Shown: positions 1 to 64,000 of the stretch, piece by piece
Layout: each line of letters opens with the position of its first letter
How positions within the stretch are numbered: the stretch's first letter is position 1
DNA from: Prevotella bivia DSM 20514
GTDB lineage: Bacteria; Bacteroidota; Bacteroidia; Bacteroidales; Bacteroidaceae
Reading direction: 5' to 3'
NCBI RefSeq assembly: GCF_000262545.1
Contig: NZ_JH660659.1
Span: 67,240-131,239 of the forward strand
Length of the DNA stretch: 64,000 bases
Notes under the pieces: model-generated
The model's input: only the letters and a program-made list of their open reading frames with translations
What the model was told of the DNA's origin: nothing
The model's database searches: none
Translations under genes and position numbers: made by a program

Positions 1-178
1 CAATCAATTTACTAGGGATAAGAAAAAAATGAAGTCCTAAGGCTGCTATAAACATGCCAAAGGTCATAATAAATAGTTCTATCCAAAACTTTTTTGTGGA
101 AATCAGATGCAACACTGTTTGCAAAAGATCTTGTAAGTTTAATGACCCTTTTTTAGGCTGCTCAAATTTGTTATTCAT
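1..178 (-). CDS. YitT-family integral membrane protein, N-terminal part (cut by window edge)
   Basis: The reverse strand from ATG at 176-178 is open for 59 codons to the window edge. The first ~30 residues are hydrophilic (MNNKFEQPKKGSLNLQDLL...), followed by a hydrophobic helix reading FWIELFIMTFGMFIAALGLH and then FFLIPSKLI. This matches the start of YitT/DUF161 membrane proteins, where helix 1 leads into an FL-x-P-x-x-I signature. The function of YitT proteins is unknown; they are multi-pass inner-membrane proteins. Only the first helix is in the window, so the family call rests on a short stretch. Confidence 0.6.
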   Translation of the reverse strand, partial: MNNKFEQPKKGSLNLQDLLQTVLHLISTKKFWIELFIMTFGMFIAALGLHFFLIPSKLI

Positions 179-463
179 AATGAAAGGATATGATAATAGT
201 TTTGTTTGTTATATTCTTATAAGGTGTTTATATGTTTTATTAGGCTATACCTAAATTATTATATATGTGCTAGTTATGTCTTTACCACATTATCTCATAA
301 TATTTAAATATTGCTTTTAATTATCTCTTATTGTTTAGGTTAGACTTAGTTAACTGTGTCTATTTGCTGCTGCAAATTTATCACTTTTTTATGAACTTAC
401 AAGCATTTTAATCAAAAGTTATCGACTTTTTTTATTTTATTTTTATACACGTAGAGTCAACTA
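179..463. other. AT-rich intergenic region upstream of the YitT-like gene
   Basis: No convincing gene was seen. The sequence is very AT-rich and presumably holds the promoter of the leftward YitT-like gene and the left flank of the IS30 insertion. A short open frame on the plus strand (54-254) is antisense to the YitT-like gene and has no recognisable product. Confidence 0.5.
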
Positions 464-475
464 GCAAGTGCAAAA

Positions 476-1414
476 TTATAAAACGTATTTGAAGAATTCA
501 CACTTTGGTGTAGAAAAGTTTAATTTTTCTCTCGGTCTTTCGTTCAATTTCTTTTGTATCGACATTATTCTCTTGTCTGTGTAATGTTCAAACGAATCCT
601 TTTTCGGTATATATTGTCTGATTAGTTTATTTGTATTCTCAATAGCTCCCTTTTGCCATGAGCAATATGGATCAGCGAAGTACACGGGTACGCCTAAGAA
701 CTTGGTAATGTCCTTATGTGCTGCAAATTCAGGTCCGTTGTCTGTTGTAATGGTCTTCAGACTGTCTTTGTATGGTAGCAGTAGTTTCCTAACTACCTTT
801 GCCAGAGGCTTTGACTGCTTTCCAAATGGCAGTTTCTGCATAAGTAGCATATTGGTGGATTTCTCCACCAGTGTGAGTATGGCATGCTGGTCAGGGTCTA
901 CGATTAAGTCCATCTCAAAATCTCCGAATCTCTTCCCGTCAACTTCCTTACTTCTTTCATGGATACTCAACCTATCTTTAATTGGAAGATGTCTGCCCTT
1001 GGGACGATGCCTGTATTTCATCTTATGTCTTGTGTGTTTGGCAAGTTCCCCTGTTGTATCATTATGGATGATATTATAAATGGATTGGTGGGATACCTTT
1101 ATCCCCTCACTCTTGCGCAGATAACCTGATATTTGTCGTGGAGACCACTGATCATTAGTGATATATTCCTTAATCCTCCAGACTAATTCATCGGAGAGCC
1201 TGGCGTTCTTTACCGTTCTCTTTCTGCGCTGCATAGCCATATCGTGTGCCTTTGTCCAAATATACTTTCCCGATGACGTACTGTTGCGTTTGATTTCACG
1301 CGAAAGTGTTGACTGGCTGATGCCGACGATTGCGGCAATCTCTTTTCTCCCTGTTTTCTTTTGGAGTAAGGCGAAAATTTGCGACCTTTGCTCCGAGATT
1401 AATTGATGATACAT
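476..1414 (-). CDS. IS30-family transposase
   Basis: This is the DDE transposase that mobilises the surrounding element. The N-terminus has a helix-turn-helix of the IS30 type (RSQIFALLQKKTGRKEIA, then QSTLSREIKRN). The catalytic core shows the first Asp in DFEMDLIV, the second in TTDNGPEFA and the Glu in QKGAIENTNKLIRQYIP, the usual IS30 spacing. I start it at the ATG at 1412-1414 (312 codons). The longer frame to 1543 would be translated through the inverted repeat, and a TAACTTTG -7 box (reverse strand, 1423-1430) lies directly upstream of this ATG, so the mRNA would be nearly leaderless. The gene appears intact. Confidence 0.88.
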   Translation of the reverse strand: MYHQLISEQRSQIFALLQKKTGRKEIAAIVGISQSTLSREIKRNSTSSGKYIWTKAHDMAMQRRKRTVKNARLSDELVWRIKEYITNDQWSPRQISGYLRKSEGIKVSHQSIYNIIHNDTTGELAKHTRHKMKYRHRPKGRHLPIKDRLSIHERSKEVDGKRFGDFEMDLIVDPDQHAILTLVEKSTNMLLMQKLPFGKQSKPLAKVVRKLLLPYKDSLKTITTDNGPEFAAHKDITKFLGVPVYFADPYCSWQKGAIENTNKLIRQYIPKKDSFEHYTDKRIMSIQKKLNERPREKLNFSTPKCEFFKYVL

Positions 1415-1422
1415 AAACAATA

Positions 1423-1430
1423 CAAAGTTA
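1423..1430 (-). promoter_or_regulatory. -7 box of the IS30 transposase promoter
   Basis: Read on the reverse strand this is TAACTTTG, a perfect match to the Bacteroidetes TAnnTTTG box, ending 9 bases before the chosen start codon. No good -33 TTTG was found. Confidence 0.5.
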
Positions 1431-1441
1431 GTTAATCTTTG

Positions 1442-1465
1442 GGAGACAGAGGTCTCCTTTTTTTT
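1442..1465 (+). terminator. Small hairpin plus T-run, plus strand, inside the IS30 element
   Basis: GGAGAC, an AGAG loop, GTCTCC, then eight T residues. It would stop plus-strand transcription antisense to the transposase. The stem is only 6 bp, so activity is uncertain. Confidence 0.45.
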
Positions 1466-1491
1466 ATTTGTATTGCTGGTTGTTTCTTTTT

Positions 1492-1555
1492 CCTCACCGA
1501 GAGATGCAGACAACCTCTCGCTACGCTTCGAGAACGTCTGCATCTCTCGGTGAGG
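1492..1555. repeat. 20-bp perfect inverted repeat with nested stem, IS30 right portion
   Basis: CCTCACCGAGAGATGCAGAC at 1492-1511 is perfectly complementary to 1536-1555. The 24-base interior contains a further TCTCG (1516-1520) / CGAGA (1529-1533) stem. It lies between the right end of the element and the transposase promoter, so any read-through transcript entering from outside would carry this very stable hairpin ahead of the gene. Confidence 0.8.
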
Positions 1556-1827
1556 GCTACTCTTTTATTGCACTTCGTTTTGGAACTTGCATACACAGCT
1601 TCTGTTTATAAAAGTATGTGCTTCAATAAGTTGTAGTTTTTTATTTCAAATATATTTTTAATAAAAAAACAAACTTACAGTTTTATACTAAATATCATAT
1701 TTTATTGGCTAGTATTTATTTTTTTATTATCAGATAATAATGATACTGATATGCGCTGTTATATTTTACTATTACATCTACTAATTGCAATCACATATTT
1801 TTCTACCGATAATTTATTAAATAAAAA

Positions 1828-1858
1828 ATTGTACAATCAATAGTTTTTGTTATCTTTG
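1828..1858 (+). promoter_or_regulatory. Promoter of the glycogen operon
   Basis: ATTG at 1828-1831, a 19-bp spacer, then TATCTTTG at 1851-1858: a good -33/-7 pair of the Bacteroidetes type. The -7 box overlaps an upstream GTG, showing that this GTG cannot be the start of the debranching-enzyme gene. Confidence 0.7.
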
Positions 1859-1887
1859 TGAAAAGTAATAAAAAACCTCATGCGCTT

Positions 1888-3852
1888 ATGAGCTACCTAA
1901 GATTCGAAAAGACACTAATGACCAACTTACAAGATTCGTTATCGCGTGAATTATTGCGAACGAATAGGTCGGGAGCCTACTCCTGTTCAACGCTTGTTGA
2001 TTGTAACACTAGAAAATACCATGGATTATTAGTTGTCCCTATTCCTGAGTTAGATAATGACAATCATGTTTTGTTAAGCTCGCTTGATCCTACCGTGATA
2101 CAGCATGGAGCTGCGTTTAATTTGGGCTTGCATAAATATCAAGGAGAAATATTTAGTCCGAATGGGCATAAATATATTCATGAATTTGATTGTGATATTG
2201 TGCCAACAACAATCTATCGTGTTGGTGGAGTTGTGTTGAAAAAGGAAGTTGTTTTTCAGCATTATGAAGATAGAATTTTAATAAGATACACACTATTAGA
2301 AGCCCATTCTAAGACAACATTACAGTTTCGTCCTTTTATGGCTTTCCGAAGTGTAAAGCAATTTACACATGAAAATGGTGCTGTTAATCGTGATTATCAG
2401 TTAGTAGATCATGGTATTAGCACTTGTATGTATAGTGGTTATCCCTCTCTTTATATGCAATTCTCCAAGGAAAATGAATTCCACTTTGACCCTAATTGGT
2501 ATCGTGGATTAGAATATCCTAAGGAAAAACAGCGTGGTTACTTATCAGATGAAGATCTTTATGTGCCAGGTTATTTTGAGATGGCAATAAAGAAAGGTGA
2601 AAGTATTGTATTCTCTGCTTCAACAAGCGAATGTAAGACGAGATCTTTAAAGCGTTTGTTTCAAAAAGAGCTAAATGATCGCAATCCTCGTGATAATTTT
2701 TTTCATTGTCTGATCAATGCTGCTCACCAATTTCGTAATCGTGCTAAAAATGATGAACGCTATATTCTTGCAGGCTATCCTTGGTTTAAATGTAGAGCAA
2801 GAGATCAGTTTGTTTCATTGCCAGGATTAACCCTTAGTACAAATGAGCAAGATTACTTTGAATTAGTGATGGAGACGGCAGAGATAGGTTTAAGAGAGTT
2901 TATGATTGGTAAACCACTCACTGTTGATATTGATGAGATAGACCAACCCGATGTACCATTATGGTGTATTTGGACCTTACAGCAATACGCTAAATCGGTA
3001 GGAGTAGAAAAATGTAAAAAACGTTATGGAAAGTTGCTTTCAGATATTGTACGCTATATCCTAGCAGGTAAGCATCCTCTATTGAAAGTGATGGAAAACG
3101 GACTTGTTTATGCTGATGCCAATGGGAAAGCTATTACTTGGATGAACTCGCATAGTCAAGGAAAAACAATTATTCCTAGATCTGGATATATTGTAGAGTT
3201 TAATGCTCTTTGGTATAACGCTCTTAAATTTGTTGCATCATTTGAACATGATGGAGGAGATAATAATTTAGCAACGAACCTTGATACTATAGCGGACAAG
3301 TGTAAGGAGAATTTTGTTTCAACTTTCTATAATGAGTTTGGGTATCTATTTGATTATGTTACCGATACTAATTTTCAAGATTGGAGTGTCCGTCCTAATA
3401 TGATTTTCCCCGTTGCTTTCGATTATTCGCCTCTCAATATAGAGCAAAAGAAGACGGTGCTAGATTATTGTACACGCGAGTTGCTTACTCCGAAGGGATT
3501 GCGTACGCTCTCACCCAAAAGTACTGGATATACTCCTAGATATATTGGTACACAAGAAGAACGCGATCTTGCTTATCATCAAGGCACAGCATGGCCATGG
3601 CTGGGAGGCTTCTATATGGAAGCATGCCTAAAACTTTATAAGCAAACACGTTTGAGTTTTGTAGAGCGCCAACTTGTAGGTTTTGAAGATGAAATGTTTC
3701 ATCATTGCATAGGCACTTTACCTGAGCTTTTTGATGGTAATCCACCTTTTCATGGTCGTGGAGCCATCTCGTTTGCTATGAACGTAGCCGAAGTTTTACG
3801 TACCCTAGAACTTTTAGAAACCTATCAATATAATAAGGAAGAACCTAGATGA
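1888..3852 (+). CDS. Glycogen debranching enzyme (amylo-alpha-1,6-glucosidase type)
   Basis: Predicted cytoplasmic enzyme that removes alpha-1,6 branches from glycogen. The N-terminal ~290 residues form the beta-rich GDE_N-like domain (RTNRSGAYSCSTLVDCNTRKYHGLLV is the usual opening). The C-terminal (alpha/alpha)6 barrel shows GYPWFKCRARDQFVSLPG, where the family has a GRD-type acid, and YHQGTAWPWLGGFYMEA. I use the ATG at 1888 (654 codons) because the GTG 30 bases upstream lies inside the -7 box. The gene overlaps the next by ATGA, so it is the first gene of a glycogen operon with a glycosyltransferase and a GH57 protein, an arrangement common in Bacteroidetes. Confidence 0.85.
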   Translation: MSYLRFEKTLMTNLQDSLSRELLRTNRSGAYSCSTLVDCNTRKYHGLLVVPIPELDNDNHVLLSSLDPTVIQHGAAFNLGLHKYQGEIFSPNGHKYIHEFDCDIVPTTIYRVGGVVLKKEVVFQHYEDRILIRYTLLEAHSKTTLQFRPFMAFRSVKQFTHENGAVNRDYQLVDHGISTCMYSGYPSLYMQFSKENEFHFDPNWYRGLEYPKEKQRGYLSDEDLYVPGYFEMAIKKGESIVFSASTSECKTRSLKRLFQKELNDRNPRDNFFHCLINAAHQFRNRAKNDERYILAGYPWFKCRARDQFVSLPGLTLSTNEQDYFELVMETAEIGLREFMIGKPLTVDIDEIDQPDVPLWCIWTLQQYAKSVGVEKCKKRYGKLLSDIVRYILAGKHPLLKVMENGLVYADANGKAITWMNSHSQGKTIIPRSGYIVEFNALWYNALKFVASFEHDGGDNNLATNLDTIADKCKENFVSTFYNEFGYLFDYVTDTNFQDWSVRPNMIFPVAFDYSPLNIEQKKTVLDYCTRELLTPKGLRTLSPKSTGYTPRYIGTQEERDLAYHQGTAWPWLGGFYMEACLKLYKQTRLSFVERQLVGFEDEMFHHCIGTLPELFDGNPPFHGRGAISFAMNVAEVLRTLELLETYQYNKEEPR

Positions 3853-5117
3853 AAGTATTAATGTTTGGATGGGAGTATCCTCCTCATGTATATGGTGGAC
3901 TAGCTACTGCCAATTTCGGTATTTCTGAAGGACTTCATGCACAAGGTGATGTGGAAACTATTTTATGTTTACCTCACCCTTTTGGAGATGAAGACAGAAC
4001 TTTTGCAAATATCGTTGCAATGAATTGTGTTCCTATTGCTTACCGTGATGTTAGTTATGATTATATACAGCAACGTGTAGGCAATATTATGTTGCCAGAC
4101 TTGTATTATCAATTGCGCGATCATATTTATGACGATTTTAATTATATGCACTGCAATGATCTTGGTGCATTAGAGTTTGCTGGCGGTTATCCTAGTAATT
4201 TGCATGAAGAAATTAATAATTACTCTATTATAGCTGGAGTCGTGGCTCGCACTTTCAATTATGATATTATTCATGCTCACGATTGGCTAACTTTCCCTGC
4301 AGGTATTCATGCTAAGCGTATTTCAGGTAAACCTTTGTGCATCCATGTGCATGCCACCGATTTTGACCGATCTCGAGGAAAGGTTAATCCTACTGTTTAT
4401 GCAATAGAAAAAGATGGTATGGACAATGCAGACTGCATTATGTGTGTGTCAGAACTTACGCGTCAAACAGTAATTAATCAATATCACCAAGATCCACGCA
4501 AGGTGTTTACTGTTCATAACGCCGTTTATCCATTGAAAGATGAGATTGCAGCTGTTGAGCGTCCTAACCATCAAGGGAAAGAGAAAACGGTAACTTTCTT
4601 AGGGCGTATTACGATGCAAAAAGGACCAGAATATTTTGTGGAAGCAGCCAATATGGTTTTGCATCGAACGAAAAATGTTCGCTTCTGTATGGCTGGATCA
4701 GGAGATATGATGGAAGCAATGATAAAGCTTGCTGCCGACCGTGGTATTGCCGATCGTTTCCACTTCCCAGGTTTTATGCGTGGTAAAGAGGTGTATGAAT
4801 GTTTGAAACGCTCAGATGTTTATGTTATGCCTTCGGTTAGTGAGCCATTTGGCATCTCTCCTTTAGAAGCGATGCAATGTGGAACACCAACGATTATTTC
4901 TAAGCAAAGTGGATGTGCCGAAATATTAACCAACTGTATAAAGATAGATTATTGGGATATTCATGCTATGGCAGATGCAATATTTTCTATCTGTAATAAT
5001 GATAGCTTGTTCAACTATCTTTCAATAGAAGGCAAGAAAGAAGTCGATCAGATTACATGGGAAAAAGTAGGTGCTTGGATACGCCAATTATATTTCCAAA
5101 CCTTAGGCTGGATGTAA
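3849..5117 (+). CDS. Glycosyltransferase family 4, glycogen/starch-synthase-like
   Basis: A 422-residue GT-B glycosyltransferase. The N-terminus MKVLMFGWEYPPHVYGGLA has the starch-synthase-like nucleotide-sugar fold with the conserved GG loop. IIHAHDWLTF is typical of the acceptor side, and EPFGISPLEAMQCG (E-x7-E) is the donor-binding motif of GT4. The stop of the debranching gene overlaps its start by four bases, indicating translational coupling. Family and context suggest an alpha-glucan synthase using a nucleotide sugar, but GT4 specificity cannot be read from sequence alone. The spacing to the next gene is 45 bases. Confidence 0.82.
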   Translation: MKVLMFGWEYPPHVYGGLATANFGISEGLHAQGDVETILCLPHPFGDEDRTFANIVAMNCVPIAYRDVSYDYIQQRVGNIMLPDLYYQLRDHIYDDFNYMHCNDLGALEFAGGYPSNLHEEINNYSIIAGVVARTFNYDIIHAHDWLTFPAGIHAKRISGKPLCIHVHATDFDRSRGKVNPTVYAIEKDGMDNADCIMCVSELTRQTVINQYHQDPRKVFTVHNAVYPLKDEIAAVERPNHQGKEKTVTFLGRITMQKGPEYFVEAANMVLHRTKNVRFCMAGSGDMMEAMIKLAADRGIADRFHFPGFMRGKEVYECLKRSDVYVMPSVSEPFGISPLEAMQCGTPTIISKQSGCAEILTNCIKIDYWDIHAMADAIFSICNNDSLFNYLSIEGKKEVDQITWEKVGAWIRQLYFQTLGWM

Positions 5118-5162
5118 TCATCTAAAATTATCATTACACAATCAACTAAACTAAAAAAAATA

Positions 5163-6533
5163 ATGAAAACAATTTGTTTATACTTCGAAATACATCAGAT
5201 AACTCACTTGAAGCGTTATCGTTTCTTTGATATAGGTATTGATCATTATTATTATGATGATTATGAGAATGAACGTTCTATCAGAGAGATAGCAGAGCAT
5301 AGCTATATACCTGCCCTTAATACCATACTTGAGATGGTGAAGGAAAATGGTAAATTCTTTAAAGTAGCTTTCTCTCTTTCAGGTGTGGGCATTGAACAAT
5401 TAGAAGTGTATGCTCCACAAGTACTTGAAAAACTTCAAGAGCTTAACGAAACGGGATGTGTTGAATTTCTTGCCGAGCCATATTCGCATGGACTATCATC
5501 TTTAATCAACGAGCAATGTTTCAAGGAAGAAGTAAAACGTCAAGCTAATAAAATCTATGAACTCTTCGGACGTAAACCAAAAGTCCTACGCAATTCCTCA
5601 CTAATTTATAATGATGAAATAGGATTAATAGCTGCTCAAATGGGATTTGAGGGTATGCTTACCGAAGGTGCTAAGCAAGTGTTGGGATGGAAATCACCAC
5701 ATTATATATACCATTGTGCATTACAGCCCAAATTGAAATTACTGCTTCGAGATATTAATCTCAGTGATGACATCTCTTTACGATTTGGCAATACCACATG
5801 GGAAGGGTATCCACTTTTTGCAGATAAGTTTATCAATGATATTGCTGCTTTACCAAAGGAAGAAGAGTTTATCGGATTGTTTATGAATTTGTCAGCACTG
5901 GGTATAGATCAGCCTCTTTCTAGCAATATCTTAGAATTTCTACATGCCTTGCCTCTATATGCTAAGGAAAAAGAAATAGGCTTTAGCAATCCTTCAGAGG
6001 TATGCAAAACCCTAAATAGTGTTAGTGCCTTAGATGTACCAGACACTTTAAGTTGGAATGATGAAGAGCGTGATTTAAGTACATGGCTTGGCAACCCTAT
6101 GCAACGTGAAGCTTTCAACAAACTTTATAGTGTTGCCGATCGTATTCGTATAGCCCAAGATCCTCGTATTAGCCAAGATTGGGATTATCTTCAAGCGAGT
6201 AATAACTTTAAAGCAATGTCAACAAAGCCTTCGCATGTAGGCATGTATCGCGGTATTTATAACGATGCCTTTGATGCTTTTACTAACTATATGAATGTAC
6301 TTGGCGATTTTCTTAATAGGGTAGACGCTCTGTACCCTGCAGAAATAGATAATGACGAACTAAATAGCTTGCTCACTACTATTCGCAATCAAGGTGAAGA
6401 AATAGAAATTAAAGATAAAGAAATAGCTAGACTTAAAAACAAAGTAGATAAACTTGAAGGTAAGGTTTCAAAAACGACAACTACAAAGGTAAAGACTACA
6501 AAATCACGTGTAAGGAAAGCAAAGATAGAATAA
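5163..6533 (+). CDS. GH57 alpha-amylase-like protein lacking both catalytic residues
   Basis: A 456-residue GH57 protein. The first conserved region (FEIHQITHLKRYRF), the second (GCVEFLAEPYSHGL) and the region leading to MLTEGAKQVLGWKSPHYIYH are clearly of the GH57 alpha-amylase group. The nucleophile region, usually RNTEL, reads RNSSL (Ser146 in place of Glu), and the acid region, usually MDYETFG, reads MNLSALG (Asn242 in place of Asp). Both catalytic residues therefore seem absent. The C-terminus ends in a coiled coil (about residues 400-435) and a Lys/Thr-rich tail. GH57 homologues with incomplete catalytic machinery are known from Bacteroidetes. A carbohydrate-binding or scaffolding role in the glycogen operon is inference. 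Confidence 0.8.
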   Translation: MKTICLYFEIHQITHLKRYRFFDIGIDHYYYDDYENERSIREIAEHSYIPALNTILEMVKENGKFFKVAFSLSGVGIEQLEVYAPQVLEKLQELNETGCVEFLAEPYSHGLSSLINEQCFKEEVKRQANKIYELFGRKPKVLRNSSLIYNDEIGLIAAQMGFEGMLTEGAKQVLGWKSPHYIYHCALQPKLKLLLRDINLSDDISLRFGNTTWEGYPLFADKFINDIAALPKEEEFIGLFMNLSALGIDQPLSSNILEFLHALPLYAKEKEIGFSNPSEVCKTLNSVSALDVPDTLSWNDEERDLSTWLGNPMQREAFNKLYSVADRIRIAQDPRISQDWDYLQASNNFKAMSTKPSHVGMYRGIYNDAFDAFTNYMNVLGDFLNRVDALYPAEIDNDELNSLLTTIRNQGEEIEIKDKEIARLKNKVDKLEGKVSKTTTTKVKTTKSRVRKAKIE

Positions 6534-6542
6534 AAACTAAGA

Positions 6543-6577
6543 GGCTAGTAATCAATTGTGGTTACTAGCCTTTTTTT
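6543..6577 (+). terminator. Terminator of the glycogen operon
   Basis: GGCTAGTAA (6543-6551) pairs with TTACTAGCC (6562-6570), followed by seven T residues. Confidence 0.9.
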
Positions 6578-6614
6578 CCGATCCTTAATCTTACTATTTT
6601 ACAAAGATTATCAT

Positions 6615-6622
6615 TACCTTTG
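6615..6622 (+). promoter_or_regulatory. -7 box upstream of pheS
   Basis: TACCTTTG matches TAnnTTTG, 17 bases before the pheS ATG. No clear -33 element. Confidence 0.55.
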
Positions 6623-6639
6623 CAGAAAATTATAGAAGT

Positions 6640-7677
6640 ATGCTTTTAGAAAAAATAGATAATCTCCTCAAGGAAGTAAGCGAGCTTTCAGCAAAGAAGG
6701 CTGAAGAAGTAGAGCAGCTTCGCTTGAGATTTCTTAGTAAGAAAGGTGAAATCACAGCATTAATGAGCGAGTTTCGTAATGTTCCTGCCGATCAAAAACG
6801 TGAAGTAGGTATCCGCATTAACGAATTAAAGCAACAAGCTCAAAACAAGATAAATGCGCTAAAGGAGCAACTTGCAACTAATGAAGCACAAAGTGATGAT
6901 ATCGACTTAACACGTACAGCTTACCCTATAGAGCTTGGTACACGTCATCCTTTAACCCTTGTTAAGAATGAAATTATCGACATTTTTGGTCGTATGGGGT
7001 TCACATTATATCAAGGACCTGAAATTGATGACGATCAACATGTATTTACAATGCTAAATTTTGCTGCTGATCATCCTGCACGTGATATGCAAGACACTTT
7101 TTTTATTGATCGTAGTAACACGCTCGATGTTACTAAGAATGTGCTTTTGCGTAGTCATACTTCTAATGATGAAGCCCACTATATGTCTACCCACGAACCT
7201 CCTATTCGTGTGCTTTGTCCTGGTCGTGTGTATCGTAACGAAGCCATTAGCGCCCGTGCGCATTGCTTCTTCCACCAAGTTGAGGGGCTTTATGTAGATA
7301 AAAATGTGAGCTTTACCGACTTGAAACAAGTTCTTCTCACCTTTGCACGTGAAATGTTTGGAGCTAATACTAAAATACGGTTGCGTCCTAGCTATTTCCC
7401 ATTCACAGAACCTAGTGCCGAGATGGATATTAGCTGTAATATCTGTGGTGGTGAAGGCTGTGGCTTCTGCAAACATACTGGTTGGGTTGAAATATTAGGT
7501 TGTGGTATGGTTGACCCACACGACCTTGAGGCTTGTGGTATTGACTCAAGTGTATATACAGGTTATGCTTTTGGTATGGGGGTAGAACGCATTGCAAATT
7601 TAAAGTATCGTGTAAGCGACCTTCGTCTTTTCTCTGAAAATGATACTCGCTTCTTACGTGAGTTTGAAGGCGCATAA
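6640..7677 (+). CDS. pheS: Phenylalanine-tRNA ligase alpha subunit
   Basis: Catalytic alpha chain of the alpha2-beta2 phenylalanyl-tRNA synthetase, which charges tRNA-Phe in the cytoplasm. The 345 residues match the family length: an N-terminal coiled coil (about 1-90) followed by the class II core, with HPLTLVKNEI, the motif-2 stretch RVYRNEAISARAHCFFHQVEG and motif 3 GFGMGVERIANLKYRV. The gene stands alone between its own promoter and terminator. Its partner pheT is about 41 kb away at 48472, a split arrangement rather than the pheST operon of many bacteria. Confidence 0.97.
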   Translation: MLLEKIDNLLKEVSELSAKKAEEVEQLRLRFLSKKGEITALMSEFRNVPADQKREVGIRINELKQQAQNKINALKEQLATNEAQSDDIDLTRTAYPIELGTRHPLTLVKNEIIDIFGRMGFTLYQGPEIDDDQHVFTMLNFAADHPARDMQDTFFIDRSNTLDVTKNVLLRSHTSNDEAHYMSTHEPPIRVLCPGRVYRNEAISARAHCFFHQVEGLYVDKNVSFTDLKQVLLTFAREMFGANTKIRLRPSYFPFTEPSAEMDISCNICGGEGCGFCKHTGWVEILGCGMVDPHDLEACGIDSSVYTGYAFGMGVERIANLKYRVSDLRLFSENDTRFLREFEGA

Positions 7678-7706
7678 TAATTTTTGATGCAAAAGCTCTA
7701 TAAAAT

Positions 7707-7747
7707 AATAACTAGGTTCAACAAGCTTTTCTTTGAACCTAGTTATT
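7707..7747. terminator. Long hairpin terminator after pheS
   Basis: AATAACTAGGTTCAA (7707-7721) is perfectly complementary to 7733-7747, with an 11-base loop. The following T-run is interrupted (GTTGTTTAT), so efficiency is uncertain; it also faces the convergent nitroreductase gene. Confidence 0.75.
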
Positions 7748-7874
7748 GTTGTTTATAAATGTTTCGATTTTTATAGCCTACATATTATATAATCCTAATG
7801 CAATTACTAAAAACGCTCTTTTAAGACTAATAATATTCGGTTAATTTTTTTTAGAAAATATTTGACAACCAACT

Positions 7875-7977
7875 AATCTGTCATCTTTTTTATTTAAAAA
7901 GGTCATCTTTTACACAGTTAAAGGTTATCTTTTGATGAGTAAAAGATGACCTTTTGCTTCTTAAAAGATAACCTTTT
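7875..7977. repeat. 22-bp-phased pseudo-palindrome array A (five units)
   Basis: 15-mers start at 7875, 7897, 7919, 7941 and 7963, exactly 22 bp apart: AATCTGTCATCTTTT (degenerate), AAAAGGTCATCTTTT, TAAAGGTTATCTTTT, AAAAGATGACCTTTT and AAAAGATAACCTTTT. Units 2 and 4 are exact reverse complements, and units 3 and 5 are reverse complements apart from one end base. The array sits in a ~480-bp gap between convergent genes (pheS and nitroreductase). Related arrays occur at 31175 and 40848. The rest of the gap (7978-8157) shows no gene. Confidence 0.9.
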
Positions 7978-8157
7978 ATTTTATGATTTTAAATTGCTGT
8001 TAATCAGCATGATACGTTGTTGGCTGTTTTATAAATCCTTATGTTGTTATAAGTAAAAATAGTTGACTTTCACTAGATTTATCAAACACTTACTACTTTT
8101 TGAGAAGAATATTTGCTAAAATATAAATTTTTATGAGGAAAGACGGTATATCTCTAA

Positions 8158-8883
8158 TTATATTCTATGGTAAACTTCATCAAATGGGAGGCGGAAACGA
8201 TCACCATGCACACCATCTGGTACTCGAATACCACAAGTTATAATCATATTAATTTCACAGTTGTAAGGTAGTGAAAGTGCTTTCTTTACCAATTTGCTAT
8301 CAAAGCCTTCAAGTGGACACGTATCGTATCCAGCTTCAGCCATACCGAGCATAAAGGTTTGTACGGCAAGTGCGCAACTTTTATGTGTAACAACTCGCAT
8401 ATCTTGTTCGGAAACTTGTCGAATAATAGGTCGAAACATACCAATTACTTGTGCGAGTAGCTTTCTGAATGCTCCTATACCCCCGAAGCATCTGCTATAT
8501 ACAAAAGGCATTAGTTTGCCATAATATTGGTATACCACTTTAGACCGTCTTTCGTGGGTTTCAGCAGGGCTATTGCGCTTGATATTTCCTAGTTCAAAAT
8601 CTAAATTTGCTTTAGCATGTTCTTTATATTTGTCTTGACGTGTTACGAACACTACAATTTCTTGTGCTGTTCGTGCTGTCTTTTGTCCAAGCAAAGCTAT
8701 AGTAAGTTTGTCTTTTACGGCTTGATCTGTAATGTGATAACATTCCCATAGCTGCATATTTGAGCTAGTAGGGGCTAGTGTTGCCATTCTTAGACATTCC
8801 TTCACGCGCTCAGTGTCTAGTGGCTTGTTTTCATCAAAATGACGAATAGCTCGACGGTGTTCTAATATCTCGTTTAAACTCAT
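8158..8883 (-). CDS. Nitroreductase-family FMN oxidoreductase
   Basis: A 241-residue nitroreductase-fold protein. The N-terminal signature RRAIRHFDENKPLDTERVKECLRMA with LAPTSSNMQLWECYHI is the FMN-binding start of the family, and AEAGYDTCPLEGFD with INMIITCGIRVPDG is the usual C-terminal part. Such enzymes use NAD(P)H and FMN to reduce nitro, quinone or flavin substrates; the substrate cannot be told. It is a single leftward gene. A GTGTT-CT-AACAC palindrome (8926-8937), about 40 bases upstream of the start, could be an operator for a redox or other regulator, which is inference. Confidence 0.85.
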   Translation of the reverse strand: MSLNEILEHRRAIRHFDENKPLDTERVKECLRMATLAPTSSNMQLWECYHITDQAVKDKLTIALLGQKTARTAQEIVVFVTRQDKYKEHAKANLDFELGNIKRNSPAETHERRSKVVYQYYGKLMPFVYSRCFGGIGAFRKLLAQVIGMFRPIIRQVSEQDMRVVTHKSCALAVQTFMLGMAEAGYDTCPLEGFDSKLVKKALSLPYNCEINMIITCGIRVPDGVHGDRFRLPFDEVYHRI

Positions 8884-8925
8884 TCTTTATTATCCTTTCT
8901 TTTTTGTTCTATAATATACAATAAT

Positions 8926-8937
8926 GTGTTCTAACAC
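8926..8937. promoter_or_regulatory. Possible operator upstream of the nitroreductase gene
   Basis: GTGTTCTAACAC has 5-bp arms around a 2-base centre and lies in the likely promoter region of the leftward gene. No regulator is known for it. Confidence 0.3.
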
Positions 8938-9044
8938 TATTATTTTTCTACTCTACAAAAATACGACATTCTTTTTATAAAGATAAGTTTTGCAAGATGT
9001 AATTTTAAGAAACTGTTTCTATAGTTCTTTATCAAATGAACGTA

Positions 9045-9566
9045 TTAGTACACAATAATAATGGCTTTCCCTACAACTTCAGCATCTTCTGTTAGGAAGG
9101 CACTACTATATTTTGCTATATGCTCACCATTAATTTTAATATCTTCAAAAGCAAAAGCAATACAACTTTTTTTCGATTTTATATGGTGATAATTATTTAT
9201 TATTTTAACACTTGCATTTACTTCGGGCTTAAATATAACATTAAAATCTATAGCTCCGACACTATTTAATGATGTTATTTTATCAGAACCATCAAAAGTA
9301 AAAGGTTCTGTAGAGGTTAGCCTCACCTTACCAGTTGGAGTTATGAGGGTTATACTCCCTTCTAAAGGAAGTATGATACGTTTGTAACCATCAAAGTTAG
9401 AAAAAGTACTTTCTGGACTTTCTATAACAGCCGATGATATTCTTATATCAAAATCTCTATTATCTAATAAGCTATTAGCAGGAAGTATCATTATTTCTCG
9501 TGTAACTCCACCTCCCCATATATTGACTTTGTAATCAGATAAGTTTAAAATTTTCATTTTCCTCAC
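9045..9566 (-). CDS. HutD/Ves-family protein
   Basis: A 173-residue cupin-like protein of the HutD family. The signature strings are NIWGGGVTREIMILP (family W-x-G-G-x-T-R-E), RISSAVIESPESTFSNFDGYKRIILPLEG and the later PFTFDGSD. HutD proteins are found with histidine-utilisation genes in other bacteria and their molecular role is unclear; Ves in E. coli is cold- and stress-linked. No hut gene is present here. The start could also be the in-frame ATG three codons downstream (MKILNLSDY). Confidence 0.75.
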   Translation of the reverse strand: MRKMKILNLSDYKVNIWGGGVTREIMILPANSLLDNRDFDIRISSAVIESPESTFSNFDGYKRIILPLEGSITLITPTGKVRLTSTEPFTFDGSDKITSLNSVGAIDFNVIFKPEVNASVKIINNYHHIKSKKSCIAFAFEDIKINGEHIAKYSSAFLTEDAEVVGKAIIIVY

Positions 9567-9673
9567 TTTTATAATTATATCTAAGTTAAGATCTATCTAT
9601 GCAAATTTAATAAAAAAAGATGAGTTTATTTGTGATCGCTACAAGTTTAGATTTTTGTAGCAATATGATCGTA

Positions 9674-9723
9674 ACGAAAAAGAGACTAGCTTGTGTGTTA
9701 TACAAAACTAGTCTCTTTTTCGT
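9674..9723. terminator. Bidirectional terminator between the GPx and HutD genes
   Basis: ACGAAAAAGAGACTAG (9674-9689) is perfectly complementary to 9708-9723, giving a 16-bp stem whose A/T ends supply the T-run on either strand. It follows the leftward glutathione peroxidase gene. Confidence 0.85.
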
Positions 9724-9735
9724 ATATTGTGCGTT

Positions 9736-10290
9736 TTATTGCTGTAGTAATGTCTCTATTTGAGTAGCAATATTTTCAATTTTCTCTGTTGGTTCGAAAC
9801 GAGCAACAACTTGTCCTTTTTTATTTATCAAGAATTTAGTAAAATTCCATTTAATATCAGTATTCTCTTTGTAATTAGGATCTGCCTTTGATAGCATTTC
9901 GTCAAGAATAGGGTAGAGTGGGTGAGTTTCGTCCCAACCTGCAAAACCTTTTTGTTCTTTTAGGAATGTAAATAATGGCTCTGCATCTTCGCCATTTACT
10001 TTTATCTTTTTAAAGCGAGAAAACTCTGTGCCATAGGTAAGCTTACAGAATTGGTGAATACTTTCATCTGTACCAGGAGCTTGATTACCAAACTGGTTAC
10101 AAGGGAAATCAAGAATTTCAAAGCCTTGTGTATGATACTTCTCATACAAAGCCTCAAGCTCTTCGTAAGTAGGTGTAAAACCACATTTTGTTGCTGTGTT
10201 AACAATTAAAACTACTTCATTTGCATATTCCTTCAAAGAAACGCTTTTACCTTTTCTGTCTTTTACAGAAAACTCATAAATTGTTCTCAT
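9736..10290 (-). CDS. Glutathione-peroxidase-family thiol peroxidase
   Basis: A 184-residue peroxidase of the GPx family that reduces hydroperoxides, most likely using thioredoxin as in other bacterial cysteine GPx enzymes. The peroxidatic cysteine is Cys36 in NTATKCGFTPTY. The partner Gln is in FPCNQFGNQAPG, and the Trp-Asn pair in IKWNFTKFLI completes the catalytic tetrad. There is no signal peptide, so it is cytoplasmic. It is monocistronic, with its own terminator at 9674-9723. Confidence 0.93.
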   Translation of the reverse strand: MRTIYEFSVKDRKGKSVSLKEYANEVVLIVNTATKCGFTPTYEELEALYEKYHTQGFEILDFPCNQFGNQAPGTDESIHQFCKLTYGTEFSRFKKIKVNGEDAEPLFTFLKEQKGFAGWDETHPLYPILDEMLSKADPNYKENTDIKWNFTKFLINKKGQVVARFEPTEKIENIATQIETLLQQ

Positions 10291-10415
10291 CGTTCTTGGT
10301 TTATATATCTCTTTTTATTTTTTGATATTCTTATTGGATACAAATGTACAAAGAAAAATTCAAGGAAAGATGCAAAGAGTCGTATTTAAATAAGATATAA
10401 TTATTTTCTTTTTTG

Positions 10416-10423
10416 TACTTTTG
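10416..10423 (+). promoter_or_regulatory. -7 box upstream of the helicase gene
   Basis: TACTTTTG fits TAnnTTTG, 33 bases before the start codon. Confidence 0.5.
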
Positions 10424-10456
10424 TGAAATATACATCCTACAAATATACTAAACTCA

Positions 10457-13144
10457 ATGATGCTGATGAATAACAATTTGGATAAAAGCCAATTGCCTGT
10501 AGTGGAAGCTAATAAGGGTTACCATTTAGTTTTAGCACCCCCTGGTTGTGGGAAAACGCATATTCTAGCGGAGCGAATTAAGAATGCTAGAGCAGAAGGT
10601 GTAGCTTTTAAAGATATGCTTTGTCTTACTTTTACTAATCGGGCTGCACGAGAAATGGAATCACGTATTGAAAGTTTATTACACGAGGATGACATATCAG
10701 AGTTACAAATAGGAAATGTACACCATTTTTGTTCTAAGTTTTTGTTTGAAGAGAACAAGGTTCCTGCAGATGCTTCTATCATAGATGATGAAGAAGCTGT
10801 GAGTATTATAGCTGATTATAGAAATGAAGATGATGAGAGAGTAATCGGTGATTATCAGCGATATAAAGGGTATCAACAAATAATATTCTTTTCTCATTTA
10901 ATATATCAACTCAAACACAAACATCCTTGGGAGATATTTCTACATCCAGAATGTTTATCTAGGGAAGACCGAGAGGTTGTAAAATATATTTGTAACGCAC
11001 AACGCATAGAGTATAATGCGGACGCTATTATTCATATATATGAACATGCAGAGGTTTACATGGATGATGTAAACAACTTTGGCGTCGATCATACCCTTGC
11101 GTCTAAAATGCTAGCTTTACTCCATAAAATGTATTTTGCTTCTTGCTATGAACGGTACAAAACAGAAAACCATTTGCTTGATTTTGAAGATCTATTACTC
11201 TTTACCTACGATGTTTACAAGAAAGATAAAGATAGTAAGCATTATAAGTGGATACAAGTAGATGAAGTTCAGGATTTGAACGGAATGCAGCTAGCTATTA
11301 TTGACTTACTGACCGACAAGGATAATCCAGTGGTAATGTTTTTAGGCGATGAACAGCAAGCTATATTTTCCTTTATGGGTGCAAAAACAGATACGCTTAA
11401 TCTGCTAAAACTGCGTTGCAAAGATAATATTCATCATCTAATAAAAAACCATCGTTCGCCAAAATATCTGCTAGATATTTTTAATACTTATGCGGAGAAG
11501 AAGCTTAAAATAGATAAAGATTTATTACCGATTACAGACAATGATATAGAGGCTGACGAAGATAGTTTAAAACTACTTTATAGCAATACTATCGAAGATG
11601 AAATAATCAATATAGTAGCACAAGCAAAGGAACTACATCGGAAGAATAAAGAAGAAACTACTGCTATTATTGTCAACTCGAATGCTGATGCCGATAAAAT
11701 TAGTAAAGCTATGTCAAAAATACATCTCACCCATTTCAAAGTATCGGGCAAGGATTTATTTGATACGCCTGCTATGAAATTACTTTTATCGCATCTTAGT
11801 ATTTTATCTAATGAACATAATTTCATAGCATGGACTAGATTAATGAAAGGAGTTAACGCTTTAGATACAAATGCTTTATCAAGAAGGTTTAATAGGAAAC
11901 TTAAACAGTTATCCATATCACCAACCGACCTATTAGCGTATAAAGAAAATACTTACGTAAATGATTTTCTCAATGCTTTTCATCAGCAGGAGATTGTTGT
12001 TTTTGATACAGAAACAACGGGCTTAGATGTGTTTACAGATGACATAATAGAGATTTCTGCTATAAAGATAAAGGAAGGTAAGATAGTAGGAGAGCCACTT
12101 GATCTTTATATCTATACAGATAAACCTATTTTGCAAAAGTTAGGAACAAAAGAAAATCCATTATATGAGATTTATCATAAGAAGCTAGCTAGTGGGGAAT
12201 TACTTAAGGCTAATGATGCGTTAAATAAATTCATAGAGTTTGTGGACAATAGTACGCTTATTGGGCATAATATTAATTACGATTACCATATACTAGATAA
12301 TTGTTTAAAACGCTATGCAAATGACTGTATGGATAACCATTCATATAAATATTTTGACTCCCTAAAACTTATTCGGTTACTTGAACCTTCTCTTCGTTCA
12401 TATAAATTAGAGTATTTATTGGAAAGGTTTCAGTTGGAAGGCATCAATAGTCATCAATCTATTGACGATGTTAAAGCAACTATCAGTTTGATAAATTATT
12501 GTGCAGATAAAGCCCAACTTGTCGTAGAAAAGCAGATGGACTTTTTAAATCATAAACAGGTTTTTAAAGTGGCTAATAAGTTAAGGGCTTATTATGGAGA
12601 GATTTACAAAGAGGCTAAAGCAAGTTTATATGAAATATATAGTACGGCTGAACCTATTCTTATTACCTCCTTGGTAAAAGCGCATAATGCTTTTGTTGCT
12701 GATAAAACAATAGATACAGTGAAGCGTTTAGATTATGTTTTGCGTTATATTAAATTGGATCTAATAGGTGAAGATATAGGTCATAATGCCCTTGTTGATC
12801 AGCTCTCTCATTTTATGATGGATATTAATACTATGAAAGAAAGCGATTTTTGCAATAGTAAGAGCATTAAAGAACGCATTTACGTTACTACTATTCATAA
12901 GGCTAAAGGTTTGGAATTTGATAATATTATTGTTTTTGATGCCGTTAATGGTCGTTATCCTAATGCTTATAATAAGAATTCAAAGGAAAATGAAGAAGAT
13001 GCCCGTAAGTTTTATGTGGCATTATCACGTGCAAAAAAACGTGTTCTAATAGCCTATGCCTTATCACAAGTGGATAGGTATGGAAACATACATAACAGAG
13101 AAATTACTCCTTTTATGAACGATATTCTGAAATATTTTAATTAG
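10457..13144 (+). CDS. UvrD/PcrA-type SF1 helicase with an internal DnaQ-like 3'-5' exonuclease domain
   Basis: An 895-residue fusion. Helicase motifs: Walker A APPGCGKTH (28-36), motif Ia LTFTNRAAREM, Walker B VDEVQDLNGMQ (~268), motif III GDEQQAIFSFMGA, motif IV NHRSP, and near the C-terminus TTIHKAKGLEFDNIIVFDA (~811) and FYVALSRAKKRVL. Between about 512 and 690 lies a DEDDh exonuclease: FDTETTG, then LIGHNINYDYHIL, then SHQSIDDVKAT, so all five catalytic positions appear present. The helicase would unwind and the exonuclease trim 3' ends; a repair or replication-restart role is inference. It overlaps the start region of the GNAT gene. The first ATG could equally be the second or fourth codon. 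Confidence 0.88.
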   Translation: MMLMNNNLDKSQLPVVEANKGYHLVLAPPGCGKTHILAERIKNARAEGVAFKDMLCLTFTNRAAREMESRIESLLHEDDISELQIGNVHHFCSKFLFEENKVPADASIIDDEEAVSIIADYRNEDDERVIGDYQRYKGYQQIIFFSHLIYQLKHKHPWEIFLHPECLSREDREVVKYICNAQRIEYNADAIIHIYEHAEVYMDDVNNFGVDHTLASKMLALLHKMYFASCYERYKTENHLLDFEDLLLFTYDVYKKDKDSKHYKWIQVDEVQDLNGMQLAIIDLLTDKDNPVVMFLGDEQQAIFSFMGAKTDTLNLLKLRCKDNIHHLIKNHRSPKYLLDIFNTYAEKKLKIDKDLLPITDNDIEADEDSLKLLYSNTIEDEIINIVAQAKELHRKNKEETTAIIVNSNADADKISKAMSKIHLTHFKVSGKDLFDTPAMKLLLSHLSILSNEHNFIAWTRLMKGVNALDTNALSRRFNRKLKQLSISPTDLLAYKENTYVNDFLNAFHQQEIVVFDTETTGLDVFTDDIIEISAIKIKEGKIVGEPLDLYIYTDKPILQKLGTKENPLYEIYHKKLASGELLKANDALNKFIEFVDNSTLIGHNINYDYHILDNCLKRYANDCMDNHSYKYFDSLKLIRLLEPSLRSYKLEYLLERFQLEGINSHQSIDDVKATISLINYCADKAQLVVEKQMDFLNHKQVFKVANKLRAYYGEIYKEAKASLYEIYSTAEPILITSLVKAHNAFVADKTIDTVKRLDYVLRYIKLDLIGEDIGHNALVDQLSHFMMDINTMKESDFCNSKSIKERIYVTTIHKAKGLEFDNIIVFDAVNGRYPNAYNKNSKENEEDARKFYVALSRAKKRVLIAYALSQVDRYGNIHNREITPFMNDILKYFN

Positions 13145-13152
13145 TGGAAAGT

Positions 13153-13731
13153 ATGATAAAAATAGAATTAGCAAAAAAAGAACAAGCAACTATTATCGCA
13201 TCGCTTATAATGGAAGCTATGAACTATGACTGTTGTCAATGGTTTATAGGACTAGACAATACTTTAGATAGTTTCCATAAATTATTATCAAGACTTGTGG
13301 AGAGCGATAATTCACTTTACTCTTATCATAATACATTAGTTGCTGTAAATGAAGATGGCGATGTTGTAGGTATCTGTGTCTGCTATGATGGTGCAAAAGT
13401 AAAAGAACTAAGAAAATCGTTTGAAATTGAGATGCTACAAACTTATGAGAAGGACTATTCTCACTTACCATACGAAACGAAAGCTGGAGAATTTTATATA
13501 GACTCCCTTTGTGTTCATCAGGAGTGGAGAAAGAAGGGTATAGCCTCTCAATTACTTAATGTCGCAAAAGAAAAGGCAAATGGCTTACATCTTCCTGCTA
13601 GTTTGCTCGTTGATACTAGTAATTCTAAAGCTGAAGCACTATATATACGGTTAGGATTTAAGTATGATAGCAAAACAAAATGGGGAGGACACAGTATGAA
13701 ACGGTTAATATATGTAAACGGTGAGAAATAA
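13153..13731 (+). CDS. GNAT-family N-acetyltransferase
   Basis: A ~192-residue GNAT protein. The acetyl-CoA-binding motif A is seen in FYIDSLCVHQEWRKKGIASQ (R-x-x-G-I/A), followed by LLVDTSNSKAEALYIRLGFK. The substrate is unknown. The ATG at 13153 is preferred to the upstream GTG at 13144, which overlaps the stop of the helicase gene; either way the two genes are adjacent and probably cotranscribed. Confidence 0.8.
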   Translation: MIKIELAKKEQATIIASLIMEAMNYDCCQWFIGLDNTLDSFHKLLSRLVESDNSLYSYHNTLVAVNEDGDVVGICVCYDGAKVKELRKSFEIEMLQTYEKDYSHLPYETKAGEFYIDSLCVHQEWRKKGIASQLLNVAKEKANGLHLPASLLVDTSNSKAEALYIRLGFKYDSKTKWGGHSMKRLIYVNGEK

Positions 13732-13763
13732 AAGTTATAAAATAGAATTTTTATAAGCTTTTA

Positions 13764-13794
13764 CTTGCGTATTAAGAAATAATGCGTAACTTTG
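13764..13794 (+). promoter_or_regulatory. Promoter with no downstream gene
   Basis: CTTG at 13764-13767, a 19-bp spacer, then TAACTTTG at 13787-13794. The predicted start site is near 13801, and a terminator follows within 40 bases. No plus-strand gene lies downstream other than the IS element. Confidence 0.6.
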
Positions 13795-13800
13795 CACTGT

Positions 13801-13862
13801 GTTTTTCATAGTATTAGATTTAAGGTTAACAATGTTTGGAGTACAGCGGTACTCCTTTTTTT
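13801..13862 (+). ncRNA. Candidate ~60-nt small RNA (promoter followed at once by terminator)
   Basis: The predicted transcript begins about 7 bases after the -7 box and ends at a strong terminator hairpin. It contains no open frame of note. It could be a small RNA, or the leader of a gene lost when the IS1634-type element inserted ~90 bases downstream. Confidence 0.35.
13838..13862 (+). terminator. Intrinsic terminator
   Basis: GGAGTAC (13838-13844), loop AGCG, GTACTCC (13849-13855), then seven T residues. Confidence 0.9.
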
Positions 13863-13908
13863 ATGCCTATAATTTAAAGCTCTTCAATTTTTGAGTGGAT
13901 AAACAACA

Positions 13909-13953
13909 AAAAAGAACTATATATTTCTAAATAGGTTTATGGACTTTTTCCCA
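13909..13953 (+). repeat. Left copy of the 45-bp target duplication of IS copy 1
   Basis: This is identical to 15626-15670 over 45 bp and directly abuts the left inverted end of the insertion sequence. Confidence 0.93.
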
Positions 13954-14011
13954 CCTGACTTCGTCACTCAAAAAATACGTATTTTACAACTAATTGATAA
14001 ACAAAGTTTTG

Positions 14012-14019
14012 TATCTTTG
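14012..14019 (+). promoter_or_regulatory. -7 box of the IS1634-type transposase promoter, copy 1
   Basis: TATCTTTG, immediately followed by the GCGTCACC (14019-14026) / GGTGACGC (14035-14042) hairpin, which would form the very 5' end of the transposase mRNA. Confidence 0.6.
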
Positions 14020-14058
14020 CGTCACCTGTTTTTGGGTGACGCAAAAGGTTTTTTAACT

Positions 14059-15615
14059 ATGTTTGTCAGAAAGAAAAGACATCGTTCTGGCAATATTGGA
14101 GTTATTGTTGTCGAGAAAATTGGAGGTAAAATGAAGGAACTTTCCACAATTGGAGTAGCATATAATGAAGACGAGGTCGAAAATCTTGTGAATGAAGCAA
14201 AAGAATGGATTACCAGAGAGAATTTACGCCGACATCCCCAGCTTGATCTATTCAGCGAGGAACGTGAGGCCTGCGACTGCGAGCGTGAAGAGGTTCGCCG
14301 TGTTCTGTCCAATGTCAGCAATATCCTTCTCAACGGATGCGACTTGATATTGGACCGCACTTTTGACAGGATTGGCTTCAACCGTATTGACGACGAAGTG
14401 TTCCGCAAGCTCGTGAAAGCCCGCCTGGCATATCCGACGAGCAAGGCTGCCACGGTTGAATACCTGAAAAACCATTTTGACGAAGATGTGGATCTCTCAA
14501 AAATCTATCGCTATCTTGACAAGCTTAGCGACCATCAGCACGAAATTGTACAGGATATAAGTGTGCACCATACCGCTAAACTGTTTGGTGGCAATATCGG
14601 CGTGTTATTCTATGATGTCACCACACTTTACTTTGAAGCAGATTATGAGGATGAATTACGAAAGACAGGTTTCTCGAAAGAGGGACGTCACAGTAATCCT
14701 CAAATCATACTTGGACTGCTTGTCAGCCTTGGTGGCTATCCGCTTGCCTATTGCATCCATGAAGGCAACAAATATGAGGGTCATACGATGCTGCCGACGA
14801 TAAATGAGTTTGTAAGCAAATACGGATTGGAAAACTTCGTTGTGGTGGCAGATTCCGGTCTGATGAACAATGCCAACATAGCGGAACTTGAATCGCATGG
14901 CTACAAGTATATAATAGGTGCGAAGATAAAGAATGAAAGTCAGGAGGTCAAGAACTGGATACTGGAACAGTCCAAGCGCGACTGCCAGATGGTTGAATAT
15001 GACAAAGGAGGCGGACGGCGTCTCTTGGTCGGCTATACTGATGATCGTGCAAAGAAAGATGCCTATAACCGCGAAAAAGGTATACGCAGGTTAGAAAAAG
15101 CTTACAAGCATGGTGTGCTCACTAAAGGCAACATCAACAAAAGAGGCTACAATAAGTTTTTATCCATAGATGGTGAAGTGAAAGTCGCTATCAACTATGA
15201 CCGTGTTGCCGACGACTCCAAATGGGACGGCCTAAAAGGATATATCACCAATACGGATATGCCGATACAGAATGTATACACGGCATATCACAACCTTTGG
15301 CATGTAGAAAGGGCTTTCCGTATAGCAAAATCAAAGATAGAGATACGTCCCATGTTCCATTTTACACGCAAACGAATCGAGGCCCATATATGTATCTGTT
15401 TCGTGGCTTTGAAAGTATACAAGGAATTGGAGCGTATGCTGAAGGCCTCAGAGATTAAGATGAGCGTAGACAAGGTGCTTGCATTGGCAAAGACAATCAC
15501 AACGATACAAATCAAGCTACCTCTGAACAAGGAGGTTTATACACAAACAATGCTGATGACAAGGCATCAGAAAATAGCTAAACTATTTGATGAGGATTTT
15601 TGGGTGACGCAATGA
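14059..15615 (+). CDS. IS1634-family DDE transposase, copy 1
   Basis: A 518-residue transposase of the IS4 superfamily. The first catalytic Asp lies in LFYDVTTLYFEA, the second in VVVADSGLMNNANIA, and the Glu in NLWHVERAFRIAKSKIEIR, a match to the Y-x2-R-x3-E-x6-K type signature. The start is placed at the ATG at 14059. The longer frame opens outside the element, in the target duplication, and crosses the element's own promoter. By eye the protein differs from copy 2 at seven positions, so the two copies are not a very recent duplication. The higher GC content than the neighbouring genes suggests an acquired element. Confidence 0.92.
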   Translation: MFVRKKRHRSGNIGVIVVEKIGGKMKELSTIGVAYNEDEVENLVNEAKEWITRENLRRHPQLDLFSEEREACDCEREEVRRVLSNVSNILLNGCDLILDRTFDRIGFNRIDDEVFRKLVKARLAYPTSKAATVEYLKNHFDEDVDLSKIYRYLDKLSDHQHEIVQDISVHHTAKLFGGNIGVLFYDVTTLYFEADYEDELRKTGFSKEGRHSNPQIILGLLVSLGGYPLAYCIHEGNKYEGHTMLPTINEFVSKYGLENFVVVADSGLMNNANIAELESHGYKYIIGAKIKNESQEVKNWILEQSKRDCQMVEYDKGGGRRLLVGYTDDRAKKDAYNREKGIRRLEKAYKHGVLTKGNINKRGYNKFLSIDGEVKVAINYDRVADDSKWDGLKGYITNTDMPIQNVYTAYHNLWHVERAFRIAKSKIEIRPMFHFTRKRIEAHICICFVALKVYKELERMLKASEIKMSVDKVLALAKTITTIQIKLPLNKEVYTQTMLMTRHQKIAKLFDEDFWVTQ

Positions 15616-15625
15616 CGAAGTCAGG

Positions 15626-15670
15626 AAAAAGAACTATATATTTCTAAATAGGTTTATGGACTTTTTCCCA
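15626..15670 (+). repeat. Right copy of the 45-bp target duplication of IS copy 1
   Basis: This is identical to 13909-13953. Confidence 0.93.
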
Positions 15671-15739
15671 CATAAAAATCTATAGTGTTAAGGCATTTCA
15701 AGTTTATGATAGTTTACTCTAGCTAAAATTTATAGATAA

Positions 15740-16192
15740 TTATAACTCTGGCTGATCTATACCTAGCGTCTTAAAAAACGCATCTAAATCTTTACTCAAT
15801 CCTTGCATCAAATCACCACCAATAATAGCGATGTCATCATCAACGAGATAAAGTTCTGCAATATGATTGCCCTCATCATCCTCCAAAACAAAACTAAAAG
15901 GCATCATAATATTCATACTTTCAATAGTGGAACTTAGCTGTATAAGGACGGCTTGTAAGTGAGGAATAATATTCTTAAAGAATTGGTCATCATCTGTCTC
16001 TATCCATTTGTCTACAATGCAACGTGTAATCTCTTCGTCGTTATCGTCAAAAGCAAAAAGATCGCCTGTATCTTGAGACACACGTAAGTGGATGTCTGTT
16101 ACAACTGGATCGTCGGTGGGATGCGAAAACTTTAGTGCCACTTTTTTAATGAAGCGTTCTAGTTGTTGCTGCGTTTGTTCTGTTAGTTTCAT
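15740..16192 (-). CDS. Conserved acidic protein of unknown function
   Basis: 150 residues that I do not recognise. It is rich in Asp and Glu with repeated short acidic stretches (FAFDDNDEEITR, IETDDDQFF, LEDDEGNHIAEL, YLVDDDIAII). The first 25 residues are predicted helical, and there is no signal peptide or membrane segment, so it is probably soluble and cytoplasmic. It stands alone, leftward, between the IS copy and galE, which is divergent. Confidence 0.65.
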   Translation of the reverse strand: MKLTEQTQQQLERFIKKVALKFSHPTDDPVVTDIHLRVSQDTGDLFAFDDNDEEITRCIVDKWIETDDDQFFKNIIPHLQAVLIQLSSTIESMNIMMPFSFVLEDDEGNHIAELYLVDDDIAIIGGDLMQGLSKDLDAFFKTLGIDQPEL

Positions 16193-16316
16193 AAGGCAAT
16201 ATTACATTTTAAGTTGGAAGTTGGACAAATGTACAAAAGTTTTTTATGAAAAAGTTTTTTTTATGGTATAATTTAGAAATTAAGTCATTTTTCTGAACCT
16301 GCTTAAAAAGAATTAG

Positions 16317-16324
16317 TATCTTTG
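16317..16324 (+). promoter_or_regulatory. -7 box upstream of galE
   Basis: TATCTTTG, 61 bases before the galE ATG. The -33 region is weak. Confidence 0.6.
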
Positions 16325-16385
16325 TGCATCGTTATATGTAAATACTAAACGTGGAATATAAATAAAATATCACAATTAAATAAGT

Positions 16386-17423
16386 ATGAAACAAACAATT
16401 CTTGTTACGGGTGGTACAGGCTTTATTGGTTCACACACATCAGTAGAACTTATCGAAGCAGGTTACGATGTTGTAATAGTTGATAATCTTTCTAACTCAA
16501 AGTTAGAGGTTCTTGATGGTATTGAGCAGATTACAGGTGTACGTCCAGCTTTTGAACAAATAGATTTGCGCGATTTTGATGCCACCGAAAAAGTTTTCAA
16601 GAAGTATCCTCAAATTAAAGGTATAATCCACTTTGCTGCTTCTAAAGCTGTAGGCGAGAGTATAGAGAAGCCTTTAATGTATTATAGAAATAATGTGATT
16701 TCGTTAGTAAACTTGCTAGAGTTGATGCCAAAATATGATGTTAAAGGTATCATTTTTTCTAGCTCTTGTACCGTTTATGGTCAGCCTAAGAATGAAGATT
16801 TACCCGTAACAGAAGATGCTCCACATCAGAAAGCAACATCTCCATACGGCAATACAAAAGAAATTAATGAGCAAATTATCTACGATTATATTCATAGTGG
16901 AGCAAAGATAAAAAGTGTTATTTTACGCTATTTCAACCCTATTGGAGCTCATTCTTCTGCATTGATAGGTGAATTACCTAATGGAGTACCAAACAACTTG
17001 ATCCCTTTTGTAACACAAACTGCTATAGGTATCCGTAAAGAACTTACTTTGTTTGGTAACGATTATAATACTCCAGATGGGACTTGTGTTCGCGATTTTA
17101 TATACGTAGTAGATCTTGCAAAAGCCCATGTGGCAGCTATGACACGCGTGTTAGATAAGGATACAGAAGCTATAGAATACTTCAATATAGGCACAGGACA
17201 TGGTAACTCAACGCTTGAAATAGTAAATACTTTTGAGAAAGCAACAGGTGTGAAGCTTAATTGGAAGTTTGGTCCTCGTCGTGAAGGAGATATTGAACAA
17301 ATTTGGGGAGATTGTACACGCGCTAACAACGTTCTTGGGTGGAAAGCCGACACTCCTCTTGATAAGGTTTTGGCATCGGCATGGAAATGGCAACTGAAGC
17401 TAAGGGAAGATGGAGTGATGTAA
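16386..17423 (+). CDS. galE: UDP-glucose 4-epimerase
   Basis: An extended short-chain dehydrogenase that interconverts UDP-glucose and UDP-galactose in the Leloir pathway and supplies UDP-Gal for surface glycans. The NAD-binding loop is GGTGFIGSH (9-17). The catalytic Ser is in FSSSCTVYG and the Tyr-Lys pair is Tyr154/Lys158 in SPYGNTKEI. Further family stretches are RYFNPIGAH and VRDFIYVVDLAKAH. At 345 residues it has the usual length. It has its own promoter and is followed by the TPM gene 38 bases later. Confidence 0.93.
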   Translation: MKQTILVTGGTGFIGSHTSVELIEAGYDVVIVDNLSNSKLEVLDGIEQITGVRPAFEQIDLRDFDATEKVFKKYPQIKGIIHFAASKAVGESIEKPLMYYRNNVISLVNLLELMPKYDVKGIIFSSSCTVYGQPKNEDLPVTEDAPHQKATSPYGNTKEINEQIIYDYIHSGAKIKSVILRYFNPIGAHSSALIGELPNGVPNNLIPFVTQTAIGIRKELTLFGNDYNTPDGTCVRDFIYVVDLAKAHVAAMTRVLDKDTEAIEYFNIGTGHGNSTLEIVNTFEKATGVKLNWKFGPRREGDIEQIWGDCTRANNVLGWKADTPLDKVLASAWKWQLKLREDGVM

Positions 17424-17461
17424 ATATATATTTCTTCTAGAATTACTTTATATAAACGAAA

Positions 17462-18238
17462 GTGAAAGGAATTGTTTACATATTAGGTCTAATGCTTTTG
17501 ATGGTATTCGATGTATCAGCAAGAGAGTGGACTGCAACTGAAATTCCAATGGTTCATCTTCAAGATTTGCGTAAATACGTATGCGATCCTGAAGGAATTA
17601 TGTCGGAATCGCAACGCGACACAGCAGATAGTTATCTTTCACGTCTTTATAAAGAGAGTGGGGTGCAACCTGTGTTCGTTATTGTAAACAATGTAAAGGA
17701 AGGGGATGTTTTCCGTTTTGCTCAGGACATCGGTAACCAGCAAGGTGTGGGGGATAAAAAGACCAATCGCGGACTTGTTGTCGTTGTAGCCGTAAGTGAT
17801 AAAAAATACTTTATAGCTCCAGGTGAAGGCTTAGAAAAAGATTTAACCGATGTAGAATGTGATGACATTGCTCGTGCTTGTATTGTTCAGAGTATGCGAG
17901 CTAATAATCCCAATGCCGCTATGGTGAACACTGCTAAAGCTATATACAATAAATTTAAAACGGGTAAAACTGGTTTTGAAGAAACTAGTAACAAAAGTAG
18001 TGATAGTTTTGCTGGAATTTTCTTTATTTTATTAGCTATATTTATCATTTATATGTATTCACGTGGGAGTAATAATAAAGGAAAAGGTGGTAATGATCGC
18101 GGTGGGAGACAGGATAGAAACGGAGGAGTATTCGGACCAATCTTCTGGGGAAACCCTGGACATATTAACGATAATAATTTTGGAGGAGGCTTCGGAGGTG
18201 GATCATTCGGTGGTGGTGGTGCTGGCGGAGGATGGTAA
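17462..18238 (+). CDS. Secreted/membrane TPM-domain protein with Gly-rich tail
   Basis: 258 residues: a signal peptide (1-20, ending VSA), a TPM domain (about 30-165; DPEGIMSESQRDTADSYLSRLYKESGVQPVFVIV, RGLVVVVAVSDKKYFIAPGEGL), one membrane helix (about 183-200, AGIFFILLAIFIIYMY) and a tail of GGGFGGGSFGGGG type. The TPM domain therefore lies outside the cytoplasm. The start is a GTG: the next ATG would cut the signal peptide. It is paired with a LemA gene directly downstream, a common TPM-LemA partnership of unclear function (possibly envelope maintenance). Confidence 0.8.
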   Translation: MKGIVYILGLMLLMVFDVSAREWTATEIPMVHLQDLRKYVCDPEGIMSESQRDTADSYLSRLYKESGVQPVFVIVNNVKEGDVFRFAQDIGNQQGVGDKKTNRGLVVVVAVSDKKYFIAPGEGLEKDLTDVECDDIARACIVQSMRANNPNAAMVNTAKAIYNKFKTGKTGFEETSNKSSDSFAGIFFILLAIFIIYMYSRGSNNKGKGGNDRGGRQDRNGGVFGPIFWGNPGHINDNNFGGGFGGGSFGGGGAGGGW

Positions 18239-18312
18239 ACACAAACGGATAGAATTAGAAATTTATAAATGCGAGATAAAAAAATAAAAGTTGAACATAA
18301 AATATTAAATAA

Positions 18313-18897
18313 ATGAAGAATAAAGCTTTATGGATTATAGTAGCTCTAGTAGTGGTAATAGGATTATGGGCGCTTAGTGGATATAACAGCATGGTAGATA
18401 AGCAAGAAACTGCAACTACGGCGTTGAGTAATGTAGAGGCGGCCTATCAACGTAGAGCTGATATGATGCCACAACTAGCTAAGATAGTAAAAGCGTATGC
18501 AAAACACGAGCAAGAGACATTTGTACAAGTAGCTAAGGCAAGAAATAATGCTATACAGATTCATTTGGACGCAAAAAACTTGACGCTTGAAAAGGTGAAA
18601 CAATTTGAAACAGCTCAATCAGAGTTGGCCTCAGCAATGTCAAGACTTATAGCTGTAGCAGAGAGGTATCCAGACCTTAAGGCTAGTGAAAATTTCAAAG
18701 CGTTACAAATACAAGAAGAAGGAACAGAGAATCGTATTAACGAGGCACGTCGTAGCTACAACGAGAGTGTACAAAATTATAACCAAACTATTCGCCATTT
18801 TCCAAATTCTCTTATTGCAGGTTTAACAGGTTTTGATAAGATGGTGAAGTTTGAAGCAGCAGCAGGAGCTGAAAAAGCACCAGAATTGGATATTTAA
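18313..18897 (+). CDS. LemA-family membrane protein
   Basis: A 194-residue LemA protein: one N-terminal membrane helix (about 4-23, ALWIIVALVVVIGLWALSGYN) with the rest a helical bundle facing out. The family signature YNSMVDKQETATTALSNVEAAYQRRADMMPQL and ESVQNYNQTIRHFPNSLIAGLTGF is complete. It sits 74 bases after the TPM gene, suggesting one operon. The molecular role of LemA is unknown. Confidence 0.93.
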   Translation: MKNKALWIIVALVVVIGLWALSGYNSMVDKQETATTALSNVEAAYQRRADMMPQLAKIVKAYAKHEQETFVQVAKARNNAIQIHLDAKNLTLEKVKQFETAQSELASAMSRLIAVAERYPDLKASENFKALQIQEEGTENRINEARRSYNESVQNYNQTIRHFPNSLIAGLTGFDKMVKFEAAAGAEKAPELDI

Positions 18898-19119
18898 CTA
18901 TAGAAGATTGAGAATTGAAAATAGAGAAATGAGCTATTTATTTGTGAGAGTGAAGTCTTATTTTTCGTTTCTCATATTTTTATTGGATAAGTTGTCCATG
19001 ACACTAACGTTCTATTATATACTGATTTACGTGTTTTTCTGTAATATTAGTGTAAAAATATTGCGTTAAACTTAGATAATTTTTACTCGTTTTTGCTATA
19101 ATACTAGGTTTTATTTTGT

Positions 19120-19127
19120 TATCTTTG
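19120..19127 (+). promoter_or_regulatory. -7 box upstream of pfkA
   Basis: TATCTTTG, 44 bases before the pfkA ATG. A TTTG occurs 24 bp upstream, slightly far for a -33 element. Confidence 0.6.
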
Positions 19128-19171
19128 CGGTAGATTTTTATTTAAGTATCGAAAAAAACAAAACATCAAAA

Positions 19172-20149
19172 ATGGCTAAGATAAAAACTATTGGTATTCT
19201 TACATCAGGAGGAGATGCTCCAGGTATGAATGCAGCAATTAGAGCTGTTACACGTGCTGGCATTTATAATGGTTTTTCCGTAAAGGGTATTTATCGTGGT
19301 TATGATGGTTTGATTTCTGGTGACATCAAGTCTTTTACTACTGAAAATGTAAGTGGTATCATAGGGCAAGGTGGCACTATATTAAAAACAGCACGCTCGC
19401 AAGCCTTTAAGACTCCAGAAGGAAGAGCAAAGGCATACGAAACAATTCAAAAAGAAAAAATAGACGCACTTGTGGTGATTGGTGGTAACGGATCACTTAC
19501 GGGTGCGATGCTTTTTGCTCAAGAATATGATATTTGCTGTATTGGATTGCCTGGTACAATTGATAATGACCTATATGGCACAGATAATACCATTGGTTAT
19601 GATACAACACTGAATACGATTATGGATAGTGTGGATCGCATTAGAGATACTGCACAGAGTCATGAACGTATTTTTTTTGTTGAAGTAATGGGACGCGATG
19701 CAGGTTTCTTAGCACAAAACTCTGCTATAGCATGTGGTGCAGAGGCAGCTATTATTCCAGAAGACTCAACTGATGTTGACCAGTTAGCTCGTTTTATGCA
19801 ACGCGGTATCCGAAAATCAAAAAAGAGCTGTATAGTAATAGTATCCGAAAGTCCAAAGTGTGGAGCAATGTACTATGCTGACCGTGTTCGTAAGGAATTT
19901 CCTGATTATGATGTTCGTGTTTCTATCCTCGGACACTTACAAAGGGGAGGAAGACCCTCGGCACGTGATAGAATATTAGCAGGCAGAACAGGTGTTGGTG
20001 CAATAGAAGCAATTTTGCAAGGACAGAGAAATATTATGGTTGGTGATAGAAACAATGAACTTATTTATGTTCCTCTATCTGAAGCCATTAGAAAGGATAA
20101 GCCTTTTGACAAAAAACTTATTAAAGTCTTAGATGAATTAAGTATCTAA
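19172..20149 (+). CDS. pfkA: ATP-dependent 6-phosphofructokinase
   Basis: The committed step of glycolysis, fructose-6-phosphate plus ATP to fructose-1,6-bisphosphate. The ATP-binding loop is [17 protein letters not shown] at the N-terminus, and catalysis is by the Asp in [31 protein letters not shown] and [15 protein letters not shown] are the substrate and effector regions. The 325 residues match the bacterial short PFK, and the Gly after GGD indicates ATP rather than pyrophosphate use. The ATP synthase operon begins 55 bases downstream, with no terminator seen between them. Confidence 0.95.
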
Positions 20150-20198
20150 GGGTTCAAGGAATAAAAGAGTAAATTTAGAATATTAAAACAAAATATAA

Positions 20199-21731
<1,533 letters not shown>

Positions 21732-21764
21732 TTTCTTTAGGCAAATACATTATTGAATACAGAA

Positions 21765-22004
21765 ATGCTTACATTGAAAATAATATCACCTGCAAAGATA
21801 ATCTTTAATGGTACAGTAGACAGGGTACTTGTACCAGGAGAGAAAGGAGACTTTGAAATTTTAGTCAATCATGCACCTATTATTTCTACACTCGTTGCTG
21901 GTAAAGTAGTTTATACCATAAATGCTAGCCAGCTGCAATTAGATATTCTAGGTGGGTTTGTTGAAGTTCAGAAGAATGAAGTTAATTTGTGTGTTGAAAT
22001 ATAA
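21765..22004 (+). CDS. atpC: F1Fo ATP synthase subunit epsilon (short form)
   Basis: 79 residues matching only the N-terminal beta-sandwich domain of epsilon (LKIISPAKIIFNGTVDRVLVPGEKGDFEILVNHAPIISTL). The usual C-terminal helical hairpin that inhibits ATPase activity is absent; epsilon subunits lacking it are common in Bacteroidetes. The ATG at 21765 is preferred to a TTG four codons earlier. It follows atpD by 33 bases. Confidence 0.9.
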   Translation: MLTLKIISPAKIIFNGTVDRVLVPGEKGDFEILVNHAPIISTLVAGKVVYTINASQLQLDILGGFVEVQKNEVNLCVEI

Positions 22005-22035
22005 AGCCTAAAAAATAAGATAGAAAATTTGATAT

Positions 22036-22458
22036 ATGCTAGAAATTGATAAAATTGTTTCTCAATACAGAAAAAAAAGTACTTGGCTCATTATAGGAAT
22101 ATCACTTGTGGCATTACTTGTAGCTCAAATACTTGCAAAGAGTTCTTTTTATCAGTTTGTCATATTTAATGCACTATTTACTTTATTTTTGAGTGGCTTA
22201 TATATTAAAGTATGGAAACTTGTCGCAAGATATTCTCCGCAATATATTGGAAAATTCTATTTAGGAGCATCAGCCGTTAGGTTTATTTTAACATTAGTTG
22301 TTGCAATAATAGGTGTTCTAGTATTTAGTAGAGGAAGATATGAAAGGATGAGCTTTTTACTTATACTTTCTGCTTATTACTTTTTCATACTGTTTTTTGA
22401 CACAGCCTTTTTCTATCAATGCGAAAAGGAAGGTAAATTAAATAATAATAAAGAATGA
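22036..22458 (+). CDS. Four-helix membrane protein of the ATP synthase operon (AtpI-like position)
   Basis: 140 residues with four predicted membrane helices (about 17-34, 40-58, 72-95 and 103-122) and no recognised catalytic motif. It lies between atpC and atpB and overlaps the atpB start by four bases (ATGA), so it is translationally coupled to subunit a. Position and topology resemble AtpI, the Fo assembly helper, but I see no clear sequence signature, so the equivalence is inference. Confidence 0.7.
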   Translation: MLEIDKIVSQYRKKSTWLIIGISLVALLVAQILAKSSFYQFVIFNALFTLFLSGLYIKVWKLVARYSPQYIGKFYLGASAVRFILTLVVAIIGVLVFSRGRYERMSFLLILSAYYFFILFFDTAFFYQCEKEGKLNNNKE

Positions 22459-23573
22459 AATTATTCAGACAACACCTCTGTTTAATATTGCTGCTATTAG
22501 CAAGTTGTCAGCTATATGCTAGAGATATGTCCCAAAAAGCAAATGTGGATGTTAAAGAAATTCTATGGGGGCATATTAAAGATTCGTATGAATGGCATAT
22601 AACTGATATAGGAGAAAAGGAGCATAAGACAGCTATTGTCTTACATCTCCCTATTATCGTAAAGACAACTACAGGTTGGCATATCTTCAGTAGTAGCCAA
22701 TTTGAAAAAGCAGAAGATCCTGAAGCAGACAGAATTGGTCCATATAATCTAGTTATTAAAAGTGGTAATGCATCTACGCATCCAAACAAGATTGTAGAGG
22801 TAGTTAATGGACACGAAATTGTTCCTTGGGATTTCTCTATAACAAAGACAGTTTGTGTGTTATTTATCAATGCTATAATACTTCTACTTGTAATTTTAAT
22901 TCCTGCAAGATGGTGCAAGAAGCACAAGTTAGACGATCCTGCCCCTAAGGGCTTTATTGGATTGATGCACATGTTTATACAAAGTATTTATGAAGATGTA
23001 GTTGTAGCCTCGCTAGGAAAAGAGGCACCAAAGTATGGTGCTTGGCTACTTTCTTGTTTCTTCTTTATATTTATTTCTAACTTAATGGGAATTTTACCTT
23101 TCCCGCCAGGTGGAGGTAATTTAACGGGTAATATCGCATGTACTTTCTTCTTCGGAGCAACTACATTTTTGATAACAAACTTCACAGGAACAAAAGAATA
23201 TTGGAAAGAAGTATTTTGGCCAGAAGTTCCTACATGGTTAAAGGTACCCGTTCCTTTGATGCCTTTTATTGAATTATTCGGTATATTCACTAAGCCTATG
23301 GCGTTGATTATCCGTTTATTTGCAAATATGCTTGCAGGACATGCTATAGCTTTAGCACTAACTGCTGTTATATTTATAATGTATGGTATAGCAGAAAATG
23401 CAGCTGTTAATTGGGTTGCAGGAACTAGTTTTTCTATAGTGAGTGTATTAATGGGTGTATTTATGATGTTACTAGAATTACTTGTATGCTACATTCAAGC
23501 TTTAGTATTTACAATGCTAAGTACCGTTTTTATTTCTTTAGCACATGTACACCCACATAAGCATGAAGCATAA
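22455..23573 (+). CDS. atpB: F1Fo ATP synthase subunit a
   Basis: Membrane subunit forming the proton half-channels. The 372 residues include an unusually long exported N-terminus (~130 residues) before the conserved membrane core, as is common in Bacteroidetes. The essential Arg is in MALIIRLFANMLAGHAIALA, and LMGILPFPPGGGNLTGNIA is the conserved second block. The N-terminus is a signal peptide whose core ends LLLLASCQLYA; the LASC string resembles a lipoprotein box, though cleavage after LYA is also possible. It overlaps the preceding membrane-protein gene. Confidence 0.95.
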   Translation: MKLFRQHLCLILLLLASCQLYARDMSQKANVDVKEILWGHIKDSYEWHITDIGEKEHKTAIVLHLPIIVKTTTGWHIFSSSQFEKAEDPEADRIGPYNLVIKSGNASTHPNKIVEVVNGHEIVPWDFSITKTVCVLFINAIILLLVILIPARWCKKHKLDDPAPKGFIGLMHMFIQSIYEDVVVASLGKEAPKYGAWLLSCFFFIFISNLMGILPFPPGGGNLTGNIACTFFFGATTFLITNFTGTKEYWKEVFWPEVPTWLKVPVPLMPFIELFGIFTKPMALIIRLFANMLAGHAIALALTAVIFIMYGIAENAAVNWVAGTSFSIVSVLMGVFMMLLELLVCYIQALVFTMLSTVFISLAHVHPHKHEA

Positions 23574-23613
23574 AAAATAGGAAAATAAGAGATATTAAAT
23601 AGAAAACTAATAA

Positions 23614-23874
<261 letters not shown>

Positions 23875-23916
23875 TTAGAGCTATATAAAAATAAATAGAA
23901 AGGACAAAAACAGCGT

Positions 23917-24426
23917 ATGGATTTAGTAAGTCCTAGTAGTGGTCTGCTTTTTTGGATGACTCTTGTCTTCTTGATTGTTTTCTTTATCTTGAGAAAATGG
24001 GGCTTCCCTGTGATTTTAAAGATGTCAAGCGATCGTAAGGAATACATAGATGGGAGTATTCGTAAGGCTAAAGAAGCCCATGAGAAGCTTGCCAATATAC
24101 AAAAAGAAAGTGAATCCATTTTACAAGAGGCTCGTGAGAAACAGGCTTTAATATTAAAGGAAGCCACTACTACTCGAGAGACAATTGTTAGTCAGGCGCA
24201 AGATAAGGCACGTGAAGAAGCTGCTCGATTGGTAGCCGATGCTAAGATTGCTATTGAAAACGAAAAGCAAAATGCTCTTCGTGAAATTCGTAATCAAATG
24301 ACAGAACTAAGTATCAATATTTCTGAGAAAATTCTTCGTGATAAGCTATCAAGCTCTGATGTTCAGATGGATTACATCAATCGTTTGCTGGATGATGTTT
24401 CTTCTTCAAATAATCAAAGTAACTAA
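23917..24426 (+). CDS. atpF: F1Fo ATP synthase subunit b
   Basis: A 169-residue peripheral stalk subunit: one N-terminal membrane helix (about 9-27, GLLFWMTLVFLIVFFILRKWGFP) followed by a long charged coiled coil (about 35-150). It anchors delta and alpha to subunit a. It lies between atpE and atpH, with a 6-base gap to atpH. Confidence 0.95.
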   Translation: MDLVSPSSGLLFWMTLVFLIVFFILRKWGFPVILKMSSDRKEYIDGSIRKAKEAHEKLANIQKESESILQEAREKQALILKEATTTRETIVSQAQDKAREEAARLVADAKIAIENEKQNALREIRNQMTELSINISEKILRDKLSSSDVQMDYINRLLDDVSSSNNQSN

Positions 24427-24432
24427 CAGCTT

Positions 24433-24972
24433 ATGGATTTAGGCGTTATATCGGTTCGCTATGCACGTGCACTTCTCAAGAGTGCTACACAACAAGGGAT
24501 CGAAAATCAAGTCTATAATGAGGCACAAACTCTATCAGATAGTTATAGTCAGGTAGCAGAATTGTGCAGCACTATAGATAATCCTATGCTCCAAAAAGAT
24601 GCTAAACTACGATTGCTAATAATAGCAAGTGGTGGTGAAGGCATTTCTGAATTAATGCAAAATTTCTTAAAATTAGTTCTTAAAGAGGGTAGAGAAGCAA
24701 TCCTACAGTTCATGGCGCGCTCTTACGTTACGCTTTACAGAAAGCAGAAGAACATTATCCGTGGAAAGCTAACCACAGCAATAGCTGTATCTCGAAATAT
24801 AGAATCAAAGATGCAGAAGATGGTGGAAGCAAAGACACAAGGAACTGTAGAATTTGTTACAGAGATTGATCCTGATATTATCGGAGGATTTATCTTGGAA
24901 TACGATACCTACAAAATGGATGCTAGTGTCAAATCGAAGTTGAGAAGTATCCTCTCTCAATTAAAAAAGTAA
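24433..24972 (+). CDS. atpH: F1Fo ATP synthase subunit delta
   Basis: A 179-residue OSCP/delta subunit. The N-terminus ISVRYARALLKSATQQG is the family signature and the C-terminal PDIIGGFILEYDTYKMDASVKSKLRSI is the conserved block. It links the F1 crown to the peripheral stalk. It is 7 bases from atpA. Confidence 0.95.
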   Translation: MDLGVISVRYARALLKSATQQGIENQVYNEAQTLSDSYSQVAELCSTIDNPMLQKDAKLRLLIIASGGEGISELMQNFLKLVLKEGREAILQFMARSYVTLYRKQKNIIRGKLTTAIAVSRNIESKMQKMVEAKTQGTVEFVTEIDPDIIGGFILEYDTYKMDASVKSKLRSILSQLKK

Positions 24973-24979
24973 TTAGAAA

Positions 24980-26563
24980 ATGTCAGATAAAATAAGACCA
25001 AGTGAAGTGTCAGAAGTACTCTTAAAAGAGCTTCAAGGCATCAACTCTGAAGAAAAATTTGACGAGGTCGGTACCGTACTTACTGTAAGTGATGGCGTTG
25101 CTCGTATATATGGACTTCGCAATGCCGAAGCCAACGAGTTGTTGGAATTTGAGAACGGCACTATGGCTATCGTGATGAACTTGGAAGAGGACAACGTTGG
25201 TTGTATTCTTTTAGGTTCAACCACTGGTATTAAAGAAGGGCAAAGTGTAAAACGTACACACCGTATTGCTTCTATCCGCGTAAATGACAATTTCTTAGGT
25301 CGTGTAGTAAACCCTTTGGGTGAAGCTATAGATGGTAAGGGAGATATTGATCTTACCAATTCCTTTGAAATGCCTTTGGATAGAAAAGCACCTGGTGTTA
25401 TCTATCGTCAGCCTGTAAAGGAACCTCTTCAAACGGGTTTGAAAGCAGTAGACTCTATGATTCCTATAGGTAGAGGGCAGCGTGAGTTGATTATTGGCGA
25501 CCGCCAAACAGGAAAAACGGCAGTAGCTATAGATACCATTATCAATCAGAAGAGTTTCTATGAACAAGGAAAACCCGTTTATTGCATCTATGTTGCTATC
25601 GGTCAGAAAGCATCTACTGTGGCAGCATTAGTTCAAACATTAAGCGATCATGGTGCTCTCCCTTATACTATCATCGTAAGTGCTACTGCAGCTGATCCAG
25701 CCGCTATGCAATATTATGCTCCTTTTGCTGGTGCTGCTATTGGTGAATATTTCCGTGATAGAGGACTCTCTGCACTCGTAGTATATGATGATCTATCTAA
25801 ACAGGCTGTAGCATATCGTGAAGTGTCCTTGATTTTGCGTCGTCCTTCTGGTCGTGAAGCTTATCCTGGTGATGTTTTCTATCTTCACTCTCGTTTATTA
25901 GAACGTGCTGCACGTATCAATAATGAGCAAGAAATTGCTGAGCAAATGAACGACTTACCTGAAGCTTTGAAAGGTCATGTTCGTGGTGGAGGTTCCCTTA
26001 CTGCTCTTCCTATTATTGAAACACAAGCTGGAGACGTTTCTGCATATATTCCTACCAATGTAATTTCTATTACAGATGGTCAGATTTATTTGGAGTCTGA
26101 TCTTTTTAATCAAGGCTTCCGTCCAGCTATTAACGTAGGTATATCTGTATCACGTGTAGGTGGATCGGCTCAGATTAAAAGTATGAAGAAAGTAGCTGGT
26201 ACGTTGAAGATTGATATGGCACAGTATCGTGAGCTTGAAGCATTCTCCAAGTTTTCTTCAGATATGGACACCGTAACAGCAATGACTTTGGATAGAGGTC
26301 GAAAGAATAACCAGTTACTTATTCAGTCGCAATATTCTCCAATGCCAGTAGGTGAGCAGATTGCTATTCTTTACTGTGGTGTGCATGGTTTAATGCGAGA
26401 AGTACCTGTAGATAAAATACGTGAGTGTCAAGATATGTTCCTAGAGAGCATGCGCTCTTCCCATTCAAATATCCTAGATACATTCGCTTCTGGTGCATTG
26501 AACGATGAAGATACTAAGGTTGTAGAAGATGTAATGGCTAACATTGCAGGACAATTTAAATAG
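24980..26563 (+). CDS. atpA: F1Fo ATP synthase subunit alpha
   Basis: Regulatory nucleotide-binding subunit of F1, 527 residues. The P-loop is [15 protein letters not shown], and [24 protein letters not shown] is the alpha signature that supplies the arginine finger region. It is preceded by atpH and followed by atpG 14 bases later. Confidence 0.97.
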
Positions 26564-26577
26564 AAAGGTTAAGATAG

Positions 26578-27540
26578 ATGCCATCATTAAAGGAAATAAA
26601 AACTCGAATAGCTAGTGTAAATAATACTCGTAAAATTACGAGTGCTATGAAAATGGTAGCTTCTAGTAAGCTTCATCATGCACAGTCAGCGATAGAGAGT
26701 ATGCTTCCTTACGAAGGAATGTTGGAGCATATGCTAAGTTCTTTCTTAGCAGCTACTCCCGAAGCTGATACACCATTTAGTGTAGAACGTCCTATAAAGC
26801 GTGTGGCTCTTATTGTATTCTCTTCTAGTAGTTCGCTCTGCGGTGGCTTTAATACCAATATTATTAAAGCTATGCACCAAGCGATCAAGTCTTATCAAGA
26901 ACAAGGTGTTAGCAAGGAAAATATTACAATTTACCCTATAGGACGTAAAGTTTACGAGAATGCTAAAAAGATAGGATATACTATCGTTTATCCTTATCCA
27001 GAACTAGCAGAAAAGCCAAACTCTGAAGATGCTCGGAAGCTAGCTGTTGAGGTTAGTCAGAAGTGGGCTGACGGTGAATTTGATAAAGTGGAACTTATCT
27101 ATCATCATTTTAAGAGTGCTGGAACTCAGATTCTAATGCGTAAGACATTCTTACCAATAGATATTAACGCGGAACTCTCATCTGATAAAGAGCGCGATTT
27201 GGATTCTAGTCTTTTCAAGAGTACTTCTATCCAAAATAACAAGAATACCTCTATGGAAAAGCCAGCACCTCTTAATTTGCTTAATGACTACTTCATCGTA
27301 GAGCCAGATACAAGAACTGTACTACTATCATTGGTGCCACGTTTATTGCATCACATGATCTATACAGCTAATCTTGATAGTAATGCATCCGAACATGCTG
27401 CACGTATGGTTGCCATGCAAACAGCAACGGATAATGCTGATGAATTATTGCGTACACTTAATTTGCAATACAATAAGTCTCGACAAGCTGCTATTACTTC
27501 TGAACTTCTTGATATTATGGGAGGTTCCGTCAATAGTTAA
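26578..27540 (+). CDS. atpG: F1Fo ATP synthase subunit gamma
   Basis: Central rotor shaft of F1. The N-terminal helix MPSLKEIKTRIASVNNTRKITSAMKMVASSKL and C-terminal helix ARMVAMQTATDNADELLRTL are the conserved antiparallel coiled coil. At 320 residues it is about 30 longer than typical; the excess is a charged insertion around 205-230 (SSDKERDLDSSLFKSTS...). It is the last gene of the operon and is followed by a terminator. Confidence 0.95.
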   Translation: MPSLKEIKTRIASVNNTRKITSAMKMVASSKLHHAQSAIESMLPYEGMLEHMLSSFLAATPEADTPFSVERPIKRVALIVFSSSSSLCGGFNTNIIKAMHQAIKSYQEQGVSKENITIYPIGRKVYENAKKIGYTIVYPYPELAEKPNSEDARKLAVEVSQKWADGEFDKVELIYHHFKSAGTQILMRKTFLPIDINAELSSDKERDLDSSLFKSTSIQNNKNTSMEKPAPLNLLNDYFIVEPDTRTVLLSLVPRLLHHMIYTANLDSNASEHAARMVAMQTATDNADELLRTLNLQYNKSRQAAITSELLDIMGGSVNS

Positions 27541-27562
27541 GCATATTTAGAACAAAAATATT

Positions 27563-27606
27563 AAACTCCAATATTAGTATCTCTTAGGAGGCTAGTATTG
27601 GAGTTT
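27563..27606 (+). terminator. Terminator of the ATP synthase operon
   Basis: AAACTCCAATATTAG (27563-27577) pairs with the stretch ending TATTGGAGTTT at 27606, with one wobble pair, followed by TT and an AT-rich tail. Confidence 0.85.
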
Positions 27607-27683
27607 TTATATAGAAAATATCTAAAGATAGTATTCTATTGTATATTTTCCAATATGTTCGGTAGTATATTTAGAATTTTATT

Positions 27684-27691
27684 TACCTTTG
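27684..27691 (+). promoter_or_regulatory. -7 box of the perR-like gene
   Basis: TACCTTTG. It overlaps an upstream TTG that opens the longest frame, which rules that start out. Confidence 0.6.
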
Positions 27692-27727
27692 CGCTTGAAA
27701 ATAAAGAGGTTTTTAAAAAATAATCGA

Positions 27728-28180
27728 ATGGAAACAGCATATCAAAGGCTTTTGGGCTCAGGGATAAGACCATCTGTGCAGCGTGTTGCTATTATGAATT
27801 ATCTTCTAGAACATCACACACATCCAACAATAGAGGAGGTGTATAACTATGTAAAACAAGAAATTCCTACTGTTAGTAAGACAACAGTATATAATACTTT
27901 ACGCATGTTCTCCGAGTGTAATGTTGCCACAATGATCACTATTGATGATCATCGGGTTTGTTATGATGGAAATACCAACCCACATATTCACTTCTTTTGT
28001 AAGAAGTGTGAGAAAGTTTTTGATTTTGAAAATATAGAACTCCCAGAATATAAGGGTATTATAGGTAAAGGATTTCAAATAGATGATATGCAATTATACT
28101 ATAAGGGAATATGCCCTCAATGTTTAGAATACCAAGAGGATAAAATGAACCATAGTAGTACTAATTGCAGGAATAATTAA
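27728..28180 (+). CDS. Fur-family regulator of PerR type
   Basis: A 150-residue metal-dependent repressor. The winged helix includes RPSVQRVAIMNYLLEHHTHPTIEEVYN and VSKTTVYNTLRMF. Two Cys pairs (CKKC, CPQC) form the structural zinc site. The sensing site reads D-x5-H-x-H-x10-D (YDGNTNPHIHFF...VFDF), the same spacing as B. subtilis PerR Asp85/His91/His93/Asp104; Fur proteins usually have Glu at the last position. This favours peroxide sensing. The ATG at 27728 is chosen because the longer frame starts inside the promoter. Confidence 0.83.
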   Translation: METAYQRLLGSGIRPSVQRVAIMNYLLEHHTHPTIEEVYNYVKQEIPTVSKTTVYNTLRMFSECNVATMITIDDHRVCYDGNTNPHIHFFCKKCEKVFDFENIELPEYKGIIGKGFQIDDMQLYYKGICPQCLEYQEDKMNHSSTNCRNN

Positions 28181-28219
28181 TCTCTATCTAAAATAGTCTA
28201 TTAAAATAATCATATAGTG

Positions 28220-28258
28220 GCGAATACTCTACCATCTTTATGGAGTATTCGCTTTTTT
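28220..28258 (+). terminator. Terminator after the perR-like gene
   Basis: GCGAATACTC (28220-28229) pairs with GAGTATTCGC (28243-28252), then TTTTTT. Between it and the next promoter (28259-28399) I see only AT-rich sequence. Confidence 0.9.
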
Positions 28259-28399
28259 AAGGTCTATTCGTTTTTAATATCTGCTAATAAGAAACTACAG
28301 CAATAGTAATCTTCTGTTAATTGTATAAGTGATTTTAATTAAGTATATTGTTATTATCTAGTTAATATCTAAAAATAATAGCTATTTTCTTAACTTCTA

Positions 28400-28432
28400 A
28401 TTGTTAATCTATTATAGGTTTAATTATATTTG
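28400..28432 (+). promoter_or_regulatory. Promoter of the rprX-rprY operon
   Basis: ATTG at 28400-28403, a 21-bp spacer, then TATATTTG at 28425-28432. Confidence 0.55.
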
Positions 28433-28490
28433 CACTATAAACATATTTAAGAATTAATCTTATCGTATGTTATAGTAATAAAAGAACATT

Positions 28491-30053
28491 ATGAGTAAGA
28501 AAGCGATTTGGGCTATTGCAGTTATCATGGGATTATCATTCCTTGGTTTGCTCTTTATTCAGTTTAACTATATTGAAGATATGGTTAATATGAAGAAAGA
28601 ACAATTCGCCGAGTCTGTTAATCGGGCATTATATCAAGCTTCACGAAATATGGAGCTTAACGAAACCTTACGTTATCTTGAGAATGACATTAATAAAAAA
28701 GAGCGAAAAGACTGTAATGAGAATAAGTCGGTAAAAGTGTCTACATCAAAGGCACACCAAGCTCCTCCTTCAGATATCCAAGGTGAACCTTTCTCTTCTT
28801 TTGAAAGTAAGCTATCACAAGCTAAGCCTACATTAACACCAAAAGCTTTAATTTTACGCAATGACAGCAATTCCATATCGGCAACAAAACGCGATATGCA
28901 GGGAATTGTGAGAAATCGTTATGTATATAAAAAGGCAATGTTAGATGAGGTTGTTTACAACATTCTTTATTCTGCATCCGATAAGCCCCTTAAGCAACGA
29001 GTAAACTTCAAGTTACTTGATCAAGATTTAAAAGCAGAGCTAATGAATAATGGAATTGATATTCCTTATCACTTCTCTGTGAGTACTCAAGATGGTAGAG
29101 AGGTGTACCGCTGTCCTGACTACGTTTCAGACGGTGAGCAAAATTCATATTCGCAGATATTGTTTCGCAATGACCCCATTAACAGAATGGGAGTTATCAA
29201 GATCCACTTCCCTGATATGAATAGTTATATCTTCTCAAGTGTACAGTTTATGATCCCATCGATTATTTTCATTTTTGTCTTATTGGTTACATTTATTTAC
29301 ACGATTGTTACTATCTTCCGTCAAAAGAAGTATAGCGAGATAAAGAATGACTTTATTAACAATATGACCCATGAGCTTAAAACTCCTATTGCTAGTATTT
29401 CGCTTGCTGCTCAGATGTTAAACGATAAGTCTTTAAGCAAAACGCCAAAAATGCTCGATCACCTTAGCAATGTAGTTGCAGACGAGTCAAAGCGACTACG
29501 CTTCCTTGTGGAAAAAGTACTTCAAATGAGCATGTATGAAAGCAAAAAGGCTGTGTTAAAAAAGACTTATTGCGATATGAATGAAATGGTAGAGAATATT
29601 GCTAATTCTTTTTCTCTACGTGTAGAACACACAGGAGGAAAAGTTTATACTGATGTTGAAGCCATTGATTCTACAATGTATGTTGATGAAACCCATTTCC
29701 AAAATGTGATTTTCAATTTAATGGATAATGCTGTAAAATATGCTAAACCAGATGAGCCATTAAATGTCTATATGAAGACATGGAACACCAACGAACACTT
29801 GTATCTTTCCGTTCGCGATACAGGTATGGGCATAAAAAAAGAAGATTTAAAGAAAATTTTTGATAAGTTCTTTCGTATTCATACAGGTAATCGGCATGAT
29901 GTCAAAGGCTTCGGTCTAGGTCTAGCCTATGTTAAACGTATGGTAGATTTGCATGAAGGCGAGATTAAAGTATTAAGCGATTATGGAAAAGGTACTAAAT
30001 TTATTATAAAACTACCAGTTATTCGTGATCCAGAGGAAGAAAATGAAGAATAA
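28491..30053 (+). CDS. rprX: Sensor histidine kinase, RprX-like
   Basis: A 520-residue membrane kinase. Helix 1 is about 6-25, followed by a ~230-residue periplasmic part and helix 2 about 255-280. The phosphoacceptor is His294 in NNMTHELKTPIASIS, and the ATPase domain has the N box (NVIFNLMDNAVKYA), the G1 box RDTGMGIKKED and the G2 box GFGLGLAYVKRMVDLH. It is 45 bases upstream of the response regulator. The symbol rests on the pairing with an RprY-like regulator; in Bacteroides, RprXY was linked to tetracycline resistance regulation. Confidence 0.85.
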   Translation: MSKKAIWAIAVIMGLSFLGLLFIQFNYIEDMVNMKKEQFAESVNRALYQASRNMELNETLRYLENDINKKERKDCNENKSVKVSTSKAHQAPPSDIQGEPFSSFESKLSQAKPTLTPKALILRNDSNSISATKRDMQGIVRNRYVYKKAMLDEVVYNILYSASDKPLKQRVNFKLLDQDLKAELMNNGIDIPYHFSVSTQDGREVYRCPDYVSDGEQNSYSQILFRNDPINRMGVIKIHFPDMNSYIFSSVQFMIPSIIFIFVLLVTFIYTIVTIFRQKKYSEIKNDFINNMTHELKTPIASISLAAQMLNDKSLSKTPKMLDHLSNVVADESKRLRFLVEKVLQMSMYESKKAVLKKTYCDMNEMVENIANSFSLRVEHTGGKVYTDVEAIDSTMYVDETHFQNVIFNLMDNAVKYAKPDEPLNVYMKTWNTNEHLYLSVRDTGMGIKKEDLKKIFDKFFRIHTGNRHDVKGFGLGLAYVKRMVDLHEGEIKVLSDYGKGTKFIIKLPVIRDPEEENEE

Positions 30054-30098
30054 ATATTTTTAGTAAGACGAAATAATAACATTTAAAGTTTAAGAGAT

Positions 30099-30806
30099 AT
30101 GGATGAAAAGTTGAAAATTCTATTGTGCGAAGATGATGAAAATCTCGGCACACTCCTTAGTGAATATCTTCAGGCAAAGGGGTATGAAGCTGAGCTTTGC
30201 CCTGATGGTGAAGCAGGTTTCAAGGCCTTTGTAAAGAGTAAATTTGATATCTGTGTATTAGATGTAATGATGCCAAAGATGGATGGCTTTGCATTGGCAA
30301 CAGAAATTCGTCAAGCAAATGCAGAAATTCCTATTATCTTCCTAACTGCCAAACAGCTTAAAGAAGATATTTTAGAAGGCTTCAAGATTGGTGCAGATGA
30401 CTATATCACCAAACCTTTCTCTATGGAAGAATTAGTATTCCGTATTGAGGCTATTCTTCGTCGAGTTCGTGGTAAGAAGGTAAAGGAACAAACTTTGTAT
30501 AATCTTGGTCGTTTTGCATTTGATACTCAGAAGCAATTGCTTACACTTGATAATGACCCTGTTAAGATTACTAAGCTCACAACAAAAGAGAATGAACTGT
30601 TAGCATTGCTTTGTGCCCACTCAAACGAAATATTACAACGTGATTACGCATTAAAGACTATCTGGATTGACGACAACTACTTTAATGCTCGCTCAATGGA
30701 TGTTTACATCACAAAGCTTCGCAAGCATCTAAAACCAGATCCAAATATTGAAATTATCAATATCCATGGTAAAGGTTATAAACTAATAATTCCTAATCAG
30801 GAATAA
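30099..30806 (+). CDS. rprY: OmpR-family response regulator, RprY-like
   Basis: 235 residues: a receiver domain with the acidic pair in LLCEDDENLG, phosphoacceptor Asp55 (CVLDVMMPKMDG), Thr in FLTAKQ and Lys in DDYITKPFSMEE; then a winged-helix DNA-binding domain (KLTTKENELLALLCAH, NARSMDVYITKLRKHL, IEIINIHGKGYKL). The sequence closely resembles RprY of Bacteroidales as I remember it, in particular the long unbroken stretch around WIDDNYFNARSMDVYITKLRK. It is cotranscribed with rprX. Confidence 0.88.
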   Translation: MDEKLKILLCEDDENLGTLLSEYLQAKGYEAELCPDGEAGFKAFVKSKFDICVLDVMMPKMDGFALATEIRQANAEIPIIFLTAKQLKEDILEGFKIGADDYITKPFSMEELVFRIEAILRRVRGKKVKEQTLYNLGRFAFDTQKQLLTLDNDPVKITKLTTKENELLALLCAHSNEILQRDYALKTIWIDDNYFNARSMDVYITKLRKHLKPDPNIEIINIHGKGYKLIIPNQE

Positions 30807-30812
30807 AATAAA

Positions 30813-30849
30813 AAAAATAGGATATATCGCTTTGATATATCCTATTTTT
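30813..30849. terminator. Terminator after rprY
   Basis: AAAAATAGGATATATC (30813-30828) is perfectly complementary to 30834-30849; its T-rich arm also serves as the T-run. Confidence 0.88.
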
Positions 30850-31147
30850 GTATTCTTACAACATAAATGTATACAATATTATTGGTATCAGATAATCCTT
30901 AATATTCCTCATAACTCATACTTCTATCTCTTCTTTTTCCTATTGAACCGTTGCACAGGTTTGTATTCTTACAGCACTTGCACATTTGTCATAAAGGTAA
31001 TGCTACGCCAAAATTTGCTTTCATTACTTGATAGGCAATTTATTAACAACCAACTTATTATAGCAATATCAATAGGTTGAATAGTAAGGCTAACAAAGGA
31101 AAAAATAGGACAAATAAGGTTTCTTAATTGTCTGCTTTTATACCTTG

Positions 31148-31283
31148 TAACAGCTTGATATTCATTGTGTTATAAAAAGGTCGTCTTTTGCGGTGCAAAA
31201 GATAACCTTTTCATACGTAATACATCATCTTTTGTGTTGTAAAAGGTGGTGTATTACGATGTAAACGCTTATGTATTGAATAG
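31148..31283. repeat. 22-bp-phased pseudo-palindrome array B with conserved flanks
   Basis: 15-mers start at 31175, 31197, 31219, 31241 and 31263, all 22 bp apart: AAAAGGTCGTCTTTT, AAAAGATAACCTTTT, AATACATCATCTTTT, AAAAGGTGGTGTATT and AAACGCTTATGTATT. The left flank (TAACA..TGATA..CAT..GTT) and right flank (..ATGTATTGAATAG) match those of array C at 40822-40956 over the same ~135-bp layout. It lies in the 690-bp gap between the convergent rprY and uvrA. The rest of the gap (30850-31147 and 31284-31497) shows no supported gene. Confidence 0.9.
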
Positions 31284-31497
31284 TAACTTTGAATATTCTT
31301 TACATTATAAAGCATTGCTATACCACAATACAAGTACGGAGTAAGGCAGCATTGTTATTGTAGTCAAGCCCCATATCATAGGTAAGCAGACAAATCTGTT
31401 TGAGTTTCTTCTTTGTAGTATCTGCATAAGTACTTCTAGCTAATAGCATCCTAATCCCTAAATACCTAAGATGGTGTTTCTAAGGGTATATCATCAC

Positions 31498-34335
31498 TTA
31501 CAATAGCTCCTTTAGATATTTACCAGTTAAACTAGCCTTGCATTTTACAATATCCTCTGGTATCCCCTCAACAACGAGGTTTCCGCCTTTTTCACCTCCA
31601 TCAGGACCAAGGTCTATAACATAATCTGCACATTTTATTACATCAAGATTATGCTCTATCACAACAACAGAGTGTCCACGCTCAATGAGAGCATTGAAAG
31701 CAGAAAGTAAACGTTTGATATCATGAAAATGTAAACCAGTGGTGGGTTCGTCAAAGATAAATAGGGTGGGTTCTATTTGTTCTTGACCTATGAAGTAAGC
31801 TAACTTAACACGTTGATTCTCACCACCAGAGAGGGTTGATGAGTTTTGTCCTAGTTTAATATAGCCAAGTCCCACATCTTCTAAAGGTTGTAAACGTTTT
31901 ACTACAGTTTTCTTTTTCTGTTCGGTGAAGAAACTTATAGCCTCTGATACTGTCATTTCTAAGATGTCATAGATATTCTTTCCCGCAAACACCACATCAA
32001 GGATTTCTTTTTTGAAACGTTTACCATGACACTCCTCGCACTCAAGCACTAGATCAGCCATGAACTGCATCTCAACAGTAGTTACACCAGCACCTTTACA
32101 TTCTTCACATCTTCCACCTTCTGCATTAAATGAGAAGAATTGTGGTGTGTAGCCCATTTGTTTGGATAGCTGCTGCTCTGCATATAGTTTACGTATTTCA
32201 TCGTAAGCCTTCACGTATGTAGCAGGATTCGATCGGGTACTTTTTCCTATAGGATTTTGGTCTACAAATTCCACATGCTTTACCTTTTTCCAATCTCCTT
32301 CCAAACTAGAAAACTCACCAGGCATATCTGCAACTTCGTCAAGTCTTCGTTTCAAAGCAGGATAAAGTATTCCTTTAATGAGTGAGGATTTTCCACTACC
32401 ACTCACTCCTGTTACTACGGTAAATATGTTCAATGGTATCGTTACATCTATACCCTTTAAATTATTCATACGAGCACCTTTAATGCCTATTGACATATTC
32501 CATGCTCTGTGCGTCTTAGGCACTTCTATCACTTCATTGTGTGTTAAATATTGAATAGTGTGCGATTGTGGATATTGCTCTAATAATTGTTTAATAGATT
32601 GCTTATCCGACAACTTTTCATCAAGAGACGAAACATTTCCCTCAAAGACTATTTCTCCTCCTAATTTGCCAGCATTAGGACCAACATCTACTAAATAATC
32701 GGCTGCACGCATAATTTCTTCATCATGCTCTACCACTATCACTGTATTGCCAATACCTTGTAGTTCCTTTAATACATGAATAAGCCTTTCTGTATCACGG
32801 CTATGCAATCCTATAGAAGGCTCGTCAAGAATATAAAGTGAACCTACTAATGTTGACCCTAAAGATGTAGTCAGATTAATACGCTGGCTTTCACCACCAC
32901 TTAAAGAGTTAGAATGTCGATTAAGTGTAAGGTATCCCAACCCTACATCTAACAAAAAATGTAATCGACTTGTTATTTCGGCTAACAATCGCTTACCTAT
33001 TTCTTGTTCGCTAGTCGATAGCTCCAACTTGTCAAACCATTCTTTAAGCTTTACTATTGGCATATCTATCAAGTCGGTAATTGCCTTTCCTGCTATCTTC
33101 ACCCATGTTGCCTCTTTCTTCAATCGTGTACCGTTGCAATCAGGGCAAACCGTCCTACCGCGATAGCGACTCAGCATTACACGATATTGTATTTTATATT
33201 GATTTTCTTTCAACATCTGAAAGAAAGCATCTATACAAAACTTATCATGAATATCCATACCTTTTTCGCAAGGTAAGCCTTTCCACAACTGCTCTTTCTG
33301 CTTTATAGTGAGTTTATAGTATGGTTCAAAAATAGGGAAATGATCCTTAGCAGCGCGACGACAAAACTCTTCTTTCCACTGCTTCATCTTGTCTCCATGC
33401 CAGCACTGCACACAACCATCATATACAGATAACGAAGAGTCGGGTATTACTAGACGCTCGTCAATACCTATCACGCTACCAAATCCCTCACAAGTAGGGC
33501 AAGCACCTAGTGGAGAGTTAAATGAAAACATGTTATCGTTAGGCTCTTCAAAGGTAATACCATCAGCTTCAAAGCGTGTTGAGAAATCATAAGTAATATT
33601 TGACGGAAGTACCAAAAGATGGAGTAATCCATGCCCTTCGAAAAATGCTGTTTCACATGAATCAGTCAGTCTCGAAATGCTATCTTTTGTGCCATCTATA
33701 GAAAGCCGGTCTATCACTAAGAAAATTTCCTTTTCCTTGCCAATATTTTCTTTATTAACTTCTAGCCAATCTTCTATACGTGTAAAGTTATTATCTATAT
33801 AAATGCGATTGTACCCCTCTTGCATCTCCATTTCTAACTGTTGCTCAAGGGTTCTTCCATCTGCCACATGCAGTGGTGCTAACACACAAAATTTAGTGCC
33901 TTCAGGATATTCCTTTACCTTTTCGATTACATCTTCCACAGAGTGATGTTTCACTTCAGCTCCGCTTATGGGACTATAGGTGCGCCCAATCCTAGCAAAT
34001 AGCAAGCGTAGGTATTCATATATTTCGGTCGATGTGCCCACGGTCGATCGTGAATTTCTTGATATTACTTTCTGTTCAATAGCAATAGCAGGGGGCAAAC
34101 CCTTAATAAAATCTACCTCAGGTTTAGCCATTCGTCCTAAAAACTGTCTAGCGTAAGCTGATAAACTTTCTACATAACGACGCTGTCCCTCTGCATATAA
34201 GGTGTCGAAAGCCAATGATGATTTTCCAGATCCCGAGACTCCCGTAATAGTTATAAATTTTCCTTGTGGTAATTTTATCTCTACGTTCTTTAGGTTGTTA
34301 ACCTTTGCACCTTTTACCTCAATATATTTTTGCAT
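31498..34335 (-). CDS. uvrA: UvrABC excinuclease subunit A
   Basis: DNA-damage recognition ATPase of nucleotide excision repair. 945 residues with two ABC ATPase halves: Walker A GVSGSGKSSLAFDTLYAEGQ and GVSGSGKSSLIKGILYPAL, signatures LSGGESQRI and LSGGENQRV, and Walker B YILDEPSIGLH and FIFDEPTTGLH. Zinc-finger cysteines are seen in CPTCEGFG, CPDCNG and CEECKGAG...CEECHG. Length and order are standard. The gene reads leftward alone. Confidence 0.97.
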   Translation of the reverse strand: MQKYIEVKGAKVNNLKNVEIKLPQGKFITITGVSGSGKSSLAFDTLYAEGQRRYVESLSAYARQFLGRMAKPEVDFIKGLPPAIAIEQKVISRNSRSTVGTSTEIYEYLRLLFARIGRTYSPISGAEVKHHSVEDVIEKVKEYPEGTKFCVLAPLHVADGRTLEQQLEMEMQEGYNRIYIDNNFTRIEDWLEVNKENIGKEKEIFLVIDRLSIDGTKDSISRLTDSCETAFFEGHGLLHLLVLPSNITYDFSTRFEADGITFEEPNDNMFSFNSPLGACPTCEGFGSVIGIDERLVIPDSSLSVYDGCVQCWHGDKMKQWKEEFCRRAAKDHFPIFEPYYKLTIKQKEQLWKGLPCEKGMDIHDKFCIDAFFQMLKENQYKIQYRVMLSRYRGRTVCPDCNGTRLKKEATWVKIAGKAITDLIDMPIVKLKEWFDKLELSTSEQEIGKRLLAEITSRLHFLLDVGLGYLTLNRHSNSLSGGESQRINLTTSLGSTLVGSLYILDEPSIGLHSRDTERLIHVLKELQGIGNTVIVVEHDEEIMRAADYLVDVGPNAGKLGGEIVFEGNVSSLDEKLSDKQSIKQLLEQYPQSHTIQYLTHNEVIEVPKTHRAWNMSIGIKGARMNNLKGIDVTIPLNIFTVVTGVSGSGKSSLIKGILYPALKRRLDEVADMPGEFSSLEGDWKKVKHVEFVDQNPIGKSTRSNPATYVKAYDEIRKLYAEQQLSKQMGYTPQFFSFNAEGGRCEECKGAGVTTVEMQFMADLVLECEECHGKRFKKEILDVVFAGKNIYDILEMTVSEAISFFTEQKKKTVVKRLQPLEDVGLGYIKLGQNSSTLSGGENQRVKLAYFIGQEQIEPTLFIFDEPTTGLHFHDIKRLLSAFNALIERGHSVVVIEHNLDVIKCADYVIDLGPDGGEKGGNLVVEGIPEDIVKCKASLTGKYLKELL

Positions 34336-34446
34336 AAAAATTGTCTTACTTTCTGTTTTTCTCCTTAACCTTACTCATAAACGATCAAATATCATTTATA
34401 AAAGGCAAAAGTACAAAAAAAAATTGGCTCTTTTTTCTATTTACTT

Positions 34447-34454
34447 TATATTTG
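34447..34454 (+). promoter_or_regulatory. -7 box upstream of the small periplasmic protein
   Basis: TATATTTG, 30 bases before the chosen ATG at 34485. It supports that start over in-frame ATGs further upstream. Confidence 0.6.
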
Positions 34455-34484
34455 CAAGCAAATTACATTTTAAAGATAATAATT

Positions 34485-34874
34485 ATGAGAGTTAAAAAAA
34501 TAATTATTTTAGCCCTATTGGCTATGCCTATGATGGCTATGGCTCAGAAGTATGAGCCTATACAGGAAACAAAGGTTGAAAACATGAAAGTTAGTGCTGT
34601 TTACCAAGCATGGTTGTCAAAATATGAGGAAGTTGGTCGCAATATCAATCAAGTATCTGATCAATATCAGAAAGAAATGGAAAAACGCGGTTATCCAAAG
34701 AAGAAGACAGTTCAACGTAAGATGGGGCTTGTCTCTCAATATATCCAACTTTTACAGCAAGAACGTGATACTCCAGAGCTAAACGTTAATCTTGATGTCA
34801 ATAAAGTAAATCGCAAGATAGCAGCTTGGCAAGAACAATTACAAGGTTTAGGCGAACTTTTGAAAAAAATATAA
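34485..34874 (+). CDS. Small secreted coiled-coil protein of unknown function
   Basis: About 130 residues. A clear signal peptide (MRVKKIIILALLAMPMMAMAQ) is followed by a mostly helical, charged body (KYEEVGRNINQVSDQYQKEMEKRG, NKVNRKIAAWQEQLQGLGELLKKI), so the mature protein is probably periplasmic. No family is recognised. The longer frame beginning at 34341 is rejected because it would start inside the region upstream of the promoter. It is divergent from uvrA. Confidence 0.75.
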   Translation: MRVKKIIILALLAMPMMAMAQKYEPIQETKVENMKVSAVYQAWLSKYEEVGRNINQVSDQYQKEMEKRGYPKKKTVQRKMGLVSQYIQLLQQERDTPELNVNLDVNKVNRKIAAWQEQLQGLGELLKKI

Positions 34875-34903
34875 CTAAATATTTATTCAAAGTAATGTAG
34901 TAG

Positions 34904-34944
34904 AAAGTGGTAGAAAAAAGTTGAAGTTTATTCTACCACTTTTT
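34904..34944 (+). terminator. Terminator after the small periplasmic protein
   Basis: AAAGTGGTAGAA (34904-34915) pairs with TTCTACCACTTT (34931-34942), then T residues. Confidence 0.85.
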
Positions 34945-35000
34945 AGCTATTATAAGGTCTTAGTTACGCAAACACCATATAGACAGTTACTAAATTTAAT

Positions 35001-35252
35001 CCGTTGGCGGAATTAAACTAATAGATAAATTTATATGAAAGAAAAGTTGTACATACAATAATTTATTTGTAACTTATTGATATCAAAAACTTTAAGTTTA
35101 ATAATCCGTATGCATAACTTATATGCAAATACCATAAGAAAACGTATGGCACAGGAAATATCAATGCGTTTACCGCAATGCAATATTTAAATCACATTAA
35201 TAATAAACCCATTGGAAGAGTCAAGTATGCACTAGCTTAATCCCGCCAACGG
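35001..35252. repeat. 252-bp non-coding segment bounded by 20-bp inverted repeats
   Basis: CCGTTGGCGGAATTAAACTA at 35001-35020 matches the reverse complement of 35233-35252 at 18 of 20 positions. Each arm is also a small hairpin by itself (CCG-TTGG-CGG; CCCG-CCAA-CGGG). The interior has no open frame of note. It could be a miniature transposable element or a structured RNA; no target duplication was seen. Confidence 0.6.
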
Positions 35253-35359
35253 GTTTTAAAAGAATGCTTTTAATTCAGATATAAAATGTTTTTAGAAAGG
35301 ATATATAGCCACTAATCAGCTTTAAGTTATATTTTTTTAGACGAAAAAAGGTAGAATTA

Positions 35360-35391
35360 TTTGGGTAATCCGCTGAAAATGGGTAACTTTG
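35360..35391 (+). promoter_or_regulatory. Promoter of the infC operon
   Basis: TTTG at 35360-35363, a 20-bp spacer, then TAACTTTG at 35384-35391: one of the best -33/-7 pairs in the window. Confidence 0.75.
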
Positions 35392-35430
35392 CAGCCGTTT
35401 AATACAAAACAAACAATTTAAAATAGTTGA

Positions 35431-36114
35431 ATGAAGAATGACAAAATGAAAATGCAGTACCGCGTGAATGAGCAAATTCGCGTTAAAGAGGTACGTGTTC
35501 TTAGTGATGATGGTGCAGAAGTAATGCCTACACGTAGAGCTTTAGAATTAGCTCAGCATGAGGGTGTAGATCTTGTAGAAATATCTCCAAATGCACAACC
35601 ACCAGTTTGTCGAATTATCGACTATTCTAAATTCCTTTACCAGCAGAAGAAGCATCAGAAAGAGATGAAGCAGAAGCAGGTGAAGCAAGAAATTAAAGAA
35701 ATTCGTTTTGGACCTCAGACTGATGAGCACGACTATAAATTTAAGCTTAAACATGCCCAAGAGTTCTTAAATGAAGGAAATAAGGTTCGTGCTTATGTTT
35801 TCTTTCGTGGTCGTTCTATCCTTTTCAAAGAACAGGGTGAAGTGTTATTGCTGCGCTTTGCAAACGATCTAGAAGAGCTAGCCAAGGTAGAACAGTTGCC
35901 AAAGCTTGAAGGAAAGAAGATGTTCTTATACCTAGCACCAAAGAAAACAGGAACGGTCAAGAAGAGCCAGCAGAAACGTGATCGCGAAGGAGCTAATGCC
36001 GAGTTTAAGCAGGCAGCAGAAGCTAACAAAGAGCAGGCTGCTACAGACGGAGGCTTATTTGCTAATGCAAAGAATGGTGCTGATGCTCTTAAGAAATTAA
36101 ATGTAGAAGAATAA
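35431..36114 (+). CDS. infC: Translation initiation factor IF-3
   Basis: IF-3 binds the 30S subunit and checks start-codon pairing. The N-domain starts [19 protein letters not shown], the linker is Lys-rich ([38 protein letters not shown]) and the C-domain includes [19 protein letters not shown]. At 227 residues it carries a C-terminal extension of about 50 Ala/Lys/Glu-rich residues beyond the E. coli form, as is usual in Bacteroidetes. It heads the operon with rpmI and rplT. The start may also be one of the ATGs at codons 6 or 8. Confidence 0.95.
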
Positions 36115-36163
36115 AAATGTTTGCAAGTTTCTGACTATTTGTAGTGAGGAATAAGCAGACGAC

Positions 36164-36198
36164 TTGTGCGTAACGTCCTGGTATATACGTTGCCACAG
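36164..36198 (+). promoter_or_regulatory. Stem-loop in the infC-rpmI spacer, candidate ribosomal-protein leader
   Basis: TTGTG-C-GTAACGT (36164-36176) pairs with ACGTTGC-CACAG (36187-36198), leaving one bulged C and two wobble pairs. It lies 30-70 bases before rpmI. Leaders bound by L20 control this operon in other phyla, and a Bacteroidales-specific motif near L20 genes is known to me; identity with it is inference. Confidence 0.45.
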
Positions 36199-36231
36199 AG
36201 TAATAAATATTAATTTTTAAAATTTTAAAAA

Positions 36232-36429
36232 ATGCCAAAGCAAAAGACAAATTCCGGCGCAAAGAAGAGATTCACATTCACCGGTTCTGGAAAGATCAAA
36301 CGTCGTCACGCTTTCCATAGTCATATCTTGACTAAGAAAACAAAGAAGCAGAAGAGAAATCTTGTTGGTACTACCTTGGTAGATCAGACAAACTTAAAGC
36401 AGGTACGCGACTTGCTAAATCTTCGTTAA
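36232..36429 (+). CDS. rpmI: 50S ribosomal protein L35
   Basis: A 65-residue basic ribosomal protein with the L35 start [37 protein letters not shown]. It lies between infC and rplT, the standard order. Confidence 0.97.
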
Positions 36430-36467
36430 TTATTTAGTCAAACAACATTTAAAAGGAAAGAAAAACT

Positions 36468-36812
36468 ATGCCAAGATCAGTGAATCATGTTGCCTCTAAG
36501 GCAAAGAGAACTAAGATTCTTAAGAAAACCAAGGGTTACTATGGTGCTCGTAAGAACGTTTGGACGGTAGCAAAGAATACCTATGAAAAAGGTTTGACTT
36601 ATGCTTATCGTGACCGTCGTAATAAGAAGCGTAATTTCCGTGCTTTGTGGATTCAGCGTATCAACGCTGCTGCTCGTCTATATGATATGAGCTACAGCCA
36701 ATTGATGGGAGCTCTTCACAAAAACGGTATCGAAATCAATCGTAAGGTGCTTGCTGACCTCGCTGCTAACAATCAGGAGGCTTTCAAGGCTATCGTTGAT
36801 AAGGTAAAATAA
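36468..36812 (+). CDS. rplT: 50S ribosomal protein L20
   Basis: A 114-residue, strongly basic early-assembly protein of the 50S subunit that binds 23S rRNA. Signatures are [32 protein letters not shown] and [21 protein letters not shown]. In other bacteria L20 represses its own operon by binding the leader mRNA. It is the last gene before a strong terminator. Confidence 0.97.
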
Positions 36813-36838
36813 ATATCGGTTAAAACGATATAAAGAAG

Positions 36839-36872
36839 AAGGTTGTAAATCTATTGATTTGCAACCTTTTTT
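36839..36872 (+). terminator. Terminator of the infC operon
   Basis: AAGGTTGTAAATC (36839-36851) pairs with GATTTGCAACCTT (36856-36868), loop TATT, then T residues. Confidence 0.9.
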
Positions 36873-36900
36873 ATATAGAACTATTAAGAGATCATTTCTA

Positions 36901-37266
36901 TTATGCTTTCGCATGTACGTCAGAGTGATTGTTTTGCCAAATAATGGGCTTTACAAGTTCTGTTCCATAAATGTTAAGGTCTATATCTATTATAATCTTT
37001 CCAAGCTTATGGTTGGTATGATTATCGCCCATTGTTTGCTCTATCTTTTTGAGTATTAAGATGAGTTGTTTTTTCGATAGGGTAGTAGTTAGTTTACCTG
37101 TACAGTTGAGATATTTGTCGGATTTAATACCAATAGGATCAGTCCAGATAGTTTTTGAAAACTGAATATCTGGAAATATATTTGCGAGTAGTTTCTTAGC
37201 CTTACAAATATTATCTGTTTGATTTATATTCGATCCTAATGAAATCTTAACCTTCATAATAGGCAA
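36901..37266 (-). CDS. Short HPPK-like protein (folate pathway pyrophosphokinase fold)
   Basis: 121 residues resembling 6-hydroxymethyl-dihydropterin pyrophosphokinase (FolK): ISLGSNINQTDNI at the N-terminus, IWTDPIGIKSDKYLNCTGKL (T-x-P-x-G...N) and the Mg-binding IIDIDLNIYG. It is about 40 residues shorter than E. coli FolK, and the arginine-rich loop (GRxRxxRxGPR) reads MGDNHTNHKLGKI, without the arginines. Activity is therefore doubtful, or the loop has been replaced. A start at the fourth codon (MKVKISLGSN) is also possible. Confidence 0.6.
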   Translation of the reverse strand: MPIMKVKISLGSNINQTDNICKAKKLLANIFPDIQFSKTIWTDPIGIKSDKYLNCTGKLTTTLSKKQLILILKKIEQTMGDNHTNHKLGKIIIDIDLNIYGTELVKPIIWQNNHSDVHAKA

Positions 37267-37338
37267 AGATAAGCATAAGTTTTTAAATGTTTGTGAGTTT
37301 TTAAGACAAATAGTGTGTAGAATGTATTTGTTTTCTTG

Positions 37339-37346
37339 TAATTTTG
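37339..37346 (+). promoter_or_regulatory. -7 box upstream of the glucosaminidase gene
   Basis: TAATTTTG, 26 bases before the ATG at 37372. Confidence 0.5.
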
Positions 37347-37371
37347 TAACGATAACTATAATTATTTCTTG

Positions 37372-38331
37372 ATGAGACGATTTCTTTTAATAGCTTTTTC
37401 CTTTTGTTTAAGTTGTTTTTCAGCATTTGCGCAGCAAATAAAGTGGAATCAAACTTACCAGTCATATATTAACAAGTATAAGGATGTGGCTATTCAGGGT
37501 ATGTTAGAGTATGGTGTTCCTGCAAGTATCTCTTTGGCACAAGGGTTATTAGAGAGCGGTGCTGGTATGAGTAATTTATCACAACGTAGTAATAATCACT
37601 TTGGTATTAAATGTCATGGTTGGACAGGTAGAACTGTTTATCATGATGATGATGCTCGAGGGGAATGTTTCAGAGCGTATAACACCGTTTTGGAAAGTTA
37701 TGAAGACCATTGTCTTTTCTTAAAAAATCGTCCTCGTTATAGCAGCTTGTTCCAGTTGAGTCGTACCGATTATAGAGGGTGGGCATACGGATTGAAGAAA
37801 GCTGGTTACGCTACAAATCCTTCTTATGCGCAGTATCTTATTAATATTATAGAGCTTTATCAGTTGTATCAATATGATAATGCTACTAGTTATGATAGCT
37901 TTATGGTGAAGCATAGCGGTGATAAGCCTAATCCTTCTAGTAGAAAACCAATCTTTAATGGTAATGATATGGTTATGGAGAGAGGAGCTCATACTCTACA
38001 TAAGTATAATGATAATTACTATATTGTTGTTCGCCCATCGGATACCTTTAAGTCATTATCGAGAGAATTGAAGATTAGTGCACATAAGTTGGCTAAATAC
38101 AATGAGCGTAAGAAGAAGGATAAATTACAACCAGGTGAGTTTATTTGGTTACAAAAGAAGAGGAAAAAAGCACCGAAAAGCTTCAAAGGTCGTCTTTATA
38201 CGGTGCGCCGAGCAGAGAGTTTATACGATATTGCGCAGAAATATGGTATACGCTTGAAGAGTTTGGTAAAAAAGAATAAGCAACTAGCAGAGAATGGATT
38301 GCATATTGGTGATCAAGTCATCCTTTATTAA
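37372..38331 (+). CDS. Exported GH73-type glucosaminidase with LysM repeats
   Basis: 319 residues: a signal peptide (MRRFLLIAFSFCLSCFSAFA), a glucosaminidase domain (about 25-165; GVPASISLAQGLLESGAGMSNL with the catalytic Glu, NHFGIKCHGWTG, SYEDHCLFL, YATNPSYAQYLINII) and two LysM-like repeats (about 205-260 and 268-319; YTVRRAESLYDIAQKYGIRLKSLVKKN). It should cleave the peptidoglycan glycan chain in the periplasm, for growth or division. The ATG at 37372 is preferred over the TTG one codon earlier. Confidence 0.9.
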   Translation: MRRFLLIAFSFCLSCFSAFAQQIKWNQTYQSYINKYKDVAIQGMLEYGVPASISLAQGLLESGAGMSNLSQRSNNHFGIKCHGWTGRTVYHDDDARGECFRAYNTVLESYEDHCLFLKNRPRYSSLFQLSRTDYRGWAYGLKKAGYATNPSYAQYLINIIELYQLYQYDNATSYDSFMVKHSGDKPNPSSRKPIFNGNDMVMERGAHTLHKYNDNYYIVVRPSDTFKSLSRELKISAHKLAKYNERKKKDKLQPGEFIWLQKKRKKAPKSFKGRLYTVRRAESLYDIAQKYGIRLKSLVKKNKQLAENGLHIGDQVILY

Positions 38332-38350
38332 TTTGTTGTGCATACAAGAT

Positions 38351-38388
38351 AGAAGCCCCTTAAACGCATTAGCATTTAAGGGGCTTCT
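38351..38388. terminator. Bidirectional terminator between convergent genes
   Basis: AGAAGCCCCTTAAA (38351-38364) is complementary to 38375-38388. It separates the glucosaminidase gene from the leftward GTPase gene; the T-runs are weak. Confidence 0.75.
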
Positions 38389-38412
38389 AACTATATTTGA
38401 TAGTATCAACTA

Positions 38413-39651
38413 CTATTTTACCTCTTTTTTCAAGCAAAGATCTAATTCTTTGCGGATTGCAGTTTCATCAAGATTTTGACCTATAAAAACTAGCTTTTGC
38501 ATGCGGTCTCCATAAGGTTCTTCCCAGTCTTTAGCAACTTTAGGATTGTTTTTGAGTAATTCGTTGAGTTCTTGTTGTGGCATTGTAGCATACCATTGAC
38601 CAGCATTGCGTAATTCTACTTGCCTACCTGCTTGCTCGAAAACGTAGCAAATATCGGGTTCTGAAGCAAAATAGCATAAACCTTTACAACGGATAATTTC
38701 TTTAGGCCATTTGCGAGCCACAAAGTCATCAAAGAAATTTATATCGAGAGCTGGTCGAGCATAATATACAAAGGTCTGAATGTTATATTCTAAAGCCTCT
38801 CCGCTTTCTTCATTTTCTATTCCATGATGGTGGTGGTGATGTCCATGATGATGGTTATTCTCATGATTATGATGTTGTTCATCGTGATCATCGTCTTTAT
38901 GACCATGATCGTGAGTTTCTTCACCTTCAATGGCGGCTATCCATGCTGGTGATGTTACCACCTTATCAAAATCAAAAGCCTTTGTATTTATAATTTTAGA
39001 TAGTTCTACATCTCCATAATTGCATTCAATAATTTCTACATTAGGCTGAAGCGCATGTATGATGTTTTTTACTTTTAGAAGTTCTGTCTTGCTTACTTCA
39101 TCCACTTTATTTAGTAATACAGTATTGCAGAACTCTATTTGCTGGATAAGCAAGTTTTCGATATCGTCCTCGCCAAGATCTTTCTTCATAAGTGTATTGC
39201 CTGCAGAAAATTCGTCGCACATACGTTTTGCATCCACAACGGTAACGATAGAGTCTATTATTGCAACACCTTCTTTTGCCATATCTGGGTACATCTGTGG
39301 ATATACACTAATGGTTTGAGCGATAGGAGCAGGTTCACAAATTCCACTAGCTTCGATAACAATATAATCGAATTTATGTTGTGATATGATTTCATTAAGC
39401 TGTTGTACAAGATCCATTTTTAGTGTGCAGCAGATGCATCCATTTTGGAGTGCTACCAAAGAATCATCTTTCTCATCTACAATACCACCTTTTTCTATAA
39501 GGTTAGCATCAATATTTACTTCACCTATGTCGTTAACAATAACGGCAAATTTTATTCCTTTCTCATTTGAGAGTATTCTGTTTACGAGAGTAGTCTTTCC
39601 GCTTCCAAGATAACCAGTAAGCAAAAGGACAGGAGTTTCTATTTTTTCCAT
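38413..39651 (-). CDS. COG0523-family metal-chaperone GTPase (CobW/ZigA type)
   Basis: 412 residues. The P-loop GYLGSGKTTLVNRIL is followed by the family metal site GCICCTLK (CxCC) and IEASGICEPAPIAQT, then NKVDEV. Between about 245 and 285 lies a His/Asp-rich run (EETHDHGHKDDDHDEQ...HHHGHHHHHHG), suggesting zinc or similar metal binding. The C-terminal domain is the CobW-C type. The family hands metals, often zinc, to client enzymes. No zinc-regulator site was identified. Confidence 0.88.
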   Translation of the reverse strand: MEKIETPVLLLTGYLGSGKTTLVNRILSNEKGIKFAVIVNDIGEVNIDANLIEKGGIVDEKDDSLVALQNGCICCTLKMDLVQQLNEIISQHKFDYIVIEASGICEPAPIAQTISVYPQMYPDMAKEGVAIIDSIVTVVDAKRMCDEFSAGNTLMKKDLGEDDIENLLIQQIEFCNTVLLNKVDEVSKTELLKVKNIIHALQPNVEIIECNYGDVELSKIINTKAFDFDKVVTSPAWIAAIEGEETHDHGHKDDDHDEQHHNHENNHHHGHHHHHHGIENEESGEALEYNIQTFVYYARPALDINFFDDFVARKWPKEIIRCKGLCYFASEPDICYVFEQAGRQVELRNAGQWYATMPQQELNELLKNNPKVAKDWEEPYGDRMQKLVFIGQNLDETAIRKELDLCLKKEVK

Positions 39652-39763
39652 ATTCTGTTATAAATATTTTTTATCTATTTTGTTGTTATGTATGTAAAGA
39701 TACAAACTTTGTGCCACAAAAAAGGAAGTATAAGTGCTAATAAATGCCAATACATAAATATTT

Positions 39764-39795
39764 ATTGGTTGGGTAAGATAATTCTATTATCTTTG
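39764..39795 (+). promoter_or_regulatory. Promoter of the DUF4923-like gene
   Basis: ATTG at 39764-39767, a 20-bp spacer, then TATCTTTG at 39788-39795. Confidence 0.65.
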
Positions 39796-39837
39796 TATAA
39801 TTATTAGAGAAGTTATAAAAAATAAAAGAATAAGCAA

Positions 39838-40485
39838 ATGAAAAAAGTATTTATGGCAACTGCTTTGGCAGTAACATTAGGTGTGCAAACTACTCTTGCG
39901 CAAAGTACATCAACTACTAGTACTAAGAAAAAGTCGAATAGTATCTTGGGAGATATTCTCAGTTCAGCAACAAAGGGATCAACACTTGGAGATGTCTTAG
40001 GTTCAGTAACAGGTCTCAATAAAATTACAGCAGAAAGTCTTGTAGGTACATGGAAGTATAATGAGCCGGGTATATCTTTTGTTTCAGACAACCTGTTACT
40101 AAGTGTTGGTGGAGAGGTTGCAGCAGCAAAGATAAAGAGTAATTTGATGACACAATATAAGAAAGTAGGTATTACAAGTAGTAATACCGTGTTTACTTTT
40201 AATAAAAATAAAACATTCAAAGCAAAAATAGACGGTAAACCTTTAGTTGGTACTTGGGTATTGAATGAATCAACACAGATGCTTACATTGAATACTTTGC
40301 TGTTTAATTTAAACGGTTATGTACGTGAGAATACCAATGGAATAGAGCTGACTTTTGAATCAAAGAAAATTTTAACTTTATTCCAAACTGTAGCTAAATT
40401 TAGTGGAAATGCTACTTTATCTACTATTGGTGATCTGTCAAAGAACTATGATGGGATGCGTGTAGGTTTTAATCTTACGAAGTAA
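39838..40485 (+). CDS. Exported DUF4923-like, lipocalin-type protein
   Basis: 215 residues with a signal peptide (MKKVFMATALAVTLGVQTTLAQ), a Ser/Thr/Lys-rich linker and a body with the strings GTWKYNEPGISFVSDNLL, FTFNKNKTFKAKIDGKPLVGTWVLNE and LTLFQTVAKFSGNATLSTIG. This agrees with the DUF4923 family of Bacteroidetes, thought to be beta-barrel (lipocalin-like) and of unknown function. The gene is monocistronic and has its own promoter and terminator. Confidence 0.75.
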   Translation: MKKVFMATALAVTLGVQTTLAQSTSTTSTKKKSNSILGDILSSATKGSTLGDVLGSVTGLNKITAESLVGTWKYNEPGISFVSDNLLLSVGGEVAAAKIKSNLMTQYKKVGITSSNTVFTFNKNKTFKAKIDGKPLVGTWVLNESTQMLTLNTLLFNLNGYVRENTNGIELTFESKKILTLFQTVAKFSGNATLSTIGDLSKNYDGMRVGFNLTK

Positions 40486-40512
40486 GCTTACTATTTATAG
40501 AAAAAGCATCAA

Positions 40513-40542
40513 GCGGAATATTATAAAGTATTCCGTTTTCTA
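40513..40542 (+). terminator. Terminator after the DUF4923-like gene
   Basis: CGGAATA and TATTCCG arms around an ~8-base loop (TTATAAAG), followed by TTTTC. Confidence 0.7.
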
Positions 40543-40580
40543 TCCGCTGATCCGAAAATTGAGAGTTGATAATTACCCGT

Positions 40581-40695
40581 CCCCTTATCCAATGGATAAA
40601 TGATAATTATCTGTCTCTATATGTTTGTTATGGATGTTATGGACGAAGTTGTTATCCAATTGGATAACAACACATCTGATCAATTGGATAAGGGT
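40581..40695. repeat. Cluster of TTATCCAATTGGATAA-type palindromes
   Basis: TTATCCAATGGATAA at 40585-40599; a perfect 24-bp palindrome centred on TTATCCAATTGGATAA at 40652-40667 (arms extend to GTTG/CAAC, 40648-40671); and a half-degenerate copy ending GGATAAGGG at 40694. The GGATAA half-sites of the last two are 24 bp apart. The outer copies are arranged as CCCTTATCCAAT and ATTGGATAAGGG, mirror images of each other. It differs in sequence from the 22-bp arrays. Confidence 0.75.
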
Positions 40696-40821
40696 ACTAT
40701 CTCTCTACTGTTTAGCAAGTATAGATAATTCTCCTACCTTTTTCCTGCTGAGTCATTGAGAGGTCTAGCTTATGAAATAATTTTACTTTATAAAAAGTGC
40801 TTCTCGTTAAAATATTAGCTA

Positions 40822-40956
40822 TAACAAACTGATAGACATATAGTTGCAAAAGGTGATGTTTTACAATGCAAAAGGTGATGTTTTAATGCGTAAAAGATGA
40901 CCTTTTACATCATAAAAGGTAGCCTTTTGCAATTAAAAAGCTGATGTATGGGATAG
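40822..40956. repeat. 22-bp-phased pseudo-palindrome array C with conserved flanks
   Basis: 15-mers start at 40848, 40870, 40892, 40914 and 40936, exactly 22 bp apart: AAAAGGTGATGTTTT twice, AAAAGATGACCTTTT, AAAAGGTAGCCTTTT and AAAAGCTGATGTATG. Its flanks TAACA..CTGATA..CAT..GTT and ATGTATGGGATAG match array B. It lies in the 1.2-kb gap between the DUF4923-like gene and htrA, next to the palindrome cluster and a pseudogene. Confidence 0.92.
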
Positions 40957-40991
40957 AGGTTAAGAATTAGTTTTACAATCAAAGGGAAGTC

Positions 40992-41291
40992 TTGCCTCTG
41001 AAAAATAGGAAAAATCTTGCTATTAACGGCAAAAATAACTTGCTATCAAAAACTAAGTTTCTTAATTCAGGAGCAGTATTTCTCCCTGCAAATGGTTCTA
41101 GAAATGTATATTCAAGTGGATCAACCGTTTCTGTTGTTGAGCTAAACTCACATCTTAATTATTGGAGTACTACTTCAAATGGTTCGTATATCGGACACAT
41201 TAATTTTAATCGAGACGAATTTATCACACTTACCTATAATACTAATGATGGTGGTTACGGTGTTCGTTTGGTGCAAACGGTTAATCCATAA
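40992..41291 (+). pseudogene. C-terminal remnant of a FISUMP-type surface-protein domain
   Basis: A 99-codon open frame without any Met. The second half reads FLPANGSRNVYSSGSTVSVV...NYWSTTSNGSYIGHINF...GGYGVRLVQ, the pattern of the 'Fibrobacter succinogenes major paralogous' domain ending (FLPAAGYR...YYWSST...G.SVRLV) common in Bacteroidetes surface and fimbrial proteins. No promoter, start or N-terminal part is visible upstream, where the 22-bp array lies. I take it as the relic of a deleted or recombined gene. Confidence 0.55.
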
Positions 41292-41341
41292 CAAATTACT
41301 ATTCAATCAGTAGCACGCTATAATGTGCAAGAAGATATATT

Positions 41342-41392
41342 ATTCGGTTTGCCGTCATTTCACAAAGGAATGGCGGCGAATTTTTGTTTATA
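41342..41392 (+). terminator. Imperfect hairpin with T-run after the surface-protein remnant
   Basis: The TTCGGTTTGCCGTCATTTC region pairs imperfectly with GAATGGCGGCGAA, followed by TTTTTG. It is consistent with the relic having once been a transcribed gene. From here to the htrA promoter (41393-41604) only AT-rich sequence is seen. Confidence 0.5.
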
Positions 41393-41604
41393 CATATTTT
41401 GTTTTTCTTTTGTTCGCATCTTGTGTTAACTTAATTTTTTACTTATATATTAAGGTGGCTTCGCTATTTTATTAACATAATAGCAAGTATAAACGAATTT
41501 AAAATTATCTTTTGTGTACTTTAAATGCCGTTAATTGTTAAATTCAAACTGTTAAAATCGAATAAATACAAGTATGCTTTTAGGCTTATTACGTTTTTTA
41601 CCTT

Positions 41605-41612
41605 TATATTTG
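41605..41612 (+). promoter_or_regulatory. -7 box upstream of htrA
   Basis: TATATTTG; the transcript would have a ~85-base leader before the htrA ATG. Confidence 0.55.
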
Positions 41613-41702
41613 CATTATCAAACCCCAGCAATTGAGGTATAACGCGTTCGAAGTACGAAAAAATAAATATCGAAAATAACAAATAAAAAAGATAGAGTTA
41701 AG

Positions 41703-43181
41703 ATGAAGAACTTATCAAAAATTCTTGTAGGCGCAACTTGTGTTACCGCCCTCGCCTTATCAACAGGCGCATTTATGAAGGTTTATGCCGCTCCAGTGTT
41801 TTCTTCAGTAACAGCCGGACCTGGTCAACCAGTCGATTTAACATACGCATCGGAGAAAGCACTCCCTGCAGTAGTTCATATTAAGTATGTACAGAACTCA
41901 AAGACGAAGACCGTTGATGTGCAAGAAGATCCGTTTGGTGGCTTCTTCGATCCTTTCGGCTTTTTCGATCAGTTCCAAGGTGGACAAGGTGGTTCACGTC
42001 GTCAGCAAATACAAACTCCTAAACGACAAGCTACAGGTAGTGGTGTTATCATATCATCGGATGGCTATATAGTAACTAATAATCACGTTGTGGAAGGTGC
42101 CGACGAACTCACCGTAACCCTCAACGACAATCGTGAGTATAATGCGAAGATAGTAGGAACAGATAAGCAAACCGATCTTGCGCTTATAAAGGTCAATGCA
42201 AAAAACTTACCAGCTCTTCCTATTGGCGATTCCGAGAAGTTGAAGGTAGGCGAGTGGGTTATCGCTGTAGGCAATCCTTACAACCTAAGTTCTACAGTTA
42301 CAGCAGGTATTGTAAGTGCTAAGTCGCGTGGTCTTGGTGCTACACATGGTGGTATAGAGAGTTTTATACAGACCGATGCAGCCATTAATCCGGGTAACTC
42401 TGGGGGTGCACTTGTCAATACGCAAGGCGAGCTAGTGGGTATTAATGCTATGCTTTATTCTCAGACAGGTTCGTATAGTGGTTATGGTTTTGCTATTCCT
42501 ACTTCTATTATGACAAAGGTGGTAGAGGATATAAAAAAGTATGGCAGTGTACAGCGTGTGATGCTAGGTATTCAAGGTGGCGACGTTCTCAACTATATCA
42601 ACGCTCAGAAGGAAGAAGGCAAGACAGTGGATTTGGGTACCAATGAGGGAGTTTACGTTGATAAGGTAGATGAAGAAGGTAATGGAGCTTCAGCAGGTTT
42701 GCAGAAAGGCGATGTTATCACCCAATTTGATGGCACAAAGGTAACCAAGATGGCAGAGTTACAGCAGGCACTCAATGCGAAACGTCCTGGCGATAAGGCT
42801 AATATTACCTATCTTCGCAATAAGAAAAGTATCACAAAGACAATCGTTCTAAAAAATGCACAAGGTACTACAAAACTTCTTGAGCAAGCTGATATTGATG
42901 TGTTAGGTGGTCAGTTCCGTCCTGTTAGTCAGACTCTAAAACAACAACTTGGTATTAGCTATGGACTAGAAGTAATGAAGGTAAGCAGTGGTGCGTTGAA
43001 ACAAGCAGGTATTCCTCGTGGTTATATTATTCAGAATGTAAACGACAATCCTGTTAAGACCATTGACGATTTGCAAGCTATTGTGAAGAAGTCGTCGACA
43101 AGCAAAGATCCTGTTCTCTACATTCAGGGTATTTACCCAACAGGTAAGAAAGGCTATTTTGCTGTGCCTTTGTCAGAATAA
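41703..43181 (+). CDS. htrA: Periplasmic serine protease/chaperone of the HtrA/DegP family
   Basis: 492 residues: an N-terminal signal sequence (1-30), a trypsin-like domain with triad His128 (TNNHVVEG), Asp158 (TDLALIKV) and Ser233 (NPGNSGGAL), then two PDZ domains (about 290-385 and 400-490; ASAGLQKGDVITQFDGTKV, KQAGIPRGYIIQNVNDNPV). A disordered FGGFFDPFGFFDQFQGGQGG loop near 78-98 is typical of DegP's LA loop. It degrades or refolds damaged envelope proteins. A terminator follows at once, and the second IS1634-type copy lies just beyond. Confidence 0.95.
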   Translation: MKNLSKILVGATCVTALALSTGAFMKVYAAPVFSSVTAGPGQPVDLTYASEKALPAVVHIKYVQNSKTKTVDVQEDPFGGFFDPFGFFDQFQGGQGGSRRQQIQTPKRQATGSGVIISSDGYIVTNNHVVEGADELTVTLNDNREYNAKIVGTDKQTDLALIKVNAKNLPALPIGDSEKLKVGEWVIAVGNPYNLSSTVTAGIVSAKSRGLGATHGGIESFIQTDAAINPGNSGGALVNTQGELVGINAMLYSQTGSYSGYGFAIPTSIMTKVVEDIKKYGSVQRVMLGIQGGDVLNYINAQKEEGKTVDLGTNEGVYVDKVDEEGNGASAGLQKGDVITQFDGTKVTKMAELQQALNAKRPGDKANITYLRNKKSITKTIVLKNAQGTTKLLEQADIDVLGGQFRPVSQTLKQQLGISYGLEVMKVSSGALKQAGIPRGYIIQNVNDNPVKTIDDLQAIVKKSSTSKDPVLYIQGIYPTGKKGYFAVPLSE

Positions 43182-43221
43182 AGTCGATATTGGCTCTTAA
43201 AAGGGTCATAACGTTATAAAG

Positions 43222-43271
43222 AAAATCCCTATCAGGTGAGTGGTTAAAAACACTCCGCTGATAGGGATTTT
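43222..43271. terminator. Terminator after htrA (right arm inside the IS target duplication)
   Basis: AAAATCCCTATCA (43222-43234) pairs with TGATAGGGATTTT (43259-43271), with an inner GAGTG/CACTC stem. The right arm lies within the 65-bp segment duplicated by the IS insertion, so a second copy of that arm exists at 44996-45008. Confidence 0.88.
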
Positions 43272-43305
43272 ACTTGTTATTTCTGCTTATTTTGCTAAAC
43301 TTTTT
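43241..43305 (+). repeat. Left copy of the 65-bp target duplication of IS copy 2
   Basis: Identical to 44978-45042. It contains the last codons of kup as a small relic; the functional 3' end of kup is in the right copy. Confidence 0.93.
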
Positions 43306-44977
43306 CCTGACTTCGTCACTCAAAAAATACGTATTTTACAACTAATTGATAAACAAAGTTTTGTATCTTTGCGTCACCTGTTTTTGGGTGACGCAAAAGG
43401 TTTTTTAACTATGTTTGTCAGAAAGAAAAGACATCGTTCCGGCAATATTGGAGTTATTGTTGTCGAGAAAATTGGAGGTAAAATGAAGGAACTTGCCACA
43501 ATTGGAGTAGCATATAATGAAGACGAGGTCGAAAATCTTGTGAATGAAGCAAAAGAATGGATTACTAGAGAGAATTTACGCCGCCATCCCCAGCTTGATC
43601 TATTCGGCGAGGAACGTGAGGCCTGCGACCGCGAGCGTGAAGAGGTTCGCCGTGTTCTGTCCAATGTCAGCAATATCCTTCTCAACGGATGCGACTTGAT
43701 ATTGGACCGCACTTTTGACAGGATTGGCTTCAACCGTATTGACGACGAAGTGTTCCGCAAGCTCGTGAAAGCCCGCCTGGCATATCCGACGAGCAAGGCT
43801 GCCACGGTTGAATACCTGAAAAACCATTTTGACGAAGATGTGGATCTCTCAAAAATCTATCGCTATCTTGACAAGCTTAGCGACCATCAGCACGAAATTG
43901 TACAGGATATAAGTGTGCACCATACCGCTAAACTGTTTGGTGGCAATATCGGCGTGTTATTCTATGATGTCACCACACTTTACTTTGAAGCAGATTATGA
44001 GGATGAATTACGAAAGACAGGTTTCTCGAAAGAGGGACGTCACAGTAATCCTCAAATCATACTTGGACTGCTTGTCAGCCTTGGTGGCTATCCGCTTGCC
44101 TATTGCATCCATGAAGGCAACAAATATGAGGGTCATACGATGCTGCCGACGATAAACGAGTTTGTAAGCAAATACGGATTGGAAAACTTCGTTGTGGTGG
44201 CAGATTCCGGTCTGATGAACAATGCCAACATAGCGGAACTTGAATCGCATGGCTACAAGTATATAATAGGTGCGAAGATAAAGAATGAAAGTCAGGAGGT
44301 CAAGAACTGGATACTGGAACAGCCCAAGCGCGACTGCCAGATGGTTGAATATGACAAAGGAGGCGGACGGCGTCTCTTGGTCGGCTATACTGATGATCGT
44401 GCAAAGAAAGATGCCTATAACCGCGAAAAAGGTATACGCAGGTTAGAAAAAGCTTACAAGCATGGTGCGCTCACTAAAGGCAACATCAACAAAAGAGGCT
44501 ACAATAAGTTTTTATCCATGGATGGTGAAGTGAAAGTCGCCATCAACTATGACCGTGTTGCCGACGACTCCAAATGGGACGGCCTAAAAGGATATATCAC
44601 CAATACGGATATGCCGATACAGAATGTATACACGGCATATCACAACCTTTGGCATGTAGAAAGGGCTTTCCGTATAGCAAAATCAAAGATAGAGATACGT
44701 CCCATGTTCCATTTTACACGCAAACGAATCGAGGCCCATATATGTATCTGTTTCGTGGCTTTGAAAGTATACAAGGAATTGGAGCGTATGCTGAAGACCT
44801 CAGAGATTAAGATGAGCGTAGACAAGGTGCTTGCATTGGCAAAGACAATCACAACGATACAAATCAAGCTACCTCTGAACAAGGAGGTTTATACACAAAC
44901 AATGCTGATGACAAGGCATCAGAAAATAGCTAAACTATTTGATGAGGATTTTTGGGTGACGCAATGACGAAGTCAGG
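43306..44977 (+). mobile_element. IS1634-family insertion sequence, copy 2 (1,672 bp)
   Basis: Same ends (CCTGACTTCGTCA and its reverse complement), same length and the same orientation as copy 1 at 13954-15625. It is inserted at the 3' end of kup with a 65-bp target duplication. The internal promoter (-7 box at 43364-43371), hairpin and subterminal repeats are as in copy 1. Confidence 0.94.
43411..44967 (+). CDS. IS1634-family DDE transposase, copy 2
   Basis: 518 residues, nearly identical to the copy at 14059; I count seven differences (for example Ala for Ser in KELATIG, Arg for Cys in CDRER, Pro for Ser in EQPKRD). All DDE positions and the WHVERAFR signature are kept, so it appears functional. 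The start is placed at the equivalent internal ATG, because the longer frame opens in the flanking target DNA. Confidence 0.92.
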   Translation: MFVRKKRHRSGNIGVIVVEKIGGKMKELATIGVAYNEDEVENLVNEAKEWITRENLRRHPQLDLFGEEREACDREREEVRRVLSNVSNILLNGCDLILDRTFDRIGFNRIDDEVFRKLVKARLAYPTSKAATVEYLKNHFDEDVDLSKIYRYLDKLSDHQHEIVQDISVHHTAKLFGGNIGVLFYDVTTLYFEADYEDELRKTGFSKEGRHSNPQIILGLLVSLGGYPLAYCIHEGNKYEGHTMLPTINEFVSKYGLENFVVVADSGLMNNANIAELESHGYKYIIGAKIKNESQEVKNWILEQPKRDCQMVEYDKGGGRRLLVGYTDDRAKKDAYNREKGIRRLEKAYKHGALTKGNINKRGYNKFLSMDGEVKVAINYDRVADDSKWDGLKGYITNTDMPIQNVYTAYHNLWHVERAFRIAKSKIEIRPMFHFTRKRIEAHICICFVALKVYKELERMLKTSEIKMSVDKVLALAKTITTIQIKLPLNKEVYTQTMLMTRHQKIAKLFDEDFWVTQ

Positions 44978-45042
44978 TGGTTAAAAACACTCCGCTGATA
45001 GGGATTTTACTTGTTATTTCTGCTTATTTTGCTAAACTTTTT
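44978..45042 (+). repeat. Right copy of the 65-bp target duplication of IS copy 2
   Basis: Identical to 43241-43305; it includes the stop codon and last codons of kup (45032-45042). Confidence 0.93.
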
Positions 45043-46999
45043 CTTGCTTCTTTAGCGTATGTATATGTCTTGAGATGTGATTAACGATGAGCGGAACATT
45101 CTCTACCGTTGTGTTGCTAGTATCAAGACCCAATGATTTTACATCAGGAATACCAATATGCTTTATAATAGCATAAAGCATCATCATAAAGTTTTGCATC
45201 TTGTTTTTAGAACTTGCTGCGTAAAAAATGCGATGGACGATGATAAAACGGAAATCGCCTGCCATGTTGCGTTTTGCTAGCGACTTGTAACCACTGATAA
45301 TATTAAATTTCTTTTCAGCTACAAGATCTTCAATCACTTTACGTAAATAAACGGTGAGGAAGGGTTGCACACGGAAACCAATGCGCACATTAATGCGGAA
45401 AAGCGTATCTTCTATGAGTGGCTCAAAAGTATATTCAAGTGTTTCTGGTTCGTCGACATACTCAAAGTGGAATAGCCAATAGTGGTCAGCACGTTTGGGT
45501 TGTTTATGGATAATGGAATAAATAACCTTATTCTCAATCATATCAGCGCTATCCGACTTGCTGACATATACGAGATTGGTGGCATACTTAGGTAGCGTGT
45601 CATCGTGCTTTAAGTCGGATATAATATCAAAATATTGCTTAATAGGATGAAACTCCATATAGCTATTTCTGATTCTTTGTGCAGTGTACCATATATACAT
45701 AGTGCCAAAAAGAATACCTGCCAGCATAATGGTAAACCATCCGCCATGGAAGAACTTAAAAAGATTGGCTATAAAGAAGAAGCTTTCAATGGTAAGGAAT
45801 ACACTGGCAAAGGTTATGACAATGGCTTTTTTAGTCCCTTTCATACGTAGATAAAACGCTAGGAGTAAGGTGGTCATAAGCATTGTAATCGTGATAGATA
45901 GTCCGTAAGCAGCTTCCATCTTGCTAGAAGAACCAAACACCAAAATGGTAATGATACAGAAAAGGTATAAGAAAGCATTTACACGTGGGATATACAGTTG
46001 ACCCTTAATTTGGGTAGGATATTTTATTCTTAAGCGTGGCATAAAATTAAGGTTCATAGCCTCACTAAAGATAGTAAACGATCCGCTTATCAAAGCCTGA
46101 CTAGCAATAACGGCAGCCAGTGTAGCCATGATAATGCCCACCATTAGAAACTCTTTTGGGACAATGGCATAGAAAGGGTTGATACCATCGGTAATCAAAT
46201 TTCTGTGTGCAATGATCCATGCTCCTTGTCCAAGGTAGTTGAGGATAAGCATTGACTTAACAAAAAGCCAACTGATAGTAATGTTTTTTCTGCCACAATG
46301 CCCAAGGTCAGAATATAATGCTTCAGCACCCGTAGTACAAAGGAATACTGCTCCAAGTATTAAGAACCATTCAGGGTTATGCAGTAATAATTCGAAAGCA
46401 TAATAAGGATTAAAGGCTTTCAAGATACCAATGTGGTGAGGCAAGTTGATAATACCCACAAGTCCTAACATTGAAAACCATACGAACATAATAGGACCGA
46501 ACGATTTTCCTATTAAGTTAGTACCAAACTGCTGAATGAAGAATAGTACAGAGATAATAGCGATGCAAATGGGAATGACTGGCGTTTCAGGTGAGAAGGC
46601 TTGTAAACCTTCTATAGCCGAGACTACCGTAATGGAAGGGGTAATAATGCCATCGGCTACTAAGGTGCTTGCCCCTATGATAGCTGCAATATAGAGCCAG
46701 CGGCGACGATGCTTTCGTAGCAGTGCATAGAGTGCTAATATTCCCCCCTCACCATGATTGTCGGCTTTTAGTGCTATTAGCACATACTTTACAGAAGTTT
46801 GTAGGGTTAGTGTCCAAATAATGCATGATACAGCACCTATAATATAATTGGTATCAAACTGTGGATAGGCTCTCACAATAGTACTCATTACATAGAGTGG
46901 GGAGGTACCAATATCACCAAATACAATACCTAGCGTAACCATAATGCCTAATAAAGACAACTTGTTGGCTTTATTGGCATGAGAAGAATTTGTGTCCAT
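45032..46999 (-). CDS. kup: Kup-type low-affinity potassium transporter
   Basis: A 655-residue inner-membrane K+/H+ symporter with twelve predicted helices followed by a ~200-residue cytoplasmic C-terminal domain. Family strings are LGIVFGDIGTSPLYVMSTIV, ADNHGEGGILALYALLRK, GASTLVADGIITPSITVVSAIEGLQ and TGAEALYSDLGHCGRKNI. Its stop codon lies inside the target duplication of the neighbouring insertion sequence, so the insertion regenerated an intact gene end. Confidence 0.95.
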   Translation of the reverse strand: MDTNSSHANKANKLSLLGIMVTLGIVFGDIGTSPLYVMSTIVRAYPQFDTNYIIGAVSCIIWTLTLQTSVKYVLIALKADNHGEGGILALYALLRKHRRRWLYIAAIIGASTLVADGIITPSITVVSAIEGLQAFSPETPVIPICIAIISVLFFIQQFGTNLIGKSFGPIMFVWFSMLGLVGIINLPHHIGILKAFNPYYAFELLLHNPEWFLILGAVFLCTTGAEALYSDLGHCGRKNITISWLFVKSMLILNYLGQGAWIIAHRNLITDGINPFYAIVPKEFLMVGIIMATLAAVIASQALISGSFTIFSEAMNLNFMPRLRIKYPTQIKGQLYIPRVNAFLYLFCIITILVFGSSSKMEAAYGLSITITMLMTTLLLAFYLRMKGTKKAIVITFASVFLTIESFFFIANLFKFFHGGWFTIMLAGILFGTMYIWYTAQRIRNSYMEFHPIKQYFDIISDLKHDDTLPKYATNLVYVSKSDSADMIENKVIYSIIHKQPKRADHYWLFHFEYVDEPETLEYTFEPLIEDTLFRINVRIGFRVQPFLTVYLRKVIEDLVAEKKFNIISGYKSLAKRNMAGDFRFIIVHRIFYAASSKNKMQNFMMMLYAIIKHIGIPDVKSLGLDTSNTTVENVPLIVNHISRHIHTLKKQEKV

Positions 47000-47115
47000 T
47001 TTTCTTTATCCTAAATTCATATAAACTGAGCACAAAGGTAGGTATAAGTAAGGGAAAAAGAGCATCATTGCTAGAAAATATTTATGCAATGATAACTCCT
47101 TTACCGCCCTATATA

Positions 47116-48312
47116 TTAAAGATTGATCTGCTGTAACATCTTCTTTCCAATGGCATTTTTGTTGAGGAAAATATACACGGTGTTGTCTGCAATGAAGTTG
47201 CGCGACATATACCACGTGCCATTGTATTTGTTATTAGTACCCCATGAATTTTTGACCATATAGTATATTCTTCCATTTTGATCCTTTGCTTTGCCATAGA
47301 TCACCATAACATGATCGTATGTCATGCGCCAATTATCAAAACGTTTTTGGCGGCGTTCTTGCGTAGCGGTAACTTCAGGTGTGTTGGCACCTAATGCAGC
47401 AATCTTATTAGCACGTTCTGTTTTAGAGAGCTTGAGCCAGCGTGCTGCATCCGATCCTATCATTGATTGCATTTTACTGTTATCTATATCGATTGCTAAG
47501 CCGTTGCGTGTGAAGCCATCTTCGCTAACATCACCGCCCCAAGCAATGGTGTAACCAGCATCAATGGCATCGTCGATAATCTTCATCATATCCGATAATG
47601 GCACATTGTGGCTTTGTTTCATACGCCATTTATAAGGTGCTTCGATTACAAATGGTTTGTAGAAAGGGTGATGCGTAAAACTAGTAATGCTTACATAGTT
47701 ATCCCAGTTTAGTCCAAGCGATGCTGCAAATGATTTTGGGGTGTATTGTTTGCCTTGATAGGTAAACTGTTCGGGACATTTTCCCATATAAGCATCAATA
47801 ATGCCTTGTACACCATTTTGCCACGCAGGACTCAACTCTTCATGTTCTTCTTCGGCTATTGTGGCAACATATTTCTCAAGACAAGGGAAAAATTCACCAA
47901 AGTTAGCAAGGCTATCTCCTACCAATGATCCCGGTTTTGCCATTGCATCTTCGGGTACAACACCGTAGGTTTGGATCATTTCGAGAGCGTCATCGGCGCT
48001 ACCGCCTTCAGAGAAACGACTTTTACCGTGCATGCGTGTATGAAAGATAGCTTCATCGAGATAATTTTTATTGGCAACAAACATCTCGCTTAAATCGTAG
48101 GTCTTGCCAGTGGCTTTGATAATCTCGCTTTCAAAGAAGCCTAGTGTGGCATAACACCAACAAGTACCACTCTTATATTGGTTTTTGATAGGAGAGATAG
48201 CATTTGCTTTAATGGTTGTAAACTGGAAGTCGGCTGTACATTTGTTTTCTGTACTTTGTGCGTTTGCTATTAGTGTTATAGCAGTAAGTGCAAGGGATAA
48301 GTATCTTTTCAT
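47116..48312 (-). CDS. Exported C1-family cysteine peptidase (bleomycin hydrolase/PepC-like)
   Basis: 398 residues. A signal peptide (MKRYLSLALTAITLIANAQ) is followed by a papain-fold peptidase of the C1B branch: active-site Cys51 in KSGTCWCYAT, His in TYDHVMVIYG and Asn in MVKNSWGTNNKYNGTWYMS. The usual GTCWSF or GTCWCF reads GTCWCY. Homologues in Bacteroidetes are annotated as aminopeptidase C; an exported form would process peptides in the periplasm, in line with a peptide-using lifestyle (inference). Confidence 0.9.
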   Translation of the reverse strand: MKRYLSLALTAITLIANAQSTENKCTADFQFTTIKANAISPIKNQYKSGTCWCYATLGFFESEIIKATGKTYDLSEMFVANKNYLDEAIFHTRMHGKSRFSEGGSADDALEMIQTYGVVPEDAMAKPGSLVGDSLANFGEFFPCLEKYVATIAEEEHEELSPAWQNGVQGIIDAYMGKCPEQFTYQGKQYTPKSFAASLGLNWDNYVSITSFTHHPFYKPFVIEAPYKWRMKQSHNVPLSDMMKIIDDAIDAGYTIAWGGDVSEDGFTRNGLAIDIDNSKMQSMIGSDAARWLKLSKTERANKIAALGANTPEVTATQERRQKRFDNWRMTYDHVMVIYGKAKDQNGRIYYMVKNSWGTNNKYNGTWYMSRNFIADNTVYIFLNKNAIGKKMLQQINL

Positions 48313-48405
48313 TGTTATAAAATAGATTGTTTTTAACGCAAAGATACAGAAAAAAATGATAAGACAAATCTATAGAAAGAAAATTGAAGGATATGTCATA
48401 CAATT

Positions 48406-48436
48406 TTTGCTATATCTGACTTTTTTAGTAATTTTG
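48406..48436 (+). promoter_or_regulatory. Promoter of pheT
   Basis: TTTG at 48406-48409, a 19-bp spacer, then TAATTTTG at 48429-48436, 35 bases before the pheT ATG. Confidence 0.7.
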
Positions 48437-48471
48437 CATGAATTTCGAAATTAATAATACATCTATAGATA

Positions 48472-50940
48472 ATGAAGATATCATACAAATGGCTAAAGGA
48501 ATATGTAGATTTTAGTTTAACCCCAGAAAAGCTTGCTGAGGCTTTAACCTCAACTGGTTTGGAGGTGGGTTCATTGGATGAAGTAGAAACCATTCGTGGT
48601 GGACTAAAAGGGCTATTCGTTGGAAAGGTGCTTACTTGTGAAATGCACCCAAATTCTGATCACTTACATGTTACTACTGTTGACCTCGGTAAGGGTGAAG
48701 CGCAGCAGATAGTTTGTGGTGCTCCTAATGTGGACGCTGGGCAGAAAGTGATAGTAGCCGATTTGGGGTGTGTGCTTTATGATGGCGATAAAGAGTTTGT
48801 TATCAAGAAAAGTAAGCTTCGTGGTGTAGAGAGCCTTGGTATGATATGTGCCGAAGACGAAATTGGTGTAGGTACTTCGCATGATGGTATCATTGTATTG
48901 CCTGAAGATGCTCCTGTAGGTCAGCCCGCAGCAGAATATTACCAACTAGATAGTGATTGGGTAATTGATATTGATATTACTGCTAATCGTGCCGATGCGT
49001 TGAGCCATTATGGTGTGGCGCGCGATTTGTACGCATGGTTAAAGCAAAATGGTTATGAAACTAGCTTACATCGCCCTTCATGTGATGCTTTTTATGTAGA
49101 TAATCACGACTTGCCTATTAAGGTTACCATCGAAAATACGGATGCTTGTCGCCGTTATGCTTGTTTGAGTGTAACTGATTGCGAAGTGAAAGAAAGTCCA
49201 AAATGGTTGCAAGACAAGTTGAACGTAATAGGTTTGCGCCCTATTAATAATATTGTAGATATTACTAATTATATAATGTGGGCCTATGGGCAACCTATGC
49301 ACTGCTTTGATGCAGATATGGTAAGTGGTAACCACATTATAGTAAAAGATAAAAACGAAGGTAAAAAATTTATTACCCTTGATGGTGAAGAACACACCCT
49401 TGGTGAACACGATTTGGCTATTTGCAACGAGAAAGAGCCAATGTGTATTGCTGGTGTTTTCGGTGGTAAGGGTAGTGGAACCTACGAAACTACAAAACAT
49501 GTGGTCTTGGAGAGTGCTTATTTCCATCCAACATGGATAAGAAAAAGTGCTCGCCGTCATGGTTTATCTACTGATGCTAGTTTCCGCTTTGAGCGTGGTA
49601 TTGACCCTAATGGAACGGTTTACGCTTTGAAACAAGCTGCTATCTTATGTAAGCAATTGGCTGGTGGTAAGATAAGTATGGAGATTTGCGATGAGTATCC
49701 AACTCCGATGGCTGATTTTCCAGTTCGATTGAATTATGAATATTGTGATCGCTTGATAGGAAAGCAGATTGGCACAGATACGATAAAAAATATTGTAACT
49801 TCTCTTGAAATGGAGATAGATAAAGAGGATACAGAGGGGCTTGATCTTCTTGTTCCTGCTTATCGTGTAGATGTGAAGCGTCCTTGTGATGTGGTAGAAG
49901 AAATTTTGCGTATTTATGGATATAACAATGTAGAGATCCCTACTACACTAAAATCGTCTTTGACAATAGCTGAAGAAGCTGATAAGAACTATCATCGCGA
50001 GAACGTAGTGAGCGAACAACTGGTAGGTGCAGGGTTCTCTGAAATATTGAATAACTCATTGACGAAAGCTTCTTATTACGAGCAAACTGGCTTGAATAAG
50101 TATCCTTGGGAAGAGGCTGTAAAGATAATGAACCCTCTATCGGCTGATCTTGGTGTAATGCGCCAAACTTTATTGTTTGGTGGACTCGAGAGCCTTGCAC
50201 ATAACATTAACCGTAAGGCTACTAATCTTCGCTTCTTCGAGGTGGGTAATGTTTACAAATTCACACAAGATAAATATACAGAAGATAGTCCTATAAAGGC
50301 ATACAATCAGGAATATCACATGGCATTGTGGCTAACAGGTAAGCACATTGAAGGTTCTTGGGTACATCCTAATGAGGAAAGTACATTCTATGAACTGAAA
50401 GCGTATGTAGAGAATATTCTTCGCCGTGTAGGTGTTCAGCAAGGAGTACTTGTAAGTGAGGCTTCAGATAATAATATATTTGATAAAGCAATTGCACTAA
50501 AAACACGAGGTGGTAAGCTAATTGTGGAAATGGGTATATTGAGTATTGCTTTATTGAAGCGTATGGAAATAGCTCAAAAGGTGTTCTTTGCAGAGATTAA
50601 CTGGACTGAACTAATGAAAATTATTCGTAAGAATAAGCTTCAGTTTGAGGAACTTTCTAAATATCCTGCGGTTAGTCGTGATTTGGCATTGTTGCTAGAT
50701 AACGCCGTAGAGTTTGCACAAATTGAAGAGATTGCTCGTCAAACAGAGAAGAAATTGTTAAAAAAGGTAGAATTATTTGATGTATATCAGGGTAAGAACT
50801 TACCAGAAGGCAAGAAGAGTTATGCCGTTAATTTCATTCTTCAAGATGCAACAAAAACTTTAAATGATAAAGCTATTGATGCTATCATGCAAAAATTAAT
50901 TAAGAACTTAACAACAAAACTCGGAGCAGAACTCCGTTAA
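48472..50940 (+). CDS. pheT: Phenylalanine-tRNA ligase beta subunit
   Basis: 822 residues, the beta chain of the alpha2-beta2 enzyme. The N-terminal tRNA-binding (OB) domain is seen in LFVGKVLTCEMHPNSDHLHVTTVDLG, then the B3/B4 editing region (ACLSVTDCEVKESPKWLQDKL, NNIVDITNYIMWAYGQPMHCFDAD), the B5 domain, the core-like B6/B7 and the C-terminal anticodon-binding FDX-ACB domain (SKYPAVSRDLALLLDN, FDVYQGKNLPEGKKSYAVNF). The partner pheS is at 6640. yebC follows 22 bases later, suggesting cotranscription. Confidence 0.97.
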   Translation: MKISYKWLKEYVDFSLTPEKLAEALTSTGLEVGSLDEVETIRGGLKGLFVGKVLTCEMHPNSDHLHVTTVDLGKGEAQQIVCGAPNVDAGQKVIVADLGCVLYDGDKEFVIKKSKLRGVESLGMICAEDEIGVGTSHDGIIVLPEDAPVGQPAAEYYQLDSDWVIDIDITANRADALSHYGVARDLYAWLKQNGYETSLHRPSCDAFYVDNHDLPIKVTIENTDACRRYACLSVTDCEVKESPKWLQDKLNVIGLRPINNIVDITNYIMWAYGQPMHCFDADMVSGNHIIVKDKNEGKKFITLDGEEHTLGEHDLAICNEKEPMCIAGVFGGKGSGTYETTKHVVLESAYFHPTWIRKSARRHGLSTDASFRFERGIDPNGTVYALKQAAILCKQLAGGKISMEICDEYPTPMADFPVRLNYEYCDRLIGKQIGTDTIKNIVTSLEMEIDKEDTEGLDLLVPAYRVDVKRPCDVVEEILRIYGYNNVEIPTTLKSSLTIAEEADKNYHRENVVSEQLVGAGFSEILNNSLTKASYYEQTGLNKYPWEEAVKIMNPLSADLGVMRQTLLFGGLESLAHNINRKATNLRFFEVGNVYKFTQDKYTEDSPIKAYNQEYHMALWLTGKHIEGSWVHPNEESTFYELKAYVENILRRVGVQQGVLVSEASDNNIFDKAIALKTRGGKLIVEMGILSIALLKRMEIAQKVFFAEINWTELMKIIRKNKLQFEELSKYPAVSRDLALLLDNAVEFAQIEEIARQTEKKLLKKVELFDVYQGKNLPEGKKSYAVNFILQDATKTLNDKAIDAIMQKLIKNLTTKLGAELR

Positions 50941-50962
50941 TAAAATAATATTTTTTATTCCC

Positions 50963-51691
50963 ATGGGAAGAGCATTTGAATATCGCAAAGCGACAAAACT
51001 AAAGCGTTGGGGCCACATGGCTCGTACATTTACTAAGTTAGGTAAGGAAATAGCTATCGCCGTTAAAGCAGGTGGCCCTGAACCTGAGAATAATCCACGT
51101 TTGCGTGCTATCATAGCAACTTGTAAGCGTGAGAATATGCCTAAGGATAATATTCAGCGTGCTATTAAGAACGCACTGGGTAAGGATACGAGCGATTATA
51201 AGGAAGTAACTTATGAAGGATATGGTCCTCACGGCATAGCTGTGTTTGTGGAAACCTTGACGGATAATACAACGCGAACAGTAGGTGAGGTTCGTTCTAT
51301 TTTTAACAAGTTTAATGGTAACATGGGAACGCAGGGGTCTTTGAGTTTCTTGTTCGACCATAAGGCTGTATTCTCTTTTAAGAAAAAAGAGGGGGTGGAT
51401 ATGGAAGAACTAATTCTTGACCTGATCGACTATGGCGTAGAAGATGAGTTTGATGAAGATGAGGAAGAAAACGAAATCACTATCTATGGTGAGCCAACAA
51501 GCTTTGGTGAAATCCAAAAACACTTAGAAGAAAATGGTTTCGAAATTACTTCAGCCGAATTTACTCGCATTCCTAACGATTTAAAGGAGGTTATGGAAGA
51601 AGAGCGTGCTACAATTGATAAGATGGTAGAACGTCTTGAAGATTTCGATGATGTACAAAATGTATATACTAATATGAAGCCAGCAGAATAG
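50963..51691 (+). CDS. yebC: YebC/PmpR-family protein
   Basis: 242 residues beginning MGRAFEYRKATKLKRWGHMARTFTKLGKEI, with PENNPRLRAIIATCKRENMPKDNIQRAIKNALG and TDNTTRTVGEVRSIFNKFNGNMG, all diagnostic. Family members act as transcriptional regulators or as translation factors that relieve stalled ribosomes. It lies directly after pheT and before a strong terminator. Confidence 0.95.
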   Translation: MGRAFEYRKATKLKRWGHMARTFTKLGKEIAIAVKAGGPEPENNPRLRAIIATCKRENMPKDNIQRAIKNALGKDTSDYKEVTYEGYGPHGIAVFVETLTDNTTRTVGEVRSIFNKFNGNMGTQGSLSFLFDHKAVFSFKKKEGVDMEELILDLIDYGVEDEFDEDEEENEITIYGEPTSFGEIQKHLEENGFEITSAEFTRIPNDLKEVMEEERATIDKMVERLEDFDDVQNVYTNMKPAE

Positions 51692-51716
51692 TTTAGGGCT
51701 ATTTATTATACAATAT

Positions 51717-51756
51717 AAAAGTGGATTGCCATTCCTTAGAAGAGCAATCCACTTTT
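51717..51756. terminator. Terminator between yebC and the leftward small operon
   Basis: AAAAGTGGATTGC (51717-51729) is perfectly complementary to 51744-51756, so it can serve both convergent operons. Confidence 0.88.
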
Positions 51757-51784
51757 ACTTTTATTATAGTGTGGTGTGATAATA

Positions 51785-52093
51785 CTATTTCTTTTTCTTC
51801 CAGCCGAAGAAACCTTTTTTATTATTGCTTATTTTCTTGTGCCCGCCAAACTTTCGATAAAGTTTCCAGCCAAGCATTAAACCATCTACAACGTTTGCAC
51901 CTGTAGTAAACATATTGGTAAAGCGTTGTGTAGGGGTAGTGTTGTCTTTAGGTGTATGAACAAGACTATTCCAAATAGTTTGCATCTTGCTGCTATCCTT
52001 CAAAATTTCAGATTTAAGCTCAGCTTTACGCAAGCGAATATCTTTCAAAGAGCGATATTCATTTGTATTCGAGGAAAATATGTTTAAACCCAT
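51785..52093 (-). CDS. Small basic protein of unknown function, third gene of YtxH-holin operon
   Basis: 102 residues with no recognised family. The first half is charged and helical (LKDIRLRKAELKSEILKDSSKMQTIWNSLV), then one weakly hydrophobic stretch (TTGANVVDGLMLGWKLYRKF) and a Lys-rich C-terminus (KKGFFGWKKKK). It follows the holin-like gene by 13 bases on the reverse strand, so it is almost certainly cotranscribed with it; a role at the membrane is inferred from that context. Confidence 0.7.
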   Translation of the reverse strand: MGLNIFSSNTNEYRSLKDIRLRKAELKSEILKDSSKMQTIWNSLVHTPKDNTTPTQRFTNMFTTGANVVDGLMLGWKLYRKFGGHKKISNNKKGFFGWKKKK

Positions 52094-52106
52094 ATACTTG
52101 TTCTGA

Positions 52107-52460
52107 TTATTTAGCTAATAGCAAACTTGCTAAGAATTTTACTAAAGGCTTTTCTATCAACGTATGACGGAAAATTAGGGTAAAGAAAAATATTGCAACA
52201 TAAGTGCAACCAATAATTGAGAAGCTCCAAATAAGTGATCCTAATAAAGCTTCTAAAGCGTAGGCTGCAGCAAATGAAAAATAAATCAAAGCAATAAGAA
52301 ATAGTGTAATAAAAACAACTGTTAAAGTGATAGCCGTTAAGAGCTTAACGACTTTTTCAACTACATCGAGCTTCACATATTCTGTCTGAAGCCCGATGTA
52401 ATTTTTAAGCACTTCTCCTAGTTGCGCTATTGTTTCAATGTTCTTATCGTTTGAAAACAT
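52107..52460 (-). CDS. Phage-holin-like superfamily III membrane protein (PF07332 type)
   Basis: 117 residues: a helical N-terminus (about 1-35, LGEVLKNYIGLQTEYVKLDVVEKVVKLL), then two long hydrophobic helices (about 43-70 and 75-98). This matches the chromosomal family once named DUF1469/phage holin, which is not a true phage protein in most genomes. It lies between a YtxH gene and a small basic protein; such trios are common in Bacteroidetes and may respond to envelope stress (inference). Confidence 0.78.
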   Translation of the reverse strand: MFSNDKNIETIAQLGEVLKNYIGLQTEYVKLDVVEKVVKLLTAITLTVVFITLFLIALIYFSFAAAYALEALLGSLIWSFSIIGCTYVAIFFFTLIFRHTLIEKPLVKFLASLLLAK

Positions 52461-52469
52461 ATCTTTTTA

Positions 52470-52688
52470 TTAATCAATAACAGAAGATGCTGCTTCCTTA
52501 ATGTCCTGTACAAAATCGTCAGTTTCTTTACGACTTAACTTAATATCGTGTTTTTGACAGAAATCATCTACAGCACTAGATATTTTATTACGAGTATCTT
52601 CACCCTTTTCAGGAGCTGCTAGCAGTCCTACTGCTGCTCCAGCGATAGCGCCGCCAATAAAAGCGAACAAATAACCTAATGTTTTCAT
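52470..52688 (-). CDS. YtxH-domain small membrane protein
   Basis: 72 residues: one Gly/Ala-rich N-terminal helix (LGYLFAFIGGAIAGAAVGLLAAP) followed by PEKGEDTRNKISSAVDDFC, the YtxH signature, and an amphipathic C-terminus. It is the first gene of a three-gene leftward operon, with a 9-base gap to the next gene. YtxH proteins are often stress-induced. Confidence 0.85.
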   Translation of the reverse strand: MKTLGYLFAFIGGAIAGAAVGLLAAPEKGEDTRNKISSAVDDFCQKHDIKLSRKETDDFVQDIKEAASSVID

Positions 52689-52920
52689 TGTCTCTAATTT
52701 TAATAAGTGAATAATAATATTATGATGTTAATGGCAAATATACTCATTCTTTCTTATAATCGCAAAGGATAAAAGCGTAATTTCTATTAAAAATGGAACA
52801 ATTTCTTTATTTAACAATCTTTATGTAGCTTACTTTCCGATGTTTGATACTTAATTTGTAATTTCGCAACAATTACTTAAATATGAAATAAGGTATAATC
52901 TATCAATAAAAACAACGATT

Positions 52921-53415
52921 ATGAAAAAAATAATGATTTTGGGCGGTGCCCTATTAGTTGCAGTTTCATTTACTGGTTGTAAATCAAGCGAGAGTGCTTA
53001 CAAAAAGGCTTACGAAAAGGCTAAGGCACAAGATCAGACAACAGTAACTACTACCACCACAACAACAGAAAATGAAACACCTGTTGTAACTCCTGTAGAG
53101 ACTACTCCTGTTACTGAAACTCGTGTGCAAGATAATTATGACAACGAACCAGTTCGTCGTGAGAATGTAGCAGTTGTAAATGGTGCAGGATTGAAAAACT
53201 ATAGTGTCGTTGTAGGTTCTTTTGGCGTTAAAGCAAATGCTGAAGGTTTGCAAGGTCGCTTAAAGAGTGCTGGTTATGATGCACAAGTAGCCTACAATAG
53301 TGGTAATAATATGTATCGTGTAGTTGCTTCTAGCTATGATTCTAAAGCTTCTGCTGTGCAGAGTCGTAACCAACTACGTGCTACATACCCCGACGCATGG
53401 TTGCTTGCTAAGTAA
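52921..53415 (+). CDS. SPOR-domain lipoprotein
   Basis: 164 residues. The signal peptide ends in a lipobox (VSFTGC, Cys20), so the protein should be lipid-anchored. A Thr/Pro/Val/Glu-rich linker (about 38-75, with a run of Thr) leads to a C-terminal SPOR domain (about 92-164; YSVVVGSFGVKANAEGLQGRLKSAG...MYRVVASSYDSKASAVQSRNQLRATYPDAWLLAK). SPOR domains bind septal, denuded peptidoglycan, so a place at the division site is likely. It is 3 bases upstream of ruvX. Confidence 0.92.
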   Translation: MKKIMILGGALLVAVSFTGCKSSESAYKKAYEKAKAQDQTTVTTTTTTTENETPVVTPVETTPVTETRVQDNYDNEPVRRENVAVVNGAGLKNYSVVVGSFGVKANAEGLQGRLKSAGYDAQVAYNSGNNMYRVVASSYDSKASAVQSRNQLRATYPDAWLLAK

Positions 53416-53418
53416 AGC

Positions 53419-53838
53419 ATGGGTAGAATCCTTGCAATAGATTACGGAAAAAAACGTACAGGTATAGCAGTCACTGATCCATTACGCATCATAGCAAATG
53501 GATTGGCGACTGTTCCTACATCTGAACTATACGATTATCTCGTGGCTTATATTAGGAGTGAGGCTGTTGATAAGATAGTAATAGGAAAGCCTATACAAGC
53601 TAATGGACAGCCGAGTGAGAACTTTGTTCGTGTGGAACAGTTTGCTAATAGGTGGAAGAAAGTGCAACCCACCATACCAATAGAATTTTATGATGAACGC
53701 TTTACTTCCGTAATAGCCCATCAAGCAATGATAGTAGGAGGAGTTAAAAAGAAAACCAGAAGAGAAGATAAAGGATTGGTAGACGAAATATCTGCAACCA
53801 TTATCTTACAAGATTTTATGAGATCAAAAGGAATGTAG
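53419..53838 (+). CDS. ruvX: Putative Holliday junction resolvase YqgF/RuvX
   Basis: 139 residues with the RNase-H-like YqgF signature: ILAIDYGKKRTGIAVTDPLRIIA (first Asp), IVIGKPIQANGQPSE, FYDERFTSVIAHQAM and DKGLVDEISATIILQDFM (last acidic residue). Family members process rRNA 3' ends or cleave junctions; pre-16S processing is the best-supported role in bacteria. It directly follows the SPOR lipoprotein gene. Confidence 0.9.
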   Translation: MGRILAIDYGKKRTGIAVTDPLRIIANGLATVPTSELYDYLVAYIRSEAVDKIVIGKPIQANGQPSENFVRVEQFANRWKKVQPTIPIEFYDERFTSVIAHQAMIVGGVKKKTRREDKGLVDEISATIILQDFMRSKGM

Positions 53839-53901
53839 GTGTCATTCCTTTTTTGTGTGTATATGCAATTATAATAAGAAATAAAGAATAAAGGATAATA
53901 A

Positions 53902-54462
53902 ATGATTTTACCAATTTATACATACGGGCAACCTGTATTAAGAAAAGTAGCTCAAGATATTCCTACAGATTATCCAGACTTACAAGAGCTAATTCAAAAT
54001 ATGTTTGAGACTTGTAGTGCTAGCGATGGTGTTGGGTTAGCTGCCCCTCAAATAGGTAAATCTATTCGGGTCGTGGTTATAGATCTTGATGTTATGTCAG
54101 ATGCCTTTCCTGAGTATAAAGATTATAAGCATGCTTTTATTAATGGACATATCTTAGAATTTGATGATACCGAGACCGAAATTATGGAAGAGGGCTGTCT
54201 TTCTTTGCCAGGATTGCATGAAAAAGTAGAACGTGCGAAGCGTGTACATATAGAATGGCTTGACGAAAATCTTCAACATCATGATGAGTGGGTTGATGGT
54301 TTCTTAGCTCGTGTTATCCAACATGAATTTGATCATTTAGAAGGTAAGGTTTTTACAGATAGAGTTTCGCCTTTCCGTAAACAGATGATTAAAAACAAGA
54401 TGAAGGCGATGTTACAGGGAAAGGTAAACTGTAGGTATCGTGTAAAGACTCCAACGAGGTAA
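53902..54462 (+). CDS. def: Peptide deformylase
   Basis: 186 residues. The three motifs are complete: GVGLAAPQIG (with the conserved Gln), EEGCLSLPGL (metal-binding Cys) and QHEFDHLEGKVFTD (HExxH-type metal site). It removes the formyl group from nascent peptides. It lies 63 bases after ruvX and 20 before the TPR gene, so ruvX-def-TPR is probably one unit. Confidence 0.97.
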   Translation: MILPIYTYGQPVLRKVAQDIPTDYPDLQELIQNMFETCSASDGVGLAAPQIGKSIRVVVIDLDVMSDAFPEYKDYKHAFINGHILEFDDTETEIMEEGCLSLPGLHEKVERAKRVHIEWLDENLQHHDEWVDGFLARVIQHEFDHLEGKVFTDRVSPFRKQMIKNKMKAMLQGKVNCRYRVKTPTR

Positions 54463-54482
54463 TTTTTATTTTACGAGGAATA

Positions 54483-55097
54483 ATGCTAAGAAGTGGCATA
54501 ATAGCTTTGATGTTCTTATTTTCGTTATCAAGTTCTGCTCAATATAATATCAAAAAATTATTAGAGGAGGGAAAACAACAGTTAGATCAAGGCTATTATG
54601 TTACTTCTATGCAAATAGGTATGCGCATAGTGAGCCTAAAGCCTCAACTTTATGAGGCTTGGTACATGATGGCAAAAGCAAAATATCATTTGGAAGATTT
54701 TAAAGGTGCTGAGGAAGATAGTAAGCAAGCTTTAAAACTTCAACCTTATATTGCTGATATTTATGACCTTTATGCTATGACTTGTATCAAAGAAGAAAAG
54801 TATGACAGTGCTATTGTGGCATATACAAAAGCATTAGTTCTTGATAAAACTAATAGGGATTATTTGTTTAATAGAGCTTTTTGCTATTATCAAATAGGAA
54901 AGAATGCTGAAGCTAAAAGAGAACTTTCTAAAATTATTATGCGCTGGAAAAATTTCTCAGAAGCAAAAGATTTGTTAGATGATATAAATAATAATCGTGT
55001 ACCTAAGAAGAAAAAAGAATATCATCAAAAAATATTTCTTCCTTTTATTAAATCCGCATCTAATTTAAATTCTAAAATCTCTATAGAGTTAAAGTAA
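54483..55097 (+). CDS. Exported TPR-repeat protein
   Basis: 204 residues with a signal peptide (MLRSGIIALMFLFSLSSSAQ) and three to four tetratricopeptide repeats (for example YEAWYMMAKAKYHLEDFKGAEEDSKQALKLQP, then IADIYDLYAMTCIKEEKYDSAIVAYTKALVLD and RDYLFNRAFCYYQIGKNAEAKRELSK). TPR proteins hold protein complexes together; the partner is unknown. It is likely periplasmic and follows def closely. Confidence 0.85.
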   Translation: MLRSGIIALMFLFSLSSSAQYNIKKLLEEGKQQLDQGYYVTSMQIGMRIVSLKPQLYEAWYMMAKAKYHLEDFKGAEEDSKQALKLQPYIADIYDLYAMTCIKEEKYDSAIVAYTKALVLDKTNRDYLFNRAFCYYQIGKNAEAKRELSKIIMRWKNFSEAKDLLDDINNNRVPKKKKEYHQKIFLPFIKSASNLNSKISIELK

Positions 55098-55242
55098 TTC
55101 TGTACTTTTTAAAGAATAACTTATTGGTTATTAGTAAAATATAATATAATATTTAATATAAGTATTATATTTGTTGGTGTATAAATAGCTTTAATTCTTT
55201 GATTTAATATCTTTATTGTTGGTATTATAAGAAATCTTTTTC

Positions 55243-55250
55243 TATCTTTG
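55243..55250 (+). promoter_or_regulatory. -7 box upstream of nrdD
   Basis: TATCTTTG, giving a start near 55257 and a ~120-base leader that contains the two palindromes listed separately. Confidence 0.6.
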
Positions 55251-55257
55251 CAGATAT

Positions 55258-55325
55258 AAAGTTATCCAAAATGGAAAACTTTTAATGAAAATATTAATAT
55301 AAAGTTTTCCAAAAAAGAAAACTTT
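55258..55325. promoter_or_regulatory. Two tandem imperfect palindromes in the nrdD leader
   Basis: AAAGTTATCC/GGAAAACTTT at 55258-55282 and AAAGTTTTCC/GAAAACTTT at 55301-55325, with starts 43 bp (about four helical turns) apart. They lie just after the predicted transcription start. This could be a dimeric regulator's operator pair or RNA hairpins controlling anaerobic nucleotide reduction. It does not match the NrdR box. Confidence 0.5.
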
Positions 55326-55374
55326 TTAAAAATAGATATAACAAAAAATATAACTTTATAATACTTAGGCTACA

Positions 55375-57483
55375 ATGGCAATGCAAAATTTTACTATTAC
55401 AAAACGTGATGGCTCTAAGGAATTGTTTTCTTTAGATAAGATTATGGGGGCTATCTTAAAGGGCTTTGAAAGTGTTAACGAACCTACAGATCTTACCACA
55501 GTATCAAAAATACTTTCAAATATAAAGATACATGATGATATTACCGTAGAGGAGATACAGAACCAAGTAGAAGAGTCTTTGATGAAAGAAGGTTTTTACC
55601 ATGTTGCTAAAAGCTTTATAGTGTATCGTCATCAGCATAGTGAAGATAGAGAAACACAAGAAAAGATAAAGTTTTTGACAGAATATTGTGGTGCTAGTAA
55701 TGCTGCAACAGGCTCTAAGTATGATGCTAATGCCAATGTTGAAAATAAAAACATAGCAACCTTAATAGGTGAACTTCCAAAGCAAGGCTTTATTCGAATG
55801 AATAGACGTTTGCTAACAGATAGAATAAAGCAAATGTATGGCAAACAATTAGCAAATGAATATCTTGACCTGCTGACACATCATTTTATATATAAGAATG
55901 ATGAAACTAACCTTGCTAACTATTGCGCTTCTATCACTATGTATCCTTGGTTAATTGGTGGTACGACCTCAATTGGTGGAAACTCTACGGCACCAACCAA
56001 CTTGAAAAGTTTTTGCGGAGGTTTTATTAATATGGTATTTATGGTATCAAGTATGCTTGCAGGGGCATGTGCTACACCAGAGTTCTTGATGTATATGAAC
56101 TATTTTATACAAAAAGAGTATGGTAAGGATTATTGGAAACATGCTGATAAAGTTATTGATCTAAGTTTGCGTAAGCGTACTATAGATAAGATGCTAACTG
56201 ATTACTTTGAGCAGATAGTCTATTCTTTAAACCAACCAACAGGAGCTAGAAACTTTCAAGCTGTATTCTGGAATATCTCTTATTATGATAAGTATTACTT
56301 CGAATCATTATTTGGTAATTTCTTCTTTCCTGATGGATCACAACCAGATTGGGAGTCATTATCTTGGTTGCAAAAGCGTTTTATGAATTGGTTTAATCAA
56401 GAGCGTACACGTACAGTACTTACTTTCCCTGTAGAAACAATGGCTTTATTAGCTAATAATGGTGAATGTAGAGATGAGGAATGGGGTAATTTTGCTGCAG
56501 AAATGTATAGTAAAGGACATAGTTTCTTTACTTATATGAGCGATAATGCCGATTCTTTGAGTTCTTGTTGTCGTCTTCGCAATGAAATTCAAGATAATGG
56601 TTTCTCTTATACTCTTGGTGCTGGTGGTGTTTCTACTGGATCGAAGAGTGTGCTTACTATAAATCTTAATCGTTGTATTCAGTATGCAGTAAATAAGGGT
56701 GAAGATTATAAGGCTTATTTAGACTATGTTATTAAACTTTGCCATAAGGTACAGTTAGCATACAATGAAAATTTGAAGCACTTCTTAAAGAATAAGATGT
56801 TACCCTTGTTTGATGCTGGATATATTAACATCGATCGTCAATACCTAACCATAGGTATTAATGGTTTAGTTGAAGCTGCTGAATTTATGGGATTAGATAT
56901 TACACCTAATGATGACTATAAGAATTTTGTTCAAGAAGTTCTTGGTTTGATAGAAAAAAACAATAAGGAGTTTAAGACAAAAGAGGCTATGTTTAATTGT
57001 GAAATGATCCCTGCAGAAAACGTTGGTGTAAAGCATGCGAAGTGGGATCGTGAAGATGGCTACTTTGTTCCTAGAGACTGTTATAATAGTTACTTTTACC
57101 GTGTGGAGGACAGCTCTTTAACAATATTGGATAAATTTAAGCTTCATGGTTCTCCATACATTGAACACTTAACAGGGGGATCAGCTCTTCATATGAACTT
57201 GGACGAACACTTATCACAAGTACAGTATAAACAATTATTGGGTGTAGCTGCTAAGGAAGGATGTAATTATTTTACATTCAATATTCCTAACACTATTTGT
57301 AATGAGTGTGGACATATAGATAAGCGTTATTTGCATGAATGTCCTCATTGCCATTCAAAGAATGTTGATTATCTTACTCGGGTTATAGGCTATATGAAAC
57401 GTGTAAGTAATTTTTCACAACCACGCCAGCAAGAGGCTGCTAAACGTTATTATGCAGGAACGGAACAATTGAAAGTAGAATAA
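55375..57483 (+). CDS. nrdD: Anaerobic ribonucleoside-triphosphate reductase
   Basis: A 702-residue glycyl-radical enzyme that makes deoxyribonucleotides without oxygen. The N-terminus is an ATP-cone (ITKRDGSKELFSLDKIMGAILKGF), the allosteric site. The C-terminus has the four-Cys zinc site (CNECGHIDKRYLHECPHC) and the glycyl-radical loop TRVIGYMKRVSNF. It is activated by NrdG, encoded 12 bases downstream. The presence of this pair fits an anaerobic lifestyle. The start may also be the ATG two codons later. Confidence 0.95.
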   Translation: MAMQNFTITKRDGSKELFSLDKIMGAILKGFESVNEPTDLTTVSKILSNIKIHDDITVEEIQNQVEESLMKEGFYHVAKSFIVYRHQHSEDRETQEKIKFLTEYCGASNAATGSKYDANANVENKNIATLIGELPKQGFIRMNRRLLTDRIKQMYGKQLANEYLDLLTHHFIYKNDETNLANYCASITMYPWLIGGTTSIGGNSTAPTNLKSFCGGFINMVFMVSSMLAGACATPEFLMYMNYFIQKEYGKDYWKHADKVIDLSLRKRTIDKMLTDYFEQIVYSLNQPTGARNFQAVFWNISYYDKYYFESLFGNFFFPDGSQPDWESLSWLQKRFMNWFNQERTRTVLTFPVETMALLANNGECRDEEWGNFAAEMYSKGHSFFTYMSDNADSLSSCCRLRNEIQDNGFSYTLGAGGVSTGSKSVLTINLNRCIQYAVNKGEDYKAYLDYVIKLCHKVQLAYNENLKHFLKNKMLPLFDAGYINIDRQYLTIGINGLVEAAEFMGLDITPNDDYKNFVQEVLGLIEKNNKEFKTKEAMFNCEMIPAENVGVKHAKWDREDGYFVPRDCYNSYFYRVEDSSLTILDKFKLHGSPYIEHLTGGSALHMNLDEHLSQVQYKQLLGVAAKEGCNYFTFNIPNTICNECGHIDKRYLHECPHCHSKNVDYLTRVIGYMKRVSNFSQPRQQEAAKRYYAGTEQLKVE

Positions 57484-57494
57484 GGTTTTCTCTA

Positions 57495-57959
57495 ATGCTT
57501 AAATTTGTAAATACAGATATCGTGTGTCAAGAATACCCTGACGAGATAGCGTTAGCAATCAATATTTCAGGGTGTCCTTGTCATTGTCCGGGATGTCATA
57601 GCAGTTTTTTAGCAGCAGATAAAGGGGAAATGCTTACTTGCGAAATCGTAGAAAAGTTGATAGAGGAGGCAGACAGTTCTATCTCTTGTATTGGCTTTAT
57701 GGGTGGTGATGCTGATCCTGCTTGTATTAATATGCTAGCAAGTCATGTCCGAACAAAATTTCCAAAGTTGAAAGTGGGGTGGTATTCTGGGCGAACTATG
57801 ATAGCTTCTGATATACAATTATCCAATTTTGATTATATAAAGATCGGTCCTTATCTGAAACATCTAGGTGGATTAAAGTCAAAACGAACCAATCAAAAGA
57901 TGTTTAATATTAATTCGTCAGGAGAAATGATAGATATTACTTATCGTTTCCAAGTGTAA
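57495..57959 (+). CDS. nrdG: Anaerobic ribonucleotide reductase activating protein
   Basis: A 154-residue radical-SAM protein that installs the glycyl radical in NrdD. The Cys-x3-Cys-x2-Cys motif for the 4Fe-4S cluster is in GCPCHCPGCH, followed by the IGFMGGDADPACI stretch (GGE-type SAM contact, here GGD). Short activases without a ferredoxin insert are normal. It is cotranscribed with nrdD. Confidence 0.94.
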   Translation: MLKFVNTDIVCQEYPDEIALAINISGCPCHCPGCHSSFLAADKGEMLTCEIVEKLIEEADSSISCIGFMGGDADPACINMLASHVRTKFPKLKVGWYSGRTMIASDIQLSNFDYIKIGPYLKHLGGLKSKRTNQKMFNINSSGEMIDITYRFQV

Positions 57960-58018
57960 TCCTTTTGATATTTTTGAATAAGAATTGATTGCGAAGTTAT
58001 TTATGAATGATTTTTCGT

Positions 58019-58059
58019 AAAAGTGTTCATAGAAAAATATACATCTATGAATACTTTTT
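58019..58059 (+). terminator. Terminator after nrdG
   Basis: AAAAGTGTTCATAGA (58019-58033) pairs with TCTATGAATACTTTT (58044-58058) with one wobble, ending in T residues. Confidence 0.85.
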
Positions 58060-58144
58060 ATGTCTCAATGTTAATTTGTTAAGGCTCTGTAAATTATTCT
58101 TTCATCTCACCAAAACCTCTTTTGCCTTTTAATACACAACGTGC

Positions 58145-58175
58145 TTTGTTATTTCGTTTGAATTACCTATCTTTG
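58145..58175 (+). promoter_or_regulatory. Promoter of ftsY
   Basis: TTTG at 58145-58148, a 19-bp spacer, then TATCTTTG at 58168-58175, 17 bases before the ATG: a perfect consensus pair. Confidence 0.75.
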
Positions 58176-58192
58176 CATCAAATTAGCTAATT

Positions 58193-59146
58193 ATGGGTTT
58201 ATTCGGATTATTTAATAAAAGCAAAAAAGAGACACTTGATAAAGGTTTGGAGAAAACGAAACAGAATGTTTTTTCTAAACTTGCACGTGCCGTAGCAGGT
58301 AAGTCGGTTGTTGATGATGATGTTCTTGATAACTTGGAGGAAATTTTAGTTACTTCCGATGTGGGAGTAGATACAACTATCAAGATTATTCGTCGTATAG
58401 AAGAGCGTGTAGCTAGAGATAAATATGTCTCAACGAGTGAGTTGAACGGTATTTTGAAAAGCGAAATAGCAGAATTGTTAACAGAGAACAATACGGAAAG
58501 CCTTGGAAATTGGGAGTTGCCTACTGATAAGAAGCCATACGTTATCCTTGTTGTGGGTGTAAATGGTGTGGGTAAAACTACGACTATTGGTAAACTTGCA
58601 TATCAGTTTAAGCAGGCAGGGAAAAAGGTTTATTTAGGTGCTGCCGATACTTTCCGTGCAGCTGCTGTTGAACAAATATCCATTTGGGGAGAACGAGTAG
58701 GGGTACCTGTTGTAAAACAACAAATGGGAGCTGATCCTGCTAGTGTGGCTTTTGATACCTTACAAAGTGCTAGAGCTAATGAAGCCGATGTTGTACTCAT
58801 TGATACCGCAGGGCGTTTGCACAATAAAGTAAACCTTATGAATGAGCTAAAGAAGATAAAGGAAGTAATGAAAAAGGTGATGCCTGACGCTCCACATGAA
58901 GTTATGTTAGTGCTTGACGGTAGCACTGGGCAAAATGCTTTTGAACAAGCCAAGCAGTTTGCAGCCGTTACGCAGATTACTTCACTTGCGATTACAAAAC
59001 TTGATGGCACAGCCAAAGGTGGTGTAGTTATTGGTATTAGTGATCAATTGAAAGTGCCTGTAAAATATATTGGATTAGGCGAGGGAATGGAAGATCTACA
59101 ACTATTTAACAAAGAAGAATTTGTTGATAGTTTGTTTAAGAGCTAA
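58193..59146 (+). CDS. ftsY: Signal recognition particle receptor FtsY
   Basis: A 317-residue SRP GTPase that docks ribosome-SRP complexes at the membrane. The N domain (about 20-100) is followed by the G domain with GVNGVGKTTTIGKLA, DTFRAAAVEQ, LIDTAGRLHNK, TKLDGTAKGGV and YIGLGEGMEDLQLF. The acidic A domain of E. coli FtsY is nearly absent, as in many Bacteroidetes. rimO follows 28 bases later. Confidence 0.96.
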   Translation: MGLFGLFNKSKKETLDKGLEKTKQNVFSKLARAVAGKSVVDDDVLDNLEEILVTSDVGVDTTIKIIRRIEERVARDKYVSTSELNGILKSEIAELLTENNTESLGNWELPTDKKPYVILVVGVNGVGKTTTIGKLAYQFKQAGKKVYLGAADTFRAAAVEQISIWGERVGVPVVKQQMGADPASVAFDTLQSARANEADVVLIDTAGRLHNKVNLMNELKKIKEVMKKVMPDAPHEVMLVLDGSTGQNAFEQAKQFAAVTQITSLAITKLDGTAKGGVVIGISDQLKVPVKYIGLGEGMEDLQLFNKEEFVDSLFKS

Positions 59147-59174
59147 TAGATTTCCATTTTTACAATTTCGGGAT

Positions 59175-60473
59175 ATGAATAAAAATCAAATAGACATAAT
59201 AACGATGGGGTGTTCGAAAAACCTTGTCGACTCGGAACTTCTTATGAAACAGTTTGAGGCGAATGGTTTCGAATGTACTCACGATACAGAACAGCCAGAG
59301 GGTGAAATTGCAGTTATCAATACATGTGGCTTTATTGAAACAGCAAAAGAAGAAAGTATTAACACCATATTAGAGTTTGTTAATAGGAAAGAAAAAGGGC
59401 AGCTAAATAAGCTGTTTGTTATGGGATGTCTTTCTCAACGTTATAAAGACGAACTTGAGAAGGAAATTCCAGAAGTAGATAAGTTTTATGGTAAATTCAA
59501 CTATAAACAGCTATTAACCGATCTTGGTAAAGCTGATGTAACTTCATGTAATGGTGTTCGTCATCTTACTACTCCCCGCCATTATGCTTATATAAAGATT
59601 GCAGAAGGTTGTGATAGACATTGTGCTTATTGTGCTATTCCATTGATTACAGGAAAGCATCGCTCTCGTAAGATGGAAGATATTCTGCAAGAAGTGGAGC
59701 AGCTTGTGGCACAAGGCGTAAAGGAGTTCCAAGTTATCGAACAAGAGCTTACCTATTATGGTGTAGATCTTGATGGAAAACACCATATTACAGAGTTGAT
59801 CTCTCGAATGGCTGATATTAAGGGGGTGGAATGGATTCGTCTTCACTATGCTTATCCTAATCAGTTCCCATTTGATTTGCTAGATGTTATAGCTCAAAAG
59901 CCTAATGTATGTAAGTATTTGGATATTGCTTTTCAGCATATTTCTGACCATATGTTGGATAGAATGCATCGCCATGTAAGTAAGCAGGAAACAATTAATT
60001 TGATTAAAGAAATACGTTCTCGTGTTCCTAGTATTCATCTGCGTACCACCTTGTTAGTAGGCTTTCCTGGAGAAACAGATGAGGATTTTGAAGAGCTTAA
60101 GGACTTTGTTCGTGAGGTTCGTTTTGAACGTATGGGTGCCTTTGCTTATTCTCGTGAGGAAGGTACTTATAGTGCAGAACATTATGAGGATGATGTGCCA
60201 GAGGAAGTTAAGCAACAACGTTTAGATGAGTTGATGGCTATTCAGCAAGAAATATCTACTGAGCTTGAAGAGACTAAAATTGGGCAAACCTTTAAAGTTA
60301 TAATTGATCGTGAGGAAGGAGATTACTATATTGGACGAACAGAGTTTTGTTCGCCAGATGTTGATCCTGAGGTCTTAATAAGTATAGGAGAAGTACCTTT
60401 GCGTGTAGGGGAATTCTATAATGTGTATATTACCGACTCCGATGAGTTCGACCTTTATGGTGAAGTAAGATAA
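59175..60473 (+). CDS. rimO: Ribosomal protein S12 methylthiotransferase RimO
   Basis: A 432-residue radical-SAM enzyme that adds a methylthio group to the conserved Asp of ribosomal protein S12. The N-terminal UPF0004 domain carries three cluster cysteines (GCSKNLVDSE, NTCGFI, MGCLSQRY), the radical-SAM motif is CDRHCAYCAIP and a TRAM domain ends the protein (FKVIIDREEGDYYIGRTEF). The ATG at 59175 is used; the longer frame begins inside ftsY. Confidence 0.94.
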   Translation: MNKNQIDIITMGCSKNLVDSELLMKQFEANGFECTHDTEQPEGEIAVINTCGFIETAKEESINTILEFVNRKEKGQLNKLFVMGCLSQRYKDELEKEIPEVDKFYGKFNYKQLLTDLGKADVTSCNGVRHLTTPRHYAYIKIAEGCDRHCAYCAIPLITGKHRSRKMEDILQEVEQLVAQGVKEFQVIEQELTYYGVDLDGKHHITELISRMADIKGVEWIRLHYAYPNQFPFDLLDVIAQKPNVCKYLDIAFQHISDHMLDRMHRHVSKQETINLIKEIRSRVPSIHLRTTLLVGFPGETDEDFEELKDFVREVRFERMGAFAYSREEGTYSAEHYEDDVPEEVKQQRLDELMAIQQEISTELEETKIGQTFKVIIDREEGDYYIGRTEFCSPDVDPEVLISIGEVPLRVGEFYNVYITDSDEFDLYGEVR

Positions 60474-60484
60474 ATATCTAAAGA

Positions 60485-60772
60485 ATGAATAATAAAGAAT
60501 TCATAACTAAACTAGCAAGTCAAACTGGTTTTACTCAAGAAGAAAGTCAGAAGATGGTTACTTCTGTTCTCAAAGAAATAGGAAAATCGTTTGAACTGGG
60601 CGATCCTGTTCAGATTACTGGATTTGGTACTTTTGATATTAAGAAGCGTATGGAGCGTGTAATGGTAAACCCTGCAACAGGATTAAGAATGCTTGTACCT
60701 CCTAAATTGGTACTCAACTTTAAACCAACAAGTACCATTAAAACACATATAAAGAAAGGAGTAAGTGAATAA
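60485..60772 (+). CDS. HU/IHF-family DNA-binding protein
   Basis: A 95-residue HU fold: NNKEFITKLASQTGFTQEESQKMVTSVLKEIGKSF, then PVQITGFGTFDIKKRMERVMVNPATGLRMLVPPKLVLNFKP with the beta-arm motif NPATG whose proline normally intercalates DNA. It is directly followed (no spacing: TAA then ATG) by a second, membrane-attached HU gene, so the two may form a heterodimer. Paired HU genes in one operon suggest coordinated amounts of both. Confidence 0.9.
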   Translation: MNNKEFITKLASQTGFTQEESQKMVTSVLKEIGKSFELGDPVQITGFGTFDIKKRMERVMVNPATGLRMLVPPKLVLNFKPTSTIKTHIKKGVSE

Positions 60773-62104
60773 ATGGCTAAGGGTTCTATTCAATCGCTTG
60801 CTATTGCAATCGCAAAGAAGTATAAATTATCGAACGTTGATGCAACAAAGTTTGTGGAAGCAATCTTTGATATTGTAACCGAAGAACTTAAGAATAATGG
60901 TCAAGTTAAGATTAAGGGCTTAGGAACTTTTAAGGTGCAATCTGTAAAGCCACGTGAAAGTGTTAATGTTAATACGGGGGAACGTGTGCTTATAGAGGGA
61001 CATGATAAGATTTCTTTTACTCCCGATGCCACAATGAAAGAATTGGTAAATAAGCCTTTCTCGCAATTTGAAACTGTTGTTTTGAATGATGGAGTTGATT
61101 TTGAGGAAGAGAAAACTCCAATTGATGATACTTCTGACGAAGATGATAGCACTTCAGAGGATATTTCTATGTCAAATTCAGAAGAAATACCTATAGTAAA
61201 ATCGGATAAAACATTATTAGACGATGTTACGGTAGTTAAGCACAAAGAGCTTAAACCAATAATTTGCGAAGGTTCTGAACAGCAAAAAGAGGTTGTAGAA
61301 GTTCTTTATACTTCTGAAACTTCTGCACCATGTTCTGAAGGACTAAAAATAGAACGTGATGAAGATAATATAGTTGAAAATAAAGAATTTAAAGTTGATG
61401 ATGACGATAGTGATACTATTGAAAAATCAACTTCTTCTTCGGAGTCTACTATAGTTATTGATGAAGTAAAAAAAACATCAGGATCTACACCGTTAATAGG
61501 GAAAAGTACTCTTAAACCTGATGTGAAAAAAGAAACTGCACCAATTGAGGATCTAAAGCGTAATCGGCAAACAACATCTACGCCTGTAGATGTTTTCGAT
61601 GATGGAGAACCTACCGATGATGAACGTGAAATGCGAACATTGTGGCGTATATTGGTCTGTGTGCTAGTGATAACAGTGCTTGCTTTTGGTGGATATTATA
61701 TTAAGCAATCCTTCAATGATCAAAGAGAGAGTAAAGAAGTGGTGAAAAAAAATATAATAAAAACCTCAAAGAAGATAGTACTAGTTTCTAAGAAAAAGAC
61801 TCCATCGCCTGCACCACAATCTTCTGTAGCAGACACAACTTCTTCTGAAAATGACGAAGCAGCTAAGTATGTAAGCCTTAGCAGTGATCCAAAAATACGC
61901 TATGGTGCTTATAATATCATTGGCGTTGAAAAAGTTGTAGTTTTAAAGAAGGGTGAAACAATGGCAAGTTATAGCCGTAAATCCCTAGGACCTGACATGG
62001 TGGGTTATTTCCAAGTACTAAATGGAGTTGACGAAATGAAAGAAGGAGATACCTTGAAGGTTCCTAAAGTAGAGTATCGACCTCAATATCAGAACCGTAA
62101 GTAA
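60773..62104 (+). CDS. HU-domain protein with acidic linker, membrane helix and LysM-like C-terminal domain
   Basis: 443 residues. Residues 1-100 are an HU fold (SIQSLAIAIAKKYKLSNVDATKFVEAIFDIVTEELK, KIKGLGTFKVQSVKPRESVNVNTGE); the DNA-intercalating Pro of the NPxTG arm is replaced by Val. Residues ~105-285 are acidic and low in complexity. One membrane helix follows (about 290-311, LWRILVCVLVITVLAFGGYY), then a Lys/Ser/Pro linker and a LysM-like domain (about 380-437; VVVLKKGETMASYSRKSLGPDMVGYFQVLN...GDTLKVP). With the HU part in the cytoplasm the LysM part would face the periplasm. A link between DNA and peptidoglycan is inference. Confidence 0.85.
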   Translation: MAKGSIQSLAIAIAKKYKLSNVDATKFVEAIFDIVTEELKNNGQVKIKGLGTFKVQSVKPRESVNVNTGERVLIEGHDKISFTPDATMKELVNKPFSQFETVVLNDGVDFEEEKTPIDDTSDEDDSTSEDISMSNSEEIPIVKSDKTLLDDVTVVKHKELKPIICEGSEQQKEVVEVLYTSETSAPCSEGLKIERDEDNIVENKEFKVDDDDSDTIEKSTSSSESTIVIDEVKKTSGSTPLIGKSTLKPDVKKETAPIEDLKRNRQTTSTPVDVFDDGEPTDDEREMRTLWRILVCVLVITVLAFGGYYIKQSFNDQRESKEVVKKNIIKTSKKIVLVSKKKTPSPAPQSSVADTTSSENDEAAKYVSLSSDPKIRYGAYNIIGVEKVVVLKKGETMASYSRKSLGPDMVGYFQVLNGVDEMKEGDTLKVPKVEYRPQYQNRK

Positions 62105-62132
62105 ATTAAAATTCTACTTGTAGAATAGTTAG

Positions 62133-62172
62133 AAAGGTTTCCTAAAAGCAACGATTTTAGGAAACCTTTTTT
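62133..62172 (+). terminator. Terminator after the HU operon
   Basis: AAAGGTTTCCTAAAA (62133-62147) is perfectly complementary to 62155-62169, followed by T residues. Confidence 0.92.
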
Positions 62173-62218
62173 AAGGATATTTAGACAGTTAGTTATACCC
62201 TATACCCTTTATTTATTG

Positions 62219-62226
62219 TACTTTTG
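62219..62226 (+). promoter_or_regulatory. -7 box upstream of the MoxR gene
   Basis: TACTTTTG; the longer open frame begins with a TTG inside it, so the ATG at 62269 is the likely start. Confidence 0.55.
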
Positions 62227-62268
62227 TATATTAATAAAAATGATAGACGTAAACTAAAATACTTACAA

Positions 62269-63264
62269 ATGGCAGAAGCTATAGATATTCGTGAGCTTAA
62301 TGCGCGGATTGAGCAACAAAGCTCATTTATAACAAATTTAACAATCGGGATGAACCAAGTAATTGTTGGGCAAAAACATTTAATTGATTCTCTTCTTATA
62401 GGTTTGTTGAGCGATGGACATATTTTGCTAGAAGGTGTCCCAGGCTTAGCAAAAACTTTGGCTATTAAAACCTTATCAGAACTTATAGATTCTAGGTATA
62501 GTAGAATACAATTTACTCCTGATCTTTTACCAGCAGATGTCATTGGTACACAGATTTATTCACAAAAAGATGAGAGTTTTAACGTAAAGAAAGGTCCTAT
62601 ATTTGCAAACTTTGTTTTAGCCGATGAGATTAATCGTGCTCCAGCAAAGGTACAAAGTGCTTTACTAGAAGCTATGCAAGAACATCAAGTTACGATTGGC
62701 GATCAAACCTTTAAGTTGCCAGAACCTTTCCTTGTTATGGCAACTCAGAACCCTGTAGAACAAGAAGGTACTTATACTTTGCCAGAAGCTCAGGTTGACC
62801 GCTTTATGTTAAAGGTGATGATAGATTATCCAACATTAGAAGAGGAAAAACTTGTAATACGCGAGAATTTACAGGAGGCTATGCCTGTAGTTCGTTCTGT
62901 TGTGAGTATTGATGAGATCCTTACTGCTAGAAAAATAGTTAAGGATGTTTATTTGGATGATAAGATCATGCAATACATTGCTGATATTGTCTTTGCTACA
63001 CGTTATCCAGAGCGTTATCAATTAGGCGAATTAAAGCAAATGATAACTTTTGGTGGTAGTCCTCGTGCAAGTATTAACCTTGCTAAGGCTGCTAGAACTT
63101 ATGCCTTTATTAAGCATAGAGGTTATGTTGTGCCTGAAGATGTTCGTGCTGTGGCGTATGATGTGCTAAGACATCGTATAGGATTGTCGTATGAGGCAGA
63201 GGCATCTAACATGACTTCTGAACAGATTATAACAGCTGTATTGAATAAGGTTCAAGTACCTTAA
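62269..63264 (+). CDS. MoxR-family AAA+ ATPase (Bat operon)
   Basis: A 331-residue AAA+ chaperone: Walker A GVPGLAKTLAIK, Walker B VLADEINRAPAKVQSALLEAMQE, sensor 1 ATQNPVEQEGTY and the C-terminal lid. MoxR proteins are thought to assemble or activate von Willebrand-factor-domain partners. The DUF58 gene follows 26 bases later, the typical head of the Bacteroides aerotolerance (Bat) operon, whose vWA genes would lie beyond the window. The start was placed after the promoter. Confidence 0.92.
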   Translation: MAEAIDIRELNARIEQQSSFITNLTIGMNQVIVGQKHLIDSLLIGLLSDGHILLEGVPGLAKTLAIKTLSELIDSRYSRIQFTPDLLPADVIGTQIYSQKDESFNVKKGPIFANFVLADEINRAPAKVQSALLEAMQEHQVTIGDQTFKLPEPFLVMATQNPVEQEGTYTLPEAQVDRFMLKVMIDYPTLEEEKLVIRENLQEAMPVVRSVVSIDEILTARKIVKDVYLDDKIMQYIADIVFATRYPERYQLGELKQMITFGGSPRASINLAKAARTYAFIKHRGYVVPEDVRAVAYDVLRHRIGLSYEAEASNMTSEQIITAVLNKVQVP

Positions 63265-63290
63265 TATATTTTTTAATATATCATAACCTC

Positions 63291-64000
63291 ATGGATACTA
63301 CAGAGTTACTCAGAAAAGTTAGAAAAATAGAGATCAAGACACAAGGGTTAAGTAAAAATATCTTTGCTGGTCAATATCACTCTGCCTTTAAAGGTAGAGG
63401 TATGGCTTTTTCTGAAGTGCGTGAGTATCAATATGGTGATGATGTGCGTGATATCGAATGGAATGTAACTGGACGTTTTCATCATCCTTATGTCAAGGTC
63501 TTTGAAGAAGAGCGTGAGCTAACAGTAATGCTTTTAGTGGATGTGAGTGGATCTCTTGATTTTGGAACACGTGAACAAATGAAGCGTGATCGTGTTACCG
63601 AAATTGCAGCTACACTAGCCTTTTCCGCTATTCAAAACAATGATAAAGTAGGGGTTATCTTCTTTTCTGACCAGATAGAGAAATATATTGCGCCATCAAA
63701 AGGACGTAAACACATTCTCTATTGCATTAGAGAGATGCTTACTTTTAAGCCAGAAAGTAAACGCACAGATATAAAAATTGCAATAGAATACCTAACTAAA
63801 GTTTTAAAGCGTAGATGTACGGCTTTTCTTATCAGTGATTTTTATACAAAAATCAACTTTGAACAATCGCTTACTATTGCTAATAAAAAGCATGATGTTG
63901 TAGCAATTCAAGTATATGATGAGCGTGCAAAAGAATTGCCAGATGTTGGTTTGATGAAAGTTATAGATGCAGAAACAAATCATCAAATGTACATTGATAC
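63291..64000 (+). CDS. DUF58-family protein of the Bat operon (cut by window edge)
   Basis: Open from ATG at 63291 to the window end (236 codons). The signature REYQYGDDVRDIEWNVTGRFHHPYVKVFEEERE is the DUF58 core, followed by a vWA-like segment with a metal-site motif (LLVDVSGSLDFG) and FLISDF. It should be nearly complete, as such proteins have about 280-300 residues. Its pairing with MoxR fits the Bat system, linked to aerotolerance and envelope functions; the molecular role is not known. Confidence 0.88.
   Translation, partial: MDTTELLRKVRKIEIKTQGLSKNIFAGQYHSAFKGRGMAFSEVREYQYGDDVRDIEWNVTGRFHHPYVKVFEEERELTVMLLVDVSGSLDFGTREQMKRDRVTEIAATLAFSAIQNNDKVGVIFFSDQIEKYIAPSKGRKHILYCIREMLTFKPESKRTDIKIAIEYLTKVLKRRCTAFLISDFYTKINFEQSLTIANKKHDVVAIQVYDERAKELPDVGLMKVIDAETNHQMYID

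Follow-up and report, generated by a model that had tools for sequence, protein, structure and literature searches.

The window analysed here (C2:67240-131239) is a stretch of 64,000 nucleotides from Prevotella bivia DSM 20514, whose genome comprises 2.52 Mb in three contigs. Its pheS gene (6640–7677; PF01409) faces a convergent nitroreductase-family gene (8158–8883, minus strand; PF00881), and the region between the two genes contains an array of five 15-bp units that follow each other in exact 22-bp steps (7875–7977). Immediately 3′ of pheS and outside the array lies a plus-strand hairpin with 18-nt arms (94%; 7704–7750), which is likely a terminator and separate from the array. On the plus strand, the array consists of the degenerate unit 1, AATCTGTCATCTTTT (7875–7889), unit 2, AAAAGGTCATCTTTT (7897–7911), unit 3, TAAAGGTTATCTTTT, which starts with TAAA (7919–7933), unit 4, AAAAGATGACCTTTT (7941–7955), and unit 5, AAAAGATAACCTTTT (7963–7977). 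Units 2 and 4 are exact reverse complements of each other, and so are the cores of units 3 and 5, as the original prediction had stated.

The array forms the core of a dispersed repeat element of about 268 bp (7803–8070, unstranded), the ends of which were estimated from own-genome matches and an alignment of nine copies. With window positions 7770–8100 as query, 80 matches were obtained in the same genome. The window copy and eight others (70–79% identity) reach into the arms that flank the array, and these arm-extending matches are mostly confined to positions 7803–8070. The nine aligned copies share near-invariant arm motifs (left, TAGAAAATATTTAACA; right, TAAGTAAAAATAGTT-AC), which correspond in the window to TAGAAAATATTTGACA (7852–7867, plus strand) and TAAGTAAAAATAGTTGAC (8050–8067, plus strand). 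The arms vary between arrays, and other arrays on contig C2 have arms unlike those of the window element. Two further arrays in the window, at 31175–31277 (with arms differing from those of the first array) and 40848–40950, each comprise four units and one degenerate unit and are unstranded. The window as a whole contains 58 unit-like matches (both strands, at most three mismatches) compared with 23.1 ± 5.5 in shuffled sequences, and none of 100 shuffles reached 58. The window also holds a match to the Bacteroidetes FopS paralogous sRNA family (Rfam RF04319; 13799–13865, 74.9 bits) and two DDE transposase ORFs (PF01609; 13939–15615 and 43240–44967), which probably represent the same insertion sequence in two copies.

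Across the P. bivia genome, a two-unit pattern allowing no more than three mismatches matched 220 sites in forward and 223 in reverse orientation, compared with 1 and 0 for the pattern read backwards. Contig C2 contains 28 arrays of at least two units, and three Markov-shuffled versions of it contained 0, 1 and 2. The constant part of the arrays is a frame of the form A4-N7-T4-N7, that is, an A or T tract every 11 bp. Neighbouring perfect A4-N7-T4 units located 15–60 bp apart on C2 were spaced by 22 bp in 20 of 24 pairs and by 44 bp in the other 4 of 24. When such pairs were counted in five data sets, a spacing of 22 or 44 bp was found for 24/24 pairs on C2, 34/37 in a stretch of P. bivia contig C3, 36/37 in P. 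nigrescens, 19/20 in genome G099 (P. intermedia-like by inference; contigs of 1.97 and 0.71 Mb) and 25/27 in genome G366. The exact 22-bp spacing described for the units starting at 7875, 7897, 7919, 7941 and 7963 thus holds far beyond the window: all five data sets are phase-locked and not randomly spaced, and the array is confirmed as a member of a genome-wide 22-bp family. A second type of array in P. bivia consists of the AT palindrome TTTTTAATTTATTTTT flanked on both sides by degenerate 22-bp units; on C2 it occurs near positions 19425, 143178, 231276, 279660, 304552, 334692 and 357323. A coding function was set aside as unlikely, as a period of 22 bp is not a multiple of three.

The 7-nt spacers are symmetric in the sense T4-R...Y-A4. 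No base-pair co-variation was found between their ends in P. bivia (A-T 29, A-C 25, G-T 19, G-C 10; p = 0.36) or in the other two of the three genomes tested, with P. nigrescens leaning against pairing (p = 0.09) and G099 at p = 1.0. A spacer that is symmetric without co-variation of its ends points to a symmetry of double-stranded DNA and not to a folded strand. The lack of co-variation in these three genomes also leaves the pseudoknot proposed earlier without support. As a search of four sources also gave no Rfam match within the arrays, a pseudoknot or other structured RNA was rejected.

The frame is kept in relatives of P. bivia. Of 398 genomes sampled from the genus, 127 contained a three-unit frame pattern with at most one mismatch, and about 48 of these, including the genome of the window, had at least ten matches (hand count from the table); the reversed control is unclean for this pattern because long arrays match the reversed pattern too. 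Of 295 genomes in an order-level sample, 20 matched, and by eye the matches listed were mostly AT-rich low-complexity DNA with the exception of G580, which has arrays with GTYNRAC words. Four of 11 named genomes contained matches, namely P. falsenii (403), P. pallens (123), P. ihumii (3) and P. ruminicola (1). The 7-nt words between the tracts vary by species and include GRTNAYS in P. bivia, CAGCCGC, CCTACGC and CAATAGG in G099, CAGGCTC in P. nigrescens, and GTGCCAC, GTTCAAC and GGGGAAC in G366. A phage origin was rejected: the exact three-unit pattern occurred in four stretches of a viral collection, three of which carried G099-type words, and one 88-base query matched no phage record.

P. 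pallens (G695) possesses an additional family of 22-bp arrays made of CAGATATCTG palindromes, with 339 forward pairs compared with 0 in the control. Neighbouring CAGATATCTG palindromes were 22 bp apart in 37 of 40 cases in the loci first read and in 16 of 26 cases (at most 60 bp apart) in a 400-kb stretch. Within positions 1–400000 of P. pallens contig C2, all 39 of 39 A4/T4 arrays were located in the first 281 kb and four of five CAGATATCTG arrays beyond, as if the two unrelated 22-bp families occupied different stretches by territory. Other repeats were noted in further genomes. P. veroralis has three TTAGATAA units with an exact 21-bp period near the pheS locus (L067, intergenic at about 7700–8000), and Segatella maculosa has five GTATAGGAGT repeats with a 41-bp period behind pheS (L074). 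In the Prevotella genomes G325 and G161 (e.g. L192, L193), AT-rich repeats of 22 bp that contain TTTTCATGAAG were seen, and these may be a further variant of the frame.

Arrays with other words also follow pheS in P. falsenii and in two strains of P. nigrescens, at distances of about 170 and 20 bp from the gene. A comparison of array positions between G099 and P. nigrescens relied on one-sided flanks, as two-sided ortholog mapping had given 2 pairs. Of 42 usable G099 flank queries, 18 located an array in P. nigrescens close to where it was expected and 24 did not; the order of genes differs strongly between the two. The clearest pair of orthologous arrays from these sister species (G099 142935; P. 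nigrescens 48945 of the joined stretch) has kept its arms and phase and differs in all four words, and the P. nigrescens words are no longer mutually inverse. A region at about 150 kb in P. nigrescens NZ_CP082843.1 carries G099 words and is 94–97% identical to G099 contig C2, compared with mostly 65–88% in other orthologous blocks; it was probably acquired in a recent transfer, and two of the 18 flank-mapped arrays point to it. We infer that gene conversion among the copies homogenises the words of each species. Separately, a second RF04319 match was found in G099 (L175, 17057–17123), about 220 bp past an array.

Inverse word pairs outnumbered direct pairs 55 to 27 in 37 P. bivia arrays, a value reached by none of 1000 word flips, and 43 to 0 in 45 G099 arrays, the copies of which share descent. 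The difference was not significant in P. nigrescens (20 to 12 in 29 arrays; p = 0.10) and was reversed in the pooled other species (39 inverse and 63 direct pairs in 22 arrays). At least one inverse pair was present in 30/37 arrays of P. bivia, 15/29 of P. nigrescens, 42/45 of G099 and 15/22 of the pooled others, and this content exceeded the flip null only in P. bivia and G099. Within the nine window-family copies, pairing inside an element was slightly above the level between elements. The 44 aligned four-unit elements of G099 are about 190 bp long, have conserved arms and follow a word grammar with an exchange between positions 2 and 3. No significant co-change was observed for the end bases of the word pair in G099 (17/2/9/6, p = 0.10). 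A preserved inverted pairing, as originally proposed, is thus seen as an excess in P. bivia but is not general. The interlocked 2-4/3-5 order is true of the window array but was rejected as a rule, because it occurs in only 4 of 30 arrays of at least four units.

Of 112 arrays from three genomes, 104 were located in counted intergenic regions, with 41 between convergent, 48 between tandem and 15 between divergent genes. Genes were defined by our own ORF calls, and ORFs shorter than 200 aa that overlapped arrays were dropped; before this step, 36 of the 112 arrays lay in ORF calls of at least 90 aa. Convergent placement exceeded the expectation (p = 0.0015 by number of regions, p = 0.03 by length), and divergent placement was not significantly below it (p = 0.06 and 0.22). 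The A4/T4 arrays are thus intergenic and most often located near gene 3′ ends. Between tandem genes of G099, no significant strand preference was observed (12 arrays with and 7 against the genes, p = 0.36).

The distances between arrays were compared with a null model of random placement with one array per intergenic region; a null allowing several per region gave smaller p values. Both P. bivia stretches were over-evenly spaced. At 560–960 kb of contig C3, a stretch picked since an earlier listing showed arrays there, 28 positions of both array types had a coefficient of variation (CV) of 0.36 compared with 0.86 under the null (0 of 10,000 draws as low), and the smallest gap was 8.1 kb. On C2, 17 positions had a CV of 0.53 (p = 0.006). 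Two array pieces 121 bp apart were merged into one position for these tests. Neighbours of different type, in a count that kept the two pieces separate, were at least 9.6 kb apart in the C3 stretch and 5.3 kb on C2. The CV was 0.50–0.56 (p up to 0.0007) over 250 kb of P. nigrescens, in a set that leaves out an array-free stretch at 330–380 kb (L172) and a stretch at 518–568 kb (L167). Over-evenness by CV was absent in G099 (p = 0.15–0.28), G366 (p = 0.76–0.95) and the A4/T4 arrays of P. pallens (p = 0.91). For arrays of at least three units, the smallest gaps in these genomes were above chance (G099, 1667 bp, p up to 0.0007; G366, 7813 bp, p = 0.0017; P. pallens, 1603 bp, p = 0.011). When two-unit arrays were counted as well, the smallest gap was significant neither on C2 (p = 0.26–0.29) nor in G366 (p = 0.35). 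Taken together, the gap and CV tests indicate that avoidance of close neighbours is common and that evenness occurs in two of five genomes. A strict lattice was rejected, as the best period performed no better than under a hard-core null (p = 0.42 for C3, p = 0.80 for C2), and the pattern is therefore one of minimum distance plus evenness.

DNA curvature was predicted by a dinucleotide wedge model, and percentiles were ranked against P. bivia C2 windows for all species. The A4/T4 arrays, with their A and T tracts in helical phase, are predicted to be strongly curved: for 96 four-unit arrays from six sets, the median modelled curvature was within the top 0.1–0.6% of C2 windows. The predicted curvature was abolished when each spacer was lengthened by 3 or 5 bp and raised when it was shortened by 1 bp, which gives a 21-bp period. 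The higher model curvature at 21 bp fits DNA with a helical repeat longer than the relaxed one of the model; equally, it may mean that curvature is not the property that was optimised. No curvature is predicted for the CAGATATCTG arrays of P. pallens (median percentile 0.47), which have the 22-bp period as well.

The original view that no described element has this layout was too strong, given the PINSR repeat of P. intermedia. PINSR is a 188-bp intergenic repeat without a known role, of which two strains of P. intermedia carry 177 and 184 copies (PMC4755523, Naito et al. 2015). That paper also describes it in P. nigrescens, P. falsenii and P. disiens, calls it group-specific and states that it has no inverted repeat at its ends. 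In the open-access literature searched, nothing on 22-bp Prevotella repeats was found beyond this paper, the available text of which mentions neither a 22-bp frame nor a role. The elements of G099, P. nigrescens and P. falsenii, whose cores consist of four A4-N7-T4 units in 22-bp steps, match the reported size and species range. Judged by size, species and placement, PINSR is thus very probably one lineage's version of the 22-bp architecture. The window element resembles PINSR in being intergenic and present in many copies without an evident gene, but it has other arms and words and occurs in another species. A comparison of 88 G099 arms with 800 kb of P. bivia sequence gave 55 matches at E ≤ 0.1, and the twelve listed were short (15–28 bp, E of 0.009 or worse); the window arms matched their own copies with E values down to 1e-12 apart from the self-match. 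Judged by its arms, the window element is not a PINSR copy.

The arrays also resemble the BIME and REP sequences of enterobacteria, which are palindromic repeats dispersed by the hundreds between genes, but these differ in sequence and unit design, whereas the Prevotella arrays have an exact 22-bp frame, A/T phasing and no link to a RAYT (Y1) protein. A RAYT/REP-like system is unsupported and was rejected: among 18 genomes rich in arrays, 5 had the Y1 transposase domain PF01797, which also covers IS200/IS605 transposases, as against 9 among 18 genomes without arrays (p = 0.31). Outside the window, P. bivia C2 carries two copies of a Y1 transposase that score equally and lie in opposite orientation (42744–43100 and 46554–46910). 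Plasmid centromeres of the ParR/parC type carry iterons at about 11 bp on bent DNA that are bound by a small dimeric protein. They form one plasmid locus beside its genes, in contrast to the dozens of scattered chromosomal sites in Prevotella. The BrickBuilt MITE of Porphyromonas gingivalis, a member of the same order, is likewise intergenic, with tandem repeats of about two helical turns (23 nt), but as described it has direct repeats with another consensus, terminal inverted repeats related to IS elements and no A4/T4 frame (PMC4596501). Phased A-tracts at 10–11 bp have been proposed to help pack the nucleoid (PMC3940949, PMC1242344); as far as these sources describe them, they are diffuse statistical signals, in contrast to the discrete Prevotella arrays with exact phase and repeated words.

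Among the roles considered originally, a nucleoid-type protein-binding site is retained as the best reading, and a role in termination or as a mobile repeat appears unlikely. If the arrays acted as RNA, their inverted words would form 15-bp hairpins with A4/U4 flanks that serve two-sided termination or 3′-end protection of transcripts. The inverse words of P. bivia and G099 and the enrichment between convergent genes agree with this, and the actual arrays fold better than word-flipped ones by a mean of −2.1 kcal in P. bivia and −3.9 kcal in G099. However, P. nigrescens shows no pairing excess, and in the pooled other species, where the trend is reversed, flipped arrays fold no worse. The orthologous array described above lost its inverse pairs and retained its phase, spacer ends do not co-vary in the three genomes, and no Rfam family matched within the arrays in the four sources. 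Furthermore, 15 of 104 arrays lie between divergent genes, pheS is already followed by a separate hairpin, and a hairpin does not need an exact 22-bp step. We therefore consider an RNA role improbable.

A similarly low probability is assigned to the arrays being non-autonomous, MITE-like mobile DNA spread by a transposase, in which case the avoidance of close copies would reflect target immunity or recombinational loss. Such an origin would be consistent with the arms repeated around the array in the window family and G099, with the minimum gaps above chance and with the ends of the G099 consensus (TGTAAAgATaaTTC and GAAAAATATTTACA), which by eye resemble inverted repeats of imperfect match; no inverted ends were noticed in the nine window-family copies. 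Against it, 18 of 42 flank queries led to P. nigrescens arrays close to the orthologous position (two of the 18 in the one probably transferred region), a 50-kb P. nigrescens stretch with mobile genes contained no arrays, a common spacing holds for two array types whose arms differ, and the Y1 transposase is not associated with arrays. Word pairs and repeated arms nevertheless keep the terminator and mobile-element explanations alive. Least probable among these alternatives is that the units are operators or centromere-like sites of a specific dimeric DNA-binding protein that reads the words and changes in step with them from species to species. Such a protein would suit the near-palindromic, 22-bp-spaced units of several word sets and the other, unrelated palindrome that P. 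pallens repeats every 22 bp. Against it, specificity would hardly evolve at dozens of sites simultaneously, a single genome can hold several words, and some word sets are not palindromic.

Arrays that are phase-locked, free in their letters, predicted to be bent, without significant strand preference and spaced apart are best accounted for by a nucleoid role at supercoiled loops, for which BIMEs offer the closest precedent (PMC6907758). The window array, at the heart of a dispersed intergenic repeat, is one of many on the chromosome with A4-N7-T4 blocks in exact 22-bp steps. We tentatively propose, at less than even confidence, that it would provide a platform of curved DNA, as predicted by the wedge model, for docking of a candidate nucleoid protein. 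The putative protein would likely bind on the same face of the DNA, and docked arrays would mark the tips or borders of supercoiled loops; the 11-bp half-period would suit negatively supercoiled DNA. Several points weigh against this docking platform, namely the lack of CV evenness in G099, G366 and P. pallens, the CAGATATCTG arrays without predicted curvature, the higher model curvature at 21 bp and the random placement of domain barriers described for E. coli (PMC6907758). The word pairing in P. bivia and G099 is left unexplained by it.

A broader possibility, which we regard as doubtful, is that Prevotella chromosomes are punctuated by a sequence-encoded system of supercoil domains, formed by bent arrays with a hard 22-bp frame that lie kilobases apart and are read by phase and not by sequence. 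Each species may then alter the letters, as far as the unrelated palindrome of P. pallens, with the frame and the avoidance of neighbours kept. Domain barriers in E. coli are described as randomly placed in a review of the nucleoid, which also reports that a BIME impedes the diffusion of supercoils, discusses a role of BIMEs as barriers and treats the nature of such barriers as an open question (PMC6907758). The fixed frame with changing words would represent a clean case of within-species homogenisation of repeated non-coding DNA, and a recognisable, self-distancing element would make the question of supercoil barriers directly testable.
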